From the NCBI GenBank assembly GCA_017432325.1, contig JAFRJJ010000054.1, forward strand, positions 1 to 64,000: a stretch of 64,000 nt of DNA. Reading direction: 5' to 3'. The notes beneath the pieces were generated by a model. That model worked only from the letters and a program-made list of their open reading frames with translations, did no database searches and was not told where the DNA came from. This document shows positions 1-64,000 of the stretch, piece after piece. The stretch is from Solobacterium sp. Lineage in GTDB: Bacteria; Bacillota_I; Bacilli_A; Erysipelotrichales; Erysipelotrichaceae. Positions within the stretch are counted from its first letter, which is position 1, and the number at the start of each line of letters is the position of its first letter. The position numbers were made by a program, and so were the translations under genes.

Positions 1-138
1 ATATCTGGAACTGGTATCCAATGGTTGTTTGAAGAGCCGTATGCGGGAAAATCGCACGTACGGTTCTGTGAGGGGCGGCAGGCAGGCCTTTCACTTACAC
101 AATGTTTATGAAAGGAGTGTCGAGCATGCCTACTCGAC
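1..138 (+). mobile_element. 3' end of a group II intron (domains V and VI)
   Basis: Positions 34-66 form the conserved group II intron domain V hairpin: a GAGCCGTA strand pairs with TACGGTTC, with a GAAA-type loop and a CG bulge on the 3' side. The following segment, 67-138, can form domain VI, with GGCAGGC pairing to GCATGCC and an inner CCTTTCA/TGAAAGG helix. It ends in TACTCGAC, which I recognise as the usual 3' border of such introns. The maturase gene would lie upstream of the window. The exact 3' splice site (about 138) is inferred. The domain VI stretch is longer than usual and carries a Shine-Dalgarno-like AAAGGAG at 111-117, so the intron end may supply the translation signal of the next gene. 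Confidence 0.8.
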
Positions 139-962
139 GGACTCGTATGGCAAAAACAGTAGTGATCACGGGAAGCGGAAGGGGACTGGGCTTGGCAATG
201 GCCAGGGTATTCCGCTCGAAAGGCTTCAATGTTGTAGTGTCGGATTTCAATGAGATCAATCTCAGCAACGGTGTCAGGGAACTGAATGATATGAACGGAC
301 TGTTCAACGGTGTAACAGGCGTGAAGGCGGATGTGACTTCTCTGGAAGATCTGGAACATCTGTGGGACAAGGCAGTGGAAACTTACGGTGAAGTGGATAT
401 CTGGATCAACAATGCCGGCGTCAACCAGCCGATGGTACCAATGTGGGAACTGACAAAGGAACAGATGGACATCATCGTGGATATCGATCTCAAAGGCGCT
501 ATGTACGGATGCAGGACAGCAATCAACGGCATGAACCGGCAGGGACACGGGTGTGTGTACTGCATCGAAGGATTCGGCTCCAATGACGCGGTACAGCTCG
601 GCCTGACAGTTTACGGGGCATCCAAGCGCGCAGTAAAATACCTGACGGCAGGGATCGCGAAGGAACTGGAGCTGACGGGCAGCCCGGTCGTGATCGGAAG
701 GCTGAATCCTGGCATCATGATCACGGACTTCATCACCAAACCGCTCGGACAGGACGGTACAATGGAGCTTTCGGAGAAAACAAAGAAGGTATACAACATC
801 CTGGGCGATAAGCCGGAAACAGTCGCGTCATTCCTGGTCGAAGGAATGATCAGGAACCTGAAAAAGAAAAAGAATGATGATTACATTGCCTGGCTGACCA
901 ATTCCAAATCAGCCTGGAGATTCATGACATCACCATTCAATCAAAGGGATTTCTTCAAATAA
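126..962 (+). CDS. SDR family oxidoreductase, NYC1-like
   Basis: This is a classical short-chain dehydrogenase/reductase with a Rossmann fold. From the ATG at 147 it begins with the TGSGRGLG cofactor loop; NNAG follows mid-protein, and the YGASK motif holds the catalytic Tyr and Lys. A Ser lies in EGFGS upstream. The stretch around the active site resembles chlorophyll b reductase NYC1-type SDRs more than FabG-type enzymes, but the substrate is unknown. AAAGGAG at 111-117 sits eight bases before the ATG at 126, so I chose that start. The ATG at 147 matches the usual SDR N-terminus but lies only nine bases past the presumed intron border at 138. The gene stands alone; the next gene is convergent. 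The function beyond NAD(P)-dependent oxidoreductase is not determined. Confidence 0.85.
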   Translation: MPTRRTRMAKTVVITGSGRGLGLAMARVFRSKGFNVVVSDFNEINLSNGVRELNDMNGLFNGVTGVKADVTSLEDLEHLWDKAVETYGEVDIWINNAGVNQPMVPMWELTKEQMDIIVDIDLKGAMYGCRTAINGMNRQGHGCVYCIEGFGSNDAVQLGLTVYGASKRAVKYLTAGIAKELELTGSPVVIGRLNPGIMITDFITKPLGQDGTMELSEKTKKVYNILGDKPETVASFLVEGMIRNLKKKKNDDYIAWLTNSKSAWRFMTSPFNQRDFFK

Positions 963-990
963 TACGGTCAGTGCTCATGCACTGATCTTT

Positions 991-1644
991 TTATATTCTG
1001 CCTTCCCATTCCGCGTCAAATTCATCAAGGAACATTTCCATGAAATCATGCCTGTGCTGCGCCATGATCTTTCCTGAGGAAGTGTTCATCATGTCCTTCA
1101 GGAGCATCAGCTTTTCATAGAAGTGTCCGATCGTGGATGACTGTGAGTTCCTGTATTCTTCCTTGCTGAGATCTGCCCTGTATGTTTCGGCAGGATCCCA
1201 GATCTTCCTGTGATGGCTTCCGCCATAGGCGAACGCGCGGGCGATGCCGATGGCTCCCATGGCATCCAGTCTGTCGGCATCCTGTACGATCCTGCCTTCC
1301 GGTGTATCCGGTACGACAGAGTCTTTTCCGGAGAAGGAGACCTGCTCGATGATCCGGCAGATATTGTCTGCCTGTACATCGGAGATCCCGTATTTCTTCA
1401 TGATCCTGACAGCATTGTCATGTGTTTTTTCCGTGTCCGGGGAAACCTTATAGTCGTCCGCGTCATGCAGAAGGGCAGCGATTCCGACGATGAATTCACG
1501 CGCGTGTTCTTCCCTGGCGATCATCATGGCCATTTTATAAACGCGCATCGTATGGTCATAATCATGTCCGCCTGCATCAGAGGCAAACAGTTCTTTGATA
1601 TCTTCCGTGATCCCTTCAAGGATCTGGCTCTGTGTTCTCAGCAT
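991..1644 (-). CDS. HD-domain phosphohydrolase, YpgQ/YedJ-like
   Basis: A metal-dependent HD hydrolase of about 217 residues. The N-terminal HDYDHTMRV motif, the downstream LLHDADD and a later QDADRLDAMG motif match the YedJ/YpgQ group of the HD superfamily; B. subtilis YpgQ has been reported as a nucleotide pyrophosphatase. Longer reading frames exist upstream, but AGGAG on the minus strand lies seven bases before the ATG at 1644, which gives MLRTQSQ as the N-terminus; an ATG two codons earlier is too close to the ribosome site. It is divergent from the gene at 1731, with an 86-base intergenic region. The family assignment is firm; the physiological substrate is not known. Confidence 0.85.
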   Translation of the reverse strand: MLRTQSQILEGITEDIKELFASDAGGHDYDHTMRVYKMAMMIAREEHAREFIVGIAALLHDADDYKVSPDTEKTHDNAVRIMKKYGISDVQADNICRIIEQVSFSGKDSVVPDTPEGRIVQDADRLDAMGAIGIARAFAYGGSHHRKIWDPAETYRADLSKEEYRNSQSSTIGHFYEKLMLLKDMMNTSSGKIMAQHRHDFMEMFLDEFDAEWEGRI

Positions 1645-1730
1645 AATCATTCTCCTGTGTATATCCACTATATTATAAATATCAACTGATACTTTTGTGG
1701 TAATATTTGTTCTGTAGCAGGGTGAGTTGT

Positions 1731-2174
1731 ATGGCATACGAGAAAGAAAAAAAAGAGATCATGGAAGCGATGGCGGCGGGTGATGATGCGATCTATTACC
1801 TGGAAGGGGCCATGGAGAAACTGAACAGCGCCGGAAACTGGGGCATCGCCGATATCCTCGGCGGAGGCATGATCATCTCCGCAGTCAAGCGCAGCAGGAT
1901 GCGTGAAGCACAGCGCGAAATGGAAAAAGCAAAACAGGCAATGATGCGCTTCAGCAGGGAAGTCGCGGATGTCGACCGTTCAATGAATACGGACCTCGAT
2001 CTGGACGGATTCATGGGATTCGCCGATTTCTTCTTTGACAGCTTCTTTATCGATATGATGGTCCAGAGCAAGATCAATGATGCGAAGCGGCAGATCCAGG
2101 CAGCGCTGGAACAGGTAGAGGAAGTATGCGATATCCTGGACGCGATGCTCAGGAGATACGAAAAGGCTCAGTAG
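1731..2174 (+). CDS. Hypothetical helical protein
   Basis: A 147-residue protein I do not recognise. It is rich in Glu, Lys, Ala and Met, and appears almost wholly helical with likely coiled-coil segments at residues 55-85 and 118-145. A glycine-rich patch (DILGGGM) lies near residue 45, and a Phe-rich acidic patch (FADFFFDSFF) lies between the helices. The start at 1731 follows AGGGTGA at a suitable distance. An extended -10 element (TGGTAATAT, about 1696-1704) precedes it. Its stop codon TAG is embedded in what looks like the first conserved segment of the riboswitch upstream of mntP, so the two features overlap by a few bases. No membrane segment or signal peptide is visible. Confidence 0.75.
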   Translation: MAYEKEKKEIMEAMAAGDDAIYYLEGAMEKLNSAGNWGIADILGGGMIISAVKRSRMREAQREMEKAKQAMMRFSREVADVDRSMNTDLDLDGFMGFADFFFDSFFIDMMVQSKINDAKRQIQAALEQVEEVCDILDAMLRRYEKAQ

Positions 2175-2364
2175 ATTTGTCTTGACAAACATCAGCCGTA
2201 AGTGACATGATATCGGCATTGAGACACTGCTGTGTCTCATGCAGCAAGTAAACATACCGGCAGGGGGAGCCAGGTTTGCTTGAACCTGCGGCACTTATGG
2301 ACAGCATTGTCTGACGTAAGGGACCGCTGATCAAACCGGTACAGTGGGGGCTGTATCGTTTTTT
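2161..2364 (+). promoter_or_regulatory. Probable yybP-ykoY (Mn2+) riboswitch with attenuator
   Basis: The roughly 200-base leader of mntP ends in a terminator directly before the ribosome site: CGGTACAG (2337-2344) pairs with CTGTATCG (2351-2358), followed by six T. Upstream, CAGTAG near 2168-2174, a GCCGTAAGTGAC segment, ACCGGC near 2256-2263 and GTAAGGGACC near 2315 resemble the order of conserved pieces in yybP-ykoY manganese riboswitches, although the canonical GGGGAGTAG loop is changed. Position before a manganese exporter supports the call. Element identity is an inference; the attenuator hairpin is directly visible. Confidence 0.55.
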
Positions 2365-2380
2365 GTTGGAGAGTAAACAC

Positions 2381-2962
2381 ATGATCAATACAGTATTTCT
2401 GATCAACAGTATCCTGTTAGGCGTCGGACTTGCAATGGACGCGTTCAGCGTTTCCATGGCAAACGGGCTGAATGAGCCGCGTATGCGTATGAGCAAGGTA
2501 CTGCTGATCGCGGGAACATTCGCATTCTTCCAGGCATTCATGCCGATGATGGGATGGCTGTGCGTGCATACGATCGTCAATATCTTTACGGCATTTGAAA
2601 CGGTGATCCCCTGGATCGCCTTCGGACTGCTCGGGTATATCGGCGGAAAGATGCTGTGGGAAGGACTGCACGCGGATCCGGAAACACCGGAAGTCCACCA
2701 GGTCAGCCTCAGGGAATTGATGGTGCAGGGCGTTGCGACTTCGATCGACGCTCTGTCTGTCGGCTTTACGATCGCCGACTACAACGCCTCAGCGGCACTG
2801 CTTGCTTCAGCGATCATCGCCGCGGTCACATTCGTCATCTGCGTCAGCGGCGTTTCCATCGGCAAGGTGTTCGGAACAAAGCTTGCCGGGAAGGCATCGA
2901 TCCTTGGCGGCGTGATCCTGATCGCGATCGGCATCGAGATCCTGCTAGGCGCCTACTTATAA
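2381..2962 (+). CDS. mntP: Manganese efflux pump MntP
   Basis: MntP exports Mn2+ across the cytoplasmic membrane. The 193-residue protein has six hydrophobic segments and the internal two-fold repeat of the family: an early GLAMDAFSVSMANG motif and a matching GVATSIDALSVGF motif in the second half, each carrying the conserved Asp used for metal transport. Length fits the family (about 190). A longer reading frame begins with TTG at 2363, but GGAG at 2368-2371 lies nine bases before the ATG at 2381. The gene is preceded by a leader ending in an intrinsic terminator, consistent with riboswitch control by Mn2+. It converges with the OhrR-like gene. Confidence 0.93.
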   Translation: MINTVFLINSILLGVGLAMDAFSVSMANGLNEPRMRMSKVLLIAGTFAFFQAFMPMMGWLCVHTIVNIFTAFETVIPWIAFGLLGYIGGKMLWEGLHADPETPEVHQVSLRELMVQGVATSIDALSVGFTIADYNASAALLASAIIAAVTFVICVSGVSIGKVFGTKLAGKASILGGVILIAIGIEILLGAYL

Positions 2963-2989
2963 AAAAACGAAGAAGCTTATGCTTCTTCG
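2961..2989 (-). terminator. Terminator of the peroxide-response operon
   Basis: The 8-bp stem GAAGAAGC/GCTTCTTC with a TTAT loop is followed on the minus strand by a run of T (2961-2967 as A on the plus strand). The stop codon of the OhrR-like gene lies inside the hairpin. Confidence 0.85.
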
Positions 2990-3405
2990 CTCAGGATCTG
3001 ATACAGCAGTCTGTACAGCAGTTCTGCTTCTTCTTTGTTCAGAGGAACACAGGGACCTACTTTGGCCGGAATATCTCCGGCTTTTTCTTTCAGCCCGAGT
3101 CCCTGTTCCGTCAGCGTGATGAGGACCGTACGCTCATCATCCGCGCAGCGTGATCTCTTCAGAAGGCCTTCATCTTCCATCTTCTTCAGCATGGGGGTCA
3201 CTGTGCCTGTGTCCAGGCGCAGCCTTCCGCAGATGTCGGAGATCCTGATCCCGTCTTTTTCCCACAGGACCATCATGACCAGGTACTGGGTATAGGTCAG
3301 TCCGATCTCTTTCAGATAGGGTGTATACAGTCCGGTCACCTTTCTGGCAGCCGCATAGAGCGGAAAGCAGAGCTGGTTTTCAAGGATCAGTGCAGGATCA
3401 CTCAT
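2977..3405 (-). CDS. OhrR-like MarR family peroxide-sensing repressor
   Basis: A 142-residue winged-helix regulator of the MarR family. The N-terminal stretch with LCFPLYAA, followed by LTYTQYLVMMVLWE and the LDTGTVTPMLKKME recognition region, follows the OhrR subgroup closely. The single Cys at residue 13 is in the position of the peroxide-reactive cysteine of OhrR. These repressors release DNA when this Cys is oxidised by organic hydroperoxides. The start codon overlaps the upstream gene stop by one base (TAATG), so translation is coupled. It is the last gene of gpx - reductase - ohrR, and probably represses its own operon through the palindrome at 4853-4867. OhrR versus a related MarR sensor is inferred. 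Confidence 0.88.
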   Translation of the reverse strand: MSDPALILENQLCFPLYAAARKVTGLYTPYLKEIGLTYTQYLVMMVLWEKDGIRISDICGRLRLDTGTVTPMLKKMEDEGLLKRSRCADDERTVLITLTEQGLGLKEKAGDIPAKVGPCVPLNKEEAELLYRLLYQILSEEA

Positions 3406-4283
3406 TACTGCTGGCTCCGTTTTCTGGCAGCCAGGTAGTTGACAGCAGACAGCGCAGCGACGTTGCCTTGTCCGGCTGACTTGATGTACTGATAGGGCTG
3501 GCCTGCAATGTCACCTGCCGCGAACAGGCCGGGGAGATTTGTGGCCATCTGAAGGTCTACCTTGACTGCGTTGCCTTCTACGGCAAGTCCGGGGACGAGC
3601 TGTCCCGGGAACTGGCTGTCTCTCAGGATAAAGACGCAGGATACCGGATATGTGTTCTGATCTGTGACAAGGGCATCTGTCTTCATGCCGCCTGTGATCT
3701 CGACAGGGCGTTCCCTGACGACTTCCACATTCGGACTGCTGAATGTGATGTCTCCTTTGTAGAGAGGGAAGTAATAAACTTTTTCACAGATCTCTCCGAG
3801 GAAGTCGGCTTCCTCTTCTTCATGTGCGCTGCCTCCGATGCAGGCAACGGTCTTACCTCTGTACAGCGGTGCATCGCACGTTGCGCAGTAACTGACGCCT
3901 CTGCCCAGCAGTTTTTCTTCGCCGGGATAAGGCTTGCCGGCTGTGACGCCGGTCGCCAGGATGACGGAATCCGCTTCAACGATCTGGTTGGCGGATGTCT
4001 GCAGTCCGAAGAAATCGCCCATAGCGTATACGGTCGTGATCTTTTCCTCGGTAATGCTGATATTGAGTTCTTCCAGCTGCTTTGTAAAAGCTGCAGCCAT
4101 TTCTTTTCCGGTTACGGACGGAAGTCCGAGATAGTTCAGGATCGGATGATCGACGACCTGCATTTTTCTGGAAAGATCCTTACTGCCGAACAGAATGATG
4201 TTCTTGTTTCTGACAACAGCAGTGATGGCTGCTTCCAGACCGGCAGGGCCGGTTCCGATAATCGCGATATCGTAGCGTGTCAT
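3405..4283 (-). CDS. Thioredoxin reductase-like FAD oxidoreductase
   Basis: A 292-residue flavoprotein with an N-terminal FAD-binding GTGPAGLEAA motif (10-19), the redox pair CATC at residues 133-136, a central NAD(P)H-binding GGSAHEEEEA segment (the usual GGGxSAxEEA altered) and the C-terminal FAD motif LFAAGDIAG. This is the layout of low-molecular-weight thioredoxin reductases. It probably passes electrons from NAD(P)H to a thioredoxin or to a peroxidase. It lies between gpx and the OhrR-like gene, with one base between it and gpx and a one-base overlap downstream, suggesting that it regenerates the peroxidase directly. The second glycine-rich motif is unusual, so cofactor preference is uncertain. 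True TrxB may be elsewhere in the genome. Confidence 0.88.
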   Translation of the reverse strand: MTRYDIAIIGTGPAGLEAAITAVVRNKNIILFGSKDLSRKMQVVDHPILNYLGLPSVTGKEMAAAFTKQLEELNISITEEKITTVYAMGDFFGLQTSANQIVEADSVILATGVTAGKPYPGEEKLLGRGVSYCATCDAPLYRGKTVACIGGSAHEEEEADFLGEICEKVYYFPLYKGDITFSSPNVEVVRERPVEITGGMKTDALVTDQNTYPVSCVFILRDSQFPGQLVPGLAVEGNAVKVDLQMATNLPGLFAAGDIAGQPYQYIKSAGQGNVAALSAVNYLAARKRSQQ

Positions 4284-4284
4284 A

Positions 4285-4827
4285 TCAGATCAGTCCTGCG
4301 ATGCATTTTTCAACATCTTTCATGCTTGCGGTCGGTTCGAATCTTGCGACAACATTTCCTTCACGGTCGATGACGAATTTTGTGAAGTTCCATTTGATGT
4401 CGGGATTTGTCTTGTAGTTCTTGTCAAGCTTCTTCAGCATCGCGCTCATGGCAAGCGCTTTGGGACCGTGTCCGAATCCTTCGAAGCCTTTCTCGCTCTT
4501 CAGGAATGTGAAGAGGGGGAGGGCGTTTTCTCCGTTGACATCGGACTTCTTCATCTGCGGGAACTTTGTGTTGTATCTCAGTGTGCAGAATTCGTGGATC
4601 TCTTCATCTGTACCGGGTGTCTGTCCGGCAAACTGGTTGCAGGGTACATCGACTACTTCGAAGCCCTGATCATGATATTTTTCATAAATGGATTCAATGT
4701 CTTCGTACTGGGGTGTAAAACCGCAGCCTGTAGCTGTGTTGACGACCATGACGACTTTGCCTGCAAAATCCTTCATGGAAACTACATCACCTTTCGGTGT
4801 TGTTACGGAATAATCATAGAAACTCAT
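4285..4827 (-). CDS. Cysteine-type glutathione peroxidase family protein
   Basis: A 180-residue peroxidase of the GPx/BsaA family. The NTATGCGFTPQ motif places the peroxidatic Cys at residue 35 in place of selenocysteine; the CNQFAGQ and WNFTKF motifs supply the Gln, Trp and Asn of the catalytic tetrad. Bacterial Cys-type GPx enzymes generally use thioredoxin rather than glutathione, which fits the adjacent reductase gene. A strong AAGGAGG ribosome site precedes the ATG. It is the first gene of the operon, under a promoter whose -10 (TATAAT, minus strand, 4858-4863) lies in an OhrR-like operator. The protein contains extra basic segments around residues 120-150 but is otherwise of normal length. 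Confidence 0.93.
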   Translation of the reverse strand: MSFYDYSVTTPKGDVVSMKDFAGKVVMVVNTATGCGFTPQYEDIESIYEKYHDQGFEVVDVPCNQFAGQTPGTDEEIHEFCTLRYNTKFPQMKKSDVNGENALPLFTFLKSEKGFEGFGHGPKALAMSAMLKKLDKNYKTNPDIKWNFTKFVIDREGNVVARFEPTASMKDVEKCIAGLI

Positions 4828-4852
4828 TTGATGTGTACCTCCTTATATTTTG

Positions 4853-4867
4853 TGCAATTATATTGTA
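4853..4867 (-). promoter_or_regulatory. OhrR-type operator over the gpx -10 element
   Basis: The imperfect palindrome TGCAATTATATTGTA resembles OhrR boxes (TACAATT-AATTGTA). It contains a perfect minus-strand -10 hexamer TATAAT at 4858-4863, so repressor binding would block the gpx promoter. The regulator identity is inferred from the OhrR-like gene in the same operon. Confidence 0.7.
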
Positions 4868-4898
4868 TCAAATATAAATGAAAATGCAAAAGAAATGC

Positions 4899-5993
4899 TC
4901 ACTTTTTTCTGTACTGCCTCGTCAGATACGCAAGCTTCGGCAGCGCTTCATCCAGGAAGCTGCGGTAGCCGCAGTAATCATCGCGCAGATAGCAGACATT
5001 CTGTCTGCGGCATCCGCCTCTGCAGAGGTTGATATGAGGGCAGTCGCTGCACGGGGACTTCCGGCAGGCGGAGGTGGCGATGAACTGCTTTGCCCGGTCT
5101 GAGTGCCTGAGCTGTTCAAAAGTGCAGTCCCTGAGATTGCCGAGCTCCAGTTCGTCCAGACAGAAGAAATCGCACGGATATACACTTCCGTCAGACTCGA
5201 TGACATACTGGACGATGCACTGTCCGATCAGTCCGCACTGATACGGCGGAACGCCGTTGATCATGCCGGCCAGGTTTTCGAACAGGTTGACGCTCATGAT
5301 ATTGCCTTTCAGGGCATCCTCATACCAGCAGGCAAAGAACTCCTTGTAGAAGCGCTCAAAGTCTTCCGGTTTCAGTGCCAGCGGATCGTCTGTGTTCCCG
5401 AGTGCAGGCAGACAGGGGATCAGCTGGATGTATTCAAAGCGCTGCTGTTTATAAAAGGAATACAGGGCGGACGCATGGGATGACAGATCGTGCGTTACGA
5501 CAGTCAGGATATTGTAATCAACGCCTGCTTTCTTCAGCAGTCTGATTCCTTTGAGCACGCGCAGGAAAGCGCCTTTGCCTTTTGCGTCATAGCGGAAATG
5601 ATCATGATTCGTCTGGTAGCCGTCAAGACTGACACCGAGCAGGAAATTCCTGTCATGCAGGAACTGACAGAACTCCTCTGTCAGAAGCGTTGCGTTCGTC
5701 TGCATGGACCAGTTGACCTTGATGTTGTCATAACGGTCCAGTGCTTCCGCGAACTTTCTGAACCAGTCCACACCTGCAACCGTGGGTTCACCGCCCTGGA
5801 AACTGATGTTGGCGGTACCGCCTTCAGACAGCTCTTCATGGATCCGCTGTGTCAGGATGCCGATCATGTCATCCTGCATAATGCCGGTCGAAGCGACTTC
5901 ACGGTTTTCGCTCACGTCAGCATAAAAACAATACCTGCATCTGAGGTTGCACAGTGAGGAAGCGGGTTTGATGAGTACAGACAGTTCTTTCAT
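4899..5993 (-). CDS. Radical SAM/SPASM sulfatase-maturase-like enzyme
   Basis: A 364-residue radical SAM protein. CNLRCRYC (Cys 15, 19, 22) binds the SAM-cleaving cluster; SFQGGEPT and a C-terminal SPASM region rich in paired cysteines (CGLIGQC, YPCDFFC, CRKSPCSDC, CRGGCRR) bind two auxiliary clusters. The order and spacing match anaerobic sulfatase-maturating enzymes, which convert an active-site Cys or Ser of sulfatases into formylglycine. No sulfatase lies in this window, so the target may be elsewhere, or this may be a peptide-modifying relative. No Shine-Dalgarno is visible before the ATG; a CATAAT element lies six bases upstream, suggesting a leaderless transcript. The gene is oriented away from csoR. 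Confidence 0.88.
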   Translation of the reverse strand: MKELSVLIKPASSLCNLRCRYCFYADVSENREVASTGIMQDDMIGILTQRIHEELSEGGTANISFQGGEPTVAGVDWFRKFAEALDRYDNIKVNWSMQTNATLLTEEFCQFLHDRNFLLGVSLDGYQTNHDHFRYDAKGKGAFLRVLKGIRLLKKAGVDYNILTVVTHDLSSHASALYSFYKQQRFEYIQLIPCLPALGNTDDPLALKPEDFERFYKEFFACWYEDALKGNIMSVNLFENLAGMINGVPPYQCGLIGQCIVQYVIESDGSVYPCDFFCLDELELGNLRDCTFEQLRHSDRAKQFIATSACRKSPCSDCPHINLCRGGCRRQNVCYLRDDYCGYRSFLDEALPKLAYLTRQYRKK

Positions 5994-6064
5994 ACATTTA
6001 TTATGCAGTGAAAAAGAAAAAAACGAAAGTATTCATTAAAAGACAGAAACCCGGACCTTCCGGA

Positions 6065-6268
6065 AAAAAGAAAAAAGGACCGCAGGGAAAACGGTCTTTT
6101 ATTCCGCCGCGTTCCGCATGCCGACGGACCGGGGCTATGTGCTTCAAACCGGACACACATGTCTGGGAAGGGACAGAACAGCAGGGGAGAACATATCAGG
6201 AGTGATGGAGCCTGTGAAGGAGTAATCAGCTGTTCATTGCATTCCGGTTAAGTTAGCTTCAACTAACT
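6065..6268 (-). ncRNA. Candidate small RNA upstream of csoR
   Basis: On the minus strand a good promoter (6275-6303) is followed about 170 bases later by an intrinsic terminator. The terminator is AAAAGACCG/CGGTCCTTTT (about 6080-6105) with a long T-rich tail. The interval has no convincing reading frame with a ribosome site. The predicted transcript of about 200 nt would start at the palindrome 6251-6268. It ends before the radical SAM gene at 5993, which may have its own promoter. This is inference from signals only; a short peptide cannot be excluded. Confidence 0.45.
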
Positions 6269-6303
6269 GTCTAGATAATAACAAATGATCATATATATGT
6301 CAA
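6251..6303 (-). promoter_or_regulatory. Minus-strand promoter with palindromic operator
   Basis: TTGACA (6298-6303) and TATTAT (6275-6280) are separated by exactly 17 bases on the minus strand. Immediately downstream lies the inverted repeat AGTTAG-N6-CTAACT (6251-6268), which resembles metal-dependent DtxR/MntR-family operators of Firmicutes. The regulator is unknown. Confidence 0.65.
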
Positions 6304-6351
6304 CAGATATTATCCGTTTTTTCCGATTTGCTTTTCCCCGGATCATCATTG

Positions 6352-6380
6352 TTGACATATACCCCCAGGGGGTATATATT
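6352..6380 (+). promoter_or_regulatory. csoR-copA promoter with CsoR operator in the spacer
   Basis: TTGACA (6352-6357), a 17-base spacer and TATATT (6375-6380) form a near-consensus promoter. The spacer holds the perfect palindrome ATACCCCCAGGGGGTAT (6359-6375), the GC-rich operator type bound by CsoR repressors. Copper binding to CsoR would free the promoter. Confidence 0.93.
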
Positions 6381-6398
6381 GATTCTGCGAGGTAACAT

Positions 6399-6713
6399 AT
6401 GAGCGAAGAAATGATGGAGTGTCCGCACTGCGGATCAAGACATAAGAAAAGAACAGAAGAAGAGAAAAAGGCACTGCTGCTGAGACTGAAAAAAGCAGAA
6501 GGGCAGATCAGGGGTATCGAAAAGATGGTGGACAATGATATGTACTGCCCGGATATCCTCGTCCAGGTATCTGCCGTTACAAGTGCCCTGAACAGCTTCA
6601 ACAAGGAACTGCTGGCTGCCCATATCAGATCCTGTGTCGCGGAGGATATCCGCGCAGGACAGGACGAATCGATCGATGAGCTGGTAAAAGTCCTTCAGAA
6701 GCTGATGAAGTAG
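6399..6713 (+). CDS. csoR: Copper-sensing repressor CsoR
   Basis: A 104-residue all-helical repressor of the CsoR/RcnR (DUF156) family. The Cu(I) ligand triad is visible: Cys in YCPDILVQ, then His and Cys in HIRSC. The A-G-Q-I-R-G-I-E-K-M-V core is typical. Apo-CsoR binds the palindrome in its own promoter; Cu(I) causes release. An extra N-terminal ECPHCGSRH segment holds two more cysteines and a histidine, an addition seen in some Firmicute members, possibly a second metal site. copA begins 12 bases downstream, so the two form one operon. Confidence 0.93.
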   Translation: MSEEMMECPHCGSRHKKRTEEEKKALLLRLKKAEGQIRGIEKMVDNDMYCPDILVQVSAVTSALNSFNKELLAAHIRSCVAEDIRAGQDESIDELVKVLQKLMK

Positions 6714-6725
6714 AAAGGTCATACT

Positions 6726-9700
6726 ATGGAACAATATATTGTTACGGGCATGAGCTGTGCCGCATGTCAGGCAAGAGTTGAAAAAGCTGTTTCGAAAGTA
6801 CCGGGAGTCGATTCCTGCAGCGTCAGTCTGCTCACAAACTCGATGGGTGTCGAAGGTACAGCATCATCTGCTGATATCATCCGAGCTGTACAGGATGCAG
6901 GATACGGCGCATCTGTGAAGGGCGCGTCTCAGGAAAAGGTCAGCGCTTCCGCAAAGCTGGCTGCTGAAGAGGACGCGCTGAAGGACAGGGAAACACCGAA
7001 ACTGAAAAGGCGTCTTCTGATGTCGGTCGGCTTCCTGATCGTGCTCATGTATTTCACGATGGGGCACCACATGCTGGGCCTGCCCCTGCCTTCCTTCTTT
7101 GAACACAATCATGAAGGACTGGCACTCACACAGATGCTGCTGACGATCGTCATTCTGATCGTCAACAAGGATTTCTTTACAAGCGGCTTCAGGTCACTGC
7201 TCCACGGATCCCCGAATATGGATACGCTGGTAGCGCTCGGTTCTTCCGTCGCATTTGCCTGGAGTACATTTGTGTTCTATAAGATCACCGGTATGGTAAC
7301 TGCAGGCGTCAGTCCCGCAGAGGTGATGGAAGTCTATCACAATGAACTGTACTACGAATCCGCGGCCATGATCCCGGCGCTGATCACGATCGGCAAGATG
7401 CTGGAAGCACGCTCCAAGGGGAAGACGACAGATGCCCTGAAGAGCCTGATGCATCTGGCACCCAAGAAAGCCAACGTGATCAGGAACGGTCTGGAAACAG
7501 AAGTGGATATCGATGAAGTTGTATCCGGAGACATCTTCGTAGTACGTCCCGGTGAAAGCATTCCCACCGACGGCGTGATCATTGAAGGAAACAGCGCCAT
7601 TAATGAATCAGCGCTGACAGGTGAATCCGTGCCGGTCGATAAAGCGGAAGGCGATACCGTATCCGCGGCTACCGTCAATCAGTCCGGATTTATCCGCTGC
7701 CGGGCAACCAGGGTCGGCGAGGATACAACGCTTTCACAAATCATCAAGATGGTATCGGACGCGGCTGCCACCAAGGCACCGATCGCCCGAAAGGCGGACA
7801 TCATTGCCGGATACTTCGTACCGTTTGTCATCGGGATCGCGGCAATCACTGTCATCGGATGGCTGATCGCAGGCGCTTCCCTGGCGGATGCTCTGGCCCG
7901 CGGTATTACCGTACTTGTCATCTCATGTCCGTGCGCGCTTGGACTTGCGACACCGGTAGCGATCATGGTAGGCAATGGTCTTGCGGCAAGGAACGGCGTC
8001 CTGTTCAAGACAAGCGAATCGCTTGAAACAGCCGGTGAAGTGCAGATCGTAGCCCTGGATAAAACAGGAACGATCACAAGCGGCGAACCGAAGGTAACGG
8101 ATATCGTACCGGCGGAAGGCATTGAAGAAGCGGAACTGCTGAAAAAGGCATTCGCGCTGGAAACGAAATCAGAACATCCGCTTGCCAGGGCGATCGTTGA
8201 GAAAGCAGCAGAAACGCGTATCACAGCGGATGAAGTCACGGAATTCTCCGCGCTGCCCGGAAACGGCCTGAAGGCAAAGCTGAACGGTCATGTACTGCAG
8301 GGCGGAAGCCTGAAGTATATCAGCTCGGTAAGCAGGATGCCCCAGGCAATGAAGGAAACCGCCGAGCAGGCTGCTTCACAAGGCATAACACCGCTGCTGT
8401 TTACGGAAGATGAAAAGCTTCTGGGCATGATCGCGGTCGCAGACGTGATCAAGGAAGATTCACCGCAGGCTGTCAGGGAACTGCAGAACATGGGGATCGA
8501 AGTGGTCATGCTGACGGGAGACAATGAACGTACAGCGAAAGCCATCGGCGCACAGGCAGGTGTTGACCATGTCATAGCCGGTGTACTGCCGGATGGCAAA
8601 GAGGCTGTTATCAGGGAACTCCAGAAGCGCGGAAAGGTCGCCATGGTAGGAGACGGCATCAATGATGCACCGGCTCTGACACGGGCTGATACAGGTATTG
8701 CGATCGGCGCAGGAACAGATGTCGCGATCGACGCGGCGGATATCGTTCTGATGAAATCACAGCTGAGCGATGTGCCGGCAGCGATCCGCTTATCCAGACA
8801 GACCGTCAGGAATATCCACGAGAACCTGTTCTGGGCATTCTTCTACAACCTGATCTGCATCCCGCTGGCTGCTGGTCTGTACGGGTACAAGATGAACCCG
8901 ATGATCGGCGCTGCGGCAATGAGCCTTTCCAGCGTAACGGTCGTATCGAATGCCCTGAGGCTGAATCTCTTCAATATGCACAGCAGCGCAAAGGACAAAC
9001 CTCTGAAGAAAAGAGCGCTTCCCGCAGAGAAGATCGAAGTGCATGAAGAAGAACCTGTGAAGGCTGAGACATGTGCATGTGATGCTTCCTGTGAACTGAA
9101 AACAGAAACAGTACAGATCGAAGGCATGATGTGTGAACACTGCGAAGCCACGGTACAGAAAGCTCTGATGGAGATAGATGGCATCGAAAGTGCAAAAGCA
9201 GATCATACAGCCGGAACAGCAGTGATCACAGTGACAAAGGACATCGAACCGGAAGTGATCAGACAGGCAATTGAAGCAAAAGACTACAAATACATCGGTA
9301 TGCTGAAGGAAGAAGAGCCCTGTGCATGTGAACTGAAAACAGAAACAGTACAGATCGAAGGCATGATGTGTGAACACTGTGAAGCAACGGTACAGAAAGC
9401 TCTGATGGCGATAGACGGTATTGAAAGTGCCAAGGCAGATCATACTGCCGGAACAGCAGTGATCACAGTCACAAAAGATATTGATCCGGAAATAATCAGA
9501 CAGGCAGTTGAAGCAAAAGACTATACATATGTTGGAATGGTAAAGGAGGCCATAGAAATGAAAAAGACATTAACAGTAGAAGGAATGATGTGCGAACATT
9601 GTGAAGCAAGTGTCAGAAAGGCGCTGGAAGCGATCGACGGAGTCGAAAGCGCGACAGCAGACAGAACAAAGAATGAAGCAGTTGCTGTTCTCAGCAAAGA

Positions 9701-9767
9701 TGTCAGCGACGATGTCCTGAAAGCAGCTGTTGAAGCAAAAGATTACAAAGTTACAGCGATCGCGTAA
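6726..9767 (+). CDS. copA: Cu(I)-exporting P-type ATPase with three C-terminal metal-binding domains
   Basis: A 1013-residue P1B-1 ATPase that pumps Cu(I) out of the cytoplasm. It has an N-terminal HMA domain (MSCAAC, Cys 11 and 14), membrane segments, TGES at 298-301, the CPC metal site at 401-403, the phosphorylated DKTGT Asp at 445, the HP motif (SEHPLARA) and GDGINDAPAL. The unusual part is the tail: three further HMA domains with MCEHC motifs (Cys 803/806, 882/885, 956/959). The first two are near-identical tandem copies at DNA level (237-base period). The last is preceded in frame by AAAGGAGG and an ATG at 9558, so it could also be made alone as a CopZ-like chaperone of 69 residues. It is regulated by CsoR with csoR. 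Confidence 0.95.
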   Translation: MEQYIVTGMSCAACQARVEKAVSKVPGVDSCSVSLLTNSMGVEGTASSADIIRAVQDAGYGASVKGASQEKVSASAKLAAEEDALKDRETPKLKRRLLMSVGFLIVLMYFTMGHHMLGLPLPSFFEHNHEGLALTQMLLTIVILIVNKDFFTSGFRSLLHGSPNMDTLVALGSSVAFAWSTFVFYKITGMVTAGVSPAEVMEVYHNELYYESAAMIPALITIGKMLEARSKGKTTDALKSLMHLAPKKANVIRNGLETEVDIDEVVSGDIFVVRPGESIPTDGVIIEGNSAINESALTGESVPVDKAEGDTVSAATVNQSGFIRCRATRVGEDTTLSQIIKMVSDAAATKAPIARKADIIAGYFVPFVIGIAAITVIGWLIAGASLADALARGITVLVISCPCALGLATPVAIMVGNGLAARNGVLFKTSESLETAGEVQIVALDKTGTITSGEPKVTDIVPAEGIEEAELLKKAFALETKSEHPLARAIVEKAAETRITADEVTEFSALPGNGLKAKLNGHVLQGGSLKYISSVSRMPQAMKETAEQAASQGITPLLFTEDEKLLGMIAVADVIKEDSPQAVRELQNMGIEVVMLTGDNERTAKAIGAQAGVDHVIAGVLPDGKEAVIRELQKRGKVAMVGDGINDAPALTRADTGIAIGAGTDVAIDAADIVLMKSQLSDVPAAIRLSRQTVRNIHENLFWAFFYNLICIPLAAGLYGYKMNPMIGAAAMSLSSVTVVSNALRLNLFNMHSSAKDKPLKKRALPAEKIEVHEEEPVKAETCACDASCELKTETVQIEGMMCEHCEATVQKALMEIDGIESAKADHTAGTAVITVTKDIEPEVIRQAIEAKDYKYIGMLKEEEPCACELKTETVQIEGMMCEHCEATVQKALMAIDGIESAKADHTAGTAVITVTKDIDPEIIRQAVEAKDYTYVGMVKEAIEMKKTLTVEGMMCEHCEASVRKALEAIDGVESATADRTKNEAVAVLSKDVSDDVLKAAVEAKDYKVTAIA
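9093..9550 (+). repeat. Tandem 237-base repeat encoding two HMA domains of CopA
   Basis: The sequence starting GAACTGAAAACAGAAAC recurs at 9093 and 9330, a period of 237 bases (79 codons). The copies differ at scattered, largely synonymous positions. This indicates a fairly recent in-frame duplication of one metal-binding domain. Confidence 0.9.
9542..9560 (+). promoter_or_regulatory. Internal ribosome binding site for a CopZ-like product
   Basis: AAAGGAGG at 9542-9549 lies eight bases before an in-frame ATG at 9558, inside copA and exactly at the start of the last HMA domain. Initiation here would give a 69-residue copper chaperone. Confidence 0.7.
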
Positions 9768-9781
9768 GATACGGTCAGATA

Positions 9782-9812
9782 CGGCAGAACAATTATGTCC
9801 TGCCGCTTTTTT
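9782..9812 (+). terminator. Terminator of csoR-copA
   Basis: CGGCAG (9782-9787) pairs with CTGCCG (9800-9805), followed by six T. Confidence 0.85.
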
Positions 9813-9861
9813 ATGATCGTGTTTTTGTGATACCATTAATTCTGTTATTGGAGGCTAACCT

Positions 9862-10944
9862 ATGCTGAATACAGAACGTTTGAAAAAAGTATACGGACAG
9901 CTTGAAGAGCTGGGCGTACGTCAGATGCTTGTGTCTGACCCGGTCGCGATCTTTTATCTGACCGGCAAATGGCTTCATCCCGGTGAACGTTTCCTGGGTC
10001 TGTATCTGAATGCGGACGCACAGCCGCACCTGTTCCTGAACGACCTGTTCCGCTTTGATGAGGAGATCGGTGCCGTCAAAGTTCCCATTACCGATACGAC
10101 AGATCTGGTCACACTGCTGAAAGCATATGTCGATCATTCCGCTCCTCTGGGCGTTGATAAGGAACTGGCTGCCAAATTCCTGATCCCGATGTATGACGCA
10201 CAGATCGCGTCCGGCATCAGAAACACTTCACTGGCAATCGATAATGCAAGAGCTTTGAAGGATGCGCAGGAGATCGAATGGATGAGGGAATCCTCCAGGA
10301 TCAACGACCGTGCAATGGAACAGTTCAGGGCATGCATCCGTGAAGGTGTTACCGAGAAAGAAGCCGCTTCACAGTTCCTGAGCATCTACCAGTCACTCGG
10401 TGCTTCCGGTTATTCTTTCCATCCGATCGTAGCGTTCGGTGCCAATTCTGCTGATCCGCACCATGGACCGGATGATACAGTGCTGAAAGAAGGCGACACC
10501 GTACTGATCGATGTCGGCTGCAAATATCATGATTACTGCTCTGATATGACCAGGACATTCTTCTATAAGACCGTGCCTTCCGAAGAGGCAAGAAGAGTCT
10601 ATGAGCTTGTCCGCAATGCCAACCAGTCCGCGGAAGACATCTGCCGTCCGGGCATTACACTGGCATCCATCGACAAGACAGCCAGGGATATTATTGAAGC
10701 AGGCGGATACGGTCCTGACTTCACCCACAGACTCGGACATTTCATCGGTATCGAGGATCATGATTTCGGTGACGTTTCCCAGGCAAACCAGAACCTGACA
10801 CAGGTCGGAAATACCTTCTCGATCGAACCGGGCATCTACAACGCAAGCGCTGCAGGCGTACGTATTGAAGACCTCGTCCTGATCACGGAAGACGGACATG
10901 AGGTACTGAACAAGTATCCGAAGGATCTCCAGATCATTGAATAA
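9862..10944 (+). CDS. M24 family aminopeptidase P / Xaa-Pro peptidase
   Basis: A 360-residue metallopeptidase with the two-domain creatinase fold. The N-terminal non-catalytic domain (1-120) is followed by the catalytic domain with the five dinuclear-metal ligands: Asp in LIDVGC, Asp in YCSDMTRTF, His in RLGHFIG, Glu in SIEPGIY and Glu in RIEDLVL. Such enzymes cut Xaa-Pro bonds and complete the breakdown of proline-containing peptides, which suits the peptide-binding lipoproteins in this window. GGAGG precedes the ATG. The gene is monocistronic, between the copA terminator and its own. Dipeptidase (PepQ) versus aminopeptidase (PepP) specificity cannot be decided from sequence. Confidence 0.92.
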   Translation: MLNTERLKKVYGQLEELGVRQMLVSDPVAIFYLTGKWLHPGERFLGLYLNADAQPHLFLNDLFRFDEEIGAVKVPITDTTDLVTLLKAYVDHSAPLGVDKELAAKFLIPMYDAQIASGIRNTSLAIDNARALKDAQEIEWMRESSRINDRAMEQFRACIREGVTEKEAASQFLSIYQSLGASGYSFHPIVAFGANSADPHHGPDDTVLKEGDTVLIDVGCKYHDYCSDMTRTFFYKTVPSEEARRVYELVRNANQSAEDICRPGITLASIDKTARDIIEAGGYGPDFTHRLGHFIGIEDHDFGDVSQANQNLTQVGNTFSIEPGIYNASAAGVRIEDLVLITEDGHEVLNKYPKDLQIIE

Positions 10945-10954
10945 TATCTGACAG

Positions 10955-10980
10955 ACAGGGCGGCAGCCCTGTTTGTTTGT
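10955..10980 (+). terminator. Terminator of the M24 peptidase gene
   Basis: ACAGGGC/GCCCTGT stem (10955-10961, 10966-10972) with a GGCA loop and a T-rich tail. Confidence 0.8.
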
Positions 10981-11016
10981 GCCCGGAGCAACTTAAGAAA
11001 CGCGGTATTGACAGTA

Positions 11017-11108
11017 TGGTATAATATGGTCAAATCACGGAACGGAACAAAGATCATCTATCTTCAGATATACCGGTATCTTTTCTATAGAGGAAAGACC
11101 GTGATTTG
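11017..11108 (+). promoter_or_regulatory. nfeD-floA promoter and structured 5' leader
   Basis: An extended -10 element TGGTATAAT ends at 11025. Just downstream CAAATCACGG (11031-11040) is perfectly complementary to CCGTGATTTG (11099-11108), enclosing the palindrome ATACCGGTAT. The closing strand ends a few bases before the nfeD ribosome site, so folding could influence translation. No known riboswitch class is recognised. Confidence 0.6.
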
Positions 11109-11123
11109 GAACAGGAGGGTAAA

Positions 11124-11603
11124 ATGGGACCTACAACAGTCATGGGAATCGTTTTGCTGATTACGGCGTTTATCCTGCTGGCGATCGAAGCAGTTATCCC
11201 CGGATTCGGTGTGCCCGGTATTTCGGGACTGGTACTGCTTGGATTAGGCATCATGATGTGCAGCCATTCGCTCGCTGAAGCGCTTGTGCTGATTGCAGTG
11301 CTTGCAGTACTGCTGGCGATTATGATCTTCGTTGTGCTGAAGCTGTTAAGCAGCGGCAAGATCAATCCGCCGGTCGTACTGAACGAAACACTCAGCAAGG
11401 ACAAAGGATTTGTCAGCCGGGATCTTCACACAGATCTGATGTATCAGAGAGGCCAGGCGCTGTCTGATCTGAGACCTGCAGGGAAGGTCAGCATCAACGA
11501 TCGTGCATACGATGTCATATCCGAAGGTGAATTCATTCAGAAAGGTGAAATGGTAGAAGTTATTTCCGTCAGCAACAATTCGCTGGTGGTCAGAAAGGTG
11601 TAA
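11124..11603 (+). CDS. NfeD-like membrane protein, flotillin partner
   Basis: A 159-residue protein with two or three hydrophobic segments (residues 5-70, starting with an IEAVIPGFG loop) and a C-terminal soluble OB-fold domain of about 70 residues typical of NfeD. NfeD proteins act with flotillins or stomatins in membrane organisation. The start is the ATG at 11124, seven bases after AGGAGG; an upstream in-frame TTG gives a longer, less likely form. floA begins four bases after the stop. The DNA before the gene carries a structured leader. Confidence 0.88.
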
Positions 11604-11607
11604 ATAT

Positions 11608-12594
11608 ATGAGTGCTATGTTTTTAAAACCGATCATTACGATCATTATCGTCGCCCTGGTATTGATTCTGTTCTTTACATTCGTTCCGGTAGGACTCTGG
11701 ATCTCCGCAATGGCATCCGGCGTCAGGATCGGCATCTTCTCACTCATCGGTATGAGACTGAGAAGAGTCAGCCCGCCCAGGATCGTGCTGCCCCTGATCA
11801 AGGCAACCAAGGCAGGCCTGTCATTGAACGCGAATGAACTGGAAGCTCATTACCTTGCAGGCGGCAACGTTGACGGTGTCGTTGATGCGCTGATCGCGTC
11901 GGAACGCGCAGGCATCGCGCTTTCCTTTGAAAAGGCAGCAGCCATTGACCTGGCAGGCAGAAACGTCCTGGAAGCAGTCAAGATGTCGGTCAACCCGAAG
12001 GTCATTGAAACTCCGAACATCTCGGCAGTCGCCAAGGACGGTATCGAACTTCTGGTAAAGGCAAGAGTCACAGTACGTACCAATCTGGACCGTCTGGTCG
12101 GCGGTGCCGGTGAAGCGACGATCCTCGCCAGAATCGGTGAAGGTATTGTCACCACAGTCGGTTCCTCACTCTCACATAAGGCAGTCCTTGAGAATCCGGA
12201 TGATATTTCCAAGCTCGTATTGTCAAAGGGTCTGGACTCCGGTACAGCTTATGAGATCCTTTCCATCGATATCGCGGATATCGACGTCGGCAGGAACGTA
12301 GGCGCGCATCTGCAGAGCCTGCAGGCTGAAGCCGACAAGAACATCGCGCAGGCAAAGGCTGAGGAAAGAAGAGCTATGGCCGTCGCAAAGGAACAGGAAA
12401 TGAGAGCGGAAGTCGTCGCTGCGGAAGCAGAAGTACCGCGTGCGCTTGCCCAGGCTCTGCGTGAAGGAAAGCTCGGCATCATGGATTATTACGATATGCA
12501 GAATATCCAGGCCGACACACGTATGCGCAGTGAGATCGCCGGCGGCAACGCACCTACCAAGAATCTGACTGCACAGAAGAAAGATGGCAAATAG
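11608..12594 (+). CDS. floA: Flotillin-like protein FloA
   Basis: A 328-residue flotillin-like scaffold that organises membrane microdomains. A hydrophobic N-terminal hairpin (residues 8-32) anchors it to the membrane. It is followed by an SPFH/PHB-like domain (about 60-200), a coiled-coil region rich in Glu-Ala repeats (about 225-285) and a Gly/Asp tail. The KATKAGL and [15 protein letters not shown] segments are characteristic of the YqfA/FloA group. AAAGGTG lies upstream of the ATG. The order nfeD - floA - small basic gene matches the B. subtilis yqeZ-yqfA-yqfB arrangement in general form. Confidence 0.94.
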
Positions 12595-12895
12595 AAATTC
12601 GCTGAAAATGCTGAACAGTCTGCTCCAGAGCACGATCGCAGCTGATCTGGAGCGGATGGCTCCCAAACAGCGCAGGACTGCTGTGAAGCAGGAACCTACG
12701 CCGGAGGAAAAAAAGCGGGCTGAAGAGTTCAAAAGAAGGACCGAACACCCTGAACCCGCCAAGGTCACGGTGGCTCCCGCAAAAACAGCGAAGGATGTCA
12801 GTGAACTCAGGAAAGCAGTGGTAATGGCTGAAGTTCTGAAAGAACCCGTTGCTTACCGCAGACACAGAAAGAGAAGATCAGTCAGAATGGTTTAA
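12584..12895 (+). CDS. Small basic protein of the floA operon
   Basis: A 103-residue hydrophilic, highly basic protein with no recognised domain. Its start overlaps the end of floA by 11 bases, so it is probably translationally coupled. A Lys/Glu-rich centre (residues 37-55) suggests helix, and the C-terminus ends in a run of Arg, Lys and His (RRHRKRRS). No membrane segment is seen. Position suggests a role linked to FloA microdomains, as with the third gene of the B. subtilis floA operon, but no sequence similarity is claimed. Confidence 0.75.
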
Positions 12896-12899
12896 AGAG

Positions 12900-12939
12900 A
12901 TCAGGTATCCTTGGGGTACCTGATTTTATGTGTTATACT
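12900..12939 (+). promoter_or_regulatory. floA terminator overlapping the promoter of the HAD gene
   Basis: ATCAGGTA (12900-12907) pairs with TACCTGAT (12917-12924) followed by a short T run, ending the floA operon. The loop holds TTGGGG (12911-12916), which sits 17 bases before an extended -10 TGTTATACT (12931-12939). The terminator and the next promoter therefore share sequence. Confidence 0.7.
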
Positions 12940-12947
12940 GCACAGGT

Positions 12948-13775
12948 ATGGGAAAGTATTTGTTTTTTGATGTCGACAGGACGCTTCTGGACAGCAGGGA
13001 CCTGACAGTACCGCAGAGTGCTGAAACAGCGCTCAGAATGGCTGCGGAAAACGGTCATCATCTGTTCCTCTGCACAGGACGTTCAGTATACAGCCTGAAA
13101 GAGCTGAAGGAACTTCCGGTCGAAGGGATCATTTTCTGCAACGGCGCGGGAATCGAACTGCATGACAGGATCATCCGATCCAGAACGATTCCGGCAGAGA
13201 CTGTCCGTAAGACGATCCTGCTGGCGGAAAGAAGTCATTCCGGTCTTCTGATACAGGGATATGAGCGGGCATGGTCAGATCCGATCAGCACCGCGCGTAC
13301 GGAATGGATCATCGGGCAGAAACGGGAGATCTCCGAAGGTGCTGCACAGCGTGTCAGCGTCCTGCTTGGCGGAGATCCGGTCAGTGAATATGACGGCAGC
13401 AGTATCTTTAAAATGGATGTCTATTTTGAGAAGGACGCTGATATCGATATGTTCCGCAATGAGATCGATCCGTCGATGTCGTTTGTATGCATGCTGTCGA
13501 CCAGCGGCAACCGCCGCAACGGCGGCGAGATCACGATGCCCGGCGTAGACAAAGGTGACGCGCTCAGATGGCTGTGCACACAGCTTGGCGCGGACATCCG
13601 TGATACATACGGCTTCGGGGATTCCCTCAATGATCTGGCAATGCTGGAAGCCTGCGGTACCGGGATCGCCATGGGCGACGGAGAGGCGGAGCTGAAGGAG
13701 AAGGCAGACTATATTACGACAGGACTGCATGAAGACGGCATCATGAACGCGATGAAGCACTTTGGCCTCATCTGA
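12948..13775 (+). CDS. HAD-IIB (Cof-type) phosphatase
   Basis: A 275-residue haloacid dehalogenase-type phosphatase. FFDVDRTLLDS carries the nucleophilic Asp pair, FLCTGRS is motif II, the Lys in GVDKGDAL is motif III, and GFGDSLNDLAML is motif IV. The large C2B cap lies between motifs II and III. Cof-type members dephosphorylate sugar phosphates or FMN; the substrate cannot be told from sequence. The ATG at 12948 is only eight bases after the -10 hexamer and has no ribosome site, which suggests a leaderless mRNA. An upstream in-frame start at 12930 would overlap the -10 region. Confidence 0.9.
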   Translation: MGKYLFFDVDRTLLDSRDLTVPQSAETALRMAAENGHHLFLCTGRSVYSLKELKELPVEGIIFCNGAGIELHDRIIRSRTIPAETVRKTILLAERSHSGLLIQGYERAWSDPISTARTEWIIGQKREISEGAAQRVSVLLGGDPVSEYDGSSIFKMDVYFEKDADIDMFRNEIDPSMSFVCMLSTSGNRRNGGEITMPGVDKGDALRWLCTQLGADIRDTYGFGDSLNDLAMLEACGTGIAMGDGEAELKEKADYITTGLHEDGIMNAMKHFGLI

Positions 13776-13826
13776 TAAAAAAAGATGTCAAACAGACTGA
13801 TCTGTTGTAAAATGTACTGGCAATAT

Positions 13827-13898
13827 TGCGGCATAGCCAAGCGGTAAGGCAAGGGACTTTGACTCCCTCATGCGCGCGTTCGAATCGCGCTGCCGCAG
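13827..13898 (+). tRNA. tRNA-Gln (TTG)
   Basis: A complete cloverleaf: acceptor strands TGCGGCA and TGCCGCA, D arm with AGCCAAGCGGTAAGGCA, anticodon stem-loop GGGACTTTGACTCCC with anticodon TTG, and T arm with GTTCGAATC. The discriminator base is G at 13898. CCA is not encoded. Confidence 0.97.
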
Positions 13899-13906
13899 CT
13901 GAAAAC

Positions 13907-13930
13907 AGACGTGGTTTCACGTCTATTTTT
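13907..13930 (+). terminator. Terminator after tRNA-Gln
   Basis: AGACGTG (13907-13913) pairs with CACGTCT (13918-13924), then ATTTTTT. Confidence 0.88.
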
Positions 13931-13943
13931 TAGAGGTTCTTAT

Positions 13944-14432
13944 ATGAAACTTTATATGAAACAGAAAGTATTCTCCCTGAAAGACCGGTTCACGATCGTC
14001 AATGAATACGGAGAGGTCTGCTATACAGCAGAAGGGGAATTCTTTACATTGATGAAAAAACTGCATATTTTTGACCATGAAGGCAATGAGACCGCTTATC
14101 TGCGGCAGATCTTCAGCTTCATGCCGAAATATGAAGTGATCGTGGATAATCATCTGATCGCCGTCGTCAGTAAAAAACTGACGCTTCTCAGGCCGCAGTA
14201 TGAGATCGAAGGTCTTGACTGGCATGTGGATGGAAGCTGGCATGAACATGAGTATGAGATCACGGACAACAGCCGTGTCATCGTGTCGGTCCATAAAGAG
14301 TGGATGTCATGGGGCGATTCCTACGAGATCGACGTAAAAGACCCCCTTGATGAAGTGAATGCAGTGGCAGTTGTACTTGCGATCGATGCCGTTCTTGCGG
14401 CACAGGCAGCCGCCGCCTCGTCAGGAGGTTGA
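13944..14432 (+). CDS. LURP-one-related (YxjI-like) protein
   Basis: A 162-residue protein with the beta-barrel pattern of the LURP-one/Tubby-like family: an N-terminal MKQKVFSLKDRFTI segment, a middle KLTLLRPQYEI segment, and a C-terminal hydrophobic helix rich in Ala (AVVLAIDAVLAAQAAAA). B. subtilis YxjI belongs here; the function is unknown, possibly phospholipid binding. GAGG at 13933-13936 supports the ATG at 13944. mutT begins nine bases downstream, so the two form an operon after the tRNA-Gln terminator. Confidence 0.85.
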   Translation: MKLYMKQKVFSLKDRFTIVNEYGEVCYTAEGEFFTLMKKLHIFDHEGNETAYLRQIFSFMPKYEVIVDNHLIAVVSKKLTLLRPQYEIEGLDWHVDGSWHEHEYEITDNSRVIVSVHKEWMSWGDSYEIDVKDPLDEVNAVAVVLAIDAVLAAQAAAASSGG

Positions 14433-14441
14433 TAAGGACTT

Positions 14442-14825
14442 ATGAAAACGGTAAGAGTTACGGCAGCTGTGATCGTGCATGATGGCAGGATATTTGCCAC
14501 ACAGCGCGGATACGGCCCGTATAAAGACGGCTGGGAGTTTCCCGGCGGAAAGATCGAAGCAGGGGAAACACCTGAGGAAACGATCGTGCGTGAGATCAGG
14601 GAAGAACTCAATATTGCGATCGCAGTGGACCGGTACATCACAACAGTCGAATATGACTATCCGGATTTCCATCTGTCCATGGATTGTTTCTACGCGCATA
14701 TCACAGATGGGCAGATCAGCCTGCTGGAACATGAAGCGGCCAGGTGGGTCACAAGGGATCAGCTGGATGAAGTCGCATGGCTTCCGGCAGATCTGCTGCT
14801 GATACCGTATCTGAAGCAGGGATAA
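14442..14825 (+). CDS. mutT: Nudix hydrolase, MutT (8-oxo-dGTP diphosphatase) type
   Basis: A 127-residue Nudix enzyme. The full Nudix box GX5EX7REUXEEXGU-like pattern lies at residues 35-58 (GGKIEAGETPEE then REIREELNI), with the WEFPGG motif typical of MutT/CTP pyrophosphohydrolase members. It probably removes oxidised nucleotides such as 8-oxo-dGTP from the pool. AGGAGG lies in the end of the preceding gene. The last gene of a two-gene operon, it converges on gdhA across a bidirectional terminator. Confidence 0.9.
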   Translation: MKTVRVTAAVIVHDGRIFATQRGYGPYKDGWEFPGGKIEAGETPEETIVREIREELNIAIAVDRYITTVEYDYPDFHLSMDCFYAHITDGQISLLEHEAARWVTRDQLDEVAWLPADLLLIPYLKQG

Positions 14826-14835
14826 ACGAAAAAAT

Positions 14836-14866
14836 CAGGTCACCGTTATGATGACCTGTATTTTTT
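14836..14866. terminator. Bidirectional terminator between mutT and gdhA
   Basis: CAGGTCA (14836-14842) pairs with TGACCTG (14852-14858). A T run follows on the plus strand and an A run precedes it, so both genes can end here. Confidence 0.85.
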
Positions 14867-14867
14867 A

Positions 14868-16214
14868 TCAGTACCAGCCCTGGGCCAGCATTGCGTTTGC
14901 GATCTTTTCGAATCCCGAGATATTGGCGCCTTTGACAAGGTCATATCCCAGACCGTATCTCTCTGCTGCCGAAGCGGAGGAATCATGAATGCTCTTCATA
15001 ATCGTGTGGAGTTTTTCGTCAACTTCTTCCGCGCTCCATGCGAGCCTCTGCGAGTTCTGCGACATTTCCAGCGCGCTGACTGCGACACCGCCGGCATTGA
15101 CTGCCTTTGACGGAGCTACGATCAGACCTGCTTTCTTCAGGTATTCGATCGCTTCGTTGGAGGTAGGCATGTTCGCGACTTCGAAGTAATACTTTGCGCC
15201 GCTCTCCGCGATCAGCTTTGCTTCTTCCATGCCGACTTCGTTCTGTGTAGCGCAGGGCATGTAAACGTCTCCCTTGACGCCCCAGGGTTTCTGTCCTTCA
15301 AAGAACTGGCAGTCAAATCTGTCCGCATACATTTTGACGTTGGCATTTCTGGACAGGCGCATCTCGAGCAGATAATTGATCTTTTCTTCTGTGACGACGC
15401 CGTCCGGATCATAGACATAACCGTTATGGCCGGAGATCGTAACGACCTTGCCGCCCAGTTCCGCGATCTTCTTGGCAGTGCCCCACGTTACATTTCCGTA
15501 TCCGGAAAGAACGAATGTCTTGCCTTTGATCATATCATTCTCATGTCTGAATACTTCTTCCGCGTAATACAGGGCACCGAAGCCTGTAGCTTCCGGTCTC
15601 AGAAGGCTTCCGCCGTAAGGAATGCCTTTGCCTGTGAGAACGCCGTTTTCATATGCGTCACGGATACGCTTGTACTGACCGAACATATAACCGATCTCTC
15701 TGCCGCCGACACCGATGTCTCCTGCGGGAACGTCTGTGTTAATGCCGATGTGCCTGTATAACTCGGTCATGAACGCCTGGCAGAAGCGCATGATCTCTTT
15801 GTCTGATTTACCGTGAGGATCAAAATCCGATCCGCCCTTGCCGCCGCCGATGGGCAGTGTTGTCAGGCTGTTTTTCAGTGCCTGTTCAAATCCGAGAAAT
15901 TTCAGGATCGAAAGGTTGACCGACGGATGGAAACGAAGGCCTCCTTTGTACGGTCCGATCGCGCTGTTGAACTGGATGCGGTATCCGCGGTTGACACGCG
16001 GCTTTCCCTCGTCGTCTTCCCAGACGACTCTGAATTCGATCACTCTGTCAGGTTCGATCATGCGTTCCAGGATCGCATGGTCTTCATATTCCGGGTGAGC
16101 CTGGATCACAGGTTCCAATGAGGTCAGGACTTCTTCGACTGTCTGAAGAAATTCCGGTTCATTGCTGTTCTTTTCACGTGTCTCGTTCAAGACCCGTTCG
16201 ACATATCCGTTCAT
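14868..16214 (-). CDS. gdhA: NADP-type glutamate dehydrogenase
   Basis: A 448-residue hexameric glutamate dehydrogenase interconverting 2-oxoglutarate plus ammonia and glutamate. The substrate region GPYKGGLRFHPSVN, the catalytic-lysine segment LPIGGGKGG and the metal/substrate-side DVPAGDIGVGGREIGYM motif are intact. The Rossmann motif GYGNVTWG follows at about residue 240. Length and motifs fit the family I bacterial enzyme, usually NADP-specific. GGAGG precedes the ATG. It is monocistronic and convergent with mutT. It links amino-acid fermentation with ammonia assimilation. Confidence 0.96.
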   Translation of the reverse strand: MNGYVERVLNETREKNSNEPEFLQTVEEVLTSLEPVIQAHPEYEDHAILERMIEPDRVIEFRVVWEDDEGKPRVNRGYRIQFNSAIGPYKGGLRFHPSVNLSILKFLGFEQALKNSLTTLPIGGGKGGSDFDPHGKSDKEIMRFCQAFMTELYRHIGINTDVPAGDIGVGGREIGYMFGQYKRIRDAYENGVLTGKGIPYGGSLLRPEATGFGALYYAEEVFRHENDMIKGKTFVLSGYGNVTWGTAKKIAELGGKVVTISGHNGYVYDPDGVVTEEKINYLLEMRLSRNANVKMYADRFDCQFFEGQKPWGVKGDVYMPCATQNEVGMEEAKLIAESGAKYYFEVANMPTSNEAIEYLKKAGLIVAPSKAVNAGGVAVSALEMSQNSQRLAWSAEEVDEKLHTIMKSIHDSSASAAERYGLGYDLVKGANISGFEKIANAMLAQGWY

Positions 16215-16312
16215 AGTATTTCCTCCTAAAACGTATTTATTTTATTACAGTTTGAATTCAGCGGAAACAAAGGACGAAAAAAATCATGCGTACCGCATGA
16301 TCTTTTCTGAAA

Positions 16313-17308
16313 CTATTTTTCAATTATTTCCATTCCGATCGCACGCTGGACGTTTGCCAGTTTGACGGCAGCGATCTCTCTGGCCCTTGCGGCGCCGGCA
16401 TCCAGTGCTGTCTCGATCAGGCCGGAGCTGATGATCTCATTGTATCTTGTCTGGATCTCATTCAGCTTTGCGCATACCGCATCAGCGACCGCGCGTTTGA
16501 AGTCACCGTAGCCTCTGCCTTCGAATTCCTGCTCAATGTCAGCCATACTGCGGTCATCCTGCAGGGAAGACAGGATCTGCATCAGGTTGGAGATGCCCGG
16601 CTGGTTGACAGGGTCGAAATGAACACGTCCCAGGGAGTCTGTCACTGCCGACATGACCTTCTTGCGGGCGACTTTCTCGCTGTCCAGCAGGTAGATGCAT
16701 CCCTTATTGGTCTCATCAGATTTGGACATCTTCTTATCCGGATTGGAAAGGGACATGATGCGGGCACCGGTTTTCGCAACCAGCGGTTCGGGTACTCTGA
16801 AGAGATCGCCGTATCGGTTGTTCATGCGGATGGCAAGGTCTCTTGTCAGCTCGACATGCTGTTTCTGGTCATCGCCGACCGGAACATAATCCGGGTCATA
16901 CAGCAGGATATCCGCTGCCATCAGGGAAGGGTATGTATACAGACCGCCGGACAGGTTGGTCTCACCGTGAGCCTGCTTGTCCTTGAACTGTGTCATGCGG
17001 TTCAGTTCGCCCATATATGTATGGCAGCACATGATGTAGCCGAGCTGCGCGTGCTGGGGAACATCTGTCTGCAGGAAGATCGTTGCCTTAGACGGGTCAA
17101 GTCCGCATGCAAGATACAGCGCGACACAGTCCTTCAGGTTCTTCTGCAGTTCTGCCGGGGCCTGGGGTACCGTGATGCAGTGAAGGTTTGCGATAAACGC
17201 GAACATTTCATATTCATCCTGATAATCGACAAAGTGTCTCAGCGCACCGATATAATTGCCCAGGTGCAGCTGTCCGGTAGGTTTGATTCCGCTTAACATT
17301 CGTTTCAT
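16313..17308 (-). CDS. trpS: Tryptophanyl-tRNA synthetase
   Basis: A 331-residue class I aminoacyl-tRNA synthetase charging tRNA-Trp. The HIGH-like motif appears as PTGQLHLGNYIGA near residue 10, the KMSKS motif as KKMSKSDE near residue 195, and GDDQKQHVELTRD in between. AAGGAG lies ahead of the ATG. Expression is controlled by the T-box leader directly upstream. The gene converges on nothing; gdhA lies downstream on the same strand, about 100 bases away. Confidence 0.97.
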   Translation of the reverse strand: MKRMLSGIKPTGQLHLGNYIGALRHFVDYQDEYEMFAFIANLHCITVPQAPAELQKNLKDCVALYLACGLDPSKATIFLQTDVPQHAQLGYIMCCHTYMGELNRMTQFKDKQAHGETNLSGGLYTYPSLMAADILLYDPDYVPVGDDQKQHVELTRDLAIRMNNRYGDLFRVPEPLVAKTGARIMSLSNPDKKMSKSDETNKGCIYLLDSEKVARKKVMSAVTDSLGRVHFDPVNQPGISNLMQILSSLQDDRSMADIEQEFEGRGYGDFKRAVADAVCAKLNEIQTRYNEIISSGLIETALDAGAARAREIAAVKLANVQRAIGMEIIEK

Positions 17309-17536
17309 AATGTGATCTCCTTCCAGTAAAAACGTCCCTTCAAATGAAGGGACGCATAGTTTCCATGCGCGGTGCCACCCGACTTATCCATACATCATGT
17401 ACGGATCACTTTACGGGATAACGGGCCGTCCGATGTGATAAGCTCCCAGGCTCCAATGCTTGAGCACACATGAATGGCTTTCATCTGCCGCCATCTTTCT
17501 GCACATGCTTTGCTGTCGCCGCACCTGATCATTGCT
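17309..17536 (-). promoter_or_regulatory. T-box leader of trpS
   Basis: On the minus strand the conserved T-box GGGTGGCACCGCG lies at 17368-17380. It is followed by the terminator GCGTCCCTTC/GAAGGGACG (17332-17355) with a T run directly before the trpS ribosome site. Upstream sequence to about 17536 forms the stem I region. Uncharged tRNA would pair with the T-box and favour the antiterminator. TGG, the Trp codon, occurs in CCTGGGAGC of the upstream half, but the specifier loop was not folded. Confidence 0.93.
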
Positions 17537-17542
17537 GTAATT

Positions 17543-17571
17543 ATTTAAACACAAATTTACCGGGTGTTCAA
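17543..17571 (-). promoter_or_regulatory. trpS promoter
   Basis: On the minus strand TTGAAC (17566-17571) and TTAAAT (17543-17548) are 17 bases apart. The -35 abuts the stop codon of the upstream amidohydrolase gene. Confidence 0.6.
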
Positions 17572-18855
17572 TCAGTCAAGAAACGGATCCATCAGTTTTT
17601 CAACTTCGGGGAGGTGCTTGAACTCCGGATGTTCGTAAAGCCTGCCGCGTGCCATGACCATCGTAACATTGCGCAGTGCTTTCAGGTCTTCCAGGGGATT
17701 TCCTTTTGTGACGATCAGATCAGCGCACTTGCCCGGTTCAACGGAACCTGTAATGTCACCGATGCCTGCAAGCTGCGCATTTCTGAGTGTTGCCGTATAC
17801 AGCGCGAACCGGTTGGATACGCCGACGAATTTATGGAAGTATACAAGTTCCCGCCAGAAATCATACTGTGTGATGTAGGGACAGCCTACATCATTTCCCA
17901 GCGCTACCGGAATATCGTTTGCCAATGCTGCTTTGGCGCATTCGATGATACCGTTGAATACGAGGTCGCCGTTGTACTTTTCCACTTCACTGACATGGCT
18001 GATCGAAGGATCAAGCATTGAGTACGGAAGCGCAGGGGAGAGCGTCGTTGTCAGGAAGGCATTTTTCTCTTTGAACAGGGCGATGATGTCATCATCCGGC
18101 ATGCCGCCGTGTTCAATGGAATCCACTCCGTTGATTAAAGCAACACGTACGCCTTCAGCGCTCTCTGTATGAGCAGCTACTTTATAACCGAGTCTGTGCG
18201 CTTCATCGCATGCGGCTTTGACGATGGCAGGCGGCATCTTCAGTTCACCCGGCACACCTTTTTCCTTGGCATCCAGGACACCTCCGGTGATCATGAGTTT
18301 GATCAGGTCTACATTCTCGGCATCACGTGCCTGTACCATGGCAACAGCTTCTTCTTCATTCCTGACAGGCATTGCTACAGAGCCGGCCATGTGGCCGCCG
18401 GGAACAGATATTCCCTCATTTGAACTGAGGATACGCGGACCGTCCAATGTTCCGTTCAGGATCTCGTCACGCACCTTGGAATCATAGTCACGCAGACCGC
18501 CGACTGTTCTGACTGTCGTTACACCGCTCATCAGCGCTGTCCTGGCAAAGCCGGCTACCATATGATAGGCGACTCTGGAAGAAACGGGGTTGCTGAAGAT
18601 CAGTCTGACAAGCTTTGTGTTGTCTCTCTGTTTCTTCGGAGGCTTGCCGGACCCGGCAAGATGGACATGCATATTGATCAGACCGGGCATCACATAACGG
18701 TGCTTCAGATCGATCTTCTCATAGCCGTAGATATGTGAGTTTTCATCCACGATATCTTCTATGATACCGTCATTGATCAGGATCGCTTTGTGTTCAACCG
18801 GCTCCATATGTTCGGTACCGTCAAGAATGATACCGTTCATGAGTGCGTATTTCAT
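17572..18855 (-). CDS. Metal-dependent amidohydrolase family protein
   Basis: A 427-residue amidohydrolase with a TIM-barrel metal centre. The first metal motif HVHLAG (about residue 63), the carboxylated-lysine region DLIKLMITGG, the histidines in VAAHTESAEG and SIEHGG, and the final Asp in LGNDVGCPY are all present. This pattern matches the imidazolonepropionase-like/prolidase-like subgroup that cleaves cyclic amides or Xaa-Pro type bonds. AAAGGAG precedes the ATG at 18855; an earlier in-frame start is not supported. The gene has no operon partner; trpS transcription starts at its end. The substrate is undetermined. Confidence 0.88.
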   Translation of the reverse strand: MKYALMNGIILDGTEHMEPVEHKAILINDGIIEDIVDENSHIYGYEKIDLKHRYVMPGLINMHVHLAGSGKPPKKQRDNTKLVRLIFSNPVSSRVAYHMVAGFARTALMSGVTTVRTVGGLRDYDSKVRDEILNGTLDGPRILSSNEGISVPGGHMAGSVAMPVRNEEEAVAMVQARDAENVDLIKLMITGGVLDAKEKGVPGELKMPPAIVKAACDEAHRLGYKVAAHTESAEGVRVALINGVDSIEHGGMPDDDIIALFKEKNAFLTTTLSPALPYSMLDPSISHVSEVEKYNGDLVFNGIIECAKAALANDIPVALGNDVGCPYITQYDFWRELVYFHKFVGVSNRFALYTATLRNAQLAGIGDITGSVEPGKCADLIVTKGNPLEDLKALRNVTMVMARGRLYEHPEFKHLPEVEKLMDPFLD

Positions 18856-19008
18856 ATGATAGATCTCCTTTAATACTGAGAACATTATACTGTGAAACAG
18901 GACTGCTGATTCAGACTTTCCGGAACATGGTATGTCAAACGAAGAGAATTTTGAAAAAAGTGTTGCAAAACTGTCTCCTTTGGAGTAGTATAACTAAGCA
19001 AGTTAAAT

Positions 19009-19084
19009 GACTTCTTAGCTCAGTTGGTAGAGCAACTGACTCTTAATCAGTGGGTCTAGGGTTCGAGTCCCTAAGAGGTCACCA
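19009..19084 (+). tRNA. tRNA-Lys (CTT)
   Basis: Acceptor strands GACTTCT and AGAGGTC pair fully. The D arm TAGCTCAGTTGGTAGAGCA, the anticodon arm ACTGA-CTCTTAA-TCAGT with anticodon CTT, and the T arm GGGTTCGAGTCCC are intact. Encoded ACCA ends at 19084. A terminator follows at 19095. Confidence 0.97.
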
Positions 19085-19093
19085 TGTAGAAAA

Positions 19094-19131
19094 GGCTTAT
19101 TGATCGGTAAATCTGGTCGATAAGTTTTTTT
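19094..19131 (+). repeat. Terminator-like repeat, left copy
   Basis: The 14 bases GGCTTATTGATCGG also occur at 20201-20214. Here CTTATTGATC pairs completely with GGTCGATAAG (two wobble pairs), followed by seven T, so it acts as the tRNA-Lys terminator. The two copies bracket the toxin-antitoxin genes. Confidence 0.8.
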
Positions 19132-19253
19132 GTGTTTCACTCTACAATTGAGAATAGTGCAGATATTTTTGTGGATCTTTGTAAAACCTAATCTATAAAT
19201 ATATCGGGTAATATTTAAGCCACCGTTAAAATTCTGCATAAGCAATAAAATGA

Positions 19254-19282
19254 TTGACGTACAATTAATTGTACGTTAATCT
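19254..19282 (+). promoter_or_regulatory. Toxin-antitoxin promoter with 20-bp palindromic operator
   Basis: TTGACG (19254-19259) and TAATCT (19277-19282) are 17 bases apart. The perfect palindrome ACGTACAATTAATTGTACGT (19257-19276) fills the spacer. Autorepression by the antitoxin or toxin-antitoxin complex is the likely mechanism. Confidence 0.85.
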
Positions 19283-19302
19283 GATGCTGGGAGGTGAATA
19301 CT

Positions 19303-19566
19303 ATGATTGCAGTAAACTATTCACAATTCAGAGAAAAAATGAAGAGCCATCTTGATCTTGTGACAGATTCTTATGAGACGGTTGTTGTGACAAGAAAAGA
19401 AAATAAAAACGTTGTCATAATGTCAGAAGAAACTTACAACAATCTTATTGAAAACATATATGTGATGGGAAATAAAACTAATTATGATTGGCTGATGGAG
19501 TCAAAAGCTCAGCTTGAAAAGGGAAAATATTCTGCATACCAGCTGATTGAGGATGCTGATGAATAA
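19303..19566 (+). CDS. yefM: YefM/Phd family antitoxin
   Basis: An 87-residue antitoxin. The N-terminal part (MIAVNYSQFREKMKSHLD, then VVVTRKENKNVVIMSEE) is the DNA-binding and dimerisation domain of YefM; the acidic C-terminal half would wrap around the toxin. GGAGGTG precedes the ATG at 19303; an in-frame GTG nine bases earlier is less likely because it overlaps that site. It overlaps the toxin gene by eight bases. The region is clearly AT-richer than its neighbours, a sign of transfer. Autoregulation through the palindrome at 19257-19276 is inferred. Confidence 0.92.
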   Translation: MIAVNYSQFREKMKSHLDLVTDSYETVVVTRKENKNVVIMSEETYNNLIENIYVMGNKTNYDWLMESKAQLEKGKYSAYQLIEDADE

Positions 19567-19822
19567 AATGTTTACTGAAAACGGCTGGCTGGACTATATC
19601 TATTGGGAGACAGCGGACAGAAAAACATTAAAAAGAATCAATAAACTACTGGATGATATTGTTAGAAATGGAAATGAAGGAATTGGAAAGCCGGAACCTT
19701 TGATCGGTAATCTTTCTGGGTTCTGGAGTCGGAGGATCAACGATAAAGATCGTCTGATTTACAAAGTCGAAGGTGATAACATATATATTCTTGCCTGCAG
19801 ATATCACTATTCAGACCACTGA
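19559..19822 (+). CDS. yoeB: YoeB (Txe) family mRNA interferase toxin
   Basis: An 87-residue ribosome-dependent endoribonuclease of the RelE superfamily. The residues matching the catalytic set of E. coli YoeB fall at the same numbers: Glu46, Arg65, His83 and Tyr84 (in RYHYSDH). The FTENGWLDYIYW start and LSGFWSRRINDKDRLIY core are typical. The ATG at 19559 overlaps the antitoxin stop, so the two are translationally coupled. All visible active-site residues are intact, so the toxin is probably functional. Confidence 0.93.
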   Translation: MNKMFTENGWLDYIYWETADRKTLKRINKLLDDIVRNGNEGIGKPEPLIGNLSGFWSRRINDKDRLIYKVEGDNIYILACRYHYSDH

Positions 19823-19868
19823 AATCATATTTGAAAAAAGCAGTCATCATATATATGGAATCACCGAA

Positions 19869-20171
19869 ATGAAAAGAGAGATTATGACCGGAAAACCAAC
19901 TCATCCGGGAACTGTCTTACTGGAAGATATTATGAAACCGCTGAATCTGTCAGTTACAGAAACAGCCAGATTGCTTGGGGTAAGCCGAAAAGCTTTATCT
20001 GATTTGATTAACGAAAAATCTTCATTGAGTCCTGAAATGGCAATCAGAATTGCTAAAGCTACGAACACTTCACCTGAAAGCTGGATGAACATGCAGCAGA
20101 AACTGACTCTTTGGACTGCATATCAGAACGAGCAGAAGAACGTAAAACTTTTTCCGCTGACAACGATTTGA
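19869..20171 (+). CDS. HigA-type antidote, XRE-family
   Basis: A 100-residue helix-turn-helix protein of the HigA/VapI antidote group. The THPGTVLLEDIMKPLNLS opening and the helix-turn-helix (SVTETARLLGVSRKALSDLI) are characteristic, as is the later SPESWMNMQ. HigA normally follows HigB; here only 46 bases separate it from yoeB and no higB is present. It may act as a third, regulatory part of the YefM-YoeB module or be an orphan antidote. Starts at 19869 or 19884 (with GAGAG upstream) are both possible. It lies in the same AT-rich insert. Confidence 0.88.
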   Translation: MKREIMTGKPTHPGTVLLEDIMKPLNLSVTETARLLGVSRKALSDLINEKSSLSPEMAIRIAKATNTSPESWMNMQQKLTLWTAYQNEQKNVKLFPLTTI

Positions 20172-20200
20172 TAGGAATTTGCTGATCATTGTAAAAAATG

Positions 20201-20238
20201 GCTTATTGATCGGGTATCCTGATGAATAAGTTTTTTTA
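20201..20238 (+). repeat. Terminator-like repeat, right copy
   Basis: GGCTTATTGATCGG recurs here, followed by GATGAATAAG and seven T. The stem has one mismatch. It ends the toxin-antitoxin operon and mirrors the repeat behind tRNA-Lys. Confidence 0.75.
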
Positions 20239-20404
20239 TGCGGCAGAAATTAAATGGGTAACTATGGTTCAGAACGGTCAGAATTCTGACTTCATAAATG
20301 TTTATCAGATTACCATGTAAATCAGCTGTCCCTGATCAAAATCAATGCCTTAACCATATCCGTATTATATGATTAAGATACAGTTTTGGAAGGAAACAAA
20401 AGAT

Positions 20405-21055
20405 ATGAAAGTAGTATTAATTCACACAAGCCCGGTTTCGCTGAACGATCTGAAAGCTCTTTTCAAGGAGATCATTCCGGAAGTAGAAATGGTGAATATC
20501 ATTGATGATTCACTGCTGGACGAAGTAAAGAAGAACGGACAGATAAACCCTGCAATCATCAGCAGAATATGTTCGTATGTCCAGGTTGCCAAGACATTAA
20601 AGCCTGATCTGATTTTCAACCAGTGCTCATCTGTTGGTGAAGCATTTGACATTGCCAGACAGCAGGCAGACTGCAAGACTCTGAAAATCGATGAAGCAAT
20701 GGCTGAAAAGGCTGTTGAACTTGGTTCAAAGATCGGTGTTGTTGCGACAGTAGGTTCTACGGTTAAACCCAGCTGCAATCTGGTCAGAAAAAAAGCCGGA
20801 GAAGCCGGCAAGGATGTTTCTGTGACCGGATATCTGGTAGACGGTGCTCTGGACATCTTAATGAGCGGTGATGCAGACAAGCATAATGAACTTGTGATCA
20901 AGGCGATCCGTAAGGCTGAAGCCGAAAACGATGTGGTCGTTCTGGCTCAGGGCTCAATGACCGCCATCCTGCCGTTATTAGGCGAAACGGAAAAACCGGT
21001 CCTTACTTCACCGAGACTCGCTGTTGAAAGAGTAAAGAAGGAGCTGGGTCTTTAA
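20405..21055 (+). CDS. Aspartate/glutamate racemase family protein
   Basis: A 216-residue protein of the Asp/Glu/hydantoin racemase superfamily. These enzymes have two half-domains each giving a Cys; here the first catalytic Cys fits FNQCSS (about residue 78). The position of the second (usually AxxC) reads LAQGSM, so the second Cys appears to be missing. VVATVGSTVKPS is the conserved glycine-rich loop. Loss of one Cys suggests a decarboxylase- or isomerase-like activity rather than classical racemisation. AAGGAAAC precedes the ATG at 20405. It follows the toxin-antitoxin insert but has normal base composition. Confidence 0.8.
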   Translation: MKVVLIHTSPVSLNDLKALFKEIIPEVEMVNIIDDSLLDEVKKNGQINPAIISRICSYVQVAKTLKPDLIFNQCSSVGEAFDIARQQADCKTLKIDEAMAEKAVELGSKIGVVATVGSTVKPSCNLVRKKAGEAGKDVSVTGYLVDGALDILMSGDADKHNELVIKAIRKAEAENDVVVLAQGSMTAILPLLGETEKPVLTSPRLAVERVKKELGL

Positions 21056-21096
21056 GAATAGTATCGGCTGACTCATAAAGAAGAGAAGATGAAAAT

Positions 21097-21121
21097 GCAT
21101 CCTGGATTTCAGGATGCTTTT
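21097..21121. terminator. Terminator between racemase and zinc-ribbon gene
   Basis: GCATCCTG (21097-21104) pairs with CAGGATGC (21110-21117). TTTT follows on the plus strand and AAAA precedes it, so it can serve both convergent genes. Confidence 0.8.
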
Positions 21122-21160
21122 CAGATTGTTGGCAAAGTGCCGGATTCAATAGAACTCGTA

Positions 21161-23668
21161 CTATTCCGATACAAATATCAGCTGCATATATACATCGGAT
21201 GTTTTCTTGCTGATAATGTGTTCTCTGCCGTCGGAAAGATCCAGACGCCGATGTCTGTAATATCCGTTCAGTGTAACTCTCAGTTCCATCTCTGCCGGTC
21301 TGTCAGGATTATTTTTAATTTTCAATTTGAATTCCGCAGATTCGACCTGCCAGTCCATATAGTCGATCTGTGTCAGTTCATCTGTTTTTTTGATCCTTGT
21401 ATACAAAGCGGAGGTAAACGGTTCCACACTGCCGATCGTTCCTTCAACCGTTTCGGTGCTGTCATACACAGTATGTTTCTCCATAAAACCATCCAGTTCA
21501 AGCGAAGGGACCTCACGCATATTTTTATAGATACTGTCTTTCGGTGTACGATGCGTTTCTGAGTATGGAGTCACCATTTCAAATGCATTATCCTTCTTAT
21601 AGATCCTGAAGGTACTGTAATAAGGCTCCTGAGGATAGTAATCTGCAGATGTGAAGCCGTTATTTGCAACCACTGAGGTCAGACGCATATTGGTGTTTTC
21701 AAACAGAATGTCATCATCGTATCCGCCCAAATCTACCGATGCCTCTGTATTTTCTGCCGTAATGTCCAGATCACCGGTATACAGCGGTTTTCCGTTTTCC
21801 ATATCTTCTTTTGTTTTATATACTGCTGCAGATACCGGGAAACCTGCCAGAATATAGTCATTCATGGTAAAACTTCCCTTATAGGTACCGTTTTTGTCCA
21901 GTTCTCCTTCCCATTGTGCTTTTGGCGCATGTTCTGAGACATTCACAAACCTGAACCAGCATCCGGCATATTGTTTTTCTTCTGTCCGGTCGGTTATCGT
22001 CAGCGTGATCGGTTTTCTGAACTGTTTCTGAATATCTCTGAGAGCACGGAAACAGTCACGGTACTGAATATACAGGTAATAGCGTTCCACACCATAAACG
22101 ATCGGGGAAAGACGTATGCGCAGATTGTGCAGGTATTCTGCAGTCAGCTTCTGCTGTTCTTCCGGCATCGGCCATGTTGTTCTCCTGTAACCGATATCTG
22201 ATGCCGCAGAAGACAATACTGTCAGAGGGATATTCCAGAAGCGCTCAGCATATTTTTTCATCTCATCATCTATTTTCTGCTGTATTGCTTTTTCATTTCC
22301 TTTGTTCTCTTCTGAAATCTGTATGAACAGTTCATACCATTCCTTATTGGTACGCGGTTTGTATTCTCCTTCTTTATAAGTGTCCTGGAAGTATTCGTAT
22401 ATTTCTCCCAGTTCTGACAGTCTGATCCGTTCTACCTCGGAGAACATTTCAGAAATGACATAATTGAATATAAACACTCCGGAGAACGCAACATTGAATG
22501 CAGAAGAGGTAACACCCTTGATGACACTTGCGTAGTCAGCTGCCAGCAGCGCGGCGTCTTTGTACAGGTTCAGGATCGTATTTCTGTCATTTCCTTTGCC
22601 TGCTGCCAGCTTGTAATATTCTCTTACCAGTTTGTCCGCAACTGCCACAGTGGAGAAAAGAAACCCTCTCTCAGCAAGTTTGTTCATATACAGAGTTGTT
22701 CCGGGATTCGGCCAGGGCTGTCCCATAGTGATCATCGTATTGATGTTGCTGATCCAGGAGAGTGTATCTTTCTGGGCATTGAACGCCAGATGGCCGGTTT
22801 CTGCGATCGTTGTTATAATACCGATCGACTTTACGTCCGCTTCACCGCCTGTTACGCCTGATCTGACAGCCTGTTCAACTTTTTCAAAAGTCAGATTTTT
22901 CATCAGGGAATCCATCTGTAATGACAGTTTTTCCCTTGTATACCGGTCGATCGTTTCGATCAGCGCAAACTTGGAAAAATGATCTGTCATGATCCGGACT
23001 TCGTGGCTGTCGGGAAGTACTTCATATATGGCGTCTTCCCATTCACCTGTCTCTTCGTTGAAGAACAATGCACCGACACATTCTTCCTCTGTTTCACCCT
23101 GCGCACAGAATCCGGATTCATACGGCAGGTAGACAGAGACAAAGGAATTCAGCTGATGCTTATCTCCGAGTGATATCTCATACGGCAGCAGTTTATATCT
23201 TTCTGTACTGTTTTCTTCGATATTCAGCGGCCGGCACTGTACTCTTACATCTTCCTCTTCATCAAATGTATAAGAATTCAATACGACTCTCACTTTCTCC
23301 GCGTCCGGAGATTTCTGATCTGTAACCGTGGTTCCGGTGATAAATCCATTGCCGTACGCAATGGTACCGGAAGACTGTGTCTGCTGTTCAGTGCTGCCGG
23401 AAGGATCATGCACTGTTTCCGGTTGATATTCATTTTTCCCTTCGTCAGTACATCCTTTGATCCGGAACACACCGAAAACAGCCAGACACAGTACGATCAC
23501 GATCACCAGGAGGTTTCCCGATCTCTTTCTGTTTGGCTTCGCAGCTTTATCCGGTTCTGAAAATACCGGTTTTCCCTGTGCGGTTCCCGATACAGGCTGT
23601 CCGCATTTCATGCAGTATTTTGCGCCTGGAGGCAGGGGAGCACCGCATTTCATACAGTAGTTTGCCAT
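21161..23668 (-). CDS. Zinc-ribbon membrane-anchored protein of unknown function
   Basis: An 835-residue protein. The N-terminus is a zinc ribbon (YCMKCG and YCMKCG, residues 4-23), followed by a basic linker and one hydrophobic membrane segment (about 51-67). The remaining 750 residues are hydrophilic and probably outside the cell, with a mostly helical middle (about 250-550) and a beta-rich C-terminal third. The zinc ribbon therefore stays in the cytoplasm while the bulk is exported. I do not recognise the extracellular domain. The lipoprotein gene lies 21 bases upstream on the same strand, so they are co-transcribed. The pairing suggests an envelope complex, but the role is unknown. Confidence 0.82.
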   Translation of the reverse strand: MANYCMKCGAPLPPGAKYCMKCGQPVSGTAQGKPVFSEPDKAAKPNRKRSGNLLVIVIVLCLAVFGVFRIKGCTDEGKNEYQPETVHDPSGSTEQQTQSSGTIAYGNGFITGTTVTDQKSPDAEKVRVVLNSYTFDEEEDVRVQCRPLNIEENSTERYKLLPYEISLGDKHQLNSFVSVYLPYESGFCAQGETEEECVGALFFNEETGEWEDAIYEVLPDSHEVRIMTDHFSKFALIETIDRYTREKLSLQMDSLMKNLTFEKVEQAVRSGVTGGEADVKSIGIITTIAETGHLAFNAQKDTLSWISNINTMITMGQPWPNPGTTLYMNKLAERGFLFSTVAVADKLVREYYKLAAGKGNDRNTILNLYKDAALLAADYASVIKGVTSSAFNVAFSGVFIFNYVISEMFSEVERIRLSELGEIYEYFQDTYKEGEYKPRTNKEWYELFIQISEENKGNEKAIQQKIDDEMKKYAERFWNIPLTVLSSAASDIGYRRTTWPMPEEQQKLTAEYLHNLRIRLSPIVYGVERYYLYIQYRDCFRALRDIQKQFRKPITLTITDRTEEKQYAGCWFRFVNVSEHAPKAQWEGELDKNGTYKGSFTMNDYILAGFPVSAAVYKTKEDMENGKPLYTGDLDITAENTEASVDLGGYDDDILFENTNMRLTSVVANNGFTSADYYPQEPYYSTFRIYKKDNAFEMVTPYSETHRTPKDSIYKNMREVPSLELDGFMEKHTVYDSTETVEGTIGSVEPFTSALYTRIKKTDELTQIDYMDWQVESAEFKLKIKNNPDRPAEMELRVTLNGYYRHRRLDLSDGREHIISKKTSDVYMQLIFVSE

Positions 23669-23689
23669 GGGTATTCTCCGATTGTTTCT

Positions 23690-24481
23690 TTATGGCCTTA
23701 CCAGACACAGGATGCCGACAACACCGGTTGCTGTTTCGATCCGGCCGACACCGTACTGCCTGTTCTGATAGTAATAAAAGCGCTTCATATGTATTTTCCC
23801 GGGTCCTTCTGCTTTGAGTTCGATACCGTTTTCCTGATCTTCAAAGCTCCCGTAAAAATGAGAAGGTTCACTGTCATCATAGAAAGAATCGGGATCTTTC
23901 AGGTAGTGGATGGAATACCATACCAATTTCAGATCTGTGTTGTACTGGCCGATGGAAATGTCCGCATTCAGCAGCAGGTCTGCACGCATATCATTTTCAT
24001 TGTCCGGGTCCAGCTTGATATATGCTTTCCAGTATCCTGTCAGTTCACCCGGATCATGTATGCCGGGAACGTCACTGTCAAATTCTTTCAGCTGTACTTC
24101 TTTCGGATACCAGGCAAAATCATCCATTGAAGGTCTGCCCTCAACACCTTCCGGTACATACAGATCCATTTCATCTGCTGCAGGAAGTTCCTCCTGTACC
24201 GGAACAGATATCTCTTCCGGTACCGGGGTGTTTTCCTGCATGGGCTCAGTGTCTTCCAGAAGCTGGGAATCCAGGATCTCTTCATTTAGTTCCATATCAA
24301 AAGAATCATCATATTCCGGGATCAGCTCTATGATTTCCTCCTGATCTGAGGTACTTTGATCGACCGGAGCAGGGGATTGGGCTTCTTTGGAAGAAGAACA
24401 TCCTGTCAGAACAGATGCGGAAAGCGCAGATACGAACAAAAGACGAAAAAAACGATATTTATGATTGCTTATTATCAGCAT
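23690..24481 (-). CDS. Lipoprotein of unknown function
   Basis: A 263-residue secreted lipoprotein. The N-terminus has basic residues, a hydrophobic stretch and the lipobox LTGC (Cys 28). A long acidic, Glu/Pro-rich spacer (about 35-120) leads to a compact C-terminal domain (about 140-263) with many aromatic residues (HFYGSFED, KRFYYYQNRQYGVG). GGAGG precedes the ATG at 24481. It is co-transcribed with the zinc-ribbon protein, and both look like parts of one surface structure. No known domain was recognised. Confidence 0.82.
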   Translation of the reverse strand: MLIISNHKYRFFRLLFVSALSASVLTGCSSSKEAQSPAPVDQSTSDQEEIIELIPEYDDSFDMELNEEILDSQLLEDTEPMQENTPVPEEISVPVQEELPAADEMDLYVPEGVEGRPSMDDFAWYPKEVQLKEFDSDVPGIHDPGELTGYWKAYIKLDPDNENDMRADLLLNADISIGQYNTDLKLVWYSIHYLKDPDSFYDDSEPSHFYGSFEDQENGIELKAEGPGKIHMKRFYYYQNRQYGVGRIETATGVVGILCLVRP

Positions 24482-24743
24482 AACATCCTCCGGTCAGACA
24501 GCTGTATGATCCCTGTCTGTATCAGTTTCATTATATGATCAGCAGTATATGATCCATGGCTGTGACATACATTGTCATTGACAAAACCGATTGTGAAAAA
24601 TGTCAACTCCTGAAGCAGTCAAGATACCGGAGCTGTCTCTGTCGGTATGTTTTAAAGCAGGAAAATACGGTCTTTATGAAATGAAAAATGCATCCTGTGT
24701 CCAGAATGCATCTGTGTTTCCGTAATGAGGATCTTCTGGTCTG
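24482..24743. other. Intergenic region with rpiR terminator
   Basis: No gene is visible. Near the right end, on the minus strand, ATGCATTCTG (24702-24711) pairs with CAGGATGCAT (24688-24697), followed by TTTTTC. This is the terminator of the RpiR gene. The rest presumably holds the promoter of the lipoprotein operon; no clear -35 was found. Confidence 0.7.
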
Positions 24744-25508
24744 CTATTCGCTGCGTTTCTTTTCCGCGATATACGCAGTCAGTATTTCAACGAATGCCAT
24801 CATCACGAACTGGGATGAGACCGGATAGGCATTCATCGTCTGAATGCCCGGAAGGGTGATCTGTCTGCTGACATATTTACCCATTTTCGGATTCAGGTTA
24901 TTGGTGATCAGCCAGCGTTTGTCCGCAGCCTGCTTCAGCTGCTGGAAAAAAGGAAGTGCGTCCCGGATTTCACCAAGTGCAGAGAATATGATGACACATG
25001 ATTCCGGGTCTGTTACATAAAGAATATGCTGGTAACTGATCTCATCGTCTGCGCAGACACAGACGATACCCAGATCCATCAGGTTCATTGCCAGTTTTTC
25101 GACAACAGTCTTATTGCGGTATCTGCCAAGCAGGATGATCTTATCTGCTGAGCAGATATCGTTGCATAACTCATCAATGAGTTTTTCATCAATATCATGC
25201 AGATGTTCGATGCTGTTGGAGAAAGAGGAGATCATAGTGGTGAACAGGTCCTGGCTGTTATCTGAGAGATTGCTGTCTATAGCGCTTTTCCGCCTTACGA
25301 TGGCAGCACGGAAGTCCCTGTATCCGGAATAGCCGACCGCTTTTGTAAAACGCTGTACAGCTGAAACGGAAGTTCCGGCCATCATAGCGACCTGCTGGAT
25401 CGTATACTGGATCACAACATTCGGGTCTTTCATAATGAACCGGAGGACTTTTTTTTCTGACTCTGAAAGATCATCTATATAAATTGATGCAGTGTTGATT
25501 TCGTTCAT
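24744..25508 (-). CDS. MurR/RpiR family transcriptional regulator
   Basis: A 254-residue regulator with an N-terminal RpiR helix-turn-helix (TIQQVAMMAGTSVSAVQRFTKAVG, residues 36-60 region) and a C-terminal SIS domain (about 110-240) that binds phosphosugars in known members. It is divergent from the flavin reductase gene at 25633. The shared 124-base AT-rich region has a matching inverted repeat, so it probably controls that gene and itself. The ligand is unknown. GGAGG precedes the ATG. Confidence 0.9.
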   Translation of the reverse strand: MNEINTASIYIDDLSESEKKVLRFIMKDPNVVIQYTIQQVAMMAGTSVSAVQRFTKAVGYSGYRDFRAAIVRRKSAIDSNLSDNSQDLFTTMISSFSNSIEHLHDIDEKLIDELCNDICSADKIILLGRYRNKTVVEKLAMNLMDLGIVCVCADDEISYQHILYVTDPESCVIIFSALGEIRDALPFFQQLKQAADKRWLITNNLNPKMGKYVSRQITLPGIQTMNAYPVSSQFVMMAFVEILTAYIAEKKRSE

Positions 25509-25556
25509 AGATCCGTCCTCCTGGTATATTCATATTTTAACGAAAAAACTGTCATT

Positions 25557-25611
25557 ATTATCATGCAATTATTATCAATAATTATTAATAAATGACGATA
25601 ATTATGATAAT
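25557..25611. promoter_or_regulatory. Inverted repeats between rpiR and the flavin reductase gene
   Basis: ATTATCATGCAATTAT (25557-25572) and ATAATTATGATAAT (25598-25611) are near-complementary arms about 25 bases apart. They flank a very AT-rich core. A likely binding region for the RpiR regulator; the right arm overlaps a probable -10 for the flavin reductase. Confidence 0.6.
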
Positions 25612-25632
25612 ATTTCTGCGGAGGGAAAGAAT

Positions 25633-27429
25633 ATGAACATTTCAAAAAAAGTCCTGCTTGCGGCTGTTACAGTGTTCTCTCTTGCGGCGTGCTCTTCAGG
25701 AGGCGCTTCAGGAACACCTGAGCCGAAAGCATCCGAACCTGCAGCAGAAACACTCTTCAAAGCCGGCACATATGAGGGTGAAGAACCCGGTTTCGGCGGA
25801 GAAGGCAATCCGATCCATGTAACTGTTACTCTTTCTGACGATGCGATCGAAAGTATCGAATACAAAGCAGAAGGCGAAACACCTACAGTCGGCGGCGCAG
25901 CACTGCCTCAGCTCGTCGAAAAAGTCCTGAACAACCAGTCCACGAATATCGACGGCGTATCAGGCGCTACAGTTACTTCCACAGGTTTCTTCGCAGCAGT
26001 CAACGAGGCTCTGACAGAAGCAGGAACAGATCCTGCATCACTTGAACCGCAGGGTGCTGAAGAAACAGTTGAAAACATTGACAAAACAGTTGATGTCGTC
26101 ATCGCAGGCGGCGGCGGTGCCGGTCTGACAGCAGCTATTACAGCAGCACAGAACGGAAAGTCCGTTGTTGTTCTTGAAAAGGCAGCAGTTGTCGGCGGAA
26201 ACTCCAGCTATGCAACAGGCGGCATGAACGCAGCTGAAACACATTATCAGGCAGAGCAGGGAATCGAAGATTCCGCTGACCTGTTCTACAGCGACACGAT
26301 GAAGGGCGGACATGATCTGAACAATCCGGATCTTGTCAGAACACTTGCTGAGAACTCATCCGAAGCGATCGACTGGCTCGACAGCATCGACGCACCTCTG
26401 GCTAACGTTGGTCAGGCAGGCGGAGCTTCCGCTATGCGTCAGCATCGTCCTGTCAACGCTGAAGGAAAGATCCTCTCCGTTGGTACATACCTTGTTGAAC
26501 ACCTGAACGCAACAGCAACAAAGCTCGGCGTTGAGATCATCACAGAAGCTAAAGTTGATGAGATCCTGATGGACGGCGGCAAGGCAGTCGGTCTGCATGC
26601 AGTCGGCGCAAAGGGAAATGAGATCACTGTCAAGGCTAACTCCGTTGTCGTTACAACAGGCGGCTTCGGTTCCAACCCTGAACTGATCGTTAAGTATCGT
26701 CCTGACCTGGAAGGCTATGTTTCCACAAACGCTCCTTCCGTTACAGGTGATGCAATTGCGTTCCTTGAAGCAGTCAACGCTGACTTCGTTGATCTCGATC
26801 AGATCCAGATCCATCCGACAGTCGTTCAGACAGACGGTGCTCTGATCTCCGAATCACTCCGTGGCGACGGCGCGATCCTCCTCAACAGCTCCGGCAAGCG
26901 TTTCTGCAACGAAACACTGACAAGAGACGTTGTTTCTGCTCATGTCATTGAACAGGACGGCGGCTATGCATGGCTGATCGCTGATGAAGTAATGCATTCC
27001 GGCTCCACAGTTATCGACAAGTACCTGACAAAGGGCTACATGATCAAGTGCGACACAGCTGAAGATCTCGCAAAACTGATCGGATGCGATGCTGAAACAG
27101 TGAAAGAAACACTGAGCACATGGGCAGCTGCAGTTGACGCTCAGAACGACGCTGAATTCGAAAGAGGCAGCTTCGAAGCTATGCTGACAAACCTGGCAGA
27201 AGGTCCGTACTATGCAGTTAAGATCTCACCAGGCATCCACCACTGCATGGGCGGTGTCAAGATCAATACAAATGCTGAAGTCATCGATACAGAAGGCAAT
27301 GTCATTCCCGGTCTGTTCGCAGCCGGTGAAGTGACAGGCGGCGTACACGGCGGAAACAGACTCGGCGGAAACGCTGTAGCTGACTTCGTTGTATTCGGAC
27401 GTATCGCAGGCGAAAATGCTTCCAAATAA
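25633..27429 (+). CDS. Extracellular flavin reductase lipoprotein (FMN-binding plus fumarate reductase-like)
   Basis: A 598-residue secreted lipoprotein. Signal peptide with lipobox (SLAAC, Cys 20) is followed by an FMN-binding domain (about 45-135). Its DGVSGAT motif at 107-113 is the ApbE flavinylation site, with Thr113 the likely attachment residue. A fumarate reductase/succinate dehydrogenase flavoprotein domain follows (FAD motif GGGGAGLTAA near 156; HCMGGVKIN and GGNRLGGNA near the end). Such proteins accept electrons from outside the membrane to reduce small acceptors such as fumarate, urocanate or cinnamates. It is monocistronic and divergent from an RpiR regulator. The substrate is not known. 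Confidence 0.93.
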   Translation: MNISKKVLLAAVTVFSLAACSSGGASGTPEPKASEPAAETLFKAGTYEGEEPGFGGEGNPIHVTVTLSDDAIESIEYKAEGETPTVGGAALPQLVEKVLNNQSTNIDGVSGATVTSTGFFAAVNEALTEAGTDPASLEPQGAEETVENIDKTVDVVIAGGGGAGLTAAITAAQNGKSVVVLEKAAVVGGNSSYATGGMNAAETHYQAEQGIEDSADLFYSDTMKGGHDLNNPDLVRTLAENSSEAIDWLDSIDAPLANVGQAGGASAMRQHRPVNAEGKILSVGTYLVEHLNATATKLGVEIITEAKVDEILMDGGKAVGLHAVGAKGNEITVKANSVVVTTGGFGSNPELIVKYRPDLEGYVSTNAPSVTGDAIAFLEAVNADFVDLDQIQIHPTVVQTDGALISESLRGDGAILLNSSGKRFCNETLTRDVVSAHVIEQDGGYAWLIADEVMHSGSTVIDKYLTKGYMIKCDTAEDLAKLIGCDAETVKETLSTWAAAVDAQNDAEFERGSFEAMLTNLAEGPYYAVKISPGIHHCMGGVKINTNAEVIDTEGNVIPGLFAAGEVTGGVHGGNRLGGNAVADFVVFGRIAGENASK

Positions 27430-27464
27430 GATCTGTCCCGTACACTGAAAACACATTGACAGAC

Positions 27465-27499
27465 AAGGTTCCCGATTCATCTGAACGGGAACCTTTTTT
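27465..27499 (+). terminator. Terminator of the flavin reductase gene
   Basis: AAGGTTCCCG (27465-27474) pairs with CGGGAACCTT (27486-27495), followed by T. Confidence 0.9.
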
Positions 27500-27606
27500 G
27501 AACATTTTCTGCTGATATGTTTGAGAAGCTGACAGGATGCGGTGAACCATGTCATATCTCTGATATAATTGTGTTGCTGGAAACAGCCTGAAAGGTAATG
27601 GTCTGC

Positions 27607-29238
27607 ATGGAAAAACAGGAACTTGTATATATTACAGGTCATCAGCATCCGGATACGGATTCCGTGGTATCCGCGATCGCATATGCTTTGCTGAAGCGGG
27701 CAATGGGTGTCAAGGCAGTCGCCTGCCGTCTCAGCCCCCTCAGCAATGAAACGAAATATGTATTGAACAGGTTCGGATATGAAGAACCTATGCTGCTGGA
27801 GGACGCCAGGAAAAAGCTGAGCGAGATCAGCATCGATTCACCGGCAGCCATCAGTCCCGATGCTACGATCTACAGGACGATCGAAAAGCTCAGGAATGAA
27901 GACAGGGGAAGCTTTGCTGTTGTAGATGACGACAACAGACTGATCGGATATGTATCCAAATCCGATATTGCCAATATGGGTATGGGCGATACCGCAGTCA
28001 GTGATGATCTGATCAAGCACTGTACTGTAGAGGATATCGCTGATACGATCAGCGGTACGATCGTATATAATGATCCGCTGTTTCACCTGAACGGAAAGGT
28101 GTCCATCGTCGCGATGTCCAGCGGCGGCGTATCGAACTATGAAATCAAGGACAGGATCGTCATCATCGGTGATGACAGTGAAGCACAATGGACGCTCATT
28201 GAAAAAGGAGCAGGACTGCTGATCGTCGTATGGGCAAAGCAGGTCAGTGAACAGGTACTGGAAGCTGCCAGACGTCATCATTGTCCGGTGATCCTTTCCG
28301 GACACGGTACCATGAATACTTCACGCTACATCTTCTTCGCGCCGAAGATCTCCCTGGTCATGAGAAAGGATCCTCATACTCTCAGGGCTGATGAGTTTGC
28401 CGAGGAAGCAGGGCGCAAGATGATGAAGAACAGGTTCCGCAGCTATCCGGTACTGGATAAGGATAACCATCTGGTGGGATATGCCGGAAGATTCCATATC
28501 ATGAACGCGCAGAACAAGAAGATCATCCTGGTGGACCATAATGAGTTCTCACAGTCTGTCAGGGCGATCGAGAAGGCACAGATCCTGGAGGTGGTGGACC
28601 ACCACAGGATCAATGATTTCAATACCACACAGCCTGTATCGTTCCGCAATGAGATCGTCGGTTCTACAGCTACGATCGTCGCAACGATGTTCAGGGAGAA
28701 GCAGATCCCGATCCCTCAGAACCTTGCGGGAATGCTGCTGGCAGCGATCCTGTCAGATACGCTGATCTTCCAGTCCCCGACAACGACTAAGCGTGATCTT
28801 GAGACAGCAAATATACTTGCCGCACTGTCTGACCTGGATCCGGAAGAACTTGGGAATGAAATGTTCCATGCGGCAATTGCCGGACAGAAGAAGAGCATGA
28901 ACGAGCAGATCGTCCAGGATATCAAGTACTACGATATCTACGGTACCAATACGATGATCGCCCAGGTCATGATTGGTGAACCGGAAGAATACCTGAAGAA
29001 AGACCGCGAGATCCAGATGACGCTGGACCGCCTGGCGGGACAGAAGGGGCTTGATCTTCTCGTAGCAGCCTTTACATCCGTTACCGATGAAGGCTCACTG
29101 TTCTTTGCCTCGGGCGAGAAGGCTGCCAAGGTCATGGAGAACCTGTATCCTGATCAGAACATACATACTCTGATACATGGTGTGCTTTCCAGGAAGATGC
29201 AGATCCTTCCGATGATCACGAAAGCTTTGGAGAACTGA
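27607..29238 (+). CDS. ppaC: Manganese-dependent inorganic pyrophosphatase with regulatory CBS/DRTGG domains
   Basis: A 543-residue family II pyrophosphatase. The catalytic DHH half opens with GHQHPDTDSV and resumes late with LVDHNEFSQS and VVDHHRI. Between them (about 65-300) lies an insert of CBS, DRTGG and CBS regions that binds adenine nucleotides in known CBS-PPases, with AMP/ADP inhibiting and ATP or diadenosine polyphosphates activating. The C-terminal DHHA2 domain ends the protein. AAAGGT and an extended -10 TGATATAAT (27561-27569) lie upstream. The ATG at 27607 fits the ribosome site better than the one at 27598. Confidence 0.94.
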   Translation: MEKQELVYITGHQHPDTDSVVSAIAYALLKRAMGVKAVACRLSPLSNETKYVLNRFGYEEPMLLEDARKKLSEISIDSPAAISPDATIYRTIEKLRNEDRGSFAVVDDDNRLIGYVSKSDIANMGMGDTAVSDDLIKHCTVEDIADTISGTIVYNDPLFHLNGKVSIVAMSSGGVSNYEIKDRIVIIGDDSEAQWTLIEKGAGLLIVVWAKQVSEQVLEAARRHHCPVILSGHGTMNTSRYIFFAPKISLVMRKDPHTLRADEFAEEAGRKMMKNRFRSYPVLDKDNHLVGYAGRFHIMNAQNKKIILVDHNEFSQSVRAIEKAQILEVVDHHRINDFNTTQPVSFRNEIVGSTATIVATMFREKQIPIPQNLAGMLLAAILSDTLIFQSPTTTKRDLETANILAALSDLDPEELGNEMFHAAIAGQKKSMNEQIVQDIKYYDIYGTNTMIAQVMIGEPEEYLKKDREIQMTLDRLAGQKGLDLLVAAFTSVTDEGSLFFASGEKAAKVMENLYPDQNIHTLIHGVLSRKMQILPMITKALEN

Positions 29239-29267
29239 CAAGTCAATATTATTAAGATATCAGCACA

Positions 29268-29309
29268 AATGAGAGCAATCAGCAAAATACTGACAGTTCT
29301 CATTTTTAT
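29268..29309 (+). terminator. Probable terminator of ppaC
   Basis: AATGAGA (29269-29275) pairs with TCTCATT (29298-29304), followed by a T-rich tail. The 22-base loop is large. Confidence 0.6.
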
Positions 29310-29326
29310 TATTTGCAATCCTTTTA

Positions 29327-31105
29327 TTACAGATTGCAAAGATATTCTTCTACGTTCAAATACTTGATGCCATCTGCTTCTTTTGCAGCACCGCGATAAA
29401 TTACATACTTTCCGGCAATCGTGCCAAAGCGGTGTTCGGTCATTCTGCATTTCTCGGTATCAATCAAGTGCCGAATCTGTTCCGGAATGGCATTTGTGCT
29501 GTGTTCAATTTCGTAGATTTCACAGATACTTGCCGCCGGATCAAATACGATCATATCAAATTCACCGACCGCAAACTGCAGCACAAAAACCTGCTTTTTT
29601 GGCTTGGCCAGCTTTGTCTCCAGGAGAACAGCATCCTCCATCATGCGTCCCATGATCTCACTGAGGATTCGCTCCTGAACCATGTTTCGCTCGGTGATGG
29701 AAAGGTCGCTGAACGCAGGATCAAGCAGCAGACTTTCGATCAAAGCTTTGGCCTGCGCGTAACGAAGACCTAGCTGAGCAATTACGGTGCGCGGAAGTTT
29801 CTCACCGCCCGGCATGGCAACAATGTCCACATTCTGAGTAAGATCCAGCAGTGTTAAATACTCCTGGATCTCGGCGGCATGTACCGGTTCTATTCCAATG
29901 GTCTGTTCTGCCTGATTCCGGATCTTCAGCAGATCTATTAACCTCTGCGTCACATTCTGCGTTTCTACTCGATCAAGAATATCGATGGGCTGCTTCCGGT
30001 CACGCCGCAGATTTCGTGCCGACAGGGCAAGGTCGTTGGATCTGAATTCCCGTGTCAGTACCTCAACGGTAAAGCAGTGATTCTGATCCTCTACGACGCG
30101 ATTGATCGCGCTGGCCAATTCATTCTTCTCGTAAAGCTCCTGCAGCTTCCGGAAATGTCCGGCCTGCTGATAGCAGCGCAGAGAGTGCTGGATATTGCGG
30201 GCGATCGCCGTGTCCACATATTCTCTGGCGTTTTCACTGTTGGCAAAGGGTGAGTTCTCGTTGTAGTTCACACCGCTCATGCTCATGGTGCCGCCGTAGC
30301 GGATATACTCATCGATTCCTTTGATGCCCAGCACCTGCTCGAATTCTCTGTAAGGAATAAAAGTTGTATGAAGCATGATGCATCGGTCGTAGAGCTGCTC
30401 GTCCTCCGTAAAAAGGAATCCCAGAGAATCGGTGCCGGAGAGTACGATCTTCATACCGCTGGCCGCAAACACATCTGAGAACACCGCTGCGCCATCGATG
30501 AAATCCTCCATCAGAGTTATTTCATCCAGAAATACATAACGGCAGCCGTTTTTCTCCAGTGCACGCAGATCTCTGTTCACATCAGCGAGTGAATTCTTTG
30601 CCGTAATCTGGATGAATGCAGTTTGACCGAGCATTTTGTTATCCATGTCCGCAAGGATCTGACGAATCATTGTTGTCTTGCCTGTACGGCGGAGACCATA
30701 GATCACAAACACCTTATCCTGCTGCGGCCCGAACACATAATCCCGCAGACGGGCATAGCATTCGCGCCTGCGGTAGTTCAGCGCAGGTGTCATAAAAGCC
30801 TGAAGCTCAGGACCACGCCGAACGATTGTAACGTACTCAGTGTTGTCTTTTTGCGGTGTCTCAGGCAGTAGTTTTTTCAACTCTCTCCGTTGGGCCTGAA
30901 GCTTTTTCCGCTGTTCTATCCGGGCACGAAGCTGTTCCAGTTCCTCCTTCGGAATGAACCGTTCTTTTTTTGACTTTCCTTCGTACCAACGGTGGTAGTA
31001 ATAGGTATGTCCATTGACCTTTTTCGTGGAGATCGATCCGCGGGGAAGCGCATTGATCTGCTCATCCAGTACGGCAAGCTGTTCTGTCAATTCATTGGTG
31101 TCCAT
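29327..31105 (-). CDS. AAA ATPase with N-terminal DUF6788-like region
   Basis: A 592-residue P-loop ATPase. The N-terminal segment (about 20-80: NGHTYYYHRWYEGKSKKERF then a coiled-coil) resembles DUF6788-type regions usually found in small separate proteins. The ATPase core has Walker A GLRRTGKTT (137-145) and Walker B RYVFLDE (about 189-195). The C-terminal part has the restriction-nuclease-like features of DUF4143-type ATPases (FDMIVFD, EIEHS). Such ATPases are mobile, poorly characterised genes of bacteria and archaea. GGAG precedes the ATG. Just upstream lies a perfect 18-bp inverted repeat, probably for autoregulation. The role is unknown. Confidence 0.85.
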   Translation of the reverse strand: MDTNELTEQLAVLDEQINALPRGSISTKKVNGHTYYYHRWYEGKSKKERFIPKEELEQLRARIEQRKKLQAQRRELKKLLPETPQKDNTEYVTIVRRGPELQAFMTPALNYRRRECYARLRDYVFGPQQDKVFVIYGLRRTGKTTMIRQILADMDNKMLGQTAFIQITAKNSLADVNRDLRALEKNGCRYVFLDEITLMEDFIDGAAVFSDVFAASGMKIVLSGTDSLGFLFTEDEQLYDRCIMLHTTFIPYREFEQVLGIKGIDEYIRYGGTMSMSGVNYNENSPFANSENAREYVDTAIARNIQHSLRCYQQAGHFRKLQELYEKNELASAINRVVEDQNHCFTVEVLTREFRSNDLALSARNLRRDRKQPIDILDRVETQNVTQRLIDLLKIRNQAEQTIGIEPVHAAEIQEYLTLLDLTQNVDIVAMPGGEKLPRTVIAQLGLRYAQAKALIESLLLDPAFSDLSITERNMVQERILSEIMGRMMEDAVLLETKLAKPKKQVFVLQFAVGEFDMIVFDPAASICEIYEIEHSTNAIPEQIRHLIDTEKCRMTEHRFGTIAGKYVIYRGAAKEADGIKYLNVEEYLCNL

Positions 31106-31133
31106 ATGTTATCTCCATGATGATCTGAAATAA

Positions 31134-31181
31134 TTATACCCTATTATACCCCATAAATCATTAGGGTATAATAGGGTATAA
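31134..31181. promoter_or_regulatory. Perfect 18-bp inverted repeat in the AAA ATPase promoter
   Basis: TTATACCCTATTATACCC (31134-31151) and its exact reverse complement (31164-31181) are separated by 12 bases. Each arm is itself two copies of a GGGTATAAT unit. It lies 28 bases before the ATPase start codon and includes a minus-strand TATAAT. A likely operator for a dimeric or oligomeric regulator. Confidence 0.85.
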
Positions 31182-31209
31182 TAAAATATTTCTCTGCTCA
31201 TCCCAGTAA

Positions 31210-31470
31210 TCAGGCGAAGAAGTATTTCACTTCAGTGATTGGGAGGAATTGCAAGAAGGCAGAAAGGCAATCATGAGGGGGAGGAATCTTTTTCCTTTTT
31301 CAGAAACCAGCTCAAAGCCTGTCCCGAATTTTCCGATAGAATCTAAAGATTCTTGAAGTGGGGGCTTCCTGTTTCACAGTGGACTGCAGGTACTATCCCG
31401 GCGAAACGAAAAGCAGAACACGTGAAGAGATCATCTGTACAGATCTTGATAAAGTGAAGAAATAGTCTGC
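31210..31470 (+). pseudogene. Possible decayed insertion-sequence remnant
   Basis: About 300 bases with no intact gene. A short open stretch (about 31214-31356) ends in a Pro/Ser-rich tail and has no good start. It is followed by GAATCTAAAGATTC and TTGAAGTGGGGGCTTCC, which look like one arm of the right-end hairpin of IS200/IS605-type elements. A second open stretch, ending at about 31463, encodes DCRYYPGETKSRTREE, again without a start. This is low-confidence: it may be the end of a tnpB-like element or other debris. Confidence 0.35.
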
Positions 31471-31479
31471 ATAATGGAA

Positions 31480-32784
31480 TCATTTTTCTGTTGTACTGTT
31501 CGGTGAAATGTCTTTCAATATAACCGCAGTTTTGAACAGCCCGTCTTTATGTTCGTTAATAAAACTGCCGTCATAATGATCTGCAAGACTTGAAAGAATC
31601 GTAAATCCGATGCCGCGTTCCAGTTCCGGAATACGGCGTTTTTTCTCTTTCACGGTTTCCGGTACGGTGTTGGTGCAGGAAATTGTCAGGTAAGGCTGCT
31701 TATATTTTGTTGATAAAGAAATCTTACCGTTGTCTGTGTTCCGGCAGGCTTCAATGGCATTATCAAGGATGTTTCCGTAAATACAGATCAGGTCGGGATT
31801 GGAGATATTGAGTTTTACCGGCAGGTACACATTTGCTTCAAATGCAATGCCTGCTTTTATGATATCCTCCCGTTTCTTTTCCAGGTAGCTGGCAATGACA
31901 GTATTTCTGCAGTCAGAGAAAGAAACATCAGCGTTGTCCAGCTCACCGAGTTTATGAATATAATCTTTGGCATCCTGGATCTCACCGCGTTCCAGGAGAC
32001 CTTCCATCGCGTAGAAATGGTTGTCGATGTCATGGCGCATCTTTCGTATATCCGCGTAAGTGGAAGCTAAATGGCTATAGTAGTTTTCCTGGGAATGGAC
32101 CTGGTCTTCCAGCATTTCGCTGCGGATACGGAGTTCCGTATTGGATGCAGTCATACGGATCGTGTAGATCAAAGCGGCATCTGCCAGCAGATCGATCACA
32201 AGCATGGCAATAACCATTTTCGCGTTGTAATCGCCATACTGAATATACTGTTCATACCATACGTACAGTGAGAACAACTGGCTGGCAGGAAACAGAATAA
32301 ACATGAACCACTGTTTTTCGATAATGAGTCCCTGGGTCCGTCTTTTCACTGCCATAAGAGCTGCTGTAAAAGTGGATATGATCGTCAGGTTGAGCAATGT
32401 GAAAAAGGAATATACCGGGACCGCGTATTTTTCAAACAGTTCGCCTGATACCGCCATTTCATAGGGAAAGAGTGCCGCTGAAAAGATCTCTGAAATCGCT
32501 ACAGTCATAACCAGCAGGAGACCTGCAGTGATTTTAAATAACGGTTTATCAGTGTGAAAAAAATACATGATCAGGATCGGCATTGCGAAACCGACGAAAA
32601 ACCGCAATGCTGAAAATATGGGGAATACGTTTTCAAACAAATACCAGAACGTAAATTGAATCGTGATCTCCAGAACAGCAGTAATGCTCTTGGGATATCT
32701 GCTGTCGAAGATCAGGTTGGCTGAGATCATCCAGAACAGGATGAGCAGGAAATTGGAAACAGTATATTCAATACCGCTGTGCAT
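31480..32784 (-). CDS. AgrC-like sensor histidine kinase (GHKL), first copy
   Basis: A 434-residue membrane kinase. Six to seven hydrophobic segments span residues 10-205; a helical linker leads to the MRHDIDNH motif with the phosphorylated His at 251; the GHKL ATPase domain follows, with NILDNAIEAC as N box and a glycine-rich RGIGFTI. This is the layout of AgrC/ComD-type peptide-sensing kinases. It is the last gene of the operon kinase-regulator-kinase. It is clearly paralogous to the kinase at 33587-34885: both share FHTDKP, STYADIR and SNPDLIC stretches. GGAGG precedes the ATG. The signal is unknown; no agrB or agrD is in the window. Confidence 0.92.
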   Translation of the reverse strand: MHSGIEYTVSNFLLILFWMISANLIFDSRYPKSITAVLEITIQFTFWYLFENVFPIFSALRFFVGFAMPILIMYFFHTDKPLFKITAGLLLVMTVAISEIFSAALFPYEMAVSGELFEKYAVPVYSFFTLLNLTIISTFTAALMAVKRRTQGLIIEKQWFMFILFPASQLFSLYVWYEQYIQYGDYNAKMVIAMLVIDLLADAALIYTIRMTASNTELRIRSEMLEDQVHSQENYYSHLASTYADIRKMRHDIDNHFYAMEGLLERGEIQDAKDYIHKLGELDNADVSFSDCRNTVIASYLEKKREDIIKAGIAFEANVYLPVKLNISNPDLICIYGNILDNAIEACRNTDNGKISLSTKYKQPYLTISCTNTVPETVKEKKRRIPELERGIGFTILSSLADHYDGSFINEHKDGLFKTAVILKDISPNSTTEK

Positions 32785-32874
32785 ATTGGTGCCTCCTATG
32801 TGTTAATACCGGATGTTTCTCAACAAATGAATATTGATCAGAGTATTTTGGGCAATGCTTTGAAACTTCGGAAT

Positions 32875-33594
32875 TCAATCACGGTACATATCAAAGAATT
32901 CTTTTCTTGCCTGTTCACGAAAAGTACGGCCGACCGGGATGCGTGTGTCATCCAGCAGGATAAACTCGTCGTGATTTAATTCCCTGATCATGCGCTTGCT
33001 GATCCAGTATCCCTGATGGCAGCGGATAAACTGATCGCGAAGCTGCTCGGGGATCAATAATCCGGGCCTTCTGGTGTCGTAGTATTCACCGTCAGTGCAT
33101 TTTATATAGGACTTCCGTCCGACTTTGCTGACAAAGAGGATGCGGTCAATATGAACTGCCACATATGCGCTTCCGTCCTTTACGAGGATCACCGGGACGG
33201 TGGTTTCACCTTTCTCCAATGACCTGACCGCTTTTTCGATCGCAGGCCGGAAATGGCTGTCCGCCTGTTTTTTCACGACAAACCAGACATGATCAGTCTC
33301 GTATACATCAGGTGCATAATTGACATAACTAGTCAGGAAAATGACCTGACAGTGAGGGATCCATGTGTTGATCTTCTTGGCCAGTGAAATACCATCATCT
33401 CCATCCATTTCGATATCAAGAACTGCGATATCCGGCTGGTACCTGTCCTTTTCTATTTCGGACAGCAGGAATTCAGCTTTATCAAAAAGCTGTATTTCAT
33501 ACTTCAGGCTGTTATACTCCATGAATTCCCTGACCATTTTCTCAGCTGTTTTCAGATGTTCATTGATATCGTCGCAAATTGCAATCTTATACAT
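32875..33594 (-). CDS. LytTR family response regulator (AgrA/ComE-like)
   Basis: A 239-residue two-domain regulator. The receiver has the acidic pair near residues 8-9 (CDD), the phospho-acceptor Asp60 in VLDIEMDG, and TS in LTSY. The C-terminal LytTR DNA-binding domain (about 140-239) starts with VKDGSAYVAVHIDRILFV. It probably takes phosphate from either flanking kinase. The start overlaps the upstream kinase by eight bases, and the second kinase follows 90 bases downstream. A LytTR site has not been located with certainty, but a direct TAGTGTT repeat (minus strand, about 34927-34940) lies in the operon promoter. Confidence 0.93.
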   Translation of the reverse strand: MYKIAICDDINEHLKTAEKMVREFMEYNSLKYEIQLFDKAEFLLSEIEKDRYQPDIAVLDIEMDGDDGISLAKKINTWIPHCQVIFLTSYVNYAPDVYETDHVWFVVKKQADSHFRPAIEKAVRSLEKGETTVPVILVKDGSAYVAVHIDRILFVSKVGRKSYIKCTDGEYYDTRRPGLLIPEQLRDQFIRCHQGYWISKRMIRELNHDEFILLDDTRIPVGRTFREQARKEFFDMYRD

Positions 33595-34885
33595 TGGCGG
33601 TCTCCTTCGTTTTCAGAATCAGGCTTGTATGATATGTGTCACCGTCCCTGCCGGAAGATAATTCACCGTCATACTTATCGGCAAGATGGGAGAGAATGGT
33701 AAGTCCCACTCCTCTGTCCAGTCCGGCAAAACGCTGTTTCTTTTTCTCTTCCTTTTTCTGTGCCGGATTGGAACAGGAAATCGTAAGATATGGTTTTTTA
33801 TAATTCGTCTTCAGTTCTATTGATGCGTGTTCAATACCGGTGCAGGCTTCTGCCGCGTTGTCCAGTATATTTCCGTAGACGCAGATCAGGTCCGGATTGG
33901 ATATATCAAGATCCGCAGGAAGATGAATGTCTGCATTCAGGGTAATTCCGGACTTACCAAGATCTTCCGTCTTTTTCTCAAGATAACTTGCGGCGACTGT
34001 ATTTCTGCAGTCAGGGAAGAGGATATGGACCTGATCCTCTTCAATTACCTTATCGGCATATTCAACCGCGTCTTTCGTGTTTCCGCTGTCAACAAGAGCG
34101 CGTATCGTGTAGAGGTGGTTGTCGATATCGTGGCGCATCCTGCGGATATCAGCATAAGTAGAAACAAGATGGGTATAATAACTGTCCTGTGACTTGATCT
34201 GGTCTTCCAGCATTTCGCTGCGCGTGCGGAGCTCCGCGTTGGAGGCAGTCCGGTAAAACATATAGAGAAGGGCAATGTCGGCAATGATATCAACACAGAT
34301 CATGAATATGATATGGCCGGGTGTTTTTTCACTGATATATATGTATGAAGGCAGCCAGATATAAATTGAAAGCAGCTGGCTGAGAGGGAACAGAAGGAAC
34401 AGGAACCATTGCCTGTTTTCCAGAAGTCCGATGTTTTTCTGTTTGTAAGCCCGCAGGGAAAGCGCTGTTGCTGTGAGAAAATTGAAATTCAGGAACAGGT
34501 AGACAGAATATACAAACGCTCCGTTCGTCCTGAAGATCTCTCCTGAGATGATCTGTTCTTTCGGCAGGATCGCTTCAAGGATCACGTCTGAGATGGCCGT
34601 CGCAAACAGGATCAGGATCACAGTGATGATCTTGAATGCCGGTTTATCCGTATGAAAATAATGGATCAGGAAAGCCACAGCAAACGAACCGATCAGTAAT
34701 TTTACGATAGACAGGATGGGAAATAACCGTTCCAGCAGGACGAAGAATATGAACGATATAATCGAAAATTCCAAAACAACAGTTATGAGTTTGGAATATC
34801 TGTTTTCAAGTACGATATTTGCTGTGATGACCCAAAATAAGGTGAGGATAAGATTGGTGATGATAAATGAAATTCCTTCGTGCAT
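33587..34885 (-). CDS. AgrC-like sensor histidine kinase (GHKL), second copy
   Basis: A 432-residue paralogue of the kinase at 31480-32784, with the same membrane topology (segments within residues 10-210), the MRHDIDNH motif (His 252), the N box NILDNAAEAC and the RGVGLTI glycine motif. It is the first gene of the operon; its end overlaps the regulator by eight bases. The membrane sensor parts differ more than the kinase cores, so the two may sense different ligands through one regulator. AAGGAG lies somewhat far (12 bases) from the ATG at 34885. The divergent promoter region also drives a 42-residue peptide gene. Confidence 0.92.
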   Translation of the reverse strand: MHEGISFIITNLILTLFWVITANIVLENRYSKLITVVLEFSIISFIFFVLLERLFPILSIVKLLIGSFAVAFLIHYFHTDKPAFKIITVILILFATAISDVILEAILPKEQIISGEIFRTNGAFVYSVYLFLNFNFLTATALSLRAYKQKNIGLLENRQWFLFLLFPLSQLLSIYIWLPSYIYISEKTPGHIIFMICVDIIADIALLYMFYRTASNAELRTRSEMLEDQIKSQDSYYTHLVSTYADIRRMRHDIDNHLYTIRALVDSGNTKDAVEYADKVIEEDQVHILFPDCRNTVAASYLEKKTEDLGKSGITLNADIHLPADLDISNPDLICVYGNILDNAAEACTGIEHASIELKTNYKKPYLTISCSNPAQKKEEKKKQRFAGLDRGVGLTILSHLADKYDGELSSGRDGDTYHTSLILKTKETANV

Positions 34886-35003
34886 TTATCCGGCAGACTC
34901 CTTCTGGTAATTTAAATTCAAATAACACTAAACACTATACAGTACATTTTATTAAAATAGTCAAAAATAATTTATATATGTACTGCAGACAATAATTGCT
35001 TTC

Positions 35004-35032
35004 TTGACTGCTTCCATCTCTTTTTCTATATT
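35004..35032 (+). promoter_or_regulatory. Promoter of the 42-residue peptide gene
   Basis: TTGACT (35004-35009), a 17-base spacer and TATATT (35027-35032). It faces away from the kinase operon. Confidence 0.8.
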
Positions 35033-35048
35033 AGATGCGGGAGTATAT

Positions 35049-35177
35049 ATGAATACCTGTAATGACTTCACATATACGGTCTCTGCGGAAATGAAAAGAG
35101 AGATCGATGAATATATCGTTGATGACAGGCCGTTCAATCTGAAGAACAGTGACGGAATGTCTGAGACGGCACACTAA
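35049..35177 (+). CDS. Small peptide (42 residues), own transcription unit
   Basis: A 42-residue reading frame with a GGGAG ribosome site ten bases ahead of the ATG and its own promoter and terminator, in a transcript of about 220 nt. The peptide begins MNTCNDFTYTVSAEMKREID and is acidic overall, with one Cys at residue 4 and no signal peptide or hydrophobic stretch. It lacks the features of AgrD-type autoinducer precursors. It is divergent from the kinase-regulator-kinase operon, which suggests a functional link, as a target or modulator of the system. It could also be the remnant N-terminus of a larger gene. No family is recognised. Confidence 0.6.
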   Translation: MNTCNDFTYTVSAEMKREIDEYIVDDRPFNLKNSDGMSETAH

Positions 35178-35213
35178 AGGCTTTTGCTTGTGTGAAAGAC
35201 TTGTTTTCTGTGT

Positions 35214-35253
35214 GCCGGGAAAGAAACAGACACTGCTTCTCGCCCGGCTTTTT
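35214..35253 (+). terminator. Terminator of the small peptide gene
   Basis: GCCGGG (35214-35219) pairs with CCCGGC (35243-35248), followed by five T. The loop is long but the stem is all GC. Confidence 0.75.
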
Positions 35254-35335
35254 AAATGATTCTTATACACCGGAGAATGAATAGTATTCTCTGCATTCAT
35301 ACATAATTGAGAGAAATAAATAATGAGGTTTTCAT

Positions 35336-36094
35336 ATGCATAAATATTATGAGATCAATACACCCGGCAATAACGTCCGCTGCAAGTTTTATCACAACGA
35401 GAAGGTCCATCCTGAAAAGGCGGTGATCTTCGGCACGGGTTTTGCCGGTCATAAAGACAACAACGCGGCCGCAAAGTTTGCGGAAAAGCTGCTCTCCAAA
35501 CACAAAGACGTGATCGTGATCGTATTCAACTGGCCTTCACATGGTGATGACGTGAAAAAGAAACTTGTATTATCAGACTGCGGTACCTATCTGGATATCG
35601 TAGTCAAGGATACAAAGGAACGGTTCGGTATTACGGAACTTTATTCCTACGCGACAAGCTTCGGAGGATACCTGGTACTGAAGTATATATCCGAACATGA
35701 TGATCCGTTCCGGAAGATCGTCCTGCGCTGTCCGGCGATCGACATGTATGATGTCCTGACCAGTGCCATCATGAAGAATGACGAACATGACCGGATCATG
35801 AAGGGCAAGGATATACAGGTCGGCTTTGACCGGAAGATCATCGTTACAAAGGGTCTGCTGGATTCCCTCAGGGAAAACGATATCCGCAAACGCGATTACA
35901 TTGCATACGCGGATGATATCCTGATCCTTCACGGTACAAAGGACGAGGTCGTCCCGTTTGAAGACGACAGGCTGTTCTCAGAGAACAACCTGATCGACTT
36001 TATCCCGGTAGAAGGTGCAGACCACCGTTTCCAGAATCCTGCTCATATGAGCCTGGCCAACAAATATGCCATGGAATTCTTCGGAATGGAGTAG
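35336..36094 (+). CDS. Alpha/beta hydrolase
   Basis: A 252-residue serine hydrolase of the alpha/beta fold. The GTGFAGHKD segment forms the oxyanion region, the nucleophile elbow is ATSFGGY (about residue 107), the Asp lies in LHGTKDEVVP and the His in EGADHRF near the end. No signal peptide, so it acts in the cytoplasm. It probably hydrolyses an ester or thioester; the substrate is unknown. GAGG precedes the ATG. It stands alone between two terminators. Confidence 0.88.
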   Translation: MHKYYEINTPGNNVRCKFYHNEKVHPEKAVIFGTGFAGHKDNNAAAKFAEKLLSKHKDVIVIVFNWPSHGDDVKKKLVLSDCGTYLDIVVKDTKERFGITELYSYATSFGGYLVLKYISEHDDPFRKIVLRCPAIDMYDVLTSAIMKNDEHDRIMKGKDIQVGFDRKIIVTKGLLDSLRENDIRKRDYIAYADDILILHGTKDEVVPFEDDRLFSENNLIDFIPVEGADHRFQNPAHMSLANKYAMEFFGME

Positions 36095-36182
36095 GTTTTT
36101 TCAAAGAAACCGGTATGTCTGCCGGTGAAATGGTTTTCACATTTCTGCTGATCAGGAAGACGTAAGAGAGCTTCGGAACCGG

Positions 36183-36215
36183 CACCGCATTTCCGGACGG
36201 AAATGCGGTGTTTTG
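36183..36215 (+). terminator. Terminator of the alpha/beta hydrolase gene
   Basis: CACCGCATTTCC (36183-36194) pairs with GGAAATGCGGTG with a four-base loop, followed by TTTT. Confidence 0.9.
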
Positions 36216-36229
36216 CTGTTTTGGGGGAA

Positions 36230-36435
36230 AAACGAAAAAAAAATTAAGAAAAACAGAAAATAATCGGAAATATTAAGAAAATTATGAAATTTAAAGTCAA
36301 AAAACGAAAAATAATCGAAAAAAGCTGTTTTGTGAAAATTTACAGAAAAAATTTTACAAAAAACATTAAATTATGTATTCAATGTGAAAATAAAGTGAAA
36401 ATCATGTTGACACATAGTTTTCATGCCAGTAAAAT
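36230..36435 (+). promoter_or_regulatory. AT-rich control region and promoter of the first oppA-like gene
   Basis: About 170 bases are extremely A-rich. They end in the promoter TTGACA (36407-36412), 17-base spacer, TAAAAT (36430-36435). AATTTACAGAAAAAA (36337-36351) differs from the CodY consensus at about three positions, so nutrient control by CodY is possible but unproven. Confidence 0.75.
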
Positions 36436-36462
36436 GCGTTCATATAAAAGGGAGGGACAAGA

Positions 36463-38157
36463 ATGAAAAAGAGTCTCAGCATATTATTATCAGGCATTCT
36501 CACATTAGGCCTGACAGCATGCTCCGGCGGTTCCACAGCACCGGAAGGCGGCGGAACATCACCCGATACACCCGCAACAGCTGAAGCAAGCGGCGACGAA
36601 AAGAGTTCCATGATCGTTGCGATCGCATCACAGTTCGACACCTTGGACCCGTGCGTAAGCACAACTGTCTATAACGGATATGTTATCTCACATATCTATT
36701 CAGGTCTGATGAGAACAAATACAGAAGGTCAGCCTGAACCTGATCTCTGTACAGGTTTCGATATCTCCGATGATGGTCTGACATATACATTCCATCTGAG
36801 AGATGACGTCACATTCTCCGACGGAACACCTATCACATCAGCGAACTATGAGTACGCATGGCTGCGTGCAATGTCCTACGGTATCGATGCAACTACACGT
36901 ACAAATGATATGGTCACCTACATCAAGGGCGGCAGAGATTACAACACACGTGCTCTTGAAGCAGGCGACAGCTTCGACTGCACAACTGAAGACCACAGCT
37001 CAGTAGGCATTAACTGCATCGACGACTACACGATCGAAGTAACACTGGAAAATCCTCTGGCATACTTCCCTCAGTGGCTCGGCGGAGGTGTCTGGGCTGC
37101 TCTGCCTCTGGATACTCCTCAGCATGACAATGCATGGTCACTCGAACCCGGTTACGCTACAAGCGGACCGTATGTCCTTGATTACATCAACATCAACGAC
37201 AAGGCTGAAATCTCCAGAAACGAAAAATACTTCAAGCCTGACTTCGTCAAGATGGACAAGATCACATTCCAGGTCATGCCCGATCCTGATGCACAGGCAA
37301 TGGGTTACGATGCAGGTGACATCGATGTTGCTCTGAACATTTCAACAGAAACATCCAGCAAGTACAAGGGCACAGACAGTCTCTGGGTTCTGAACTATCC
37401 GTCAGCTTATGGTCTGGTAGTCAATGCCGGTCCTACAGGCCCTGACTTCCTGAAAGACGTCAGAGTTCGTAAGGCTCTCTACATCGCTATCGATAAGGAC
37501 GCTATCATCGACGTAATCGGCGGAGCTGACATGCATCCGGCACTCGGCGGATGGGTCGCATATGGTCTCGGCGGCGTTGACGGTGACTTCCGTACAGAGA
37601 GAGATGCAAAGGGTTATGAAGCTCATTATGATCCGGAAGAAGCTAAGAGACTGCTCGCTGAAGCAGGCTATGACGGATCCGATGATGCTCATACGATCCA
37701 CCTGACATACAAGTATTCCACAAACTCCTATCATGCAGACGTTGCTACGATGCTGCAGCAGATGTGGACAGCAATCGGTCTCGATGTTGACTTCGACGCT
37801 GTTGAATCAGGTGTCTACTACGGTCAGCTCGATAACGGCGACATTCAGATCGGCCGTTATGGACTGCAGGTAAGTGACTCCCCGATCTCATTCCTTGACT
37901 GGCTGTCAGGTGACTTCCAGCAGACTTCTCTGGCTGGTGATGAAACATTTGACCAGATGCTGAGAGACGTCAAGAAGATCTCTGACGAAAAAGAATTCCT
38001 GACAAGAGTTCACGAGATCGAAGATTACTTCTGCCAGGAACAGTTCCTTGTGTTCCCGATGTGGCAGAATGCACAGCCTGCACTGGTTAAGACAAACCTC
38101 AAGGGCTATGAGCTGCATATCACAACACTCTGGTTCGGTAACTGCTATTTCGAATAA
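36463..38157 (+). CDS. Oligopeptide-binding lipoprotein (SBP family 5)
   Basis: A 564-residue extracellular solute-binding protein of the OppA/DppA type. Lipobox LTAC (Cys 20) follows a signal peptide; a Gly/Pro/Thr-rich spacer leads to the SBP_bac_5 domain, with the family signature DGLTYTFHLRDDVTFSDGTP around residue 105. It would deliver peptides to an ABC permease, but no permease or ATPase gene lies nearby. It is paralogous to the genes at 53157 and 55505, and the least similar of the three. AGGGAGG precedes the ATG. It has a strong promoter and its own terminator. Confidence 0.94.
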   Translation: MKKSLSILLSGILTLGLTACSGGSTAPEGGGTSPDTPATAEASGDEKSSMIVAIASQFDTLDPCVSTTVYNGYVISHIYSGLMRTNTEGQPEPDLCTGFDISDDGLTYTFHLRDDVTFSDGTPITSANYEYAWLRAMSYGIDATTRTNDMVTYIKGGRDYNTRALEAGDSFDCTTEDHSSVGINCIDDYTIEVTLENPLAYFPQWLGGGVWAALPLDTPQHDNAWSLEPGYATSGPYVLDYININDKAEISRNEKYFKPDFVKMDKITFQVMPDPDAQAMGYDAGDIDVALNISTETSSKYKGTDSLWVLNYPSAYGLVVNAGPTGPDFLKDVRVRKALYIAIDKDAIIDVIGGADMHPALGGWVAYGLGGVDGDFRTERDAKGYEAHYDPEEAKRLLAEAGYDGSDDAHTIHLTYKYSTNSYHADVATMLQQMWTAIGLDVDFDAVESGVYYGQLDNGDIQIGRYGLQVSDSPISFLDWLSGDFQQTSLAGDETFDQMLRDVKKISDEKEFLTRVHEIEDYFCQEQFLVFPMWQNAQPALVKTNLKGYELHITTLWFGNCYFE

Positions 38158-38180
38158 GAGATTCTGATTCACTAATATAA

Positions 38181-38206
38181 GAGGGCACGCACAGTGCTCT
38201 CTTTTT
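38181..38206 (+). terminator. Terminator of the first oppA-like gene
   Basis: GAGGGCAC (38181-38188) pairs with GTGCTCTC (38194-38201), followed by five T. Confidence 0.88.
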
Positions 38207-38274
38207 CTGTGCCCAAATGAAAATGGCTCATCATCGAGCCTCTTCAAAACAGTTTTCAAACGGAACAATCAGTA

Positions 38275-39144
38275 TTACTGACGGTAGATCTCTTCTGCCA
38301 GATCGATGTATTTCCGGACGGAAGGAGAGACAGGTTCATTGTAAATAATGCCGTATTCCCTGGCCCATCCGGTATTCAGAGGGATCTTGACCAGTTCACT
38401 GATGGAATGGATAAACGGATTGGCGGTCAGCAGGAGTGAATCACCGGACAGGCATTCGAAAGCAGCTTCTACCTGATGGTCGACATCATCCCGCTCGATC
38501 AGGTTTTCCTTTCGGTCTTTGAAGGCTTCATGCAGGGCATCAATGACATTGCTGTCCAGCATTCTCGGAAAGACTGTCAGAGGATACTGCGTCAGCTGAC
38601 TGAGCGATACAGAAGACAAGAAGGACAGGGGATGCCCGCTGCGCATTGCCGCCACAAAGGGAACATGCGTCAGCGGCTTGAATGTGTAATGAAAGTCAGG
38701 TGCCTTGTCATTTGAAAAGGTCTCACCGACATCAATGATGTTGTTTTCCACTCTCCATTCACCGCTGTGATTGGGATGGACTGCCCGGATGATCCGGATA
38801 CCGGGATAGCGCTGTGTAAATTCATGCGTTACACGGTCCAGTAATACCTGATGCTCGACATTGCCGATCCTGATGCACTGGTCATCGACCATGCTCCGGC
38901 ATGCTTTGATCAGTTTTTCCTTCTGTGACTGCAGCTTCCTTATACCATTTACAAACTGTGTGCCCGCTTCTGTCAGGCGGACACCTTTTTTTCCGCGTTC
39001 AAACAGAGGAAAGCCGAGTTCTTCTTCCAGTTTGTTGATCTGCTTCAGGATCGCCTGCTTGGAAACATAACCTGTTTCTTCCGCTTTGGAGAAACTTCCT
39101 TTTTCCGCTACCAGAAACAATAGCTTCAGCTGTTCATCTGTCAT
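38275..39144 (-). CDS. LysR family transcriptional regulator
   Basis: A 289-residue LysR regulator. The N-terminal winged helix-turn-helix (KGSFSKAEETGYVSKQAILK and INKLEEELGFPLFER) is typical; a linker helix and the C-terminal periplasmic-binding-like effector domain follow (about 90-289). Divergent from the flavin reductase gene at 39236, it probably regulates it in response to its substrate. The ribosome site GGAG lies in the loop of a GGTAAC/GTTACC hairpin next to the ATG. The effector is unknown. Confidence 0.92.
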   Translation of the reverse strand: MTDEQLKLLFLVAEKGSFSKAEETGYVSKQAILKQINKLEEELGFPLFERGKKGVRLTEAGTQFVNGIRKLQSQKEKLIKACRSMVDDQCIRIGNVEHQVLLDRVTHEFTQRYPGIRIIRAVHPNHSGEWRVENNIIDVGETFSNDKAPDFHYTFKPLTHVPFVAAMRSGHPLSFLSSVSLSQLTQYPLTVFPRMLDSNVIDALHEAFKDRKENLIERDDVDHQVEAAFECLSGDSLLLTANPFIHSISELVKIPLNTGWAREYGIIYNEPVSPSVRKYIDLAEEIYRQ

Positions 39145-39161
39145 GGTAACCTCCGGTTACC
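39145..39161 (-). promoter_or_regulatory. Palindrome enclosing the lysR ribosome site
   Basis: GGTAAC-CTCCG-GTTACC. On the minus strand the CGGAG Shine-Dalgarno is the loop and the second arm abuts the ATG. It may be a LysR operator, a translational hairpin, or both. A further GTAAC half-site lies at about 39168. Confidence 0.65.
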
Positions 39162-39235
39162 GATATAGTAACATTCCTGTCATTTCTTCAGCAACCTCAA
39201 TCGCTTAAGATTTATCTGTAAACGGAGGAACAGAA

Positions 39236-41002
39236 ATGAAAAAGTATCTTTTCGCACTTGCATGCACCGGTGCAGTACTGCTTGCAGGATGTGCTTCTGG
39301 CGGTGCATCAGCACCAGCTGAAACAGCTGAAGCATCCGGCATGTTCAAACCCGGCACTTACACTGCCAAAGCAGCCGGCAGAAACGGCGATATTACCGTC
39401 AACGTAGAATTCAGCGCTGACGAGATCGTTTCAATTACACATGAGTCTGAAGAAACGGAATCCATCGGTGTTCCGGCAATGGATACACTGGCTGAAAAGA
39501 TCACAGCATCACAGTCACTTTCCCAGGATGCGGTATCCGGAGCTACGATCAGCTCTGATGCATTTATGGAAGCTGTCAGGGATGCAGTCGTACAGGCAGG
39601 AGCGGATCCTGAAAGTCTGATGAAGGAAGATACTTCAGAAGCAGAAAAGACAGCTTATGAAACGGAAGCAGACATCATCGTTGTAGGCGGCGGTGCTGCC
39701 GGCATGACTGCCGCGATCACAGCACATGATCTCGGCGCAAGCGTGATCCTGCTGGAAAAGAGCAGTGTGCTGGGCGGAAATACTGTCTGCGCAGCCAACG
39801 GCATCAATGCGGCTGATTCTGCTGTACAGCTCGCGGATACCAAATACCAGGAAGCCAAGGCTTCTGTTGAAGGACTTGAATCACTGCAGATGAACAATGA
39901 AGACGCGCATGAAAATCTTGTCAAAGCATTTGCTGAGAACAGCGGGGAAGTCATTGACTGGATGAGCGGACTCGGTGTGAACTTCACAGTCGATATCAGG
40001 GAAGACCAGAGAAACAGCGAGCAGAATTATTACCTGCTGCAGGACACCAGCGATGGCTCCACAGCGATCACAATGATCAACAAGGTCAGTGCCGAACTCA
40101 AGAAGCAGGGCATTACAGTCTACTATAATATGGACGCACATGATCTTGTGACAGACGAAAGCGGAAAGGTAACAGGTGTAACAGCTTCTTCTGCGGAAGG
40201 GGAAGAAGTAACATTCAGCGGAAGATCCGTTATTCTCTGCACAGGCGGTTTCGGACAGAACAGCGAGCTTCTGGGAGAAGTCAATCCGGAACTTGCAAAT
40301 GCTGTTACAGATGAAGTTGCTCCGACAACAGGTGAAGGACTTCTGATGGCTCAGGCAGTCGGTGCTGCCACAGCCAACCTGGATGCGATCCAGACATTCC
40401 CTCATGTGATCCCGGGATACGGAATGATCCTCCCGTTCTCACTGCCGGGCGGATTCGTACCTGATGCGCTGTTTGTCAACAACCAGGCAGAACGTTTCGC
40501 AGCAGAGGGATTCGAGATCCCTGATGTACTGCTTGCCCAGGATAAGGGTGAAGTATACTGCATCTTCGATGAGAGCGGTATGAATGATACACTGAGCACA
40601 CTGGTCAAGAACGGTGTCATCAGTGAAGCTGACACAGCGGAAGAACTTGCCGGCAAACTCGGCATTGACGGAACTGCTCTTGCAGAAACGATCAGCACAT
40701 TCAATGAAGATATCGCTGATGGAACAGATGATGCGTTCGGACGTCAGGAAAACCTGAATACATTTGAAGGCAAATTCTATGGATACCGTTTCGGTGTCGG
40801 TGCGCACTATTTCATGGGCGGCATACTGATCGATGAGGACACACATGTACTGGATACAGACGGAAATGCGATCGAAGGTCTGTATGCGGCCGGTGAGGTC
40901 ACAGGCGGTTTCCACGGTACATTCCGTGTAGACGGATCAGGTCTTGGTGATTCCTTCACATTCGGAAGGATCGCCGGCAGAACAGCTGCTGAAGCAGAAT
41001 AA
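39236..41002 (+). CDS. Extracellular flavin reductase lipoprotein, second paralogue
   Basis: A 588-residue secreted flavoprotein with the same architecture as the gene at 25633. Signal peptide with lipobox LLAGC (Cys 19), FMN-binding domain with the flavinylation motif DAVSGAT (98-104, Thr104 as likely FMN site), then a fumarate-reductase-type FAD domain (GGGAAGMTAAITA near 151; HYFMGGILID and GSGLGDSFTFGR near the C-terminus). It differs from the first paralogue in the substrate region, so a different acceptor is likely. It is divergent from a LysR regulator. AACGGAGGAA precedes the ATG. Confidence 0.93.
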   Translation: MKKYLFALACTGAVLLAGCASGGASAPAETAEASGMFKPGTYTAKAAGRNGDITVNVEFSADEIVSITHESEETESIGVPAMDTLAEKITASQSLSQDAVSGATISSDAFMEAVRDAVVQAGADPESLMKEDTSEAEKTAYETEADIIVVGGGAAGMTAAITAHDLGASVILLEKSSVLGGNTVCAANGINAADSAVQLADTKYQEAKASVEGLESLQMNNEDAHENLVKAFAENSGEVIDWMSGLGVNFTVDIREDQRNSEQNYYLLQDTSDGSTAITMINKVSAELKKQGITVYYNMDAHDLVTDESGKVTGVTASSAEGEEVTFSGRSVILCTGGFGQNSELLGEVNPELANAVTDEVAPTTGEGLLMAQAVGAATANLDAIQTFPHVIPGYGMILPFSLPGGFVPDALFVNNQAERFAAEGFEIPDVLLAQDKGEVYCIFDESGMNDTLSTLVKNGVISEADTAEELAGKLGIDGTALAETISTFNEDIADGTDDAFGRQENLNTFEGKFYGYRFGVGAHYFMGGILIDEDTHVLDTDGNAIEGLYAAGEVTGGFHGTFRVDGSGLGDSFTFGRIAGRTAAEAE

Positions 41003-41200
41003 ACTCAAAAAGACCTGTGTTTGCAAAATGCAGTACAGGCCACTGCCAAAACACTCAAAAATGACTTCTGAAATGGACTGATATCAATAAGCAGACTCCC
41101 AATACAGTATCAAAACTGCAGCAGTTTTATTCGACATGGCGGAAAGCTGAGCACAAGAAAAAACAAAATACATAGGAGAGAAACTGTGCAAAACAAAACA

Positions 41201-41239
41201 GATCTCAGAACTGAGCATCAGTCCTGAGATCATTTTTTT
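41201..41239 (+). terminator. Terminator of the second flavin reductase gene
   Basis: GATCTCAG (41201-41208) pairs with CTGAGATC (41224-41231), followed by seven T. The region 41003-41200 contains no gene I can support. Confidence 0.85.
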
Positions 41240-41412
41240 CGGATCTCGTCCGCTTTCCGGATCCAGTATAAGACAAGTGTGTACATGACAAATGCCGCAA
41301 GGACCCAGGCGATCAGGCTGCCGCCGAAGAATCGTGCTGAGATAAAATATCCGGATGACACGGCATACAAGGCTGCAGCGATCATCAATAAATTACGATT
41401 ACCTGTTTTCAT
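41230..41412 (-). CDS. Small membrane protein, leaderless start
   Basis: A 60-residue protein with two hydrophobic segments (about residues 8-24 and 33-51) and a basic C-terminus (RKADEIRKK), likely in the membrane with both ends in the cytoplasm. There is no ribosome site. On the minus strand an extended -10 (TGTTACTAT) ends four bases before the ATG at 41412, suggesting a leaderless mRNA. Longer forms from upstream codons are possible but would start inside or before the promoter. No family is recognised. Confidence 0.6.
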   Translation of the reverse strand: MKTGNRNLLMIAAALYAVSSGYFISARFFGGSLIAWVLAAFVMYTLVLYWIRKADEIRKK

Positions 41413-41539
41413 GGTCATATAGTAACACGGCTTTGCCAAAAAGTCTTTTAAGGTGATATCGGGCCGGATAGTCAAAAACAGTTTTGCGGCAGGCAATGCG
41501 TGATAAGATTATGGTAAATAAGAAAGTGAGAAACAATGG

Positions 41540-43240
41540 ATGGAAAAATTTAACCAGATAGTCTACGCACGCCCTGATCTGGGCAAGGTACAGGAAGAAC
41601 TGAATGAACAGCTAGAAGCATTCAGATCGGCAGAACTGTACTCAGACGCGAAAGAAGCATTTTTAAAACGTCAGGAGATCATGAATGAATTCAGGACAAT
41701 GAACGTGGTCGCGTCCATCAGAGCTGACATCAATACAGCGGATGAATTTTATGCTGAAGAAAAGGATTTCTTCCACTCTGCAAACCCTAAGCTTTCCGTG
41801 ACATTGAAGGCATTCAATGAAGCACTGGTAAGTTCAAAGTTCAGAAATGATTTTGAAGAAGAATTCGGACCTCAGCTGCTGAACCTGCTCGATGCGGACA
41901 TCCGCACCAACGGCGCGCAGATCGTTGAAGAAAAGATCGAAGAAGGCAAGCTGGTGACCACATATTCCAAGACAGCAGCTTCCTGCAAGACGGAATTCCG
42001 CGGTGAAGTATGCAACTTCTACGGACTGCTGAAGCATATGCTGTCGACAGACCGTGAGGAACGCAGAGAGGCGATGATCGCCTGGGCTGACCTTTACGCA
42101 GGTGCCGCACCGGATCTGGAAGACCAGTACGCGAAGCTGTGCGCGCTGCGCCGTAAGGAAGCTGAGAAGCTCGGATTCGATAACTATATCGACATGACAT
42201 ACCTGGCACGTCATCGTTTTGACTACAAGCCTGCAGATATCGAACACTTCCGTGAGCTGGTCGTCAAGTACATCGTTCCTGTAGCTGCCGAGATCCACGA
42301 AGCACAGCGCAAACGTCTGGGCGTTGAGAAACTGGAATACTATGATGAGGACCTGTTCTTCCCGGACGGCAATTCCACACCTGACAAGAATACGCAGGGC
42401 ATGGTAAACGCTGCCCAGAAGATGTACAGGGAGCTTTCCCCGGAAACAGGCGAGTTCTTCGACTTCATGGTTGAAAAAGAACTGTTCGATCTTGAAACAA
42501 AGCCGAACAAACATTTAGGAGGCTACTGCACAAGACTGGCAAAATACAAGGCTCCGTTCATTTTCTCGAACTTCAATAAGACAAGCGCAGATACGGAAGT
42601 CCTGACACATGAAGCAGGACATGCGTTTGAGGGATATGTCGCTTCCAGAACACAGCCGATCTCCGAGTATTATGGTTCGACATCCGAGATCAATGAGATC
42701 CATTCCATGTCCATGGAATTCTTTACGGAACCCTGGTACCATCTCTTCTATCCGGAAGGACAGGGCAACCAGTACCGTTATGAACACCTGGCAGACAGTT
42801 TTGCAAACCTGACATACCTGGTCAGTGTCGATGAATTCCAGCACCGTGTATTTGAAGGCGAACAGCCTGATGCGGCAGGTCTGCGTGCGATCTGGAAGCG
42901 CATTGAAGAGAAGTTCATGCCGTGGAGAAGCTATGACGGAAATGAGTTCCTGGAGAGCGGCGGCTTCTGGATGCAGAAGCAGCATATCTTCATGTATCCG
43001 TTCTATTATGTCGACTACGCGCTGGCAATGCTGTGCGCAATGCAGTTCTATCTGAAGATGAGAAAAGACTTCAAGGGTGCCTGGGCAGACTATATGAAGC
43101 TCTGCAGACTCGGCGGAAGTCTCGGCTACTTTGATCTGCTGAAAGCTGCAGGACTGAAGAACCCGTTTGAGGAAGATACGATCCGTGAAGTGACGGAAGG
43201 CATCAAGGAAGCACTGGCTGAGCTGGAAGCCCAGATGTGA
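41540..43240 (+). CDS. M3 family oligoendopeptidase
   Basis: A 566-residue zinc metallopeptidase of the thimet/PepF family. The zinc motif HEAGH is at 357-361, and the third ligand Glu lies in the EINEIHSMSMEF segment about 25 residues later. A long helical N-terminal lobe (1-330) forms the closing half of the substrate channel. It cuts short peptides in the cytoplasm, downstream of oligopeptide uptake. The ribosome site is weak (GAGAAACA). It is monocistronic. Length and motifs fit the bacterial oligoendopeptidase F group. Confidence 0.94.
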   Translation: MEKFNQIVYARPDLGKVQEELNEQLEAFRSAELYSDAKEAFLKRQEIMNEFRTMNVVASIRADINTADEFYAEEKDFFHSANPKLSVTLKAFNEALVSSKFRNDFEEEFGPQLLNLLDADIRTNGAQIVEEKIEEGKLVTTYSKTAASCKTEFRGEVCNFYGLLKHMLSTDREERREAMIAWADLYAGAAPDLEDQYAKLCALRRKEAEKLGFDNYIDMTYLARHRFDYKPADIEHFRELVVKYIVPVAAEIHEAQRKRLGVEKLEYYDEDLFFPDGNSTPDKNTQGMVNAAQKMYRELSPETGEFFDFMVEKELFDLETKPNKHLGGYCTRLAKYKAPFIFSNFNKTSADTEVLTHEAGHAFEGYVASRTQPISEYYGSTSEINEIHSMSMEFFTEPWYHLFYPEGQGNQYRYEHLADSFANLTYLVSVDEFQHRVFEGEQPDAAGLRAIWKRIEEKFMPWRSYDGNEFLESGGFWMQKQHIFMYPFYYVDYALAMLCAMQFYLKMRKDFKGAWADYMKLCRLGGSLGYFDLLKAAGLKNPFEEDTIREVTEGIKEALAELEAQM

Positions 43241-43348
43241 TCACGCTTCTTGAACGCATTTTCCATCATAACACCACCGTATTTCATGGCTGAAAGAAGG
43301 CCGTCATGACCTTTATAATGATGATGTAAAGTCAGAGGAGGATATCAG

Positions 43349-43792
43349 ATGATTATTTTGATGAGAGTAGATTCCAAACTGGTCCGTTCCGCTAAAAATA
43401 TTTCGGCATGCAACGGGGCAGACAGGATCGTTGCGATCGATGACGCGATCGCTTCCAATCCCACATTGAGAGATACAGAGATCATGTCAGCACCGATCAC
43501 ATGCAAAGGCCGTGTATACGGAGTAGAGGAATCCATTGATCATTTAAGAAAGTCGCTTAAGAACGTTTATAAAACGGTTGTTGTCGTCAGGGATCCGAGC
43601 ATCTTTGTAACACTGTTTGACAGGATGCCGGAACTGCCGAAGTCAGTCGACTTCGCAAAACAGCCCAAGCCGGATGATACGAAGTCCGTCGAGGCGATCA
43701 AGGCACTTGTTGAGCGCGGTGTTGAGGTATACTTCCTTGACTGGCTGAAGGACGACAAAGTCACCTGGGATTCCGTAAAAAACAATTATTGA
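43349..43792 (+). CDS. PTS IIB (sorbose/mannose fold)-like protein lacking the active-site His
   Basis: A 147-residue protein with the fold signatures of mannose/sorbose-family PTS IIB subunits: an N-terminal MRVDSKLV strand-loop, the ADRIVAIDDAIASNP segment and the later VVVVRDPS segment. True IIB proteins read roughly RIDDRLIHGQ, with the phosphorylated His; here the same place reads RVDSKLVRSA, with no His. It therefore cannot act as a normal phosphocarrier. No IIA, IIC or IID gene is nearby. It may be a regulatory or binding derivative. AGGAGG precedes the ATG. A terminator follows. Confidence 0.75.
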   Translation: MIILMRVDSKLVRSAKNISACNGADRIVAIDDAIASNPTLRDTEIMSAPITCKGRVYGVEESIDHLRKSLKNVYKTVVVVRDPSIFVTLFDRMPELPKSVDFAKQPKPDDTKSVEAIKALVERGVEVYFLDWLKDDKVTWDSVKNNY

Positions 43793-43800
43793 TCTGAATA

Positions 43801-43828
43801 CCCTGCCTGTTAAAACAGCGGGGTTTTT
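43801..43828 (+). terminator. Terminator of the IIB-like gene
   Basis: CCCTG-C-CTGTT pairs with AACAG-CGGGG, with one bulged base, followed by five T. Confidence 0.8.
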
Positions 43829-43914
43829 ATATGCTTTTACGGGTATGTACGATTCCTGATGATAGGAAATTCACGGTATATGCATTAAAATAGAACCTGG
43901 AGGTCAACGGATGT

Positions 43915-44583
43915 ATGTTCGAGATATATGAAACCAAAACAAGGATCACGGATGATAATGACGCGCATGCGGCAGAATTGAGAAGTGAGCTTGAATCAAA
44001 AAATGTATTCTTCATCAACCTGATGGGATCACCCGGCGCAGGAAAGACCAGCACGCTTATACGCACGATCAATGCGCTGAAGGATGAATTCTCCATCGGT
44101 GTCATGGAGGCTGACATGGATTCGGATGTGGACGCGCAGACGATCTCACAGCTTGGTGTGAGGGTGATTCAGCTCCATACCGGAGGAAGCTGTCATATGG
44201 ACGCAGACATGACCAAAAGAGGCCTGGACAGGATGACTGTTGAAGGCCTGGATGTCGTATTCCTGGAGAATGTCGGCAACCTTGTATGCCCGGCGGAATT
44301 TGATGTCGGAGCGGCACTGAAGGTCATGATCCTGAGTGCTCCGGAAGGGGATGACAAACCCCTGAAGTACCCGCTGATGTTCAAGGTAAGCAACGTCATG
44401 CTTGAGAACAAGATCGAAACAAAGGATGTGTTTGACTACGATCCTGAAAAGGCTGAAGAACGGGCAAGGGCACTGAACCCGGATATCATTGCGTTCCGTG
44501 TTTCTGCCAAGACAGGTGAAGGCTTTGATGAATGGACATCATGGCTGAAGGAACAGATCAGAACATGGAGGAGTGAACGATGA
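43915..44583 (+). CDS. hypB: HypB family nickel-insertion GTPase, first copy
   Basis: A 222-residue SIMIBI-class GTPase that supplies nickel for hydrogenase (or urease) maturation. The P-loop is GSPGAGKT (38-45); MEADMDSDVDA, GSCHMDA with Cys and His (metal site), LENVGNLVCPAEFD with the second Cys, and SAPEGDDKPLKYP are family landmarks. The guanine-specificity motif, usually NKxD, reads NKIE (165-168), so nucleotide preference may be altered. GGAGG precedes the ATG. It overlaps the second copy by four bases (ATGA). Confidence 0.92.
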   Translation: MFEIYETKTRITDDNDAHAAELRSELESKNVFFINLMGSPGAGKTSTLIRTINALKDEFSIGVMEADMDSDVDAQTISQLGVRVIQLHTGGSCHMDADMTKRGLDRMTVEGLDVVFLENVGNLVCPAEFDVGAALKVMILSAPEGDDKPLKYPLMFKVSNVMLENKIETKDVFDYDPEKAEERARALNPDIIAFRVSAKTGEGFDEWTSWLKEQIRTWRSER

Positions 44584-45251
44584 AGGTAATAGAACTGCAT
44601 GCGTCCGTCACAAGGTCCAATGACATCGATGCCCAAAACCTGAGAAATGAACTGACGGAGAAGGGTGTGCTTCTCATCAATCTGATGAGCGCTGCCGGCT
44701 CCGGCAAGACAACACTGCTCTCAAGGATCATTACCGACCTGAAGGGCAAGGCAAAGATCGCCGTACTGGAAGCGGATATCGATTCTGCTGTGGACGCTGA
44801 GAGGATCGAAGCACTGGGTGCTGTGAGCGTACAGGTACATACCGACGGTATGTGCCATATGGATGCCGGCATGACGCGTACCGGTATTGAAGCGATGGAT
44901 CTGGAAGGTACGGATATCGCGTTCCTTGAGAACATCGGCAACCTGATCTGCCCGGCGGAATATGATACCGGAGCACATAAATGTGTCATGATCCTGTCTG
45001 TTCCTGAAGGGGATGACAAACCGCTCAAATACCCCCTGATGTTCAGGGAGAGCGATGCGCTGGTCGTTACGAAGATGGACGCGCTGCCTTACTTTGACTT
45101 CGATCTGGAACTGGTGAAGAAACATGTCAGCCATCTGAATCCGGATATGAAGATCTTCCCGGTATCCGCCAAAACAGGCGAAGGCATGGAAGCGCTGGAG
45201 CAGTGGCTGCTGGAACAGGCTGCTTCCCTGAGAGAACACGCACATGCATGA
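44580..45251 (+). CDS. hypB: HypB family nickel-insertion GTPase, second copy
   Basis: A 223-residue paralogue of the preceding gene. The P-loop reads SAAGSGKT (37-44) instead of GxxGxGKT, the metal site is MCHMDA plus NLICPAEYD, and the G4 motif reads TKMD. It thus differs from the first copy in both nucleotide-binding motifs; the pair may form a heterodimer with one regular site of each kind. It overlaps hypA by eight bases. Tandem hypB genes are unusual. No His-rich N-terminal nickel store is present in either copy. Confidence 0.92.
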   Translation: MKVIELHASVTRSNDIDAQNLRNELTEKGVLLINLMSAAGSGKTTLLSRIITDLKGKAKIAVLEADIDSAVDAERIEALGAVSVQVHTDGMCHMDAGMTRTGIEAMDLEGTDIAFLENIGNLICPAEYDTGAHKCVMILSVPEGDDKPLKYPLMFRESDALVVTKMDALPYFDFDLELVKKHVSHLNPDMKIFPVSAKTGEGMEALEQWLLEQAASLREHAHA

Positions 45252-45612
45252 GCTCGGGATCGTAACACACTGCGCAAAGACGATCGTTGACCTGGCGGAA
45301 GAAAACCATCTGAAGAAGATCGGCTCGGTCACGCTGGAGATCGGTGAGGTGTCCGGCATCATGACAGATTATTTTGTCGACTGCTGGAATTACTTCAAAG
45401 TCCGCTATCCGGTGATCGCGGAATCGGAGCTGAAGCTCAAGGTCATGCCTGCGGTCACATACTGTGAGGACTGCAAGTCCACATATGAGACGATCAAATA
45501 CGGCAGGATCTGCCCGAAATGCGGCAGTCCGAATACATACCTGCTGACCGGGAACGAGTGCATCATCTCGGAAGTGGAAGCGGAAGACGATGATGAAGCC
45601 GCAGAAAACTGA
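45244..45612 (+). CDS. hypA: HypA family nickel metallochaperone
   Basis: A 122-residue nickel chaperone. MHELGIV at the N-terminus supplies the nickel-binding His2; the zinc site is built from two CxxC pairs (YCEDCKS and ICPKCGS). The partner HypB genes overlap it directly upstream. The acidic C-terminus (EVEAEDDDEAAEN) is an extension of the usual protein. No hydrogenase or urease structural gene lies in the window, so its client is elsewhere. Confidence 0.94.
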   Translation: MHELGIVTHCAKTIVDLAEENHLKKIGSVTLEIGEVSGIMTDYFVDCWNYFKVRYPVIAESELKLKVMPAVTYCEDCKSTYETIKYGRICPKCGSPNTYLLTGNECIISEVEAEDDDEAAEN

Positions 45613-45829
45613 CCACTTCTGTCAGTGGATCATTACCCAGAGCGAAGACCCGGAAATGATCGGTCACATGTGTCAGGGCATCATGGACCAGAAGCGCTAT
45701 GAACAATTGCTTCGGGCTGAAGAAGAAGACCTGGTACAGATCCGTATCCACAGATATGAAGACCTGATGGAAGGCTGGATCGAAGACCTGAACCTGAATG
45801 AAACAGATACATATCTGAGGGAAGAGTGA
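45590..45829 (+). CDS. Small acidic protein of the hyp operon
   Basis: A 79-residue acidic protein, unrecognised. It overlaps hypA by 23 bases in another frame and is followed by the operon terminator. It has two Cys (residues 11 and 28) with neighbouring His and Met (HFCQW, GHMCQG), which may bind metal, and an Asp/Glu-rich C-terminal half. Given its place, a nickel-related role is possible. An alternative start is the next ATG, three bases later. Confidence 0.7.
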   Translation: MMKPQKTDHFCQWIITQSEDPEMIGHMCQGIMDQKRYEQLLRAEEEDLVQIRIHRYEDLMEGWIEDLNLNETDTYLREE

Positions 45830-45846
45830 TCATACATCAAACGCAG

Positions 45847-45884
45847 AACAGCGTCTGACCTGAAAAGGAAGGATGCTGTTTTTT
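45847..45884 (+). terminator. Terminator of the hypB-hypB-hypA operon
   Basis: AACAGCGTC (45847-45855) pairs with GATGCTGTT (45872-45880), followed by T. The loop is 16 bases. Confidence 0.8.
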
Positions 45885-45949
45885 GAATGATCGAAAACAG
45901 GACCGGACAGGTCTGAGGGTGATATACTGAGCAGGCAGGAGGGAGAACT

Positions 45950-48220
45950 ATGAGCGGGTATCCGGTCATCCATGAAAAACCGAACGATCCGTATACATAC
46001 GACCGGCTGGATATGCTGTGGGAGAAATATCCGCAGTATCACGAGAAGACGGTCTTTTCGTCATTGGATCAGCTCCTGGAAGGACATGAAAGCTTCCGGG
46101 AAGGGTTTGATGAACTCAGGGAAGAATACACAGTCAATGACTATGACAGGTTCCTGGTACAGCTTTCCCTCAATGACCTGCCTTACAGGCATGCGACAAA
46201 GGAACTGATCGAACAGGCACAGCTTCCGGAGAAAGAAAATCCGTATGTCACGGCATTCCTGGATCAGTTCGCTGAATTCGATACAGACCGTGATGCCTGT
46301 TTCCTGTTCCCGGAGAGCTATGTATCGCAGTTCTTCGTCATCACGGAAGTATGCAGGCGGGCAAGGGTGTTCCAACCGATACACAATCTGTTCCCGGACG
46401 AAGATAAGGTCCATTACCTGGCGGTGTTTGACAAGCAGAACATGGATGATGTCCTGCTGATGTTTCATCTACTTTATACCAATCCGTCGCAGGATCTCTT
46501 CGGCGGCTATTCACTGTACGATTACTCCCTGCTGTGGTACCAGACACATTTACAGGAGGACGTAACTGTTTTGAGGTCCCCGTACCTGCCGGACCGTATC
46601 GCCGTCTACCAGGGGGCTCTGCCGTACTGCTATAACCCGGTGAAGACCGTCTATGTACGCAGGAATATCCAGCATATCCTGGACAGCGGCTACTTCACAT
46701 CAGAGCTGGATCTCTTCCTGAACCTCACAAAACGGATCATGCCGCTGCTCCAGTGGTGGTACAGGGACATTGCCCTGTATGAGGAAAAAGACGGGTATCA
46801 GACAAACTGGCGGCTGGAACGGACAAAGATCCGTACGGATCTTACGGAAAAAGGGATCATCAAGCCGAAGTGGAAACATGAGCTGACACTGTTCAACGCT
46901 GTGAAGAAGCGCTATCCCGATACGCTGTATCAGTACCGGCCGGACTGGCTTGGACTGCAGAGCCTGGATATCTTTATTCCTTCTCTCAATACAGGCATCG
47001 AGTACCAGGGGATCCAGCATTATCATCCGATCGATTTCTTCGGCGGGGAGGAAGCTTTGATCGCCCGATGGGAACTGGACCGGCAGAAGAAAAAACTGTG
47101 CGACCAGAACCATGTGCGTCTGATCGAGTGGCCTTATGACCTGGAGCCGACAGACAGGAATATCCGCAGCACACTGGAAACGCACAGCCTGAAAGAAGAA
47201 CGTCAGAACGCTTTCCTTGCGTTAAAGGATTTTGATGAGTACATGGAGAAGTATGAGAGCTTCGCTTCCCTCCGTACAAGCGGACTCTTATTCCGCAAAG
47301 AAGCAGAGCTGATGGAGAGCGATGATACCTATACCAGACGCGAGAAAGAAAACCTGCGGGATAAGAAGAAACAGGAGATCCGCAGACGTCTTCATGAAGA
47401 GATCGAAACACTGCAGAAAGAAACGGAAACAGAGGGCGTCTGGATCCTGCCGGTGAAGGGCAGGAAGAAATTTGAATACCGCTACCGGTATCCCAACGGC
47501 AAGCGCGGGGATGTAGATCATTACCTGGCAGGACTATACGCGGAACCGAAACAGCTGAAAGAAAATGAATTTACTGTCAAGATCGACCGGAAGAATTATG
47601 AACTGATCGAACTGCTGATCATGGGACATATGAACCTGCTCACGCAGTATGATCCCGACCAGCCGGATGAGATGATCGAATTCCTGCTGCAGCACAACCG
47701 GATCGCCAGGATCGAATACCTCATGCATCAGGTGAACTATTACAAAGAGGAATACCGCAGTATTCGTTCCATTCCCGATCCGGGGCTGAAAAAACTTCTG
47801 ACAGGCTATCACCGCAGGCTGAATGACCGGGTCAGCCGGATCTACGAATATCTGATCGGGGAAGGGACGGTCAACGCAAAATGGAAGTCGGAACAGGCAG
47901 CTTATGGTATCGTGCTGAAGCACTACCCGGATGCCAGGTTCCAGTATTCACCGGAATTCCTGTTTCAGCAGAAACTGGATATCTTTATCCCTTCCGTCAA
48001 TACAGCCATTGAATACCAGGGAAAACAGCACTATGAACCCGTTGAATTCTTCGGAGGTACCGAAGGCCACAGACGGAATAAAGCGCGCGACAGACGCAAG
48101 TATATGCGCTGCCAGGCCAACGGCATCAAGGTGCTTTACTGGGACTATGACCAGCCGCTGACAGATGAGTATTTCACATCGGAGATCATGCCGGAAATCA
48201 ACGGTACAGACAAAGAATGA
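45950..48220 (+). CDS. Large protein with two PD-(D/E)XK-like nuclease domains
   Basis: A 756-residue protein of unknown function. A unique N-terminal region (1-300) is followed by a nuclease-like domain (about 305-396), a charged coiled-coil (about 446-490), a second unique part, and a second copy of the domain (about 643-733). Both copies share the pattern W-K-x-E (Glu311; Glu647/648), LDIFIPS (Asp340; Asp677), IEYQGxQHY (Glu351/Gln353; Glu688/Gln690), FFGG, a later Asp and Lys (DRQKKKLC; DRRKYMRC) and a final hydrophobic strand. This fits the restriction-endonuclease fold with E-x-Q in place of E-x-K. Its own extended -10 (TGATATACT) and AGGAGGGAG ribosome site precede it. It has no operon partner. 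Defence, repair or RNA cleavage are all possible. Confidence 0.75.
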   Translation: MSGYPVIHEKPNDPYTYDRLDMLWEKYPQYHEKTVFSSLDQLLEGHESFREGFDELREEYTVNDYDRFLVQLSLNDLPYRHATKELIEQAQLPEKENPYVTAFLDQFAEFDTDRDACFLFPESYVSQFFVITEVCRRARVFQPIHNLFPDEDKVHYLAVFDKQNMDDVLLMFHLLYTNPSQDLFGGYSLYDYSLLWYQTHLQEDVTVLRSPYLPDRIAVYQGALPYCYNPVKTVYVRRNIQHILDSGYFTSELDLFLNLTKRIMPLLQWWYRDIALYEEKDGYQTNWRLERTKIRTDLTEKGIIKPKWKHELTLFNAVKKRYPDTLYQYRPDWLGLQSLDIFIPSLNTGIEYQGIQHYHPIDFFGGEEALIARWELDRQKKKLCDQNHVRLIEWPYDLEPTDRNIRSTLETHSLKEERQNAFLALKDFDEYMEKYESFASLRTSGLLFRKEAELMESDDTYTRREKENLRDKKKQEIRRRLHEEIETLQKETETEGVWILPVKGRKKFEYRYRYPNGKRGDVDHYLAGLYAEPKQLKENEFTVKIDRKNYELIELLIMGHMNLLTQYDPDQPDEMIEFLLQHNRIARIEYLMHQVNYYKEEYRSIRSIPDPGLKKLLTGYHRRLNDRVSRIYEYLIGEGTVNAKWKSEQAAYGIVLKHYPDARFQYSPEFLFQQKLDIFIPSVNTAIEYQGKQHYEPVEFFGGTEGHRRNKARDRRKYMRCQANGIKVLYWDYDQPLTDEYFTSEIMPEINGTDKE

Positions 48221-48306
48221 CCGGACACTTTCTGAACACAGGGTCATATTAGATTAGTACAGACTGTGAATATAGTATGATGTTTACAGAGAAACAGGAG
48301 TATTAC

Positions 48307-49488
48307 ATGCAATACAGGAAAGACAGAAACGGGAATCCGCTTTCCATACTCGGCTACGGCTGCATGCGTTTTACCAAAAAAGGAAACAGCATCGATGTTG
48401 CCAAGGCTGAACAGGAGATCATGGAGGCATACCGCAGCGGCGTTAATTATTTCGATACGGCATACGTATACGGCGGCAGTGAAGCAGCTTTGGGAGAGAT
48501 CCTGGAAAAGAACGGGATTCGTGATAAGGTAAATATCGCGACCAAGCTGCCGCAGTACCTGATCTCATCACGGACAGCGCTGGACAGGTATTTCAATGAA
48601 GAGCTGAGCAGGCTGAGAACAGATCATATTGATTATTACCTGATGCACCATGTGACGGATGTCGCCATGTGGGAGAGACTGAAGAAGGTAGGCATCGAAG
48701 AGTGGGTCGCCGAGAAAAAGGCAAACGGACAGATCAGGAACATCGGCTTCTCCTATCACGGGAATACGGACAACTTCCTGAAGATCCTGAATGACTATGA
48801 CTGGGACTTCTGCCAGAGCCAGTACAACTACCTGGATGAAGTGTCCCAGGCAGGACGTGAAGGTCTGCTGGCGCCTTATGAGAAGGGCATCCCTGTGGTC
48901 ATCATGGAACCCCTGCGCGGCGGCAAACTTGTCAACAGCCTGCCCCAGGGCGCCAGGAAAGCATTCTCAAACAGCACCAGAAACTGGTCACCGGCAGAGT
49001 GGGGACTGCACTGGCTGTACGACCAGAAGGAAGTAACTGTTGTTTTATCAGGTATGAATTCTCTGGAGATGGTCAAAGAGAACTGCCGGACGGCTTCCGA
49101 AGCACTCGGCGGGGAACTGACAGAACAGGACAGACAGACGCTTGAGATCGTCAAGAAAGAGATCAGGGCTAATGAAAAAGTACCTTGCACAGGATGCAGG
49201 TACTGTATGCCTTGTCCGAAGGGTGTTGATATCCCGGGTATCTTCCGCTGCTACAACGCGATGTATATCGAAACGAAGTCACAGGGCAGATTTGAATTTG
49301 CCCAGACTGTCGGACTCACCAGGGAACCTGCCTTTGCCTCACAGTGCATTGAATGCGGCAAATGCGAACAGCACTGCCCGCAGAGCATCCCGATCCGTCA
49401 GAAACTGAAGGAAGCAGACAAGGCGCTCAGACCGCTTCCGTACAAGGTCGGCATCGATCTGGCACGCAGATTCATGTTCAGGAAGTAA
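48307..49488 (+). CDS. Aldo/keto reductase with C-terminal [4Fe-4S] ferredoxin domain
   Basis: A 393-residue oxidoreductase. The N-terminal AKR barrel (about 1-285) has the Asp and Tyr of the active site (FDTAYVYGGSE) and the MHH segment after strand four. The C-terminal 100 residues hold two cluster motifs, CTGCRYCMPCPKGVD and CIECGKCEQHCPQS. Such fusions are common in anaerobes and may connect sugar or keto-compound reduction to ferredoxin. GGAG lies before the ATG at 48307; an upstream in-frame ATG is unsupported. It is monocistronic. Confidence 0.93.
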   Translation: MQYRKDRNGNPLSILGYGCMRFTKKGNSIDVAKAEQEIMEAYRSGVNYFDTAYVYGGSEAALGEILEKNGIRDKVNIATKLPQYLISSRTALDRYFNEELSRLRTDHIDYYLMHHVTDVAMWERLKKVGIEEWVAEKKANGQIRNIGFSYHGNTDNFLKILNDYDWDFCQSQYNYLDEVSQAGREGLLAPYEKGIPVVIMEPLRGGKLVNSLPQGARKAFSNSTRNWSPAEWGLHWLYDQKEVTVVLSGMNSLEMVKENCRTASEALGGELTEQDRQTLEIVKKEIRANEKVPCTGCRYCMPCPKGVDIPGIFRCYNAMYIETKSQGRFEFAQTVGLTREPAFASQCIECGKCEQHCPQSIPIRQKLKEADKALRPLPYKVGIDLARRFMFRK

Positions 49489-49578
49489 CGTTTATTCACA
49501 ATCATACCCGAATAATTGTGGATAACGTTGTTATTTGAGTGTTTGCAGCAGATTTTGGCAGAAATAAGCACACTGAAA

Positions 49579-49608
49579 AAGGAACTGTCACCGGTACAGT
49601 TCCTTTTC
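49579..49608. terminator. Terminator between the aldo/keto reductase and GNAT genes
   Basis: AAGGAACTGT (49579-49588) pairs with ACAGTTCCTT (49596-49605). Flanking A and T runs allow use from both sides. Confidence 0.88.
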
Positions 49609-49617
49609 TGCTTGTGA

Positions 49618-50595
49618 TCAAAGATCGAATTCGTGCTTACCGACCAGTACTTTTCCTCTGGGGACTGCGGCTGCTTTATGGACCTCCAGCATACCCAGTG
49701 TATTGTATCCGCAGCTGTTCAGGAAGGCGATCATGACCTGGTTGTCAGGCTGGACCGTATTGGTCACTTCTTCCAGACCGGCTTCCGCGGCAGCCTGTTC
49801 CGCTTTCTTCATCAGCAGCGTTGCGATGCCTTTGCGCCGCATGTCTTTCCTGACATACAGTTCCTTCAGGCGGATCTTATCAACAGCTTCATCCAGGACG
49901 ATGTAGCCAAGAAACCTGCCGTGTTCGCTTGCCGCGAAGATCCGGCATCCGCTGTCCAGCAGTTCTTCCAGCTGGTCCTGTGCGGTGTTCGTATCGGACT
50001 GTACCGGCTGTCCGTTGAAGCGGTCCAGGAACTGGTTGTACTCATCCTTCAGGAAGATCAGGTTCATGTAATTGCGGTCTGTAACATCAATGATACGGAC
50101 ATTGAAGGAAGGCACCGGTGTCTTGACAGGTACAGGTTCTTCCTCGGGTTCTTCATAGTCGTCATCTTCTTCCTCGGACATGAAGGGCATGTCGTCATAG
50201 ATGATGCCATTTTCCTCACACCATACCATAGCTGTCGCGCGGTGCGCCTTTGTCTGGTATTCATACCAGTCCTGCAGAAGGTCAAAGCGTTCCGCAGCGG
50301 CACGGAACATCCTGAATGCGCCGCGTCCGTGGATGGCATTGGACATCCATTCTTTGGCGTCACCCTCCGGCTGCGCTTCGATAAAGCGTTCCATATTGCC
50401 ATAGTCGTCTACTTCCCTGCGGTCGGGAAGGGGGATCAGGTCTTCATCATATACCTGGGCAGGCATACCGGGATCGCTCCATCCGCTGTAGCTGCTGTAC
50501 GTTACGATCTCTTCTTTCGGGATATAGTAATACGGCGTAAATTCATCATTCAGCGACTCGATCGCTGCTACCACATCGTTCAGATTAACTTTCAT
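49618..50595 (-). CDS. UPF0158 domain fused to GNAT acetyltransferase
   Basis: A 325-residue two-domain protein. Residues 1-130 match the UPF0158 family (GRGAFRMFRAAAERFDLLQDWYEY is its hallmark region). An acidic linker (SEEEDDDYEEPEEE, about 139-155) leads to a GNAT N-acetyltransferase (about 165-325) with the acetyl-CoA loop RRKGIATLLM. The fusion suggests UPF0158 acts as substrate-binding or targeting part. GAGGTAG precedes the ATG. It is monocistronic. The substrate of the acetyltransferase is not known. Confidence 0.88.
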   Translation of the reverse strand: MKVNLNDVVAAIESLNDEFTPYYYIPKEEIVTYSSYSGWSDPGMPAQVYDEDLIPLPDRREVDDYGNMERFIEAQPEGDAKEWMSNAIHGRGAFRMFRAAAERFDLLQDWYEYQTKAHRATAMVWCEENGIIYDDMPFMSEEEDDDYEEPEEEPVPVKTPVPSFNVRIIDVTDRNYMNLIFLKDEYNQFLDRFNGQPVQSDTNTAQDQLEELLDSGCRIFAASEHGRFLGYIVLDEAVDKIRLKELYVRKDMRRKGIATLLMKKAEQAAAEAGLEEVTNTVQPDNQVMIAFLNSCGYNTLGMLEVHKAAAVPRGKVLVGKHEFDL

Positions 50596-50711
50596 GACAT
50601 CTACCTCAACTGCCTCTATTATAGCAATTCTGCATTTTCTGAGACAGATAGTGAATTGATTCGAAATTTATACAAAACAGGGGTAAAATAAGATTCTGCG
50701 AGGTACGTCAT

Positions 50712-51581
50712 ATGGACAGCATAGTTCATTTCAGAAAAGAAGATATTCCGAAAATACTGATGGTCATCATCAGCGCGCTGCTTTATTCCTTCGGCATGAA
50801 TACATTCGTCAAATCGGGGAACCTGTTCCCGGGCGGCTTTGCCGGCATATCCAGACTGCTGTCAATGGCTCTGGAACAGTACCTGAATATCAGGATCTCA
50901 TTCAGCGTGATCTACTGGATCATGAATGCGGCTGTTACGTTCCTGGTGTGGAAACAGGTCGGTCACAAATTCGTCCTGCTGTCAGTCCTGTGGTTCTCAC
51001 TGGCGTCCTTGTTCACGTCCATCCTGAAGCTTCCCTACATCACGCAGGATCCTCTGCTGATCTCTGTGTTCGGTGGTCTGATCAACGGGACTGCGATCGG
51101 TATGTCGCTGCGCTCAGACGCAAGCAGCGGGGGAACAGACTTCGTTTCGATCTACCTGTCGATGCGTTCCAACGCGCCGTCCTGGAATATCATTCTGTAC
51201 TGCAATGCCTGCGTCCTGTTCCTGGCAGGACTGATGTTCGGCTGGAACCAGGCTCTGTATTCCATCATCTTCCAGTTTGTATCGACCCAGGTCGTCAACA
51301 CCATGCACCAGCGGTTCAAAGTCACCAGCCTGCATGTTGTAACGGATCATCCCGATGAGATCTGCCAGGCAGTCTTCAGTACATGCCGGCACGGCATCAC
51401 AAAGCTTGCCTGTGAAGGGGGATATACCGGAAAGCCGCACTGGCTGCTGCTGATGGATATCAATACGTACCAGCTGAAGGATGTTCTGAAATCGATCAGG
51501 GAAGCGGACGAACATGCGTTCATTTCCGTCGGCAGCCTGACAGCTGTCAGCGGAAACTATTACCAGAAACCGCTCGAATAA
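50712..51581 (+). CDS. YitT family membrane protein
   Basis: A 289-residue protein. The first 200 residues form five or six membrane segments of the YitT (DUF161) type, with GNLFPGGFAGISR and SDASSGGTDFVS conserved loops. A C-terminal cytoplasmic DUF2179 domain (about 205-289) has the pattern of a small ligand-binding fold. Function is unknown; transport has been suggested for the family. The ribosome site is CGAGGT. It converges with the methyltransferase gene. Confidence 0.92.
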   Translation: MDSIVHFRKEDIPKILMVIISALLYSFGMNTFVKSGNLFPGGFAGISRLLSMALEQYLNIRISFSVIYWIMNAAVTFLVWKQVGHKFVLLSVLWFSLASLFTSILKLPYITQDPLLISVFGGLINGTAIGMSLRSDASSGGTDFVSIYLSMRSNAPSWNIILYCNACVLFLAGLMFGWNQALYSIIFQFVSTQVVNTMHQRFKVTSLHVVTDHPDEICQAVFSTCRHGITKLACEGGYTGKPHWLLLMDINTYQLKDVLKSIREADEHAFISVGSLTAVSGNYYQKPLE

Positions 51582-51590
51582 CATGAAAAG

Positions 51591-51618
51591 ACCGGCTGTT
51601 TCACAACAGTCGGTTTTT
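51591..51618. terminator. Terminator between yitT-like and rsmF-like genes
   Basis: ACCGGCTGTT (51591-51600) pairs with AACAGTCGGT (51605-51614), followed by TTTT; on the other strand, CTTTT follows. Confidence 0.87.
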
Positions 51619-51625
51619 ATCATGA

Positions 51626-52969
51626 TCATAATTTTCTGGATCCCGGTTCGATCCGGTTCTTGACCGTACCGTTCTTGATCTTCCCGAAGCCGAGCGGATA
51701 GGTGCCGGTACAGATCAGTACCCAGCCGTCATACGGGGAATCCACGCGGATCGTTTCTCCTCTGAGATACTTTTCCGTATTCGGATCATCCGGATCCAGG
51801 CAGATGCTCTGGGCAAATGTGTCAGCGGAAAGGTACTGGGCAAGGTGCTGTGAGGGTTCAAAGCGGTCGTTTCTGACCGTTCCCATCAGCAGTCCCGAGC
51901 GCACGACCCGCAGCCCGGAAGAATCAAACGGGATCTCCGGGAGATACAGGATCCGGTCTTTATTGAGCATGAAGCGGGAGGAATCAAAGCTGATCCTGAT
52001 CATCTTCAGGAATTCATCAAACTGCGCGCATCTGATGCGGGTGGGGTGAAGAGCAGGTACTGCAGACGGAACAGATGTTCCGTTCTTTTTCATGAGGCAG
52101 GCAAAATGTCCTTCTCCCTGCAGCTTGTGGGGGTACAGCCTGATGCAGTTTTCCGTCCCCGGCAGGATGCCGGGCATGAAGCCTTCATAGCTGATATCAG
52201 GACGGATGATCTCTAATTCAGGACAGATCTCTTTCAGATAGAGGATCACTTCCTCATCTTCCTCCGGTGAGAATGTGCATGTGGAATATACCATCATGCC
52301 GCCGTCTTTCAGCATTCCCAGCGCGTTTCGGGCAATTTCTTTCTGAATAACAGCGTAATCAGAAGGTCCTTTCTCCAGCCATGAGCGGATCAGGGAAGGG
52401 TCACAGCGGAACATGCCTTCTCCGGAGCAGGGGACATCCAGCAGGATGCGGTCAAATGTGCGGGGATACAGCCTTGCCATGTCATTGAGGTCGGAGGCTG
52501 TGATCAGGGCGTTTGAAACGCCGAAGCGCTGCATGTTTTTCAGTGTCGCGTTCTGCCTGGAAGCGCTGATGTCATTGGAGACCAACAGGCCATGATCGTG
52601 CATGCGGCAGGCAAGTCCGAGTGATTTGCCGCCCGGGGCACAGCAGGCATCCAGCACCAGGTCGTGTTCACCGACAGGCAGGATCTCCGCGGGTATCATG
52701 GCTGAGGCTTCCTGCAGGTAGCACAGTCCCGCATGCCAGTACGGGTGTACGGACACACGGTCAGATTCGTCATAGTAAAAGCCCGAAGAAGACCACGGGA
52801 CAGGCGTCAGATGGAAGGGTACTGTCCGGCAGAAATCTTCGACGGATATCTTGTTTGTATTGACCCTGAGCGACAGGATGCGGTCATGCTCAAATGACTG
52901 CAGATAATCATCAAATTCATCCTGCAGCAGGTCTTTCATTCGGCTCAGATAGTTCTCAGGAAAGTTCAT
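51626..52969 (-). CDS. rsmF: RsmF-type rRNA cytosine-C5 methyltransferase
   Basis: A 447-residue RNA m5C methyltransferase of the NOL1/NOP2/Sun family. The SAM-binding DACCAPGGKS motif lies near residue 107; the two catalytic cysteines are in DVPCSGEGMF and YSTCTF. A C-terminal domain (about 300-447) related to RsmF/PUA-like regions is present. It probably methylates 16S rRNA in the cytoplasm. On the minus strand TACAAT lies eight bases before the ATG at 52969, and no Shine-Dalgarno is visible, so a leaderless mRNA is likely. Confidence 0.9.
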   Translation of the reverse strand: MNFPENYLSRMKDLLQDEFDDYLQSFEHDRILSLRVNTNKISVEDFCRTVPFHLTPVPWSSSGFYYDESDRVSVHPYWHAGLCYLQEASAMIPAEILPVGEHDLVLDACCAPGGKSLGLACRMHDHGLLVSNDISASRQNATLKNMQRFGVSNALITASDLNDMARLYPRTFDRILLDVPCSGEGMFRCDPSLIRSWLEKGPSDYAVIQKEIARNALGMLKDGGMMVYSTCTFSPEEDEEVILYLKEICPELEIIRPDISYEGFMPGILPGTENCIRLYPHKLQGEGHFACLMKKNGTSVPSAVPALHPTRIRCAQFDEFLKMIRISFDSSRFMLNKDRILYLPEIPFDSSGLRVVRSGLLMGTVRNDRFEPSQHLAQYLSADTFAQSICLDPDDPNTEKYLRGETIRVDSPYDGWVLICTGTYPLGFGKIKNGTVKNRIEPGSRKL

Positions 52970-53156
52970 ACATGACTATTGTAACCGACCCTGTTTTTTT
53001 AGCCAGCCAATTCCTGTTTTGTAAGAATGGAAATATGAAAAAATGTAAATAAAATTACACGTTTACTGAAAATGTTAACTGAAAATTACATGGATGTATT
53101 GATAATGCTTACATTTCTGTAATATTCTTTGACTATCTCAACAGGAGGACAAAGAG
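52970..53156 (+). promoter_or_regulatory. Control region of the second oppA-like gene
   Basis: AT-rich, no gene. TGTAA-N6-TTACA (about 53044-53059) and two CTGAAAAT half-sites (near 53065 and 53079) are visible; the stretch 53073-53087 fits a CodY box only with about four mismatches. TTGATA at 53099 and TAATAT near 53120 may be the promoter, with a short spacer. Confidence 0.5.
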
Positions 53157-54857
53157 ATGAAAAAAGCATTAAGGACAATGGTCAGTGTTGTTCTTGCTGC
53201 TGGCATGATGGGATGTTCATCCGGATCACCATCCGGAACGACCCCGACTGCCGAAGCAGGTTCAAGCGCACCGGCCGAAACAGCACAATCTACAGAATCA
53301 CACCATCCTTCAACAGTTACGATCGCAGTATTCTCACAGTTCACAAGCATGGATCCGGCAACAAACGGCGAGCTGGTAAACGGCTACCTGCTGCATCACA
53401 TGTACAGAGGACTGTACAGAATGGATGAAAATTCACAGCCTCAGATGGAACTGGCAACAGCACATGACATTTCCGAGGATGGCTTGATACATACGTTTAC
53501 GCTAAGAGATGACGCAAAGTGGAGTGACGGAACTCCTGTTACAGCAAATGACTTTGTCTATTCGTACCTACGAGCTCTATCTTACGGCGTGGACGCTTCC
53601 AACCCGATATACAACATGACAACGTTTATCAAGGGTGCGGAAGAGTATTCACTGAATGCGCTGGAGGTAGGAAGCTCATTTGACTGCACAACAGAAGATC
53701 ACAGCTCCGTCGGTATTGAAGCGACGGATGATCATACACTGGTCCTGACACTGAAGAGCCCGTGTACATATCTGAATACATCACTCTGCTCAGGCGCATG
53801 GCTGCCGGTACATCAGAGTACTCCCCAGCATGAGTCCACATGGGCTCTGCAGGGCGGCTATCCCAGCAACGGCGACCACGTCCTGACGGAAATGAACCCG
53901 AATGACAAGGCTGTCATGGTCAAGAACGAATACTTCTATGACAAAGACAAGGTCACGATGGACGAGATCATCTGGCAGGTCGTTCCCGATACAGAAGCAC
54001 AGCACCTGGCATTCCAGGCAGGCGATATCGATATCGCTACCAGCATCACGAGTGATGTTGCAAAGAGCTATAAGGGCACAGATGAACTCTGGATCGGTCT
54101 GCAGACGAACACATACTGCCTGACATTCAACTCCGGCGCGACCGGACCTGAATGGGCACAGAACCTCAACCTGAGAAGAGCTGTCGCCATGGCGATCGAC
54201 CAGAAGGCAGTTGCCGATGTCGTCGGCGGTGAAGAATTCTATCCTGTACTGAGCAGCTATATGCCGCTCGGCCTGGAAGGCGTCAACGGAGACTTCCGTG
54301 AAGAACGTGACGCAGAAGGCGGATATACACTGGTCTACAATCCTGAAGAATCCAAGCGTCTGCTTGCGGAAGAAGGATATGACGAGAACAATCCTCTGAA
54401 GATCGAATATTATTATTCAACCAACTCCATTCACAACGACGTTGCGACATGTCTGCAGCAGATGTGGTCTGCAGTCGGCATCGAAACGACATTCAAGGCT
54501 GTTGAATCAGGCGTCTACTATGAAGCATGGTATAACGGTGACTTCGAGATCTCCCGTTATGGTGTCGCTCTGAACCACCCTGTCACAGCGCTGAACTCAT
54601 TCACGACCGATTACCAGAGAGTCGCCAGGATCGGTGACGCCAAGTACGACGAAATGGTGGCGGATATCCAGGCTACGATCGATCCGAAGGAGGCGATCCG
54701 GAAGTGCCATGCGGCAGAAGACTACCTGGTAGACGAAATGGCATACATCGTTCCGATGTTTCAGTTCACACTGCCGATGCTGAGGAATCCTGCTCTGACA
54801 GGCACTCAGATCAACGGCGCATACCTCAACTTCAGCCAGTGCACATGGGCTGAATAA
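53157..54857 (+). CDS. Oligopeptide-binding lipoprotein (SBP family 5), second
   Basis: A 566-residue extracellular peptide-binding lipoprotein. The lipobox MMGC (Cys 21) and a Ser/Thr/Pro spacer precede the SBP_bac_5 domain, with SDGTPVTANDFVYSYLRAL near residue 125. It is strongly similar to the next SBP (55505) over its whole length, including FSQFT-MDPATNGELVN and YNPEESKRLLAE stretches. CAGGAGG precedes the ATG. No transport partner genes are adjacent. A terminator follows. Confidence 0.94.
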   Translation: MKKALRTMVSVVLAAGMMGCSSGSPSGTTPTAEAGSSAPAETAQSTESHHPSTVTIAVFSQFTSMDPATNGELVNGYLLHHMYRGLYRMDENSQPQMELATAHDISEDGLIHTFTLRDDAKWSDGTPVTANDFVYSYLRALSYGVDASNPIYNMTTFIKGAEEYSLNALEVGSSFDCTTEDHSSVGIEATDDHTLVLTLKSPCTYLNTSLCSGAWLPVHQSTPQHESTWALQGGYPSNGDHVLTEMNPNDKAVMVKNEYFYDKDKVTMDEIIWQVVPDTEAQHLAFQAGDIDIATSITSDVAKSYKGTDELWIGLQTNTYCLTFNSGATGPEWAQNLNLRRAVAMAIDQKAVADVVGGEEFYPVLSSYMPLGLEGVNGDFREERDAEGGYTLVYNPEESKRLLAEEGYDENNPLKIEYYYSTNSIHNDVATCLQQMWSAVGIETTFKAVESGVYYEAWYNGDFEISRYGVALNHPVTALNSFTTDYQRVARIGDAKYDEMVADIQATIDPKEAIRKCHAAEDYLVDEMAYIVPMFQFTLPMLRNPALTGTQINGAYLNFSQCTWAE

Positions 54858-54882
54858 CCAGAGAAACGATTCTTTCCTCAGG

Positions 54883-54910
54883 AAGTCCGGGCAGACCCCG
54901 GGCTTCTTTT
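54883..54910 (+). terminator. Terminator of the second oppA-like gene
   Basis: AAGTCCGGG (54883-54891) pairs with CCCGGGCTT (54897-54905) with one wobble, followed by CTTTT. Confidence 0.88.
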
Positions 54911-54926
54911 CTGTTATCATGGGTGA

Positions 54927-55178
54927 ATGAAATACTACGTTTACATCCTGGAATGCGCGGACGGTACGTTTTATACCGGATATACGACGGATCCGCAGAA
55001 ACGGCTGAAGATGCACAATGCCGGAAAAGGGGCGAAGTATACCCGCAGCAGGTGTCCGTGCAGCCTGGTTTACACGGAAGAATTTGATGACAAAAGCGCC
55101 GCGCTGAGCCGGGAATGGCATATCAAACACGAGCTTTCGCATGCCGAAAAGGAAAAACTGGTCAATGAAAATGAATGA
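54927..55178 (+). CDS. GIY-YIG nuclease superfamily protein (UPF0213 type)
   Basis: An 83-residue single-domain GIY-YIG protein of the YhbQ/UPF0213 group. The YVYIL and FYTGYT strands replace the classic GIY and YIG; the Arg in [11 protein letters not shown] and the Glu in SREWHIKHE complete the active site. Members may act in DNA processing. An extended -10 TGTTATCAT ends at 54920, six bases before the ATG, and there is no ribosome site, suggesting a leaderless mRNA directly after the oppA terminator. Confidence 0.9.
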
Positions 55179-55227
55179 AACAATTTTTCAGGCAGGTGAA
55201 AATAGTTTAAGAAAATGAAAAAAGGTG

Positions 55228-55256
55228 TTGACGCACAGGAAAGTATTGAAGATAAT
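55228..55256 (+). promoter_or_regulatory. Promoter of the lysine riboswitch unit
   Basis: TTGACG (55228-55233), a 17-base spacer and GATAAT (55251-55256). Transcription would start near 55263, at the beginning of the riboswitch. Confidence 0.8.
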
Positions 55257-55262
55257 AAGCAC

Positions 55263-55479
55263 ATGAAAACTGAATCGATAGAGGTAGCGGTGCAGATGAG
55301 TATGATCGCGAGCCGGCAGGCTATGAACGGTCAGAAAGGCAACCACCGCCGAACGGAGTTTGCCGGCAGGTAAAATTCGTGGGGATGCGGATAAAATCCG
55401 TATCACTCCTTCGCTTAATGAAGTGGCGCTATTGCTTATGGAAAGAAAGCCGTATGTAATAGCATGCGGTTTTGTTTTC
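55263..55479 (+). promoter_or_regulatory. Lysine riboswitch (L box) with terminator
   Basis: GATAGAGGT near 55277, GAGTAT at 55298-55303, GCCGAAC at 55349-55355 and the multi-helix spacing match the lysine riboswitch core. The downstream strand GCGCTATTGC (about 55426-55435) can close P1. AAGCCGTATG (55447-55456) pairs with CATGCGGTTT (55463-55472), followed by a T-rich run, forming the terminator; AATAGC in its loop can pair with GCTATT, giving the alternative antiterminator. Lysine would therefore turn the downstream binding protein off. Confidence 0.8.
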
Positions 55480-55504
55480 TAAGGAAAAGGGAGGAATTAT
55501 CACC

Positions 55505-57205
55505 ATGCTTCAACATTCACGTTTCGGACTCGGTCTGGCAGCTGCAGCACTCCTGCTCACAGGCTGCTCATCAGGTTCACCTTCTACAGACGGCGGTTCA
55601 GCAACTGCCGCTCCCGCAGATTCAGCAGCGGCTGAGACAACACCCGCTGAAACAGCATCCAAGGATACCATGACTGTTGCTGTATTCTCACAGTTCACAG
55701 ATATGGACCCTGCAACAAACGGAGAACTGGTCAACTCTTATGTCCTGCATCACATGTATGCAACGATGTTCCGTACAGACAAAGACGGCCAGCCTCAGAA
55801 GGAACTGTGCACAGACTATGAAGTTTCCGAAGACGGTCTGACACATACCTTCAAGCTCAGAGAAGACGCTGTCTGGTCAGACGGCACACCTCTGACAGCG
55901 AATGACTTCGTTTATTCCTATCTGCGTGCGCTGAGTTACGGTGTTGACTCATCCAACCAGATCTATAACATGACGGTTTACATCCAGGGCGCTGAAGAAT
56001 ACAACCTGCACGCAATTGAAGTCGGTGACAGCTTTGACTGCACGACAGAAGACCACAGCAGTGTCGGTATCGAAGCACCGGATGACTACACGCTCGTCCT
56101 GACGCTGAAGCAGCCCTGCACATTCCTGCCGCTCCTCATGAGCTCAGGCGCATGGATCCCGCTGCCTCAGACAACTCCTCAGCACAATAACCAGTGGGCA
56201 TTCGAACCCGGTTATCCTGTCAGCCATGGCTATGACCTGACTTACATCAACATCAATGAAAAGTGCATTCTCCAGAAGAACGACTCCTTCTATAACGCAG
56301 CAGACATCACAATGCCTGAGATCGTATGGCAGGTAGTACCGGATTCCGAAGCACAGCACCTCGCATTCGAATCAGGCGACCTGGATGTTGCTACAGAAGT
56401 ATCCTCCGATACAGCACGTTCCTATGAAGGTACAGATTCCCTCTGGGTAGCTATGGATCCTTCCACATACTGCATCATCATCAACACAGGCGAAAAGGGA
56501 CCTGAATGGGCAAAAGATGTCAGAGTCAGAAGAGCTCTTGCAATGGCAGTTGACCAGACATCCATCACAGAAGTTATCGGTTCCACATTCTATCCTGTAC
56601 TGAGTTCCTACCTGCCGTTCGGTCTGGAAGGAATCAACGGAGACTTCCGTCAGGAAAGAGACGACCAGGGCGGATATACACTGGTCTACAATCCTGAAGA
56701 ATCCAAGCGTCTGCTTGCTGAAGCAGGATATGATGAGTCCAACCCGCTCCACATCGAATACTACTATTCCACAAACTCCATGCATGGTGATGTCGCTACA
56801 TGCCTGCAGCAGATGTGGAGTGCAGTCGGCGTAGATGTTACATTCAAGGCAGTTGAAGCTGGCGTATACTATGACGGATGGTATGCAGGTGACTATGAGA
56901 TCGCTCGTTACGGCGTTGCTCTGACACACCCGATCACAGCTATGAACAGCTGGACAACAGCTTACCAGCAGGTCGCTACAGTTGCTGACCCGGTATATGA
57001 CGAGAGAATGGCTGATATCCAGGCAACAACAGATGCTAAGGAAGCACTGCAGAAGGTCCATGATCTGGAAGACTACCTGGTAGACCAGGAAGCACATCTG
57101 ATCCCGATGTTCCAGTTCACAATGCCGATGCTGAAGAATCCGGATCTCCAGGGATACGAAATGCACGTTTCCTATCCGTACTTCGGATACGCTTCATTCA
57201 AATAA
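55505..57205 (+). CDS. Oligopeptide-binding lipoprotein under lysine riboswitch control
   Basis: A 566-residue OppA-type lipoprotein, lipobox LLTGC (Cys 21), with the SBP_bac_5 domain and SDGTPLTANDFVYSYLRAL near residue 125. It is the close tandem paralogue of the gene at 53157. An upstream in-frame start at 55472 is not supported; GGGAGG lies ten bases before the ATG at 55505. Control by a lysine riboswitch implies that it brings in lysine or lysine-containing peptides. Like the other two, it has no permease gene beside it. Confidence 0.94.
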   Translation: MLQHSRFGLGLAAAALLLTGCSSGSPSTDGGSATAAPADSAAAETTPAETASKDTMTVAVFSQFTDMDPATNGELVNSYVLHHMYATMFRTDKDGQPQKELCTDYEVSEDGLTHTFKLREDAVWSDGTPLTANDFVYSYLRALSYGVDSSNQIYNMTVYIQGAEEYNLHAIEVGDSFDCTTEDHSSVGIEAPDDYTLVLTLKQPCTFLPLLMSSGAWIPLPQTTPQHNNQWAFEPGYPVSHGYDLTYININEKCILQKNDSFYNAADITMPEIVWQVVPDSEAQHLAFESGDLDVATEVSSDTARSYEGTDSLWVAMDPSTYCIIINTGEKGPEWAKDVRVRRALAMAVDQTSITEVIGSTFYPVLSSYLPFGLEGINGDFRQERDDQGGYTLVYNPEESKRLLAEAGYDESNPLHIEYYYSTNSMHGDVATCLQQMWSAVGVDVTFKAVEAGVYYDGWYAGDYEIARYGVALTHPITAMNSWTTAYQQVATVADPVYDERMADIQATTDAKEALQKVHDLEDYLVDQEAHLIPMFQFTMPMLKNPDLQGYEMHVSYPYFGYASFK

Positions 57206-57213
57206 GCAGTATG

Positions 57214-57239
57214 AAGGAGAGCCCCGCGCTCTCCTTTTT
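57214..57239 (+). terminator. Terminator of the lysine-controlled binding protein
   Basis: AAGGAGAGC (57214-57222) pairs with GCTCTCCTT (57228-57236), followed by T. Confidence 0.9.
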
Positions 57240-57244
57240 CAGTG

Positions 57245-57273
57245 TTGACGTACTGCCCGTATTGTTGGATGAT
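57245..57273 (+). promoter_or_regulatory. yaaA promoter, leaderless arrangement
   Basis: TTGACG (57245-57250), 17-base spacer, GATGAT (57268-57273). The ATG at 57280 lies at the expected transcription start. Confidence 0.6.
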
Positions 57274-57279
57274 GACTTC

Positions 57280-58023
57280 ATGAAGATCATACTTTCACCG
57301 GCAAAAAAGATGATTCCCGAAGATACGGTCCTTTACAGAGGTCTGCCCTGCTTTATTGAGGAAGCGGAGTATCTCAGGGATCTGATGAAACAGATGGACA
57401 GGGAACAGCTGAAAGAACTCTGGAAGTGCTCCGATAAGCTGGTCATGGAGAACACGGAACGTCTGGAACACATGGACCTGAGAAGGGGACTTTCACCTGC
57501 AGTCCTGACATATTCCGGACTTGCTTACCAGCATATGGCACCCGACGTCATGACAGATCATGAAATGGAGTATCTGGAGGCGCATCTGTGCATTCTGTCA
57601 GGACTGTACGGGGTCCTGAAGCCGTTTGACGGCGTGCGTCCGTACCGCCTGGAAATGCAGGCACTGCTGTCCAACAGGAACGGCAGGGACCTGTATTCAT
57701 TTTGGGGTGACAGGCTGTACAAAGAAGTGTGCAGTGAACATGAACTGATCGTAGACCTTGCCTCAAAGGAGTATTCCTCGGCAGTTGTTCCGTATCTTGC
57801 GCAGGAAGATCACTATGTAGAATGTGTATTCGCTGTTGAGAATAAGGGAAAACTGTCGGTCAAAGGAACTCTTGCAAAGATGGCCAGGGGCAGTATGGTC
57901 AGATGGATGGCAGAGACCAGGGCGGAGAACAAGGAAGACCTGAAGAGCTTTGACAGAGGCTGGACCTTCAGCACACAGCATTCTTCCGACACATCCTATG
58001 TATTTCTGAATAACGATCAATGA
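57280..58023 (+). CDS. yaaA: Peroxide stress protein YaaA (DUF328)
   Basis: A 247-residue YaaA protein. MKIILSPAKKM at the start, the YSGLAYQ segment and GLYGVLKPFDGVRPYRLEM are the family signatures. YaaA in E. coli limits intracellular iron damage during peroxide stress and binds DNA. An in-frame start at 57211 would add 23 unrelated residues inside the preceding terminator; the ATG at 57280 fits the family and sits seven bases after a -10. No ribosome site is visible. The C-terminus ends in a short Asn/Asp tail. Confidence 0.94.
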   Translation: MKIILSPAKKMIPEDTVLYRGLPCFIEEAEYLRDLMKQMDREQLKELWKCSDKLVMENTERLEHMDLRRGLSPAVLTYSGLAYQHMAPDVMTDHEMEYLEAHLCILSGLYGVLKPFDGVRPYRLEMQALLSNRNGRDLYSFWGDRLYKEVCSEHELIVDLASKEYSSAVVPYLAQEDHYVECVFAVENKGKLSVKGTLAKMARGSMVRWMAETRAENKEDLKSFDRGWTFSTQHSSDTSYVFLNNDQ

Positions 58024-58029
58024 AATGAG

Positions 58030-58053
58030 CTTCCGGATGAACCGGAAGTTTTT
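58030..58053 (+). terminator. Terminator of yaaA
   Basis: CTTCCGG (58030-58036) pairs with CCGGAAG (58042-58048), followed by five T. Confidence 0.88.
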
Positions 58054-58071
58054 CATATACCGCACACACTG

Positions 58072-58095
58072 AAAAAGGCCCCTGTGCAGGGCCTT
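58072..58095 (-). terminator. Terminator of nagA
   Basis: AAGGCCC and GGGCCTT pair around a seven-base loop; on the minus strand a T run follows (58072-58076 as A). Confidence 0.85.
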
Positions 58096-58100
58096 GCGGA

Positions 58101-59309
58101 TCAGTCTTTGATCAGAGGGTGACGGTCATAGAATTCCGGATTGAACGGTCTTGTGTCTTTTTCCGCATTCCAGACTTCCTTCCCGTCCACAAATGTATTG
58201 AGGACATTGTAATCATCGTCGATGACAGCAAAGTCGGCAAAATTGCCTAAGGCGATGCTGCCGCGGCCTTCCAGGCCGTAGTGGAGGGCAGGGTTGAGAG
58301 AGCTCATCCTGACGACTTCATTGAGGTCCATTCCGAGTTTTTCGACCAGATTGGAAATACCGTAGATGACAGGCTTGCTTGAGCCTGAGATACGTCCGGT
58401 CTCGCTCAGAACGAATCCATCTTCGGTCACGGTGATCGTCCTGCGGTCATTGTTCGCGTTGTCCTTGCTTCCCATGTAGTGTCCCGGTTTCGCGCCGAGA
58501 TAGTCGCCGTTGTCGGAGACCATCATGATCCTGTCATGGTCTTTGACTTTCATGACGATGCGGATCATCGGGAGCGAGACATGCATGCCGTCACAGATCA
58601 GTTCACACCATACACGGTCATCCAGGAGGCAGGCGCCGAAGGTGCCGACATCACGGTGATGCAGGCCGGTCATGACATTGCCCAGATGCGTCGCTGTGCG
58701 AATGCCGGCCTCGATGCCTTTATTGCATTCTTCGAAATTTGCGTTTGTATGGTACGCGCTGCAGGTGACGCCCTGTGATGTCAGGTATTCGATCGCTTCA
58801 AGGGCATGCGGGACTTCAGGCGCGATTGCGAGCAGCTTCAGCCAGCCCTCACCGGTCTGTACCATGGACTTTGCGTACTCAAGGTCGACAGGCAGGTAGT
58901 AGGTGTTTTTCGGATCGCCTTTTTCCCCGACGCGGGACCCCCATGGTCCTTCGGAGTGGATGCCGAGGATCCGTGTGCCGGGAGATCCTTTTTTGATACC
59001 TTCGACAAGGAGCGGCAGATGTTCTACTTTGTTAATAGTCGGGAAGATCCCGGTAACGCCGAAGCTTGCTTCGCCGAGCAGGGCCTGGTCCAGTTCGTCC
59101 AGGTTTTCCAGTGCCTGGAACCGGTAACCGACAGCACCGTGATTATGGGTATCGATGATACCGGGTATGATGCGCCTGTCACCGAAATCAATGACTTCTT
59201 CATCGATCGTTCCTTCGACAAAACAGGCAAAACGGCCGTCTTCAACACCGATGATGCAGTCTTTCATGCCATCGGCCGTGTAGATGCGGGATGAATGATA
59301 ATACTTCAT
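58101..59309 (-). CDS. nagA: N-acetylglucosamine-6-phosphate deacetylase
   Basis: A 402-residue amidohydrolase of the NagA family. DTHNHGAVG gives the first metal site, GIHSEGPW the conserved Glu region, AYHTNA and THLGNVMTGLHHR the His ligands, and VSDNGDYLGAKPG the catalytic Asp. It turns GlcNAc-6-phosphate into glucosamine-6-phosphate and acetate. No nagB or transporter is next to it. AAATCACTCGAGTGATTT upstream is a likely operator. GAGGTG precedes the ATG. Some divergence from classical NagA (SDNGD for the usual TDA motif) leaves room for a related amide substrate. Confidence 0.88.
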   Translation of the reverse strand: MKYYHSSRIYTADGMKDCIIGVEDGRFACFVEGTIDEEVIDFGDRRIIPGIIDTHNHGAVGYRFQALENLDELDQALLGEASFGVTGIFPTINKVEHLPLLVEGIKKGSPGTRILGIHSEGPWGSRVGEKGDPKNTYYLPVDLEYAKSMVQTGEGWLKLLAIAPEVPHALEAIEYLTSQGVTCSAYHTNANFEECNKGIEAGIRTATHLGNVMTGLHHRDVGTFGACLLDDRVWCELICDGMHVSLPMIRIVMKVKDHDRIMMVSDNGDYLGAKPGHYMGSKDNANNDRRTITVTEDGFVLSETGRISGSSKPVIYGISNLVEKLGMDLNEVVRMSSLNPALHYGLEGRGSIALGNFADFAVIDDDYNVLNTFVDGKEVWNAEKDTRPFNPEFYDRHPLIKD

Positions 59310-59352
59310 GATAAAAACACCTCACTATAATTACAGTATTACATATTTACAT

Positions 59353-59370
59353 AAATCACTCGAGTGATTT
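59353..59370. promoter_or_regulatory. 18-bp palindrome upstream of nagA
   Basis: AAATCACTCGAGTGATTT is a perfect palindrome about 45 bases before the nagA start codon. A repressor site for amino-sugar control is likely; the regulator is not in the window. Confidence 0.65.
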
Positions 59371-59530
59371 GCCCGATGTGATATATGAAGTGTTTCATAA
59401 CCGGAGATCCATGCTGTGGGAATAGTGCTGTCTCCCGGCGAGGAGGACACCACCAATAGAGGTCATTGTGTATCACCGCATGGGTGGCGGTGAATTTGAA
59501 GCTTGGAAATAACACCAACAGGTGTTACTG
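59371..59530. other. Noncoding stretch with several hairpins between AAA ATPase and nagA
   Basis: No reading frame is supported. Strong helices are visible: TCACCGC-N6-GCGGTGA (about 59472-59492), GGGAA...CTCCC within 59418-59435, and AACACC-N4-GGTGTT (about 59511-59526), the last probably the terminator of the AAA ATPase gene on the minus strand. Composition is GC-richer than the flanks. It could be a structured RNA or debris of a mobile element; no known class is recognised. Confidence 0.45.
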
Positions 59531-60595
59531 CTAATAAAGATCAAACTCATTGACCTGCTGTACATATTCTTCAAAACGAGGAAGCGCAAATATCACCTCT
59601 CCGTACTTTACAGCTTTTACAATTCCTCTTTTGATCAATCTGTCACGATATACAGAAAAAGTTTTATCATCCATTTGAGATTGTGCTTTGATTTCTGCTG
59701 TTTGTTTGATGTTTCCTTTTACCTTTGACATGGCTATCAGGAATTCTCTGTCATTTCCTGACGATTCCTGCCAGATCTTTTCGTAAACGTAGCTCTGTAA
59801 ATAAGAGTCATAGCGATCCATCAGCTTGGAAAGAGATTCTGACGGGTTTTCAAACACAAGATATCCCAGCACCTGATATGCAAATGGATAGCCCCGTGTC
59901 AGTTCTGCCATTTTCCTGGCTTGATCCGAGGGGACAGATAATATATTCTGATAACTTTTTTTGATCAGGCTCAGATTCAAAGATTCAAGATCGATCCTTT
60001 TTGCACGCAGCAGAAATGTCAGTGATTTATCATTCTGAATAAATGTGACATTCTGAAATAATCCTGTCATCAGCAGGAAGACAGGGTATTCATTTCTCAG
60101 CATTCCCTGAAAAGATAAAGCAAACTGTCTCATATATGATGAGTTGGCAGCTTCATCAATCGTAATCAGTATCTTTTTTCCTTTGGATAAAGCTGTTTGC
60201 AGAAGCTTGTCATTGAATAACTCAATATCAAATACAGGATCATCCTTTTTTTCCATTGAAAGAACAGAAACACCAAATGCAGAAGGATTGATGGCTTTAA
60301 GTTCGTATTTATTTTTGATTAATGCATCATACAATCTGGCTCCGAATGCATCAAGCAGATCTCTGGATGGATTCAGATCGATTACGATCCATTCATCCAG
60401 TTTTTTAAAATGATTGGCAACAGCAGTCATAGTAACCGTCTTTCCCATTCCCCGTACACCTGTAAGGATATAAGTGTTTGTAAAAGGACTGTCGCTGGAA
60501 AAACAGTCGATAATCTCACTGGAAACGATCTCTCTGGAAATGTAATTCTCCGGTTTTCTGCCGAATGAAATGGTAAAAGGATTAGCAGTCATCAT
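59531..60595 (-). CDS. AAA ATPase, ORC/Cdc6-like family
   Basis: A 354-residue P-loop ATPase. Walker A GVRGMGKT (45-52), Walker B KILITIDEA (about 140-148), sensor-type regions and a C-terminal winged-helix part (about 275-350: QTAEIKAQSQMDDKTFSVYRDRL is helix-turn-helix-like). Unlike the AAA ATPase at 29327, it has no nuclease-like C-terminus. Such stand-alone ATPases are frequent in Firmicutes and archaea and remain uncharacterised. GGAGG lies before the ATGs at 60595 and 60592. Promoter repeats (60621-60705) suggest autoregulation by the winged helix. AT-richer than its neighbours. Confidence 0.82.
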   Translation of the reverse strand: MMTANPFTISFGRKPENYISREIVSSEIIDCFSSDSPFTNTYILTGVRGMGKTVTMTAVANHFKKLDEWIVIDLNPSRDLLDAFGARLYDALIKNKYELKAINPSAFGVSVLSMEKKDDPVFDIELFNDKLLQTALSKGKKILITIDEAANSSYMRQFALSFQGMLRNEYPVFLLMTGLFQNVTFIQNDKSLTFLLRAKRIDLESLNLSLIKKSYQNILSVPSDQARKMAELTRGYPFAYQVLGYLVFENPSESLSKLMDRYDSYLQSYVYEKIWQESSGNDREFLIAMSKVKGNIKQTAEIKAQSQMDDKTFSVYRDRLIKRGIVKAVKYGEVIFALPRFEEYVQQVNEFDLY

Positions 60596-60620
60596 GATCA
60601 CCTCCCTACTGAAATAGTAC

Positions 60621-60705
60621 TTTTAGATTCTTTAGATTTCAATAATATTTTTAGATTCTTTAGATTTTGATATTACTTTTAGATTTTTTAGATTCTTTAG
60701 ATTTT
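60621..60705. repeat. Iteron-like direct repeats before the AAA ATPase gene
   Basis: TTTTAGATTCTTTAGATTT occurs at 60621-60639, 60649-60667 and 60686-60704, with an extra half unit near 60677. The core unit is TTTAGATTC/T. The array lies directly upstream of the ATPase ribosome site. Confidence 0.9.
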
Positions 60706-60881
60706 ATTCGGAAAAATTCCGGCAAATATCATTACCGTCTTAAGCTGTCAGGGGGTTTCATTTTGACGGAAAGTAATGAAGGCATGTTTATCGTGTCAGA
60801 GAAACGTATTTTACACAAACGCGCTCAGTGAAAAGGAAAGTGCGATATAATTTAACCGGCAATGAAAAGAGGAAGATCGTA
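60706..60881 (+). promoter_or_regulatory. Promoter region of the sugar operon
   Basis: No gene. TATAAT at 60846-60851 is a clear -10, 30 bases before the ATG at 60882; no strong -35 is seen. TTGACG near 60774 may serve another start. Confidence 0.6.
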
Positions 60882-61856
60882 ATGGATCATAGAAAATTTG
60901 ACGTTGTGTGTGCGGGCATTGCGACCTGGGACACACTTTTTACCGGTGTCGACCGTGACCTGATGTCGATCGACGGCATCCTCTCCAAAGGATACTATGC
61001 CTCCAGCGGAGGAGACGCTGTCAACGCGGCAGTCAGTATGTCCAGGCTCGGACTCCGTACAGCAGTCTGTGCTTCCATGGGTGAGGATACATGTGCGGAC
61101 CTGGTCATCGGTGAACTGCAGAAGGCAAGGGTAGATTGCTCTTATCTGCATCAGAGCCCGGATGTCCATACTGCTTCTCCTGTCATCCTGGTGGATCCGG
61201 AGGGAGAACGGCATATCATCCGAGTCCCTGACAACGGCAATCATTTTTTTACGCAGGAAATGGTCAGTGATGAGCTGCTGGAAAACGCCCGTCATCTGCA
61301 TGTCGCAAGCGCGAATGTCCTGAAGAGACTGGACGGGAAACCATTGGGCATTCTGTTTGAACGGGCACACAGACTGGGTTTAACGACATCCATGGACGCA
61401 TCCTATGACAGGGACGGGAAGTGGATGAAGAATATTGAAGACGCCCTGCATAACTGCGACATCTTTATTCCCAGCATGCAGGAGGCATCCTGCTATGCAG
61501 GAAGCACTGATCCCGATGAGATCTGCGCATTCTTCTCACAATTCCCGCTGAAGATCTTCGGGATCAAGCTTGGTGAGAAGGGCGTTATGGTTACCGACTT
61601 CATACAGACCTGGTCCATGCCGACGCTCTACCGGAAAAAGCCGGTCGATACGACCGGAGCAGGAGATGCTTTCCTTGCAGGCTTTGTCAGTGCCTGGCTG
61701 AAGGGTTATGACATTCCTTCTTCGGCTGCTGTAGGAAGCGCCCAGTCCTATTCCGTGCTGTCGGCGATCGGCGCCAACTGTTCGGCAGGCACATGGGAAG
61801 ACGCATTGAAACTGCTGTCGGAGAATCAGATCGTTCTGCGGAAAAGAGAGGACTGA
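60882..61856 (+). CDS. PfkB family carbohydrate kinase
   Basis: A 324-residue ribokinase-type sugar kinase. The N-terminal GGDAVNAAVSMSRLG motif and the C-terminal catalytic DTTGAGDAFLAGF are both present. It phosphorylates a sugar or keto-sugar. Directly followed (seven bases) by a YihQ-family glycosidase and a YihU-type dehydrogenase, it occupies the position of YihV (sulfofructose kinase) of sulfoglycolysis, but kinase specificity is inferred only from neighbours. AGAGGAAG precedes the ATG at 60882; the in-frame start at 60828 lies before the -10 and is unlikely. Confidence 0.9.
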   Translation: MDHRKFDVVCAGIATWDTLFTGVDRDLMSIDGILSKGYYASSGGDAVNAAVSMSRLGLRTAVCASMGEDTCADLVIGELQKARVDCSYLHQSPDVHTASPVILVDPEGERHIIRVPDNGNHFFTQEMVSDELLENARHLHVASANVLKRLDGKPLGILFERAHRLGLTTSMDASYDRDGKWMKNIEDALHNCDIFIPSMQEASCYAGSTDPDEICAFFSQFPLKIFGIKLGEKGVMVTDFIQTWSMPTLYRKKPVDTTGAGDAFLAGFVSAWLKGYDIPSSAAVGSAQSYSVLSAIGANCSAGTWEDALKLLSENQIVLRKRED

Positions 61857-61863
61857 AACGGTT

Positions 61864-63840
61864 ATGGAAGAACTGATCAGACATATGCTGAAAAACATGG
61901 AAATGACGATCGGTTACGGTACGAATCATTTCCGGATGAGCAGGGGAAGCTTTCATTACAGGAAGCTTGTCCGCTGGAGAAGGGACCTTGTCCGTACGAA
62001 CTGTGAACTTACGGAAGACGGCTTTATCCTGACCTTCCGTGATGAAAAAGAAAAGCGTGATTACCACATGGGAGTGACGATCCATGACGGAAGATATGAC
62101 GTTGCGATGCAGGAAGACCCGGGGAAGATCAATCGTTTCTGGGTGCGTCTTCCATGCGGGATCAATGAGCATTTCTACGGATGCGGCGAGACATATTCCA
62201 GATTCGACCTGAAGGGTGAACGTGTCAGGATCTTTGTTGCGGAGCACCAGAATACAAGAAGGATCTCCCGGAAGATCATTCATGACAAAGTGATCGGACA
62301 TGACCCGGAAAAGGATCTGCGGTTCTCCGCCTATGAATCCTATTACGCCCAGCCGACCTTTGTTTCCTCACGCAAATATTACCTGCATGCCGACACGGTA
62401 CGCTATGCGGAGTTTGACTTCCGTAAGGACAGACAGCTGTCCCTGCGTCTGCAGGAACGTCCTGTATTCCATATGGAATCAGGCAGTACATTCCCGGAAG
62501 TCTCTGAAAAGCTCAGCAGGCTGCTGGGTTCATACGGGAAGCTTCCTGAATGGCTGTATGACGGCGTGATCCTGGCGATCCAGGAGGGCTGTGCAGCCGT
62601 TGATGAACGGCTGAATAAAGCATTGGAAGCCGGCGTCAAGGTAAACGGCGTATGGTCACAGGACTGGTGCGGCTGCCGCAGGACAGGCTTCGGCTACCAG
62701 GTCATGTGGAACTGGGAAGCAGATCAGGACCTGTATCCTGACCTCAAGGAAAAGATCAGGGAATGGAACACAAAAGGCGTCAGGTTCCTGGGCTACATCA
62801 ATCCGTTCATGGCAATTGAGAAACCTCTATATCGATACGCAAGCGAACACGGATACTGTGTGAAAAATAAAAAGGGTGAGGACTACATGGTCACCATTAC
62901 GACATTCCCTGCCGCGATGATCGACTTTACCAATCCCGAGGCATACGCATGGTATAAGGACCTGATCAGGAAGAACATGATCGGTATCGGCATGTCGGGA
63001 TGGATGGCTGACTTCGGTGAATACCTGCCGGTGGACTGTGTGCTGTATGAAGGGGATCCCAAAGCCCTGCACAATCAATGGCCTGCCATCTGGGCAAAAA
63101 TGAACCGTGAGGTCATTGAAGAATGCGGAGTCAGGGATGAAGTGTTCTTCTTCATGCGTGCCGGCAATACGGGCAGTGTTGCGGATGCGGCATGTATGTG
63201 GACAGGCGACCAGCATGTCGACTGGTCAAAGGATGACGGACTTCCTTCGGTCATCCCGGCAAGCCTGTCGCTCGGCATGAGCGGTCAGACGATCGTCCAT
63301 TCGGATGCGGGGGGCTATACCACGATCATGCATATGACCAGGTCAAAGGAACTCCTGATGCGCTGGGAGGAGATGAACGCGTTCTCCCCGCTGCTCCGTC
63401 TTCATGAAGGCAACCAGCCTTCAAGGAACGTCCAGTTTGACAGTGATGAAGAACTGCTGGAACACCTGGCACGTCAGTCGAGGATCCATGCGGCATTGAA
63501 GCCTTATCTGCTGAAGCTGGAGGAAGAAGCACAGCAGGGCATCCCGATGATTCGCCCGCTGTTCTACCACTACGACAGCAATTTTGATTATGACAAAGCA
63601 TACATGCTTGGCAGGGATCTGCTTGTGGCGCCTGTCCGGAAACAGGGAAGGACCGACCGGCATGTGGTATTCCCTGACGATGTCTGGGTAGATCTTGCGA
63701 CAGGAAAAGAATACAGGAAAGGAACGTACCTGGTGGAAGCGCCGATGGGCAGGATCCCTGTCTTTTACCGCAAACAGCACTCCCAGCTCGATGATGAAAC
63801 GATCACGCTGCTGAAACAGGAGATCAGCGCATTGAGATAA
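61864..63840 (+). CDS. YihQ-family GH31 alpha-glycosidase
   Basis: A 658-residue glycoside hydrolase of family 31, strongly resembling E. coli sulfoquinovosidase YihQ over the catalytic barrel (shared stretches such as GWMADFGEYLP, FFMRAG-TGS, HSD-GGYTT and LGRDLLVAPV). Nucleophile Asp383 lies in MADFGEY, acid/base Asp449 in GDQHVDW. Of the residues I recall as binding the sulfonated sugar in YihQ (Q262, Q288, R301, W304, Y508), Gln240, Gln266, Trp282 and the GGY Tyr are kept, but the Arg position is Gln279. It has no signal peptide, so it works inside the cell. It is probably an alpha-glycosidase for sulfoquinovosides or a related, uncharged or differently charged glycoside. Confidence 0.92.
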   Translation: MEELIRHMLKNMEMTIGYGTNHFRMSRGSFHYRKLVRWRRDLVRTNCELTEDGFILTFRDEKEKRDYHMGVTIHDGRYDVAMQEDPGKINRFWVRLPCGINEHFYGCGETYSRFDLKGERVRIFVAEHQNTRRISRKIIHDKVIGHDPEKDLRFSAYESYYAQPTFVSSRKYYLHADTVRYAEFDFRKDRQLSLRLQERPVFHMESGSTFPEVSEKLSRLLGSYGKLPEWLYDGVILAIQEGCAAVDERLNKALEAGVKVNGVWSQDWCGCRRTGFGYQVMWNWEADQDLYPDLKEKIREWNTKGVRFLGYINPFMAIEKPLYRYASEHGYCVKNKKGEDYMVTITTFPAAMIDFTNPEAYAWYKDLIRKNMIGIGMSGWMADFGEYLPVDCVLYEGDPKALHNQWPAIWAKMNREVIEECGVRDEVFFFMRAGNTGSVADAACMWTGDQHVDWSKDDGLPSVIPASLSLGMSGQTIVHSDAGGYTTIMHMTRSKELLMRWEEMNAFSPLLRLHEGNQPSRNVQFDSDEELLEHLARQSRIHAALKPYLLKLEEEAQQGIPMIRPLFYHYDSNFDYDKAYMLGRDLLVAPVRKQGRTDRHVVFPDDVWVDLATGKEYRKGTYLVEAPMGRIPVFYRKQHSQLDDETITLLKQEISALR

Positions 63841-63861
63841 ACAAACAGAAAAGAGGAGAAT

Positions 63862-64000
63862 ATGAAAATCGGTTTTATCGGACTAGGCATCATGGGTTCC
63901 GCAATGTGTGCAAACATCATCCGCAAACATGATGACCGTGTATTTGTATTTGACCATGTTCGGGAAAAGACAGACCAGCTTGCCAAGGCAGGCGGCATTG
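63862..64000 (+). CDS. Beta-hydroxyacid dehydrogenase (YihU/GarR type), cut by window end
   Basis: The first 46 residues of an NAD(P)-dependent dehydrogenase. IGFIGLGIMGSAMCANI is the N-terminal Rossmann motif of the 3-hydroxyisobutyrate/6-phosphogluconate dehydrogenase superfamily, which contains 3-sulfolactaldehyde reductase YihU. AGAGGAG precedes the ATG 21 bases after the glycosidase. The rest lies outside the window, so the subfamily cannot be fixed. Confidence 0.85.
   Translation, partial: MKIGFIGLGIMGSAMCANIIRKHDDRVFVFDHVREKTDQLAKAGGI

Follow-up and report, generated by a model that had tools for sequence, protein, structure and literature searches.

The window, the whole stretch of 64,000 nt that was analysed, holds a gene for a protein of 756 aa in which two nuclease-like modules are joined in one chain (Table 1). 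The ATG start of this open reading frame has an AGGAGGG upstream. The gene follows two hypB genes and hypA, and downstream of it lie genes for an aldo/keto reductase, a GNAT protein and YitT. The two tandem hypB-like GTPase genes before hypA (window 43915-45251) are ~50% identical to each other, and several congeners have the same arrangement. A small reading frame of 79 codons (window 45590-45829) overlaps the end of hypA; it has no Pfam match, was not found beside hypA in congeners, and ends 120 bp before the start of the fusion gene. Further downstream, at window 49618-50595, a UPF0158-like region is followed by a fused GNAT acetyltransferase domain. The preliminary description had given the fusion gene a promoter of its own, but a simple sigma-70 scan found no promoter-like site upstream, and this part is not supported; the gene may have its own promoter or be transcribed by read-through from the genes before it. 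Searches with the whole protein recovered no family from Pfam nor, with regard to known anti-phage defence proteins, from PADLOC-DB 2.0.0, even at an E-value of 10, and NCBIfam gave nothing useful. A match to Zur (E 0.09) was far short of the family cut-off and was discarded.

Table 1. Features of the fusion gene and its product (window coordinates)
Feature	Position	Strand	Residues of note	Basis
Whole gene, fused dual-module protein, 756 aa	45950..48220	+		ORF call, full-length congener relatives
Ribosome-binding site aggagggagaact before the ATG	45936..45949	+		read in sequence
N domain (residues 1-300), mixed helix/strand, acidic	45950..46849	+		own model
Module A (residues 301-408), Vsr/EDxHD-like nuclease	46850..47173	+	E311, D340, E351, Q353, H357, D377, K380	
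Middle region M (residues 411-628), first segment of separate M+B protein	47180..47833	+		
Module B (residues 629-756), Vsr/EDxHD-like nuclease	47834..48217	+	E648, D677, E688, Q690, H694, D714, K717	

That the same module occurs twice in the product, as had been proposed earlier, was confirmed by aligning the protein to itself. The repeat (about 305-400 and 643-735) gives 43% identity over 121 residues for 282-402 against 619-739 (E 2e-29) and therefore goes beyond chance. Both copies have all of the motifs W-K-x-E, LDIFIPS, IEYQG-x-QHY, FFGG and D-x-x-K, and D340/D677, E351/E688 and Q353/Q690 stand at the positions claimed for them. The copies lie apart, and where a coiled-coil had been suggested between them the model has a long helix (463-495), which belongs to the middle region together with a small alpha/beta part (507-558). 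Across the relatives, the residues E311/648, D340/677, E351/688, H357/694, D377/714 and K380/717 are unvarying in up to 40 out of 40 readable copies of module A and in 17 out of 17 of module B. When 19 diverse modules are compared, E311, D340, E351, G354, Q356, H357, G365, G366, D377 and K380 (module A numbering) are invariant. In the host genome the module is present in this gene alone, twice.

A model of the full protein was built by AlphaFold2 with 32 relatives. With a mean pLDDT of 85 and a pTM of 0.52 its domains are good, but their relative placement is unreliable, so that the mutual orientation of modules A and B is left unpredicted. Both modules consist of helix, strand, strand, strand, helix and strand in this order, and in the part of module B the pLDDT is mostly above 85. 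The best solved match of the full model in Foldseek was the mismatch endonuclease Vsr (1cw0, probability 1.00), with the homing endonuclease I-Bth0305I (3r3p) at 0.85. Module B (643-754) aligns to Vsr with Z 11.6 and an rmsd of 2.5 over 108 residues and to I-Bth0305I with Z 10.2 and an rmsd of 3.4 over 97 residues. These are followed in the fold list by mitoribosomal chains of Toxoplasma and Tetrahymena, of which 9i05 reaches Z 10.9, and by other PD-(D/E)XK nucleases. Module A appears there with a weak row only; its fold is assigned from module B, to which it is 46% identical and with which it shares the order of elements. LAGLIDADG chains that Foldseek listed for the full model were rejected, with an rmsd near 20 and probabilities of at most 0.07.

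Searches of the PDB with the single sequence and with two profiles gave no real match, and none to 1vsr, 1cw0 or 3r3p, while in PHROGs families named homing endonuclease or intron-encoded nuclease were found with E-values from 9e-27 to 2e-8. The link to Vsr and I-Bth0305I is one of fold, and sequence links the modules only to phage homing endonucleases so annotated. The predicted fold bears out the PD-(D/E)XK-like assignment of the preliminary description and narrows it: as modelled, and with the E, D, H and D residues fitting, both modules belong to the Vsr/EDxHD branch of the PD-(D/E)XK superfamily. A nuclease-like fold and conserved acidic residues, on which the earlier proposal could have failed, were found for both. 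Residue by residue, the positions given in Table 1 would correspond to the letters of the EDxHD motif. A paper of 2025 has described domains of the EDxHD/Vsr type as forming a large group that had gone unrecognised, its members numbering in the thousands and mostly lacking annotation (PMC12350094), and the catalytic module is therefore already known. The novelty lies in the architecture.

The N domain, modelled alone, reaches a pLDDT of 88 and a pTM of 0.88, yet a fold search among 992 chains returned nothing at Z>=5 (best Z 4.3). Weak rows for an ACT/NikR/PII-like fold covered only about residues 113-187, where the model has a beta-alpha-beta-beta-alpha stretch, and no fold was assigned from them. 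That these 300 residues have no match, as stated earlier, is true of curated families and of solved folds. It is not true of sequences as such, as the domain has close relatives in other bacteria and distant ones in phages of C. difficile. With 29 K/R against 49 D/E it is acidic, and so is the N domain in 38 out of 38 bacterial relatives measured, at a net charge of -3 to -8 per 100 aa (on average -6.1 in fusions, -5.6 in pairs and -4.7 in solos), whereas five homing-type relatives from phages, four of which interrupt terminase genes, have arms at +4.1 to +8.6. This difference is the strongest point against a standard homing enzyme and for a role in sensing or partner binding. Such acidity is, however, no proof, since net charge alone is compatible with DNA binding.

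Two separable units are fused in this protein, the N domain with module A (N+A) and the middle region with module B (M+B), each of which also exists alone. Among the sets searched, full-length fusions occur in one Erysipelotrichaceae genus only (genomes named Solobacterium), where the relatives share 62-82% identity. N+A without M+B is found in Lachnospiraceae and relatives; an M domain was not detected in 21 other genomes with N+A, in a search without a positive control among those genomes, whose completeness was not given. The opposite case, M+B without N+A, was seen in two genomes (G170 and G014). In three genomes (G013, G025 and L035) M+B and N+A are adjacent genes with touching or overlapping ends, in an order which is the reverse of that in the fusion. 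In the trees, all fusions form one clade (support 100/97) if two contig-end fragments labelled as solos, G280 and G268, are allowed for, and in the N+A tree the separate pairs form another one. The simplest reading of a single clade is a single fusion event, and the fusion was probably derived from such a two-gene pair. Because relatives keep the halves as separate genes, it looks like the natural fusion of a two-part nuclease. The idea of an intramolecular pair of nuclease sites, voiced in the preliminary description, is strengthened by those relatives in which the two halves are neighbouring genes. Pairing within one chain is not essential, however, since the single-module N+A protein thrives in Lachnospiraceae and relatives. 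As single, paired and fused forms exist in nature, both the need for a dimer in the EDxHD/Vsr group and its replacement by one chain are directly testable.

Carriers are a minority of the genus and the occurrence is patchy. Within 395 genomes of the same class, the module was found in 15, and two modules in one frame only in the protein of the window. One genome of this class (G541) has the module 11 times, in open frames that are mostly 290-520 residues long. The N+A part of the window protein is 68-72% identical to copies from Lachnospiraceae, compared to 59% for RpoB; against congeners it reaches 67-70% (nearest 88%), compared to 80-86% for RpoB. The identity between classes thus exceeds that of RpoB, which indicates that N+A has moved between bacterial classes. 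The loci mostly have differing neighbours, but one downstream gene is common to three fusion carriers, which hints at a degree of vertical inheritance at one location. The fusion gene is under purifying selection: compared with its nearest relative, it has a dN/dS of about 0.06 for the whole gene and of 0.02-0.12 by segment, values that are approximate because synonymous sites are near saturation. A scan of viral contigs with the full-length family gave no match.

The neighbourhoods of relatives were surveyed with respect to a defence-island context. By Pfam, the 137 neighbours of 28 family loci belong mostly to housekeeping families, and each PADLOC family turns up among them twice at most. 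Matches to mad1, mad3, mad8, a RecD-like protein and others (one or two each) were untraced to their loci and are not used as evidence here. A one-gene defence or repair system, as had been proposed, is not shown by this survey. Distant single-module relatives on plasmids, which have other N regions, are often near TIR, Abi, restriction, HEPN or toxin genes, and three of them are near SOS or translesion genes (imuA-imuB-dnaE2, SOS-associated peptidases, Y-family polymerase). These were picked off the match list with no control for comparison, and genes of the defence and toxin type abound on plasmids; therefore, their neighbourhoods are suggestive only.

DNA-cutting domains of the type found here are best known from phage homing enzymes and from a mismatch-repair enzyme, and the host is a rumen bacterium. 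With the fusion, the large unannotated EDxHD/Vsr group is seen to have members on cellular chromosomes, coupled to a domain that does not resemble the arms with which homing enzymes read DNA, and this suggests reuse of the catalytic module for another job. We favour a regulated two-module nuclease with an internal heterodimer, most plausibly acting in defence, to which, taken as a whole, we give not quite an even chance. One subunit would be formed by the acidic N domain and module A, the other by the helical middle region and module B, and the two modules would probably pair within the chain. Each of them may cut or nick one strand, leading to a double-strand cut or a paired nick without a second molecule. 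The N domain would serve as a sensing, partner-binding or inhibitory part more likely than as a DNA-reading arm, and such a part is easier to reconcile with a regulated effector nuclease than with site-specific homing. The gene itself is a horizontally moving accessory gene which is kept by purifying selection, and the effector would most plausibly be an anti-phage or anti-plasmid one, defence being our leading guess for its role. That all of this holds in one single-gene effector, whose acidic sensor-like domain has an unrecognised fold and governs a Vsr/EDxHD heterodimer of two-gene origin, made by an order-swapping fusion and carried as a mobile defence gene by gut and rumen bacteria, is possible but rather doubtful.

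A free-standing, selfish EDxHD homing endonuclease, cutting the cognate site that lacks the gene and spreading by repair, with the fusion in place of the dimer, is an unlikely competitor. The catalytic fold and the order of residues E...D...(E)...H...D are those of the EDxHD homing endonucleases (I-Bth0305I; EDxHD/Vsr outgroup, PMC12350094), and I-Bth0305I has been described as a dimer on a very long target (PMC3943268). Phage members similar in sequence sit inside split terminase genes, namely between pieces of the large subunit gene in Enterococcus phage 113, Staphylococcus phages SAP1 and BE24 and Bacillus phage BSP9, and the patchy occurrence, variable neighbours and transfer between classes are also what a homing gene might show. 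However, those enzymes have one catalytic domain per chain where the fusion has two, and a basic zinc-finger/CapR arm in place of the acidic N domain; an acidic N region in 38 of 38 relatives against +4 to +9 per 100 aa in the five phage arms does not fit. A DNA-targeting arm was not found in the protein, nor any zinc-finger or NUMOD-like Pfam family. No gene is interrupted by the locus, and Rfam, introns included, gave no match near it in a scan insensitive enough to miss also the introns of the phage control loci. Neither hypA nor the downstream gene of three other carriers revealed an empty site, with flanks too variable to decide, and the downstream gene shared by three fusion carriers suggests some vertical inheritance at that location. 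A precedent for one chain with two catalytic halves that replaces a dimer exists in the LAGLIDADG homing endonucleases (PMC3943268). Their fold is unrelated, and the halves of the fusion are two distinct proteins that elsewhere are order-swapped neighbours, not a simple tandem duplication.

A repair nuclease cutting at mismatches or damage would be in line with Vsr as the nearest solved fold (module B on 1cw0, Z 11.6) and with the three distant plasmid relatives next to imuA-imuB-dnaE2, SOS-associated peptidases or a Y-family polymerase. We regard it as quite improbable: patchy distribution and transfer across classes are not what one would see in a core repair gene, no repair partner recurs among the neighbours, and those of the fusion gene in the window are metabolic. 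Vsr is moreover a single-domain protein of about 155 residues, and profile searches give no sequence match to it. Equally improbable appears to us a catalytically altered or RNA-directed protein, whose modules would bind or cut RNA like the RAP-domain and FASTK relatives of Vsr. Mitoribosomal chains of the same fold do score on a par with Vsr (9i05), and in FASTKD4, a protein with a RAP domain, there is a Vsr-like cavity but apparently no nuclease action (PMC11879112). But the acidic residues and the histidine are all kept in both copies, which would not be expected for a non-catalytic scaffold, and the nearest sequence relatives are annotated as phage DNA nucleases.

Closest in architecture to the N+A half are uncharacterised proteins from phages and plasmids of C. 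difficile (WMU95128.1, WP_009894871.1; phrog_34504). Their identity to this half is 25-29% overall, with a distant N region and a module that is about 55% identical; unlike the fusion, they have a single module. Two C. difficile phage/plasmid proteins (L015:5650-6915 and L016:4383-5549) have very different N regions, yet their last 30 residues are nearly identical, as if alleles or domains had been swapped behind the nuclease module. In four alphaproteobacterial plasmids (L126, L127, L130 and L136) an unassigned gene of ~500 codons precedes the single-module gene. The products are divergent, with 20-25% identity to the first of them; a TIR identity was considered for this gene and dismissed, the matches being not significant (E 0.07-0.3). 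On a Sphingobium plasmid (L129:8661-15369), imuA and the genes for a Y-family polymerase and an error-prone DNA polymerase share their strand with the single-module relative, which comes directly behind them; this arrangement resembles a mutasome operon plus a nuclease.

Follow-up and report, generated by a model that had tools for sequence, protein, structure and literature searches.

Sulfoquinovose is the sulfur sugar of green plants. At the end of the DNA analysed here, genes for a sugar kinase, a YihQ-family glycosidase and a dehydrogenase lie in one operon that looks like a route for sulfoquinovose degradation, and in the glycosidase the position of E. coli YihQ Arg301, which we take to be the sulfonate-binding Arg with an ionic contact to the sulfonate, is occupied by Gln279. 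Does such an enzyme still act on sulfoquinovosides? All solved sulfoquinovosidases have Arg at this site, and its loss may therefore change specificity. A preliminary description of this DNA took the operon for an imitation of sulfoquinovose degradation and suggested that the glycosidase may define a new substrate class, the options being a different 6-substituted glycoside, an unsubstituted one, or sulfonate bound in another way. The comparisons presented below make it probable that this is a sulfoglycolysis operon whose GH31 enzyme belongs to a second deep sulfoquinovosidase lineage, with Gln in place of the sulfonate-binding Arg.

The operon and its host

The window, by which we mean the whole stretch of 64,000 nucleotides analysed, covers bases 1 to 64,000 of contig JAFRJJ010000054.1, which runs on to 80,099. 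The named genomes closest to it belong to Solobacterium and Erysipelotrichaceae and come for the most part from the guts of ruminants, and its GH31 is 97% identical to that of one such close relative, JAILLA010000016; the host is a rumen-type gut bacterium, a Solobacterium-like member of the Erysipelotrichaceae. The operon has five genes, of which the window holds only the first three, the third incomplete, and neighbouring genes overlap or are separated by at most 21 bases. The coordinates of the kinase, glycosidase and dehydrogenase hold as first described, and contig and window numbering are the same:

60882..61856, plus strand: PfkB-family sugar kinase, first gene of the operon (Pfam PF00294, 141 bits)
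61864..63840, plus strand: YihQ-type GH31 of the Gln lineage, 658 aa, putative sulfoquinovosidase (NCBIfam PRK10426, 741 bits against a cut-off of 553)
63862..64728, plus strand, in the window to 64000: YihU/SftR-type dehydrogenase, cut by the window end (Pfam PF03446 and PF14833)
64722-65402, beyond the window: SftX/DUF4867 (Pfam PF16161, 227 bits)
65414-66763, beyond the window: SftI-type isomerase (Pfam PF02952)

The last two genes speak against mere imitation. The preliminary description had suggested reading past 64000 for an aldolase, isomerase or transaldolase; an isomerase homologue is there, together with SftX, and the operon, read through 66763, contains no aldolase, transaldolase or transporter gene. 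DUF4867 has been described in sulfoglycolysis (PMC11968277, PMC9594981), and the best PDB match of the window SftX is 9gyy from B. megaterium (E 1.8e-60). The SftI homologue reaches 383 bits with the NCBIfam SftI model, whose cut-off is 700; SftI proteins from sulfo-transketolase clusters in which the YihQ-like gene has Arg at the site (Arg type) reach 402-408 bits, likewise under the cut-off, which rules out reading a different pathway from the low score. The dehydrogenase (168 bits with the YihU model, cut-off 348) shares 62-70% identity with the reductases encoded in Arg-type sulfo-transaldolase clusters and has the same substrate-site residues. Taken together, SftI, SftX and the SftR-type reductase are 58-70% identical to proteins of Arg-type Lachnospiraceae clusters.

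Just upstream of the operon, on the minus strand, lies an AAA ATPase (59531-60601) that resembles the defence gene mad8 only weakly (17.6 bits); downstream of the operon, a minus-strand pair at 67172-69085, an RloB-like protein and an AAA ATPase, matches the phage-defence system AbiL (AbiLi 307 bits, AbiLii 79 bits).

Arg and Gln branches of the YihQ family

The closest PDB relative of the window GH31 is YihQ (605 bits), and its AlphaFold model (pLDDT 85.7) has 8r56 (BmSQase) and E. coli YihQ as top Foldseek matches (TM 0.89-0.90, 42% identity). Alignment to the E. coli YihQ gene and to homologues places the active-site codons as follows:

62581..62583, plus strand: Gln240 (YihQ Gln262), from the alignment
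62659..62661, plus strand: Gln266 (YihQ Gln288), from the alignment
62698..62700, plus strand: Gln279 (YihQ Arg301), from the alignments; Gln in 120/120 Gln-lineage homologues
62707..62709, plus strand: Trp282 (YihQ Trp304), from the alignment
63010..63012, plus strand: Asp383, catalytic nucleophile (YihQ Asp405), invariant in the alignment
63208..63210, plus strand: Asp449, acid/base (YihQ Asp472), invariant in the alignment
63316..63318, plus strand: Tyr485 (YihQ Tyr508), from the alignment

Both the replacement of Arg301 and the retention of Gln240, Gln266, Trp282 and the later Tyr, as read in the preliminary description, are borne out by this alignment. The window reads QQQWY and does not match the classical sulfonate signature (QQRWY or KERWY, including Arg301, Trp304 and Tyr508); for this reason we place it in a sister lineage outside the classical signature group. 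His451, two residues past Asp449, is a mark of the Gln lineage. A sequencing error or a single mutation is ruled out by the invariance of Gln in the 120 non-identical homologues. Nor does the alignment with GH31 members, proposed earlier as a check, show a neighbouring Arg that could act as a substitute: in other members of the lineage K, C, E, N or V may stand at the position of Arg273 (YihQ Met295), and the Q2 group lacks Arg272.

The alignment of non-identical homologues has Gln at the site in 120 sequences and Arg in 29. Frequencies come from samples in which the motif was not used as a probe, and there the two types separate cleanly. The 397 Lachnospiraceae genomes yielded 29 YihQ-like genes, 12 with Arg (932-1023 bits with PRK10426) and 17 with Gln (607-807 bits), one of the 17 being that of the centre genome, itself picked for having Gln; the 30 best-scoring Spirochaetia loci comprised 19 Gln and 11 Arg types. 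In these two samples the Gln branch is about as common as the Arg branch. Eight further Gln types were found in Oscillospirales, and the sample of the window's phylum held four of each type, the window counted in. A search probed with YQVMWNWE, and biased by that choice, returned Gln in 112/112.

In a quick-search GH31 tree made without the columns around the site there is a single change between Arg and Gln, and every characterised enzyme falls on the Arg side. SH-aLRT support in the tree with more groups is 80 for the Gln branch and 98 for the Arg branch; in a preceding tree, which covered fewer groups, both branches stand at 100. The YihQ family divides once, into an Arg branch that holds all solved sulfoquinovosidases and a Gln branch. 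The fixed differences between them (YihQ numbering) include K300Y in the window lineage, N/S474H beside the acid/base and P/Q153H, and the stretches 147-159 and 366-373 are rewritten. These coupled changes exceed the needs of a single-ligand swap, which counts against our preferred explanation.

Oscillospirales also contain remoter YihQ relatives (L250, L253, L255-L257, L259-L268; 403-652 bits) in which the Gln262/Gln288 positions are changed too, with motifs such as HRQYS and RPRYT. No sulfoglycolysis genes were seen near the YihQ relatives in six fetched Oscillospirales regions (L321-L326). A substrate of a truly different kind is more plausible for these remote relatives than for the window GH31.

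Genomic context, substrate and the cleavage step

In regions fetched whole, core sulfoglycolysis genes lie within 10 kb of 26/36 Gln-type and 21/27 Arg-type genes, counts that are not rates, the regions being hand-picked with near-duplicates among them. Most Gln-type genes of related genomes sit in sulfo-transaldolase or sulfo-transketolase clusters. Those of Lachnospiraceae have the order GH31, GPH symporter, SftT, reductase, SftX, TauE-type exporter, SftI and ROK regulator; those of Spirochaetia are sulfo-transketolase clusters. Some clusters (L219/L220 of genome G805, and L148-L150) combine an Arg type with an ABC importer and a Gln type with a GPH symporter, giving two entry modules into one pathway.

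The same pathway stands behind both types. Arg-type cluster L233 and Gln-type cluster L066 are adjacent on the SftI tree and share 90% identity in SftT, 89% in the reductase, 82% in SftX and 83% in SftI, against 39% in GH31: the glycosidase was exchanged and the pathway retained. The SftI tree as a whole intermixes Arg- and Gln-type clusters, with at least five type changes as against the one change in the GH31 tree. Every SftT of Gln-type clusters carries WAR, the sulfonate-binding motif of sulfofructose transaldolase (PMC11659671), and the sole aligned sequence that lacks it, from L044, belongs to an ordinary transaldolase encoded away from the cluster. The reductase residues K123, H174 and N175 (YihU numbering) are identical in Arg- and Gln-type clusters, Lys standing at the YihU Arg123 position in both. 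The positions that we presume to contact the sulfonate in YihU and YihV served only for such cluster-to-cluster comparison.

It could be argued that the GH31 acts on an alpha-glucoside that is neutral, 6-deoxy or uronic, and that the operon merely resembles sulfoquinovose degradation, since the only residue known for an ionic sulfonate contact is lost, and Lys300 with it. Some Gln-type genes (L224, L309, L311, L312) also stand alone with a GPH symporter, pathway genes being absent. However, the swapping of one glycosidase type for the other within nearly identical sulfo-transaldolase clusters, the WAR motif in all partner transaldolases, and the SftI homologue and SftX inside the window operon make this reading very unlikely, and the new substrate class proposed in the preliminary description loses its footing on the same evidence. 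Of the three options offered there, sulfonate binding by other means is the best supported by the sequences compared here.

The Gln type may act on sulfoquinovosides with another aglycone, or on glycosides of a related sulfosugar. In its full form, this proposal has the Gln lineage serving another sulfoquinovoside or close sulfosugar glycoside imported by GPH symporters and the Arg lineage serving sulfoquinovosyl glycerol imported by ABC systems, with common downstream enzymes. Within the hand-picked regions, a GPH symporter adjoins 22/36 Gln types and 0/27 Arg types, and an ABC permease adjoins 18/27 Arg types and 5/36 Gln types; the mixed cluster of G805 begins and ends with different modules, one Gln-GPH and one ABC-Arg, and some of the coupled changes fall in loops that would lie outside the sulfonate site. 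Both types occur together in three sampled Lachnospiraceae genomes and several others, and these genomes, with the GPH linkage, hint at different glycosides. Yet most Gln-type genomes have one YihQ-like gene (20/20 of those checked), which must therefore handle whatever is common; Spirochaete Gln types often come with ABC importers; and the Arg-type E. coli YihQ adjoins yihO and yihP, annotated as sulfoquinovose and DHPS transporters, so that the transporter tie is not general. We regard the full proposal as rather unlikely. Different sulfonate binding in the Gln lineage is the best explanation, possibly with another aglycone preference.

The kinase has the ATP-site motif DTTGAGDAF, its best PDB match is YdjH (113 bits), and it is weakly similar to the sulfofructose kinase YihV (28% over 109 aa); judged by these matches it is not a YihV orthologue and is nearer to YdjH-type kinases. 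A PfkB kinase lies immediately upstream of GH31 in 25 loci, and SftT with WAR occurs in 0/25. Lachnospiraceae have the reverse arrangement, SftT present and the kinase absent, and the two were never found together in the examined loci. This split tracks taxonomy and therefore reflects one or few events. SftT was not found in the window cluster or the window genus, where the search for a hidden one yielded only an ordinary transaldolase-like gene of about 81 bits; in the sole PF00923 gene found in the window genome, R and S occupy the first two positions of WAR. Dedicated aldolases (YihT, PF01791; SqiA, PF01116) are absent from the operon. Elsewhere the genome encodes a single class II aldolase, on a different contig, as well as two short proteins of PF01791, in a search without class I FBP aldolase (PF00274) and an assembly about 95% complete, where an aldolase may be missed. 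The gene content suggests a hybrid sulfo-EMP route in the window genus, built on an SftI-type isomerase and a kinase.

In this hybrid route, the GH31 would cleave alpha-sulfoquinovosides by the usual two-Asp retaining mechanism, with Gln279, Trp282 and Tyr485 holding the sulfonate together with further residues specific to the lineage. Sulfoquinovose would be converted to sulfofructose by SftI, perhaps with the aid of SftX, and the PfkB kinase, as a proposed sulfofructose 1-kinase replacing SftT, would yield sulfofructose-1-phosphate. Splitting this product into DHAP and sulfolactaldehyde would fall to an aldolase whose gene lies outside the operon, possibly the single class II FBP aldolase, and the dehydrogenase would reduce sulfolactaldehyde to DHPS. 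We infer every reaction, the mode of sulfonate binding and the kinase and aldolase steps from sequence comparison.

The kinase might instead serve another purpose, sulfolactaldehyde being made in the window genus by an unrecognised transaldolase or aldolase elsewhere. Its closeness to YdjH-type kinases rather than YihV would fit, as would two Erysipelotrichaceae Gln-type clusters (L065, L089) that have neither a PfkB kinase nor SftT nearby. The mutual exclusion of kinase and SftT in the examined loci argues against it, as does the absence of WAR from the sole transaldolase-family gene found in the window genome, and we consider it doubtful. A broader scheme, in which the Gln lineage is specific for a GPH-imported sulfosugar glycoside or conjugate that the Arg lineage does not cleave and feeds a hybrid sulfo-EMP route with a new kinase type and a housekeeping aldolase, seems to us unlikely.

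Relation to known systems

The Gln lineage offers a natural test of whether sulfonate recognition needs an ionic contact. It may also bear on how these enzymes are counted. Rumen YihQ richness has been reported, in a paper that also describes a sulfoquinovose-transcribing Sphaerochaetaceae genome (PMC13219744). One human-gut survey pre-filtered GH31 by a motif drawn from the signature positions of YihQ (PMC8397734); should Arg be obligatory in it, Gln types, about half of YihQ-like genes in our Lachnospiraceae and Spirochaetia samples, would have been missed there. In our literature search, with the main structural papers outside it, none of the papers dealt with a GH31 sulfoquinovosidase of the Gln type, and novelty is not proven.

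The window lineage is a sister clade to all solved GH31 sulfoquinovosidases, those of E. coli (YihQ, 5aed/5oht), B. megaterium (8r56), E. rectale (SftG, 6pnr) and A. tumefaciens (5ohs/5ohy). It shares with them the fold (TM about 0.9), 37-42% identity, both catalytic Asp residues, the QQ-WY frame and the setting in sulfoglycolysis clusters, and differs in Gln for Arg301, Tyr for Lys300, the His after the acid/base and the two rewritten loops. Like the sulfo-SFT/TAL pathway of E. rectale and B. megaterium, the window operon has SftX (DUF4867), together with homologues of SftI and of the SftR-type reductase; unlike it, the cluster and the genus lack a recognised SftT, and a PfkB kinase stands in its place. 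The kinase-based plan, with a PfkB-family kinase, recalls the E. coli sulfo-EMP pathway (yih), and the SftI homologue and SftX recall sulfo-EMP2 (PMC9594981), although the window kinase is neither a YihV orthologue nor of the PfkA family (SqiK) and the operon has no YihT or SqiA. A parallel is found in GH188, where a subset of the family has one sulfonate-site residue changed and sits in sulfoglycolysis-like clusters; unlike the GH31 Gln lineage, GH188 has an unrelated fold and an NAD-dependent mechanism, and makes its contact by a backbone amide (PMC11465081).
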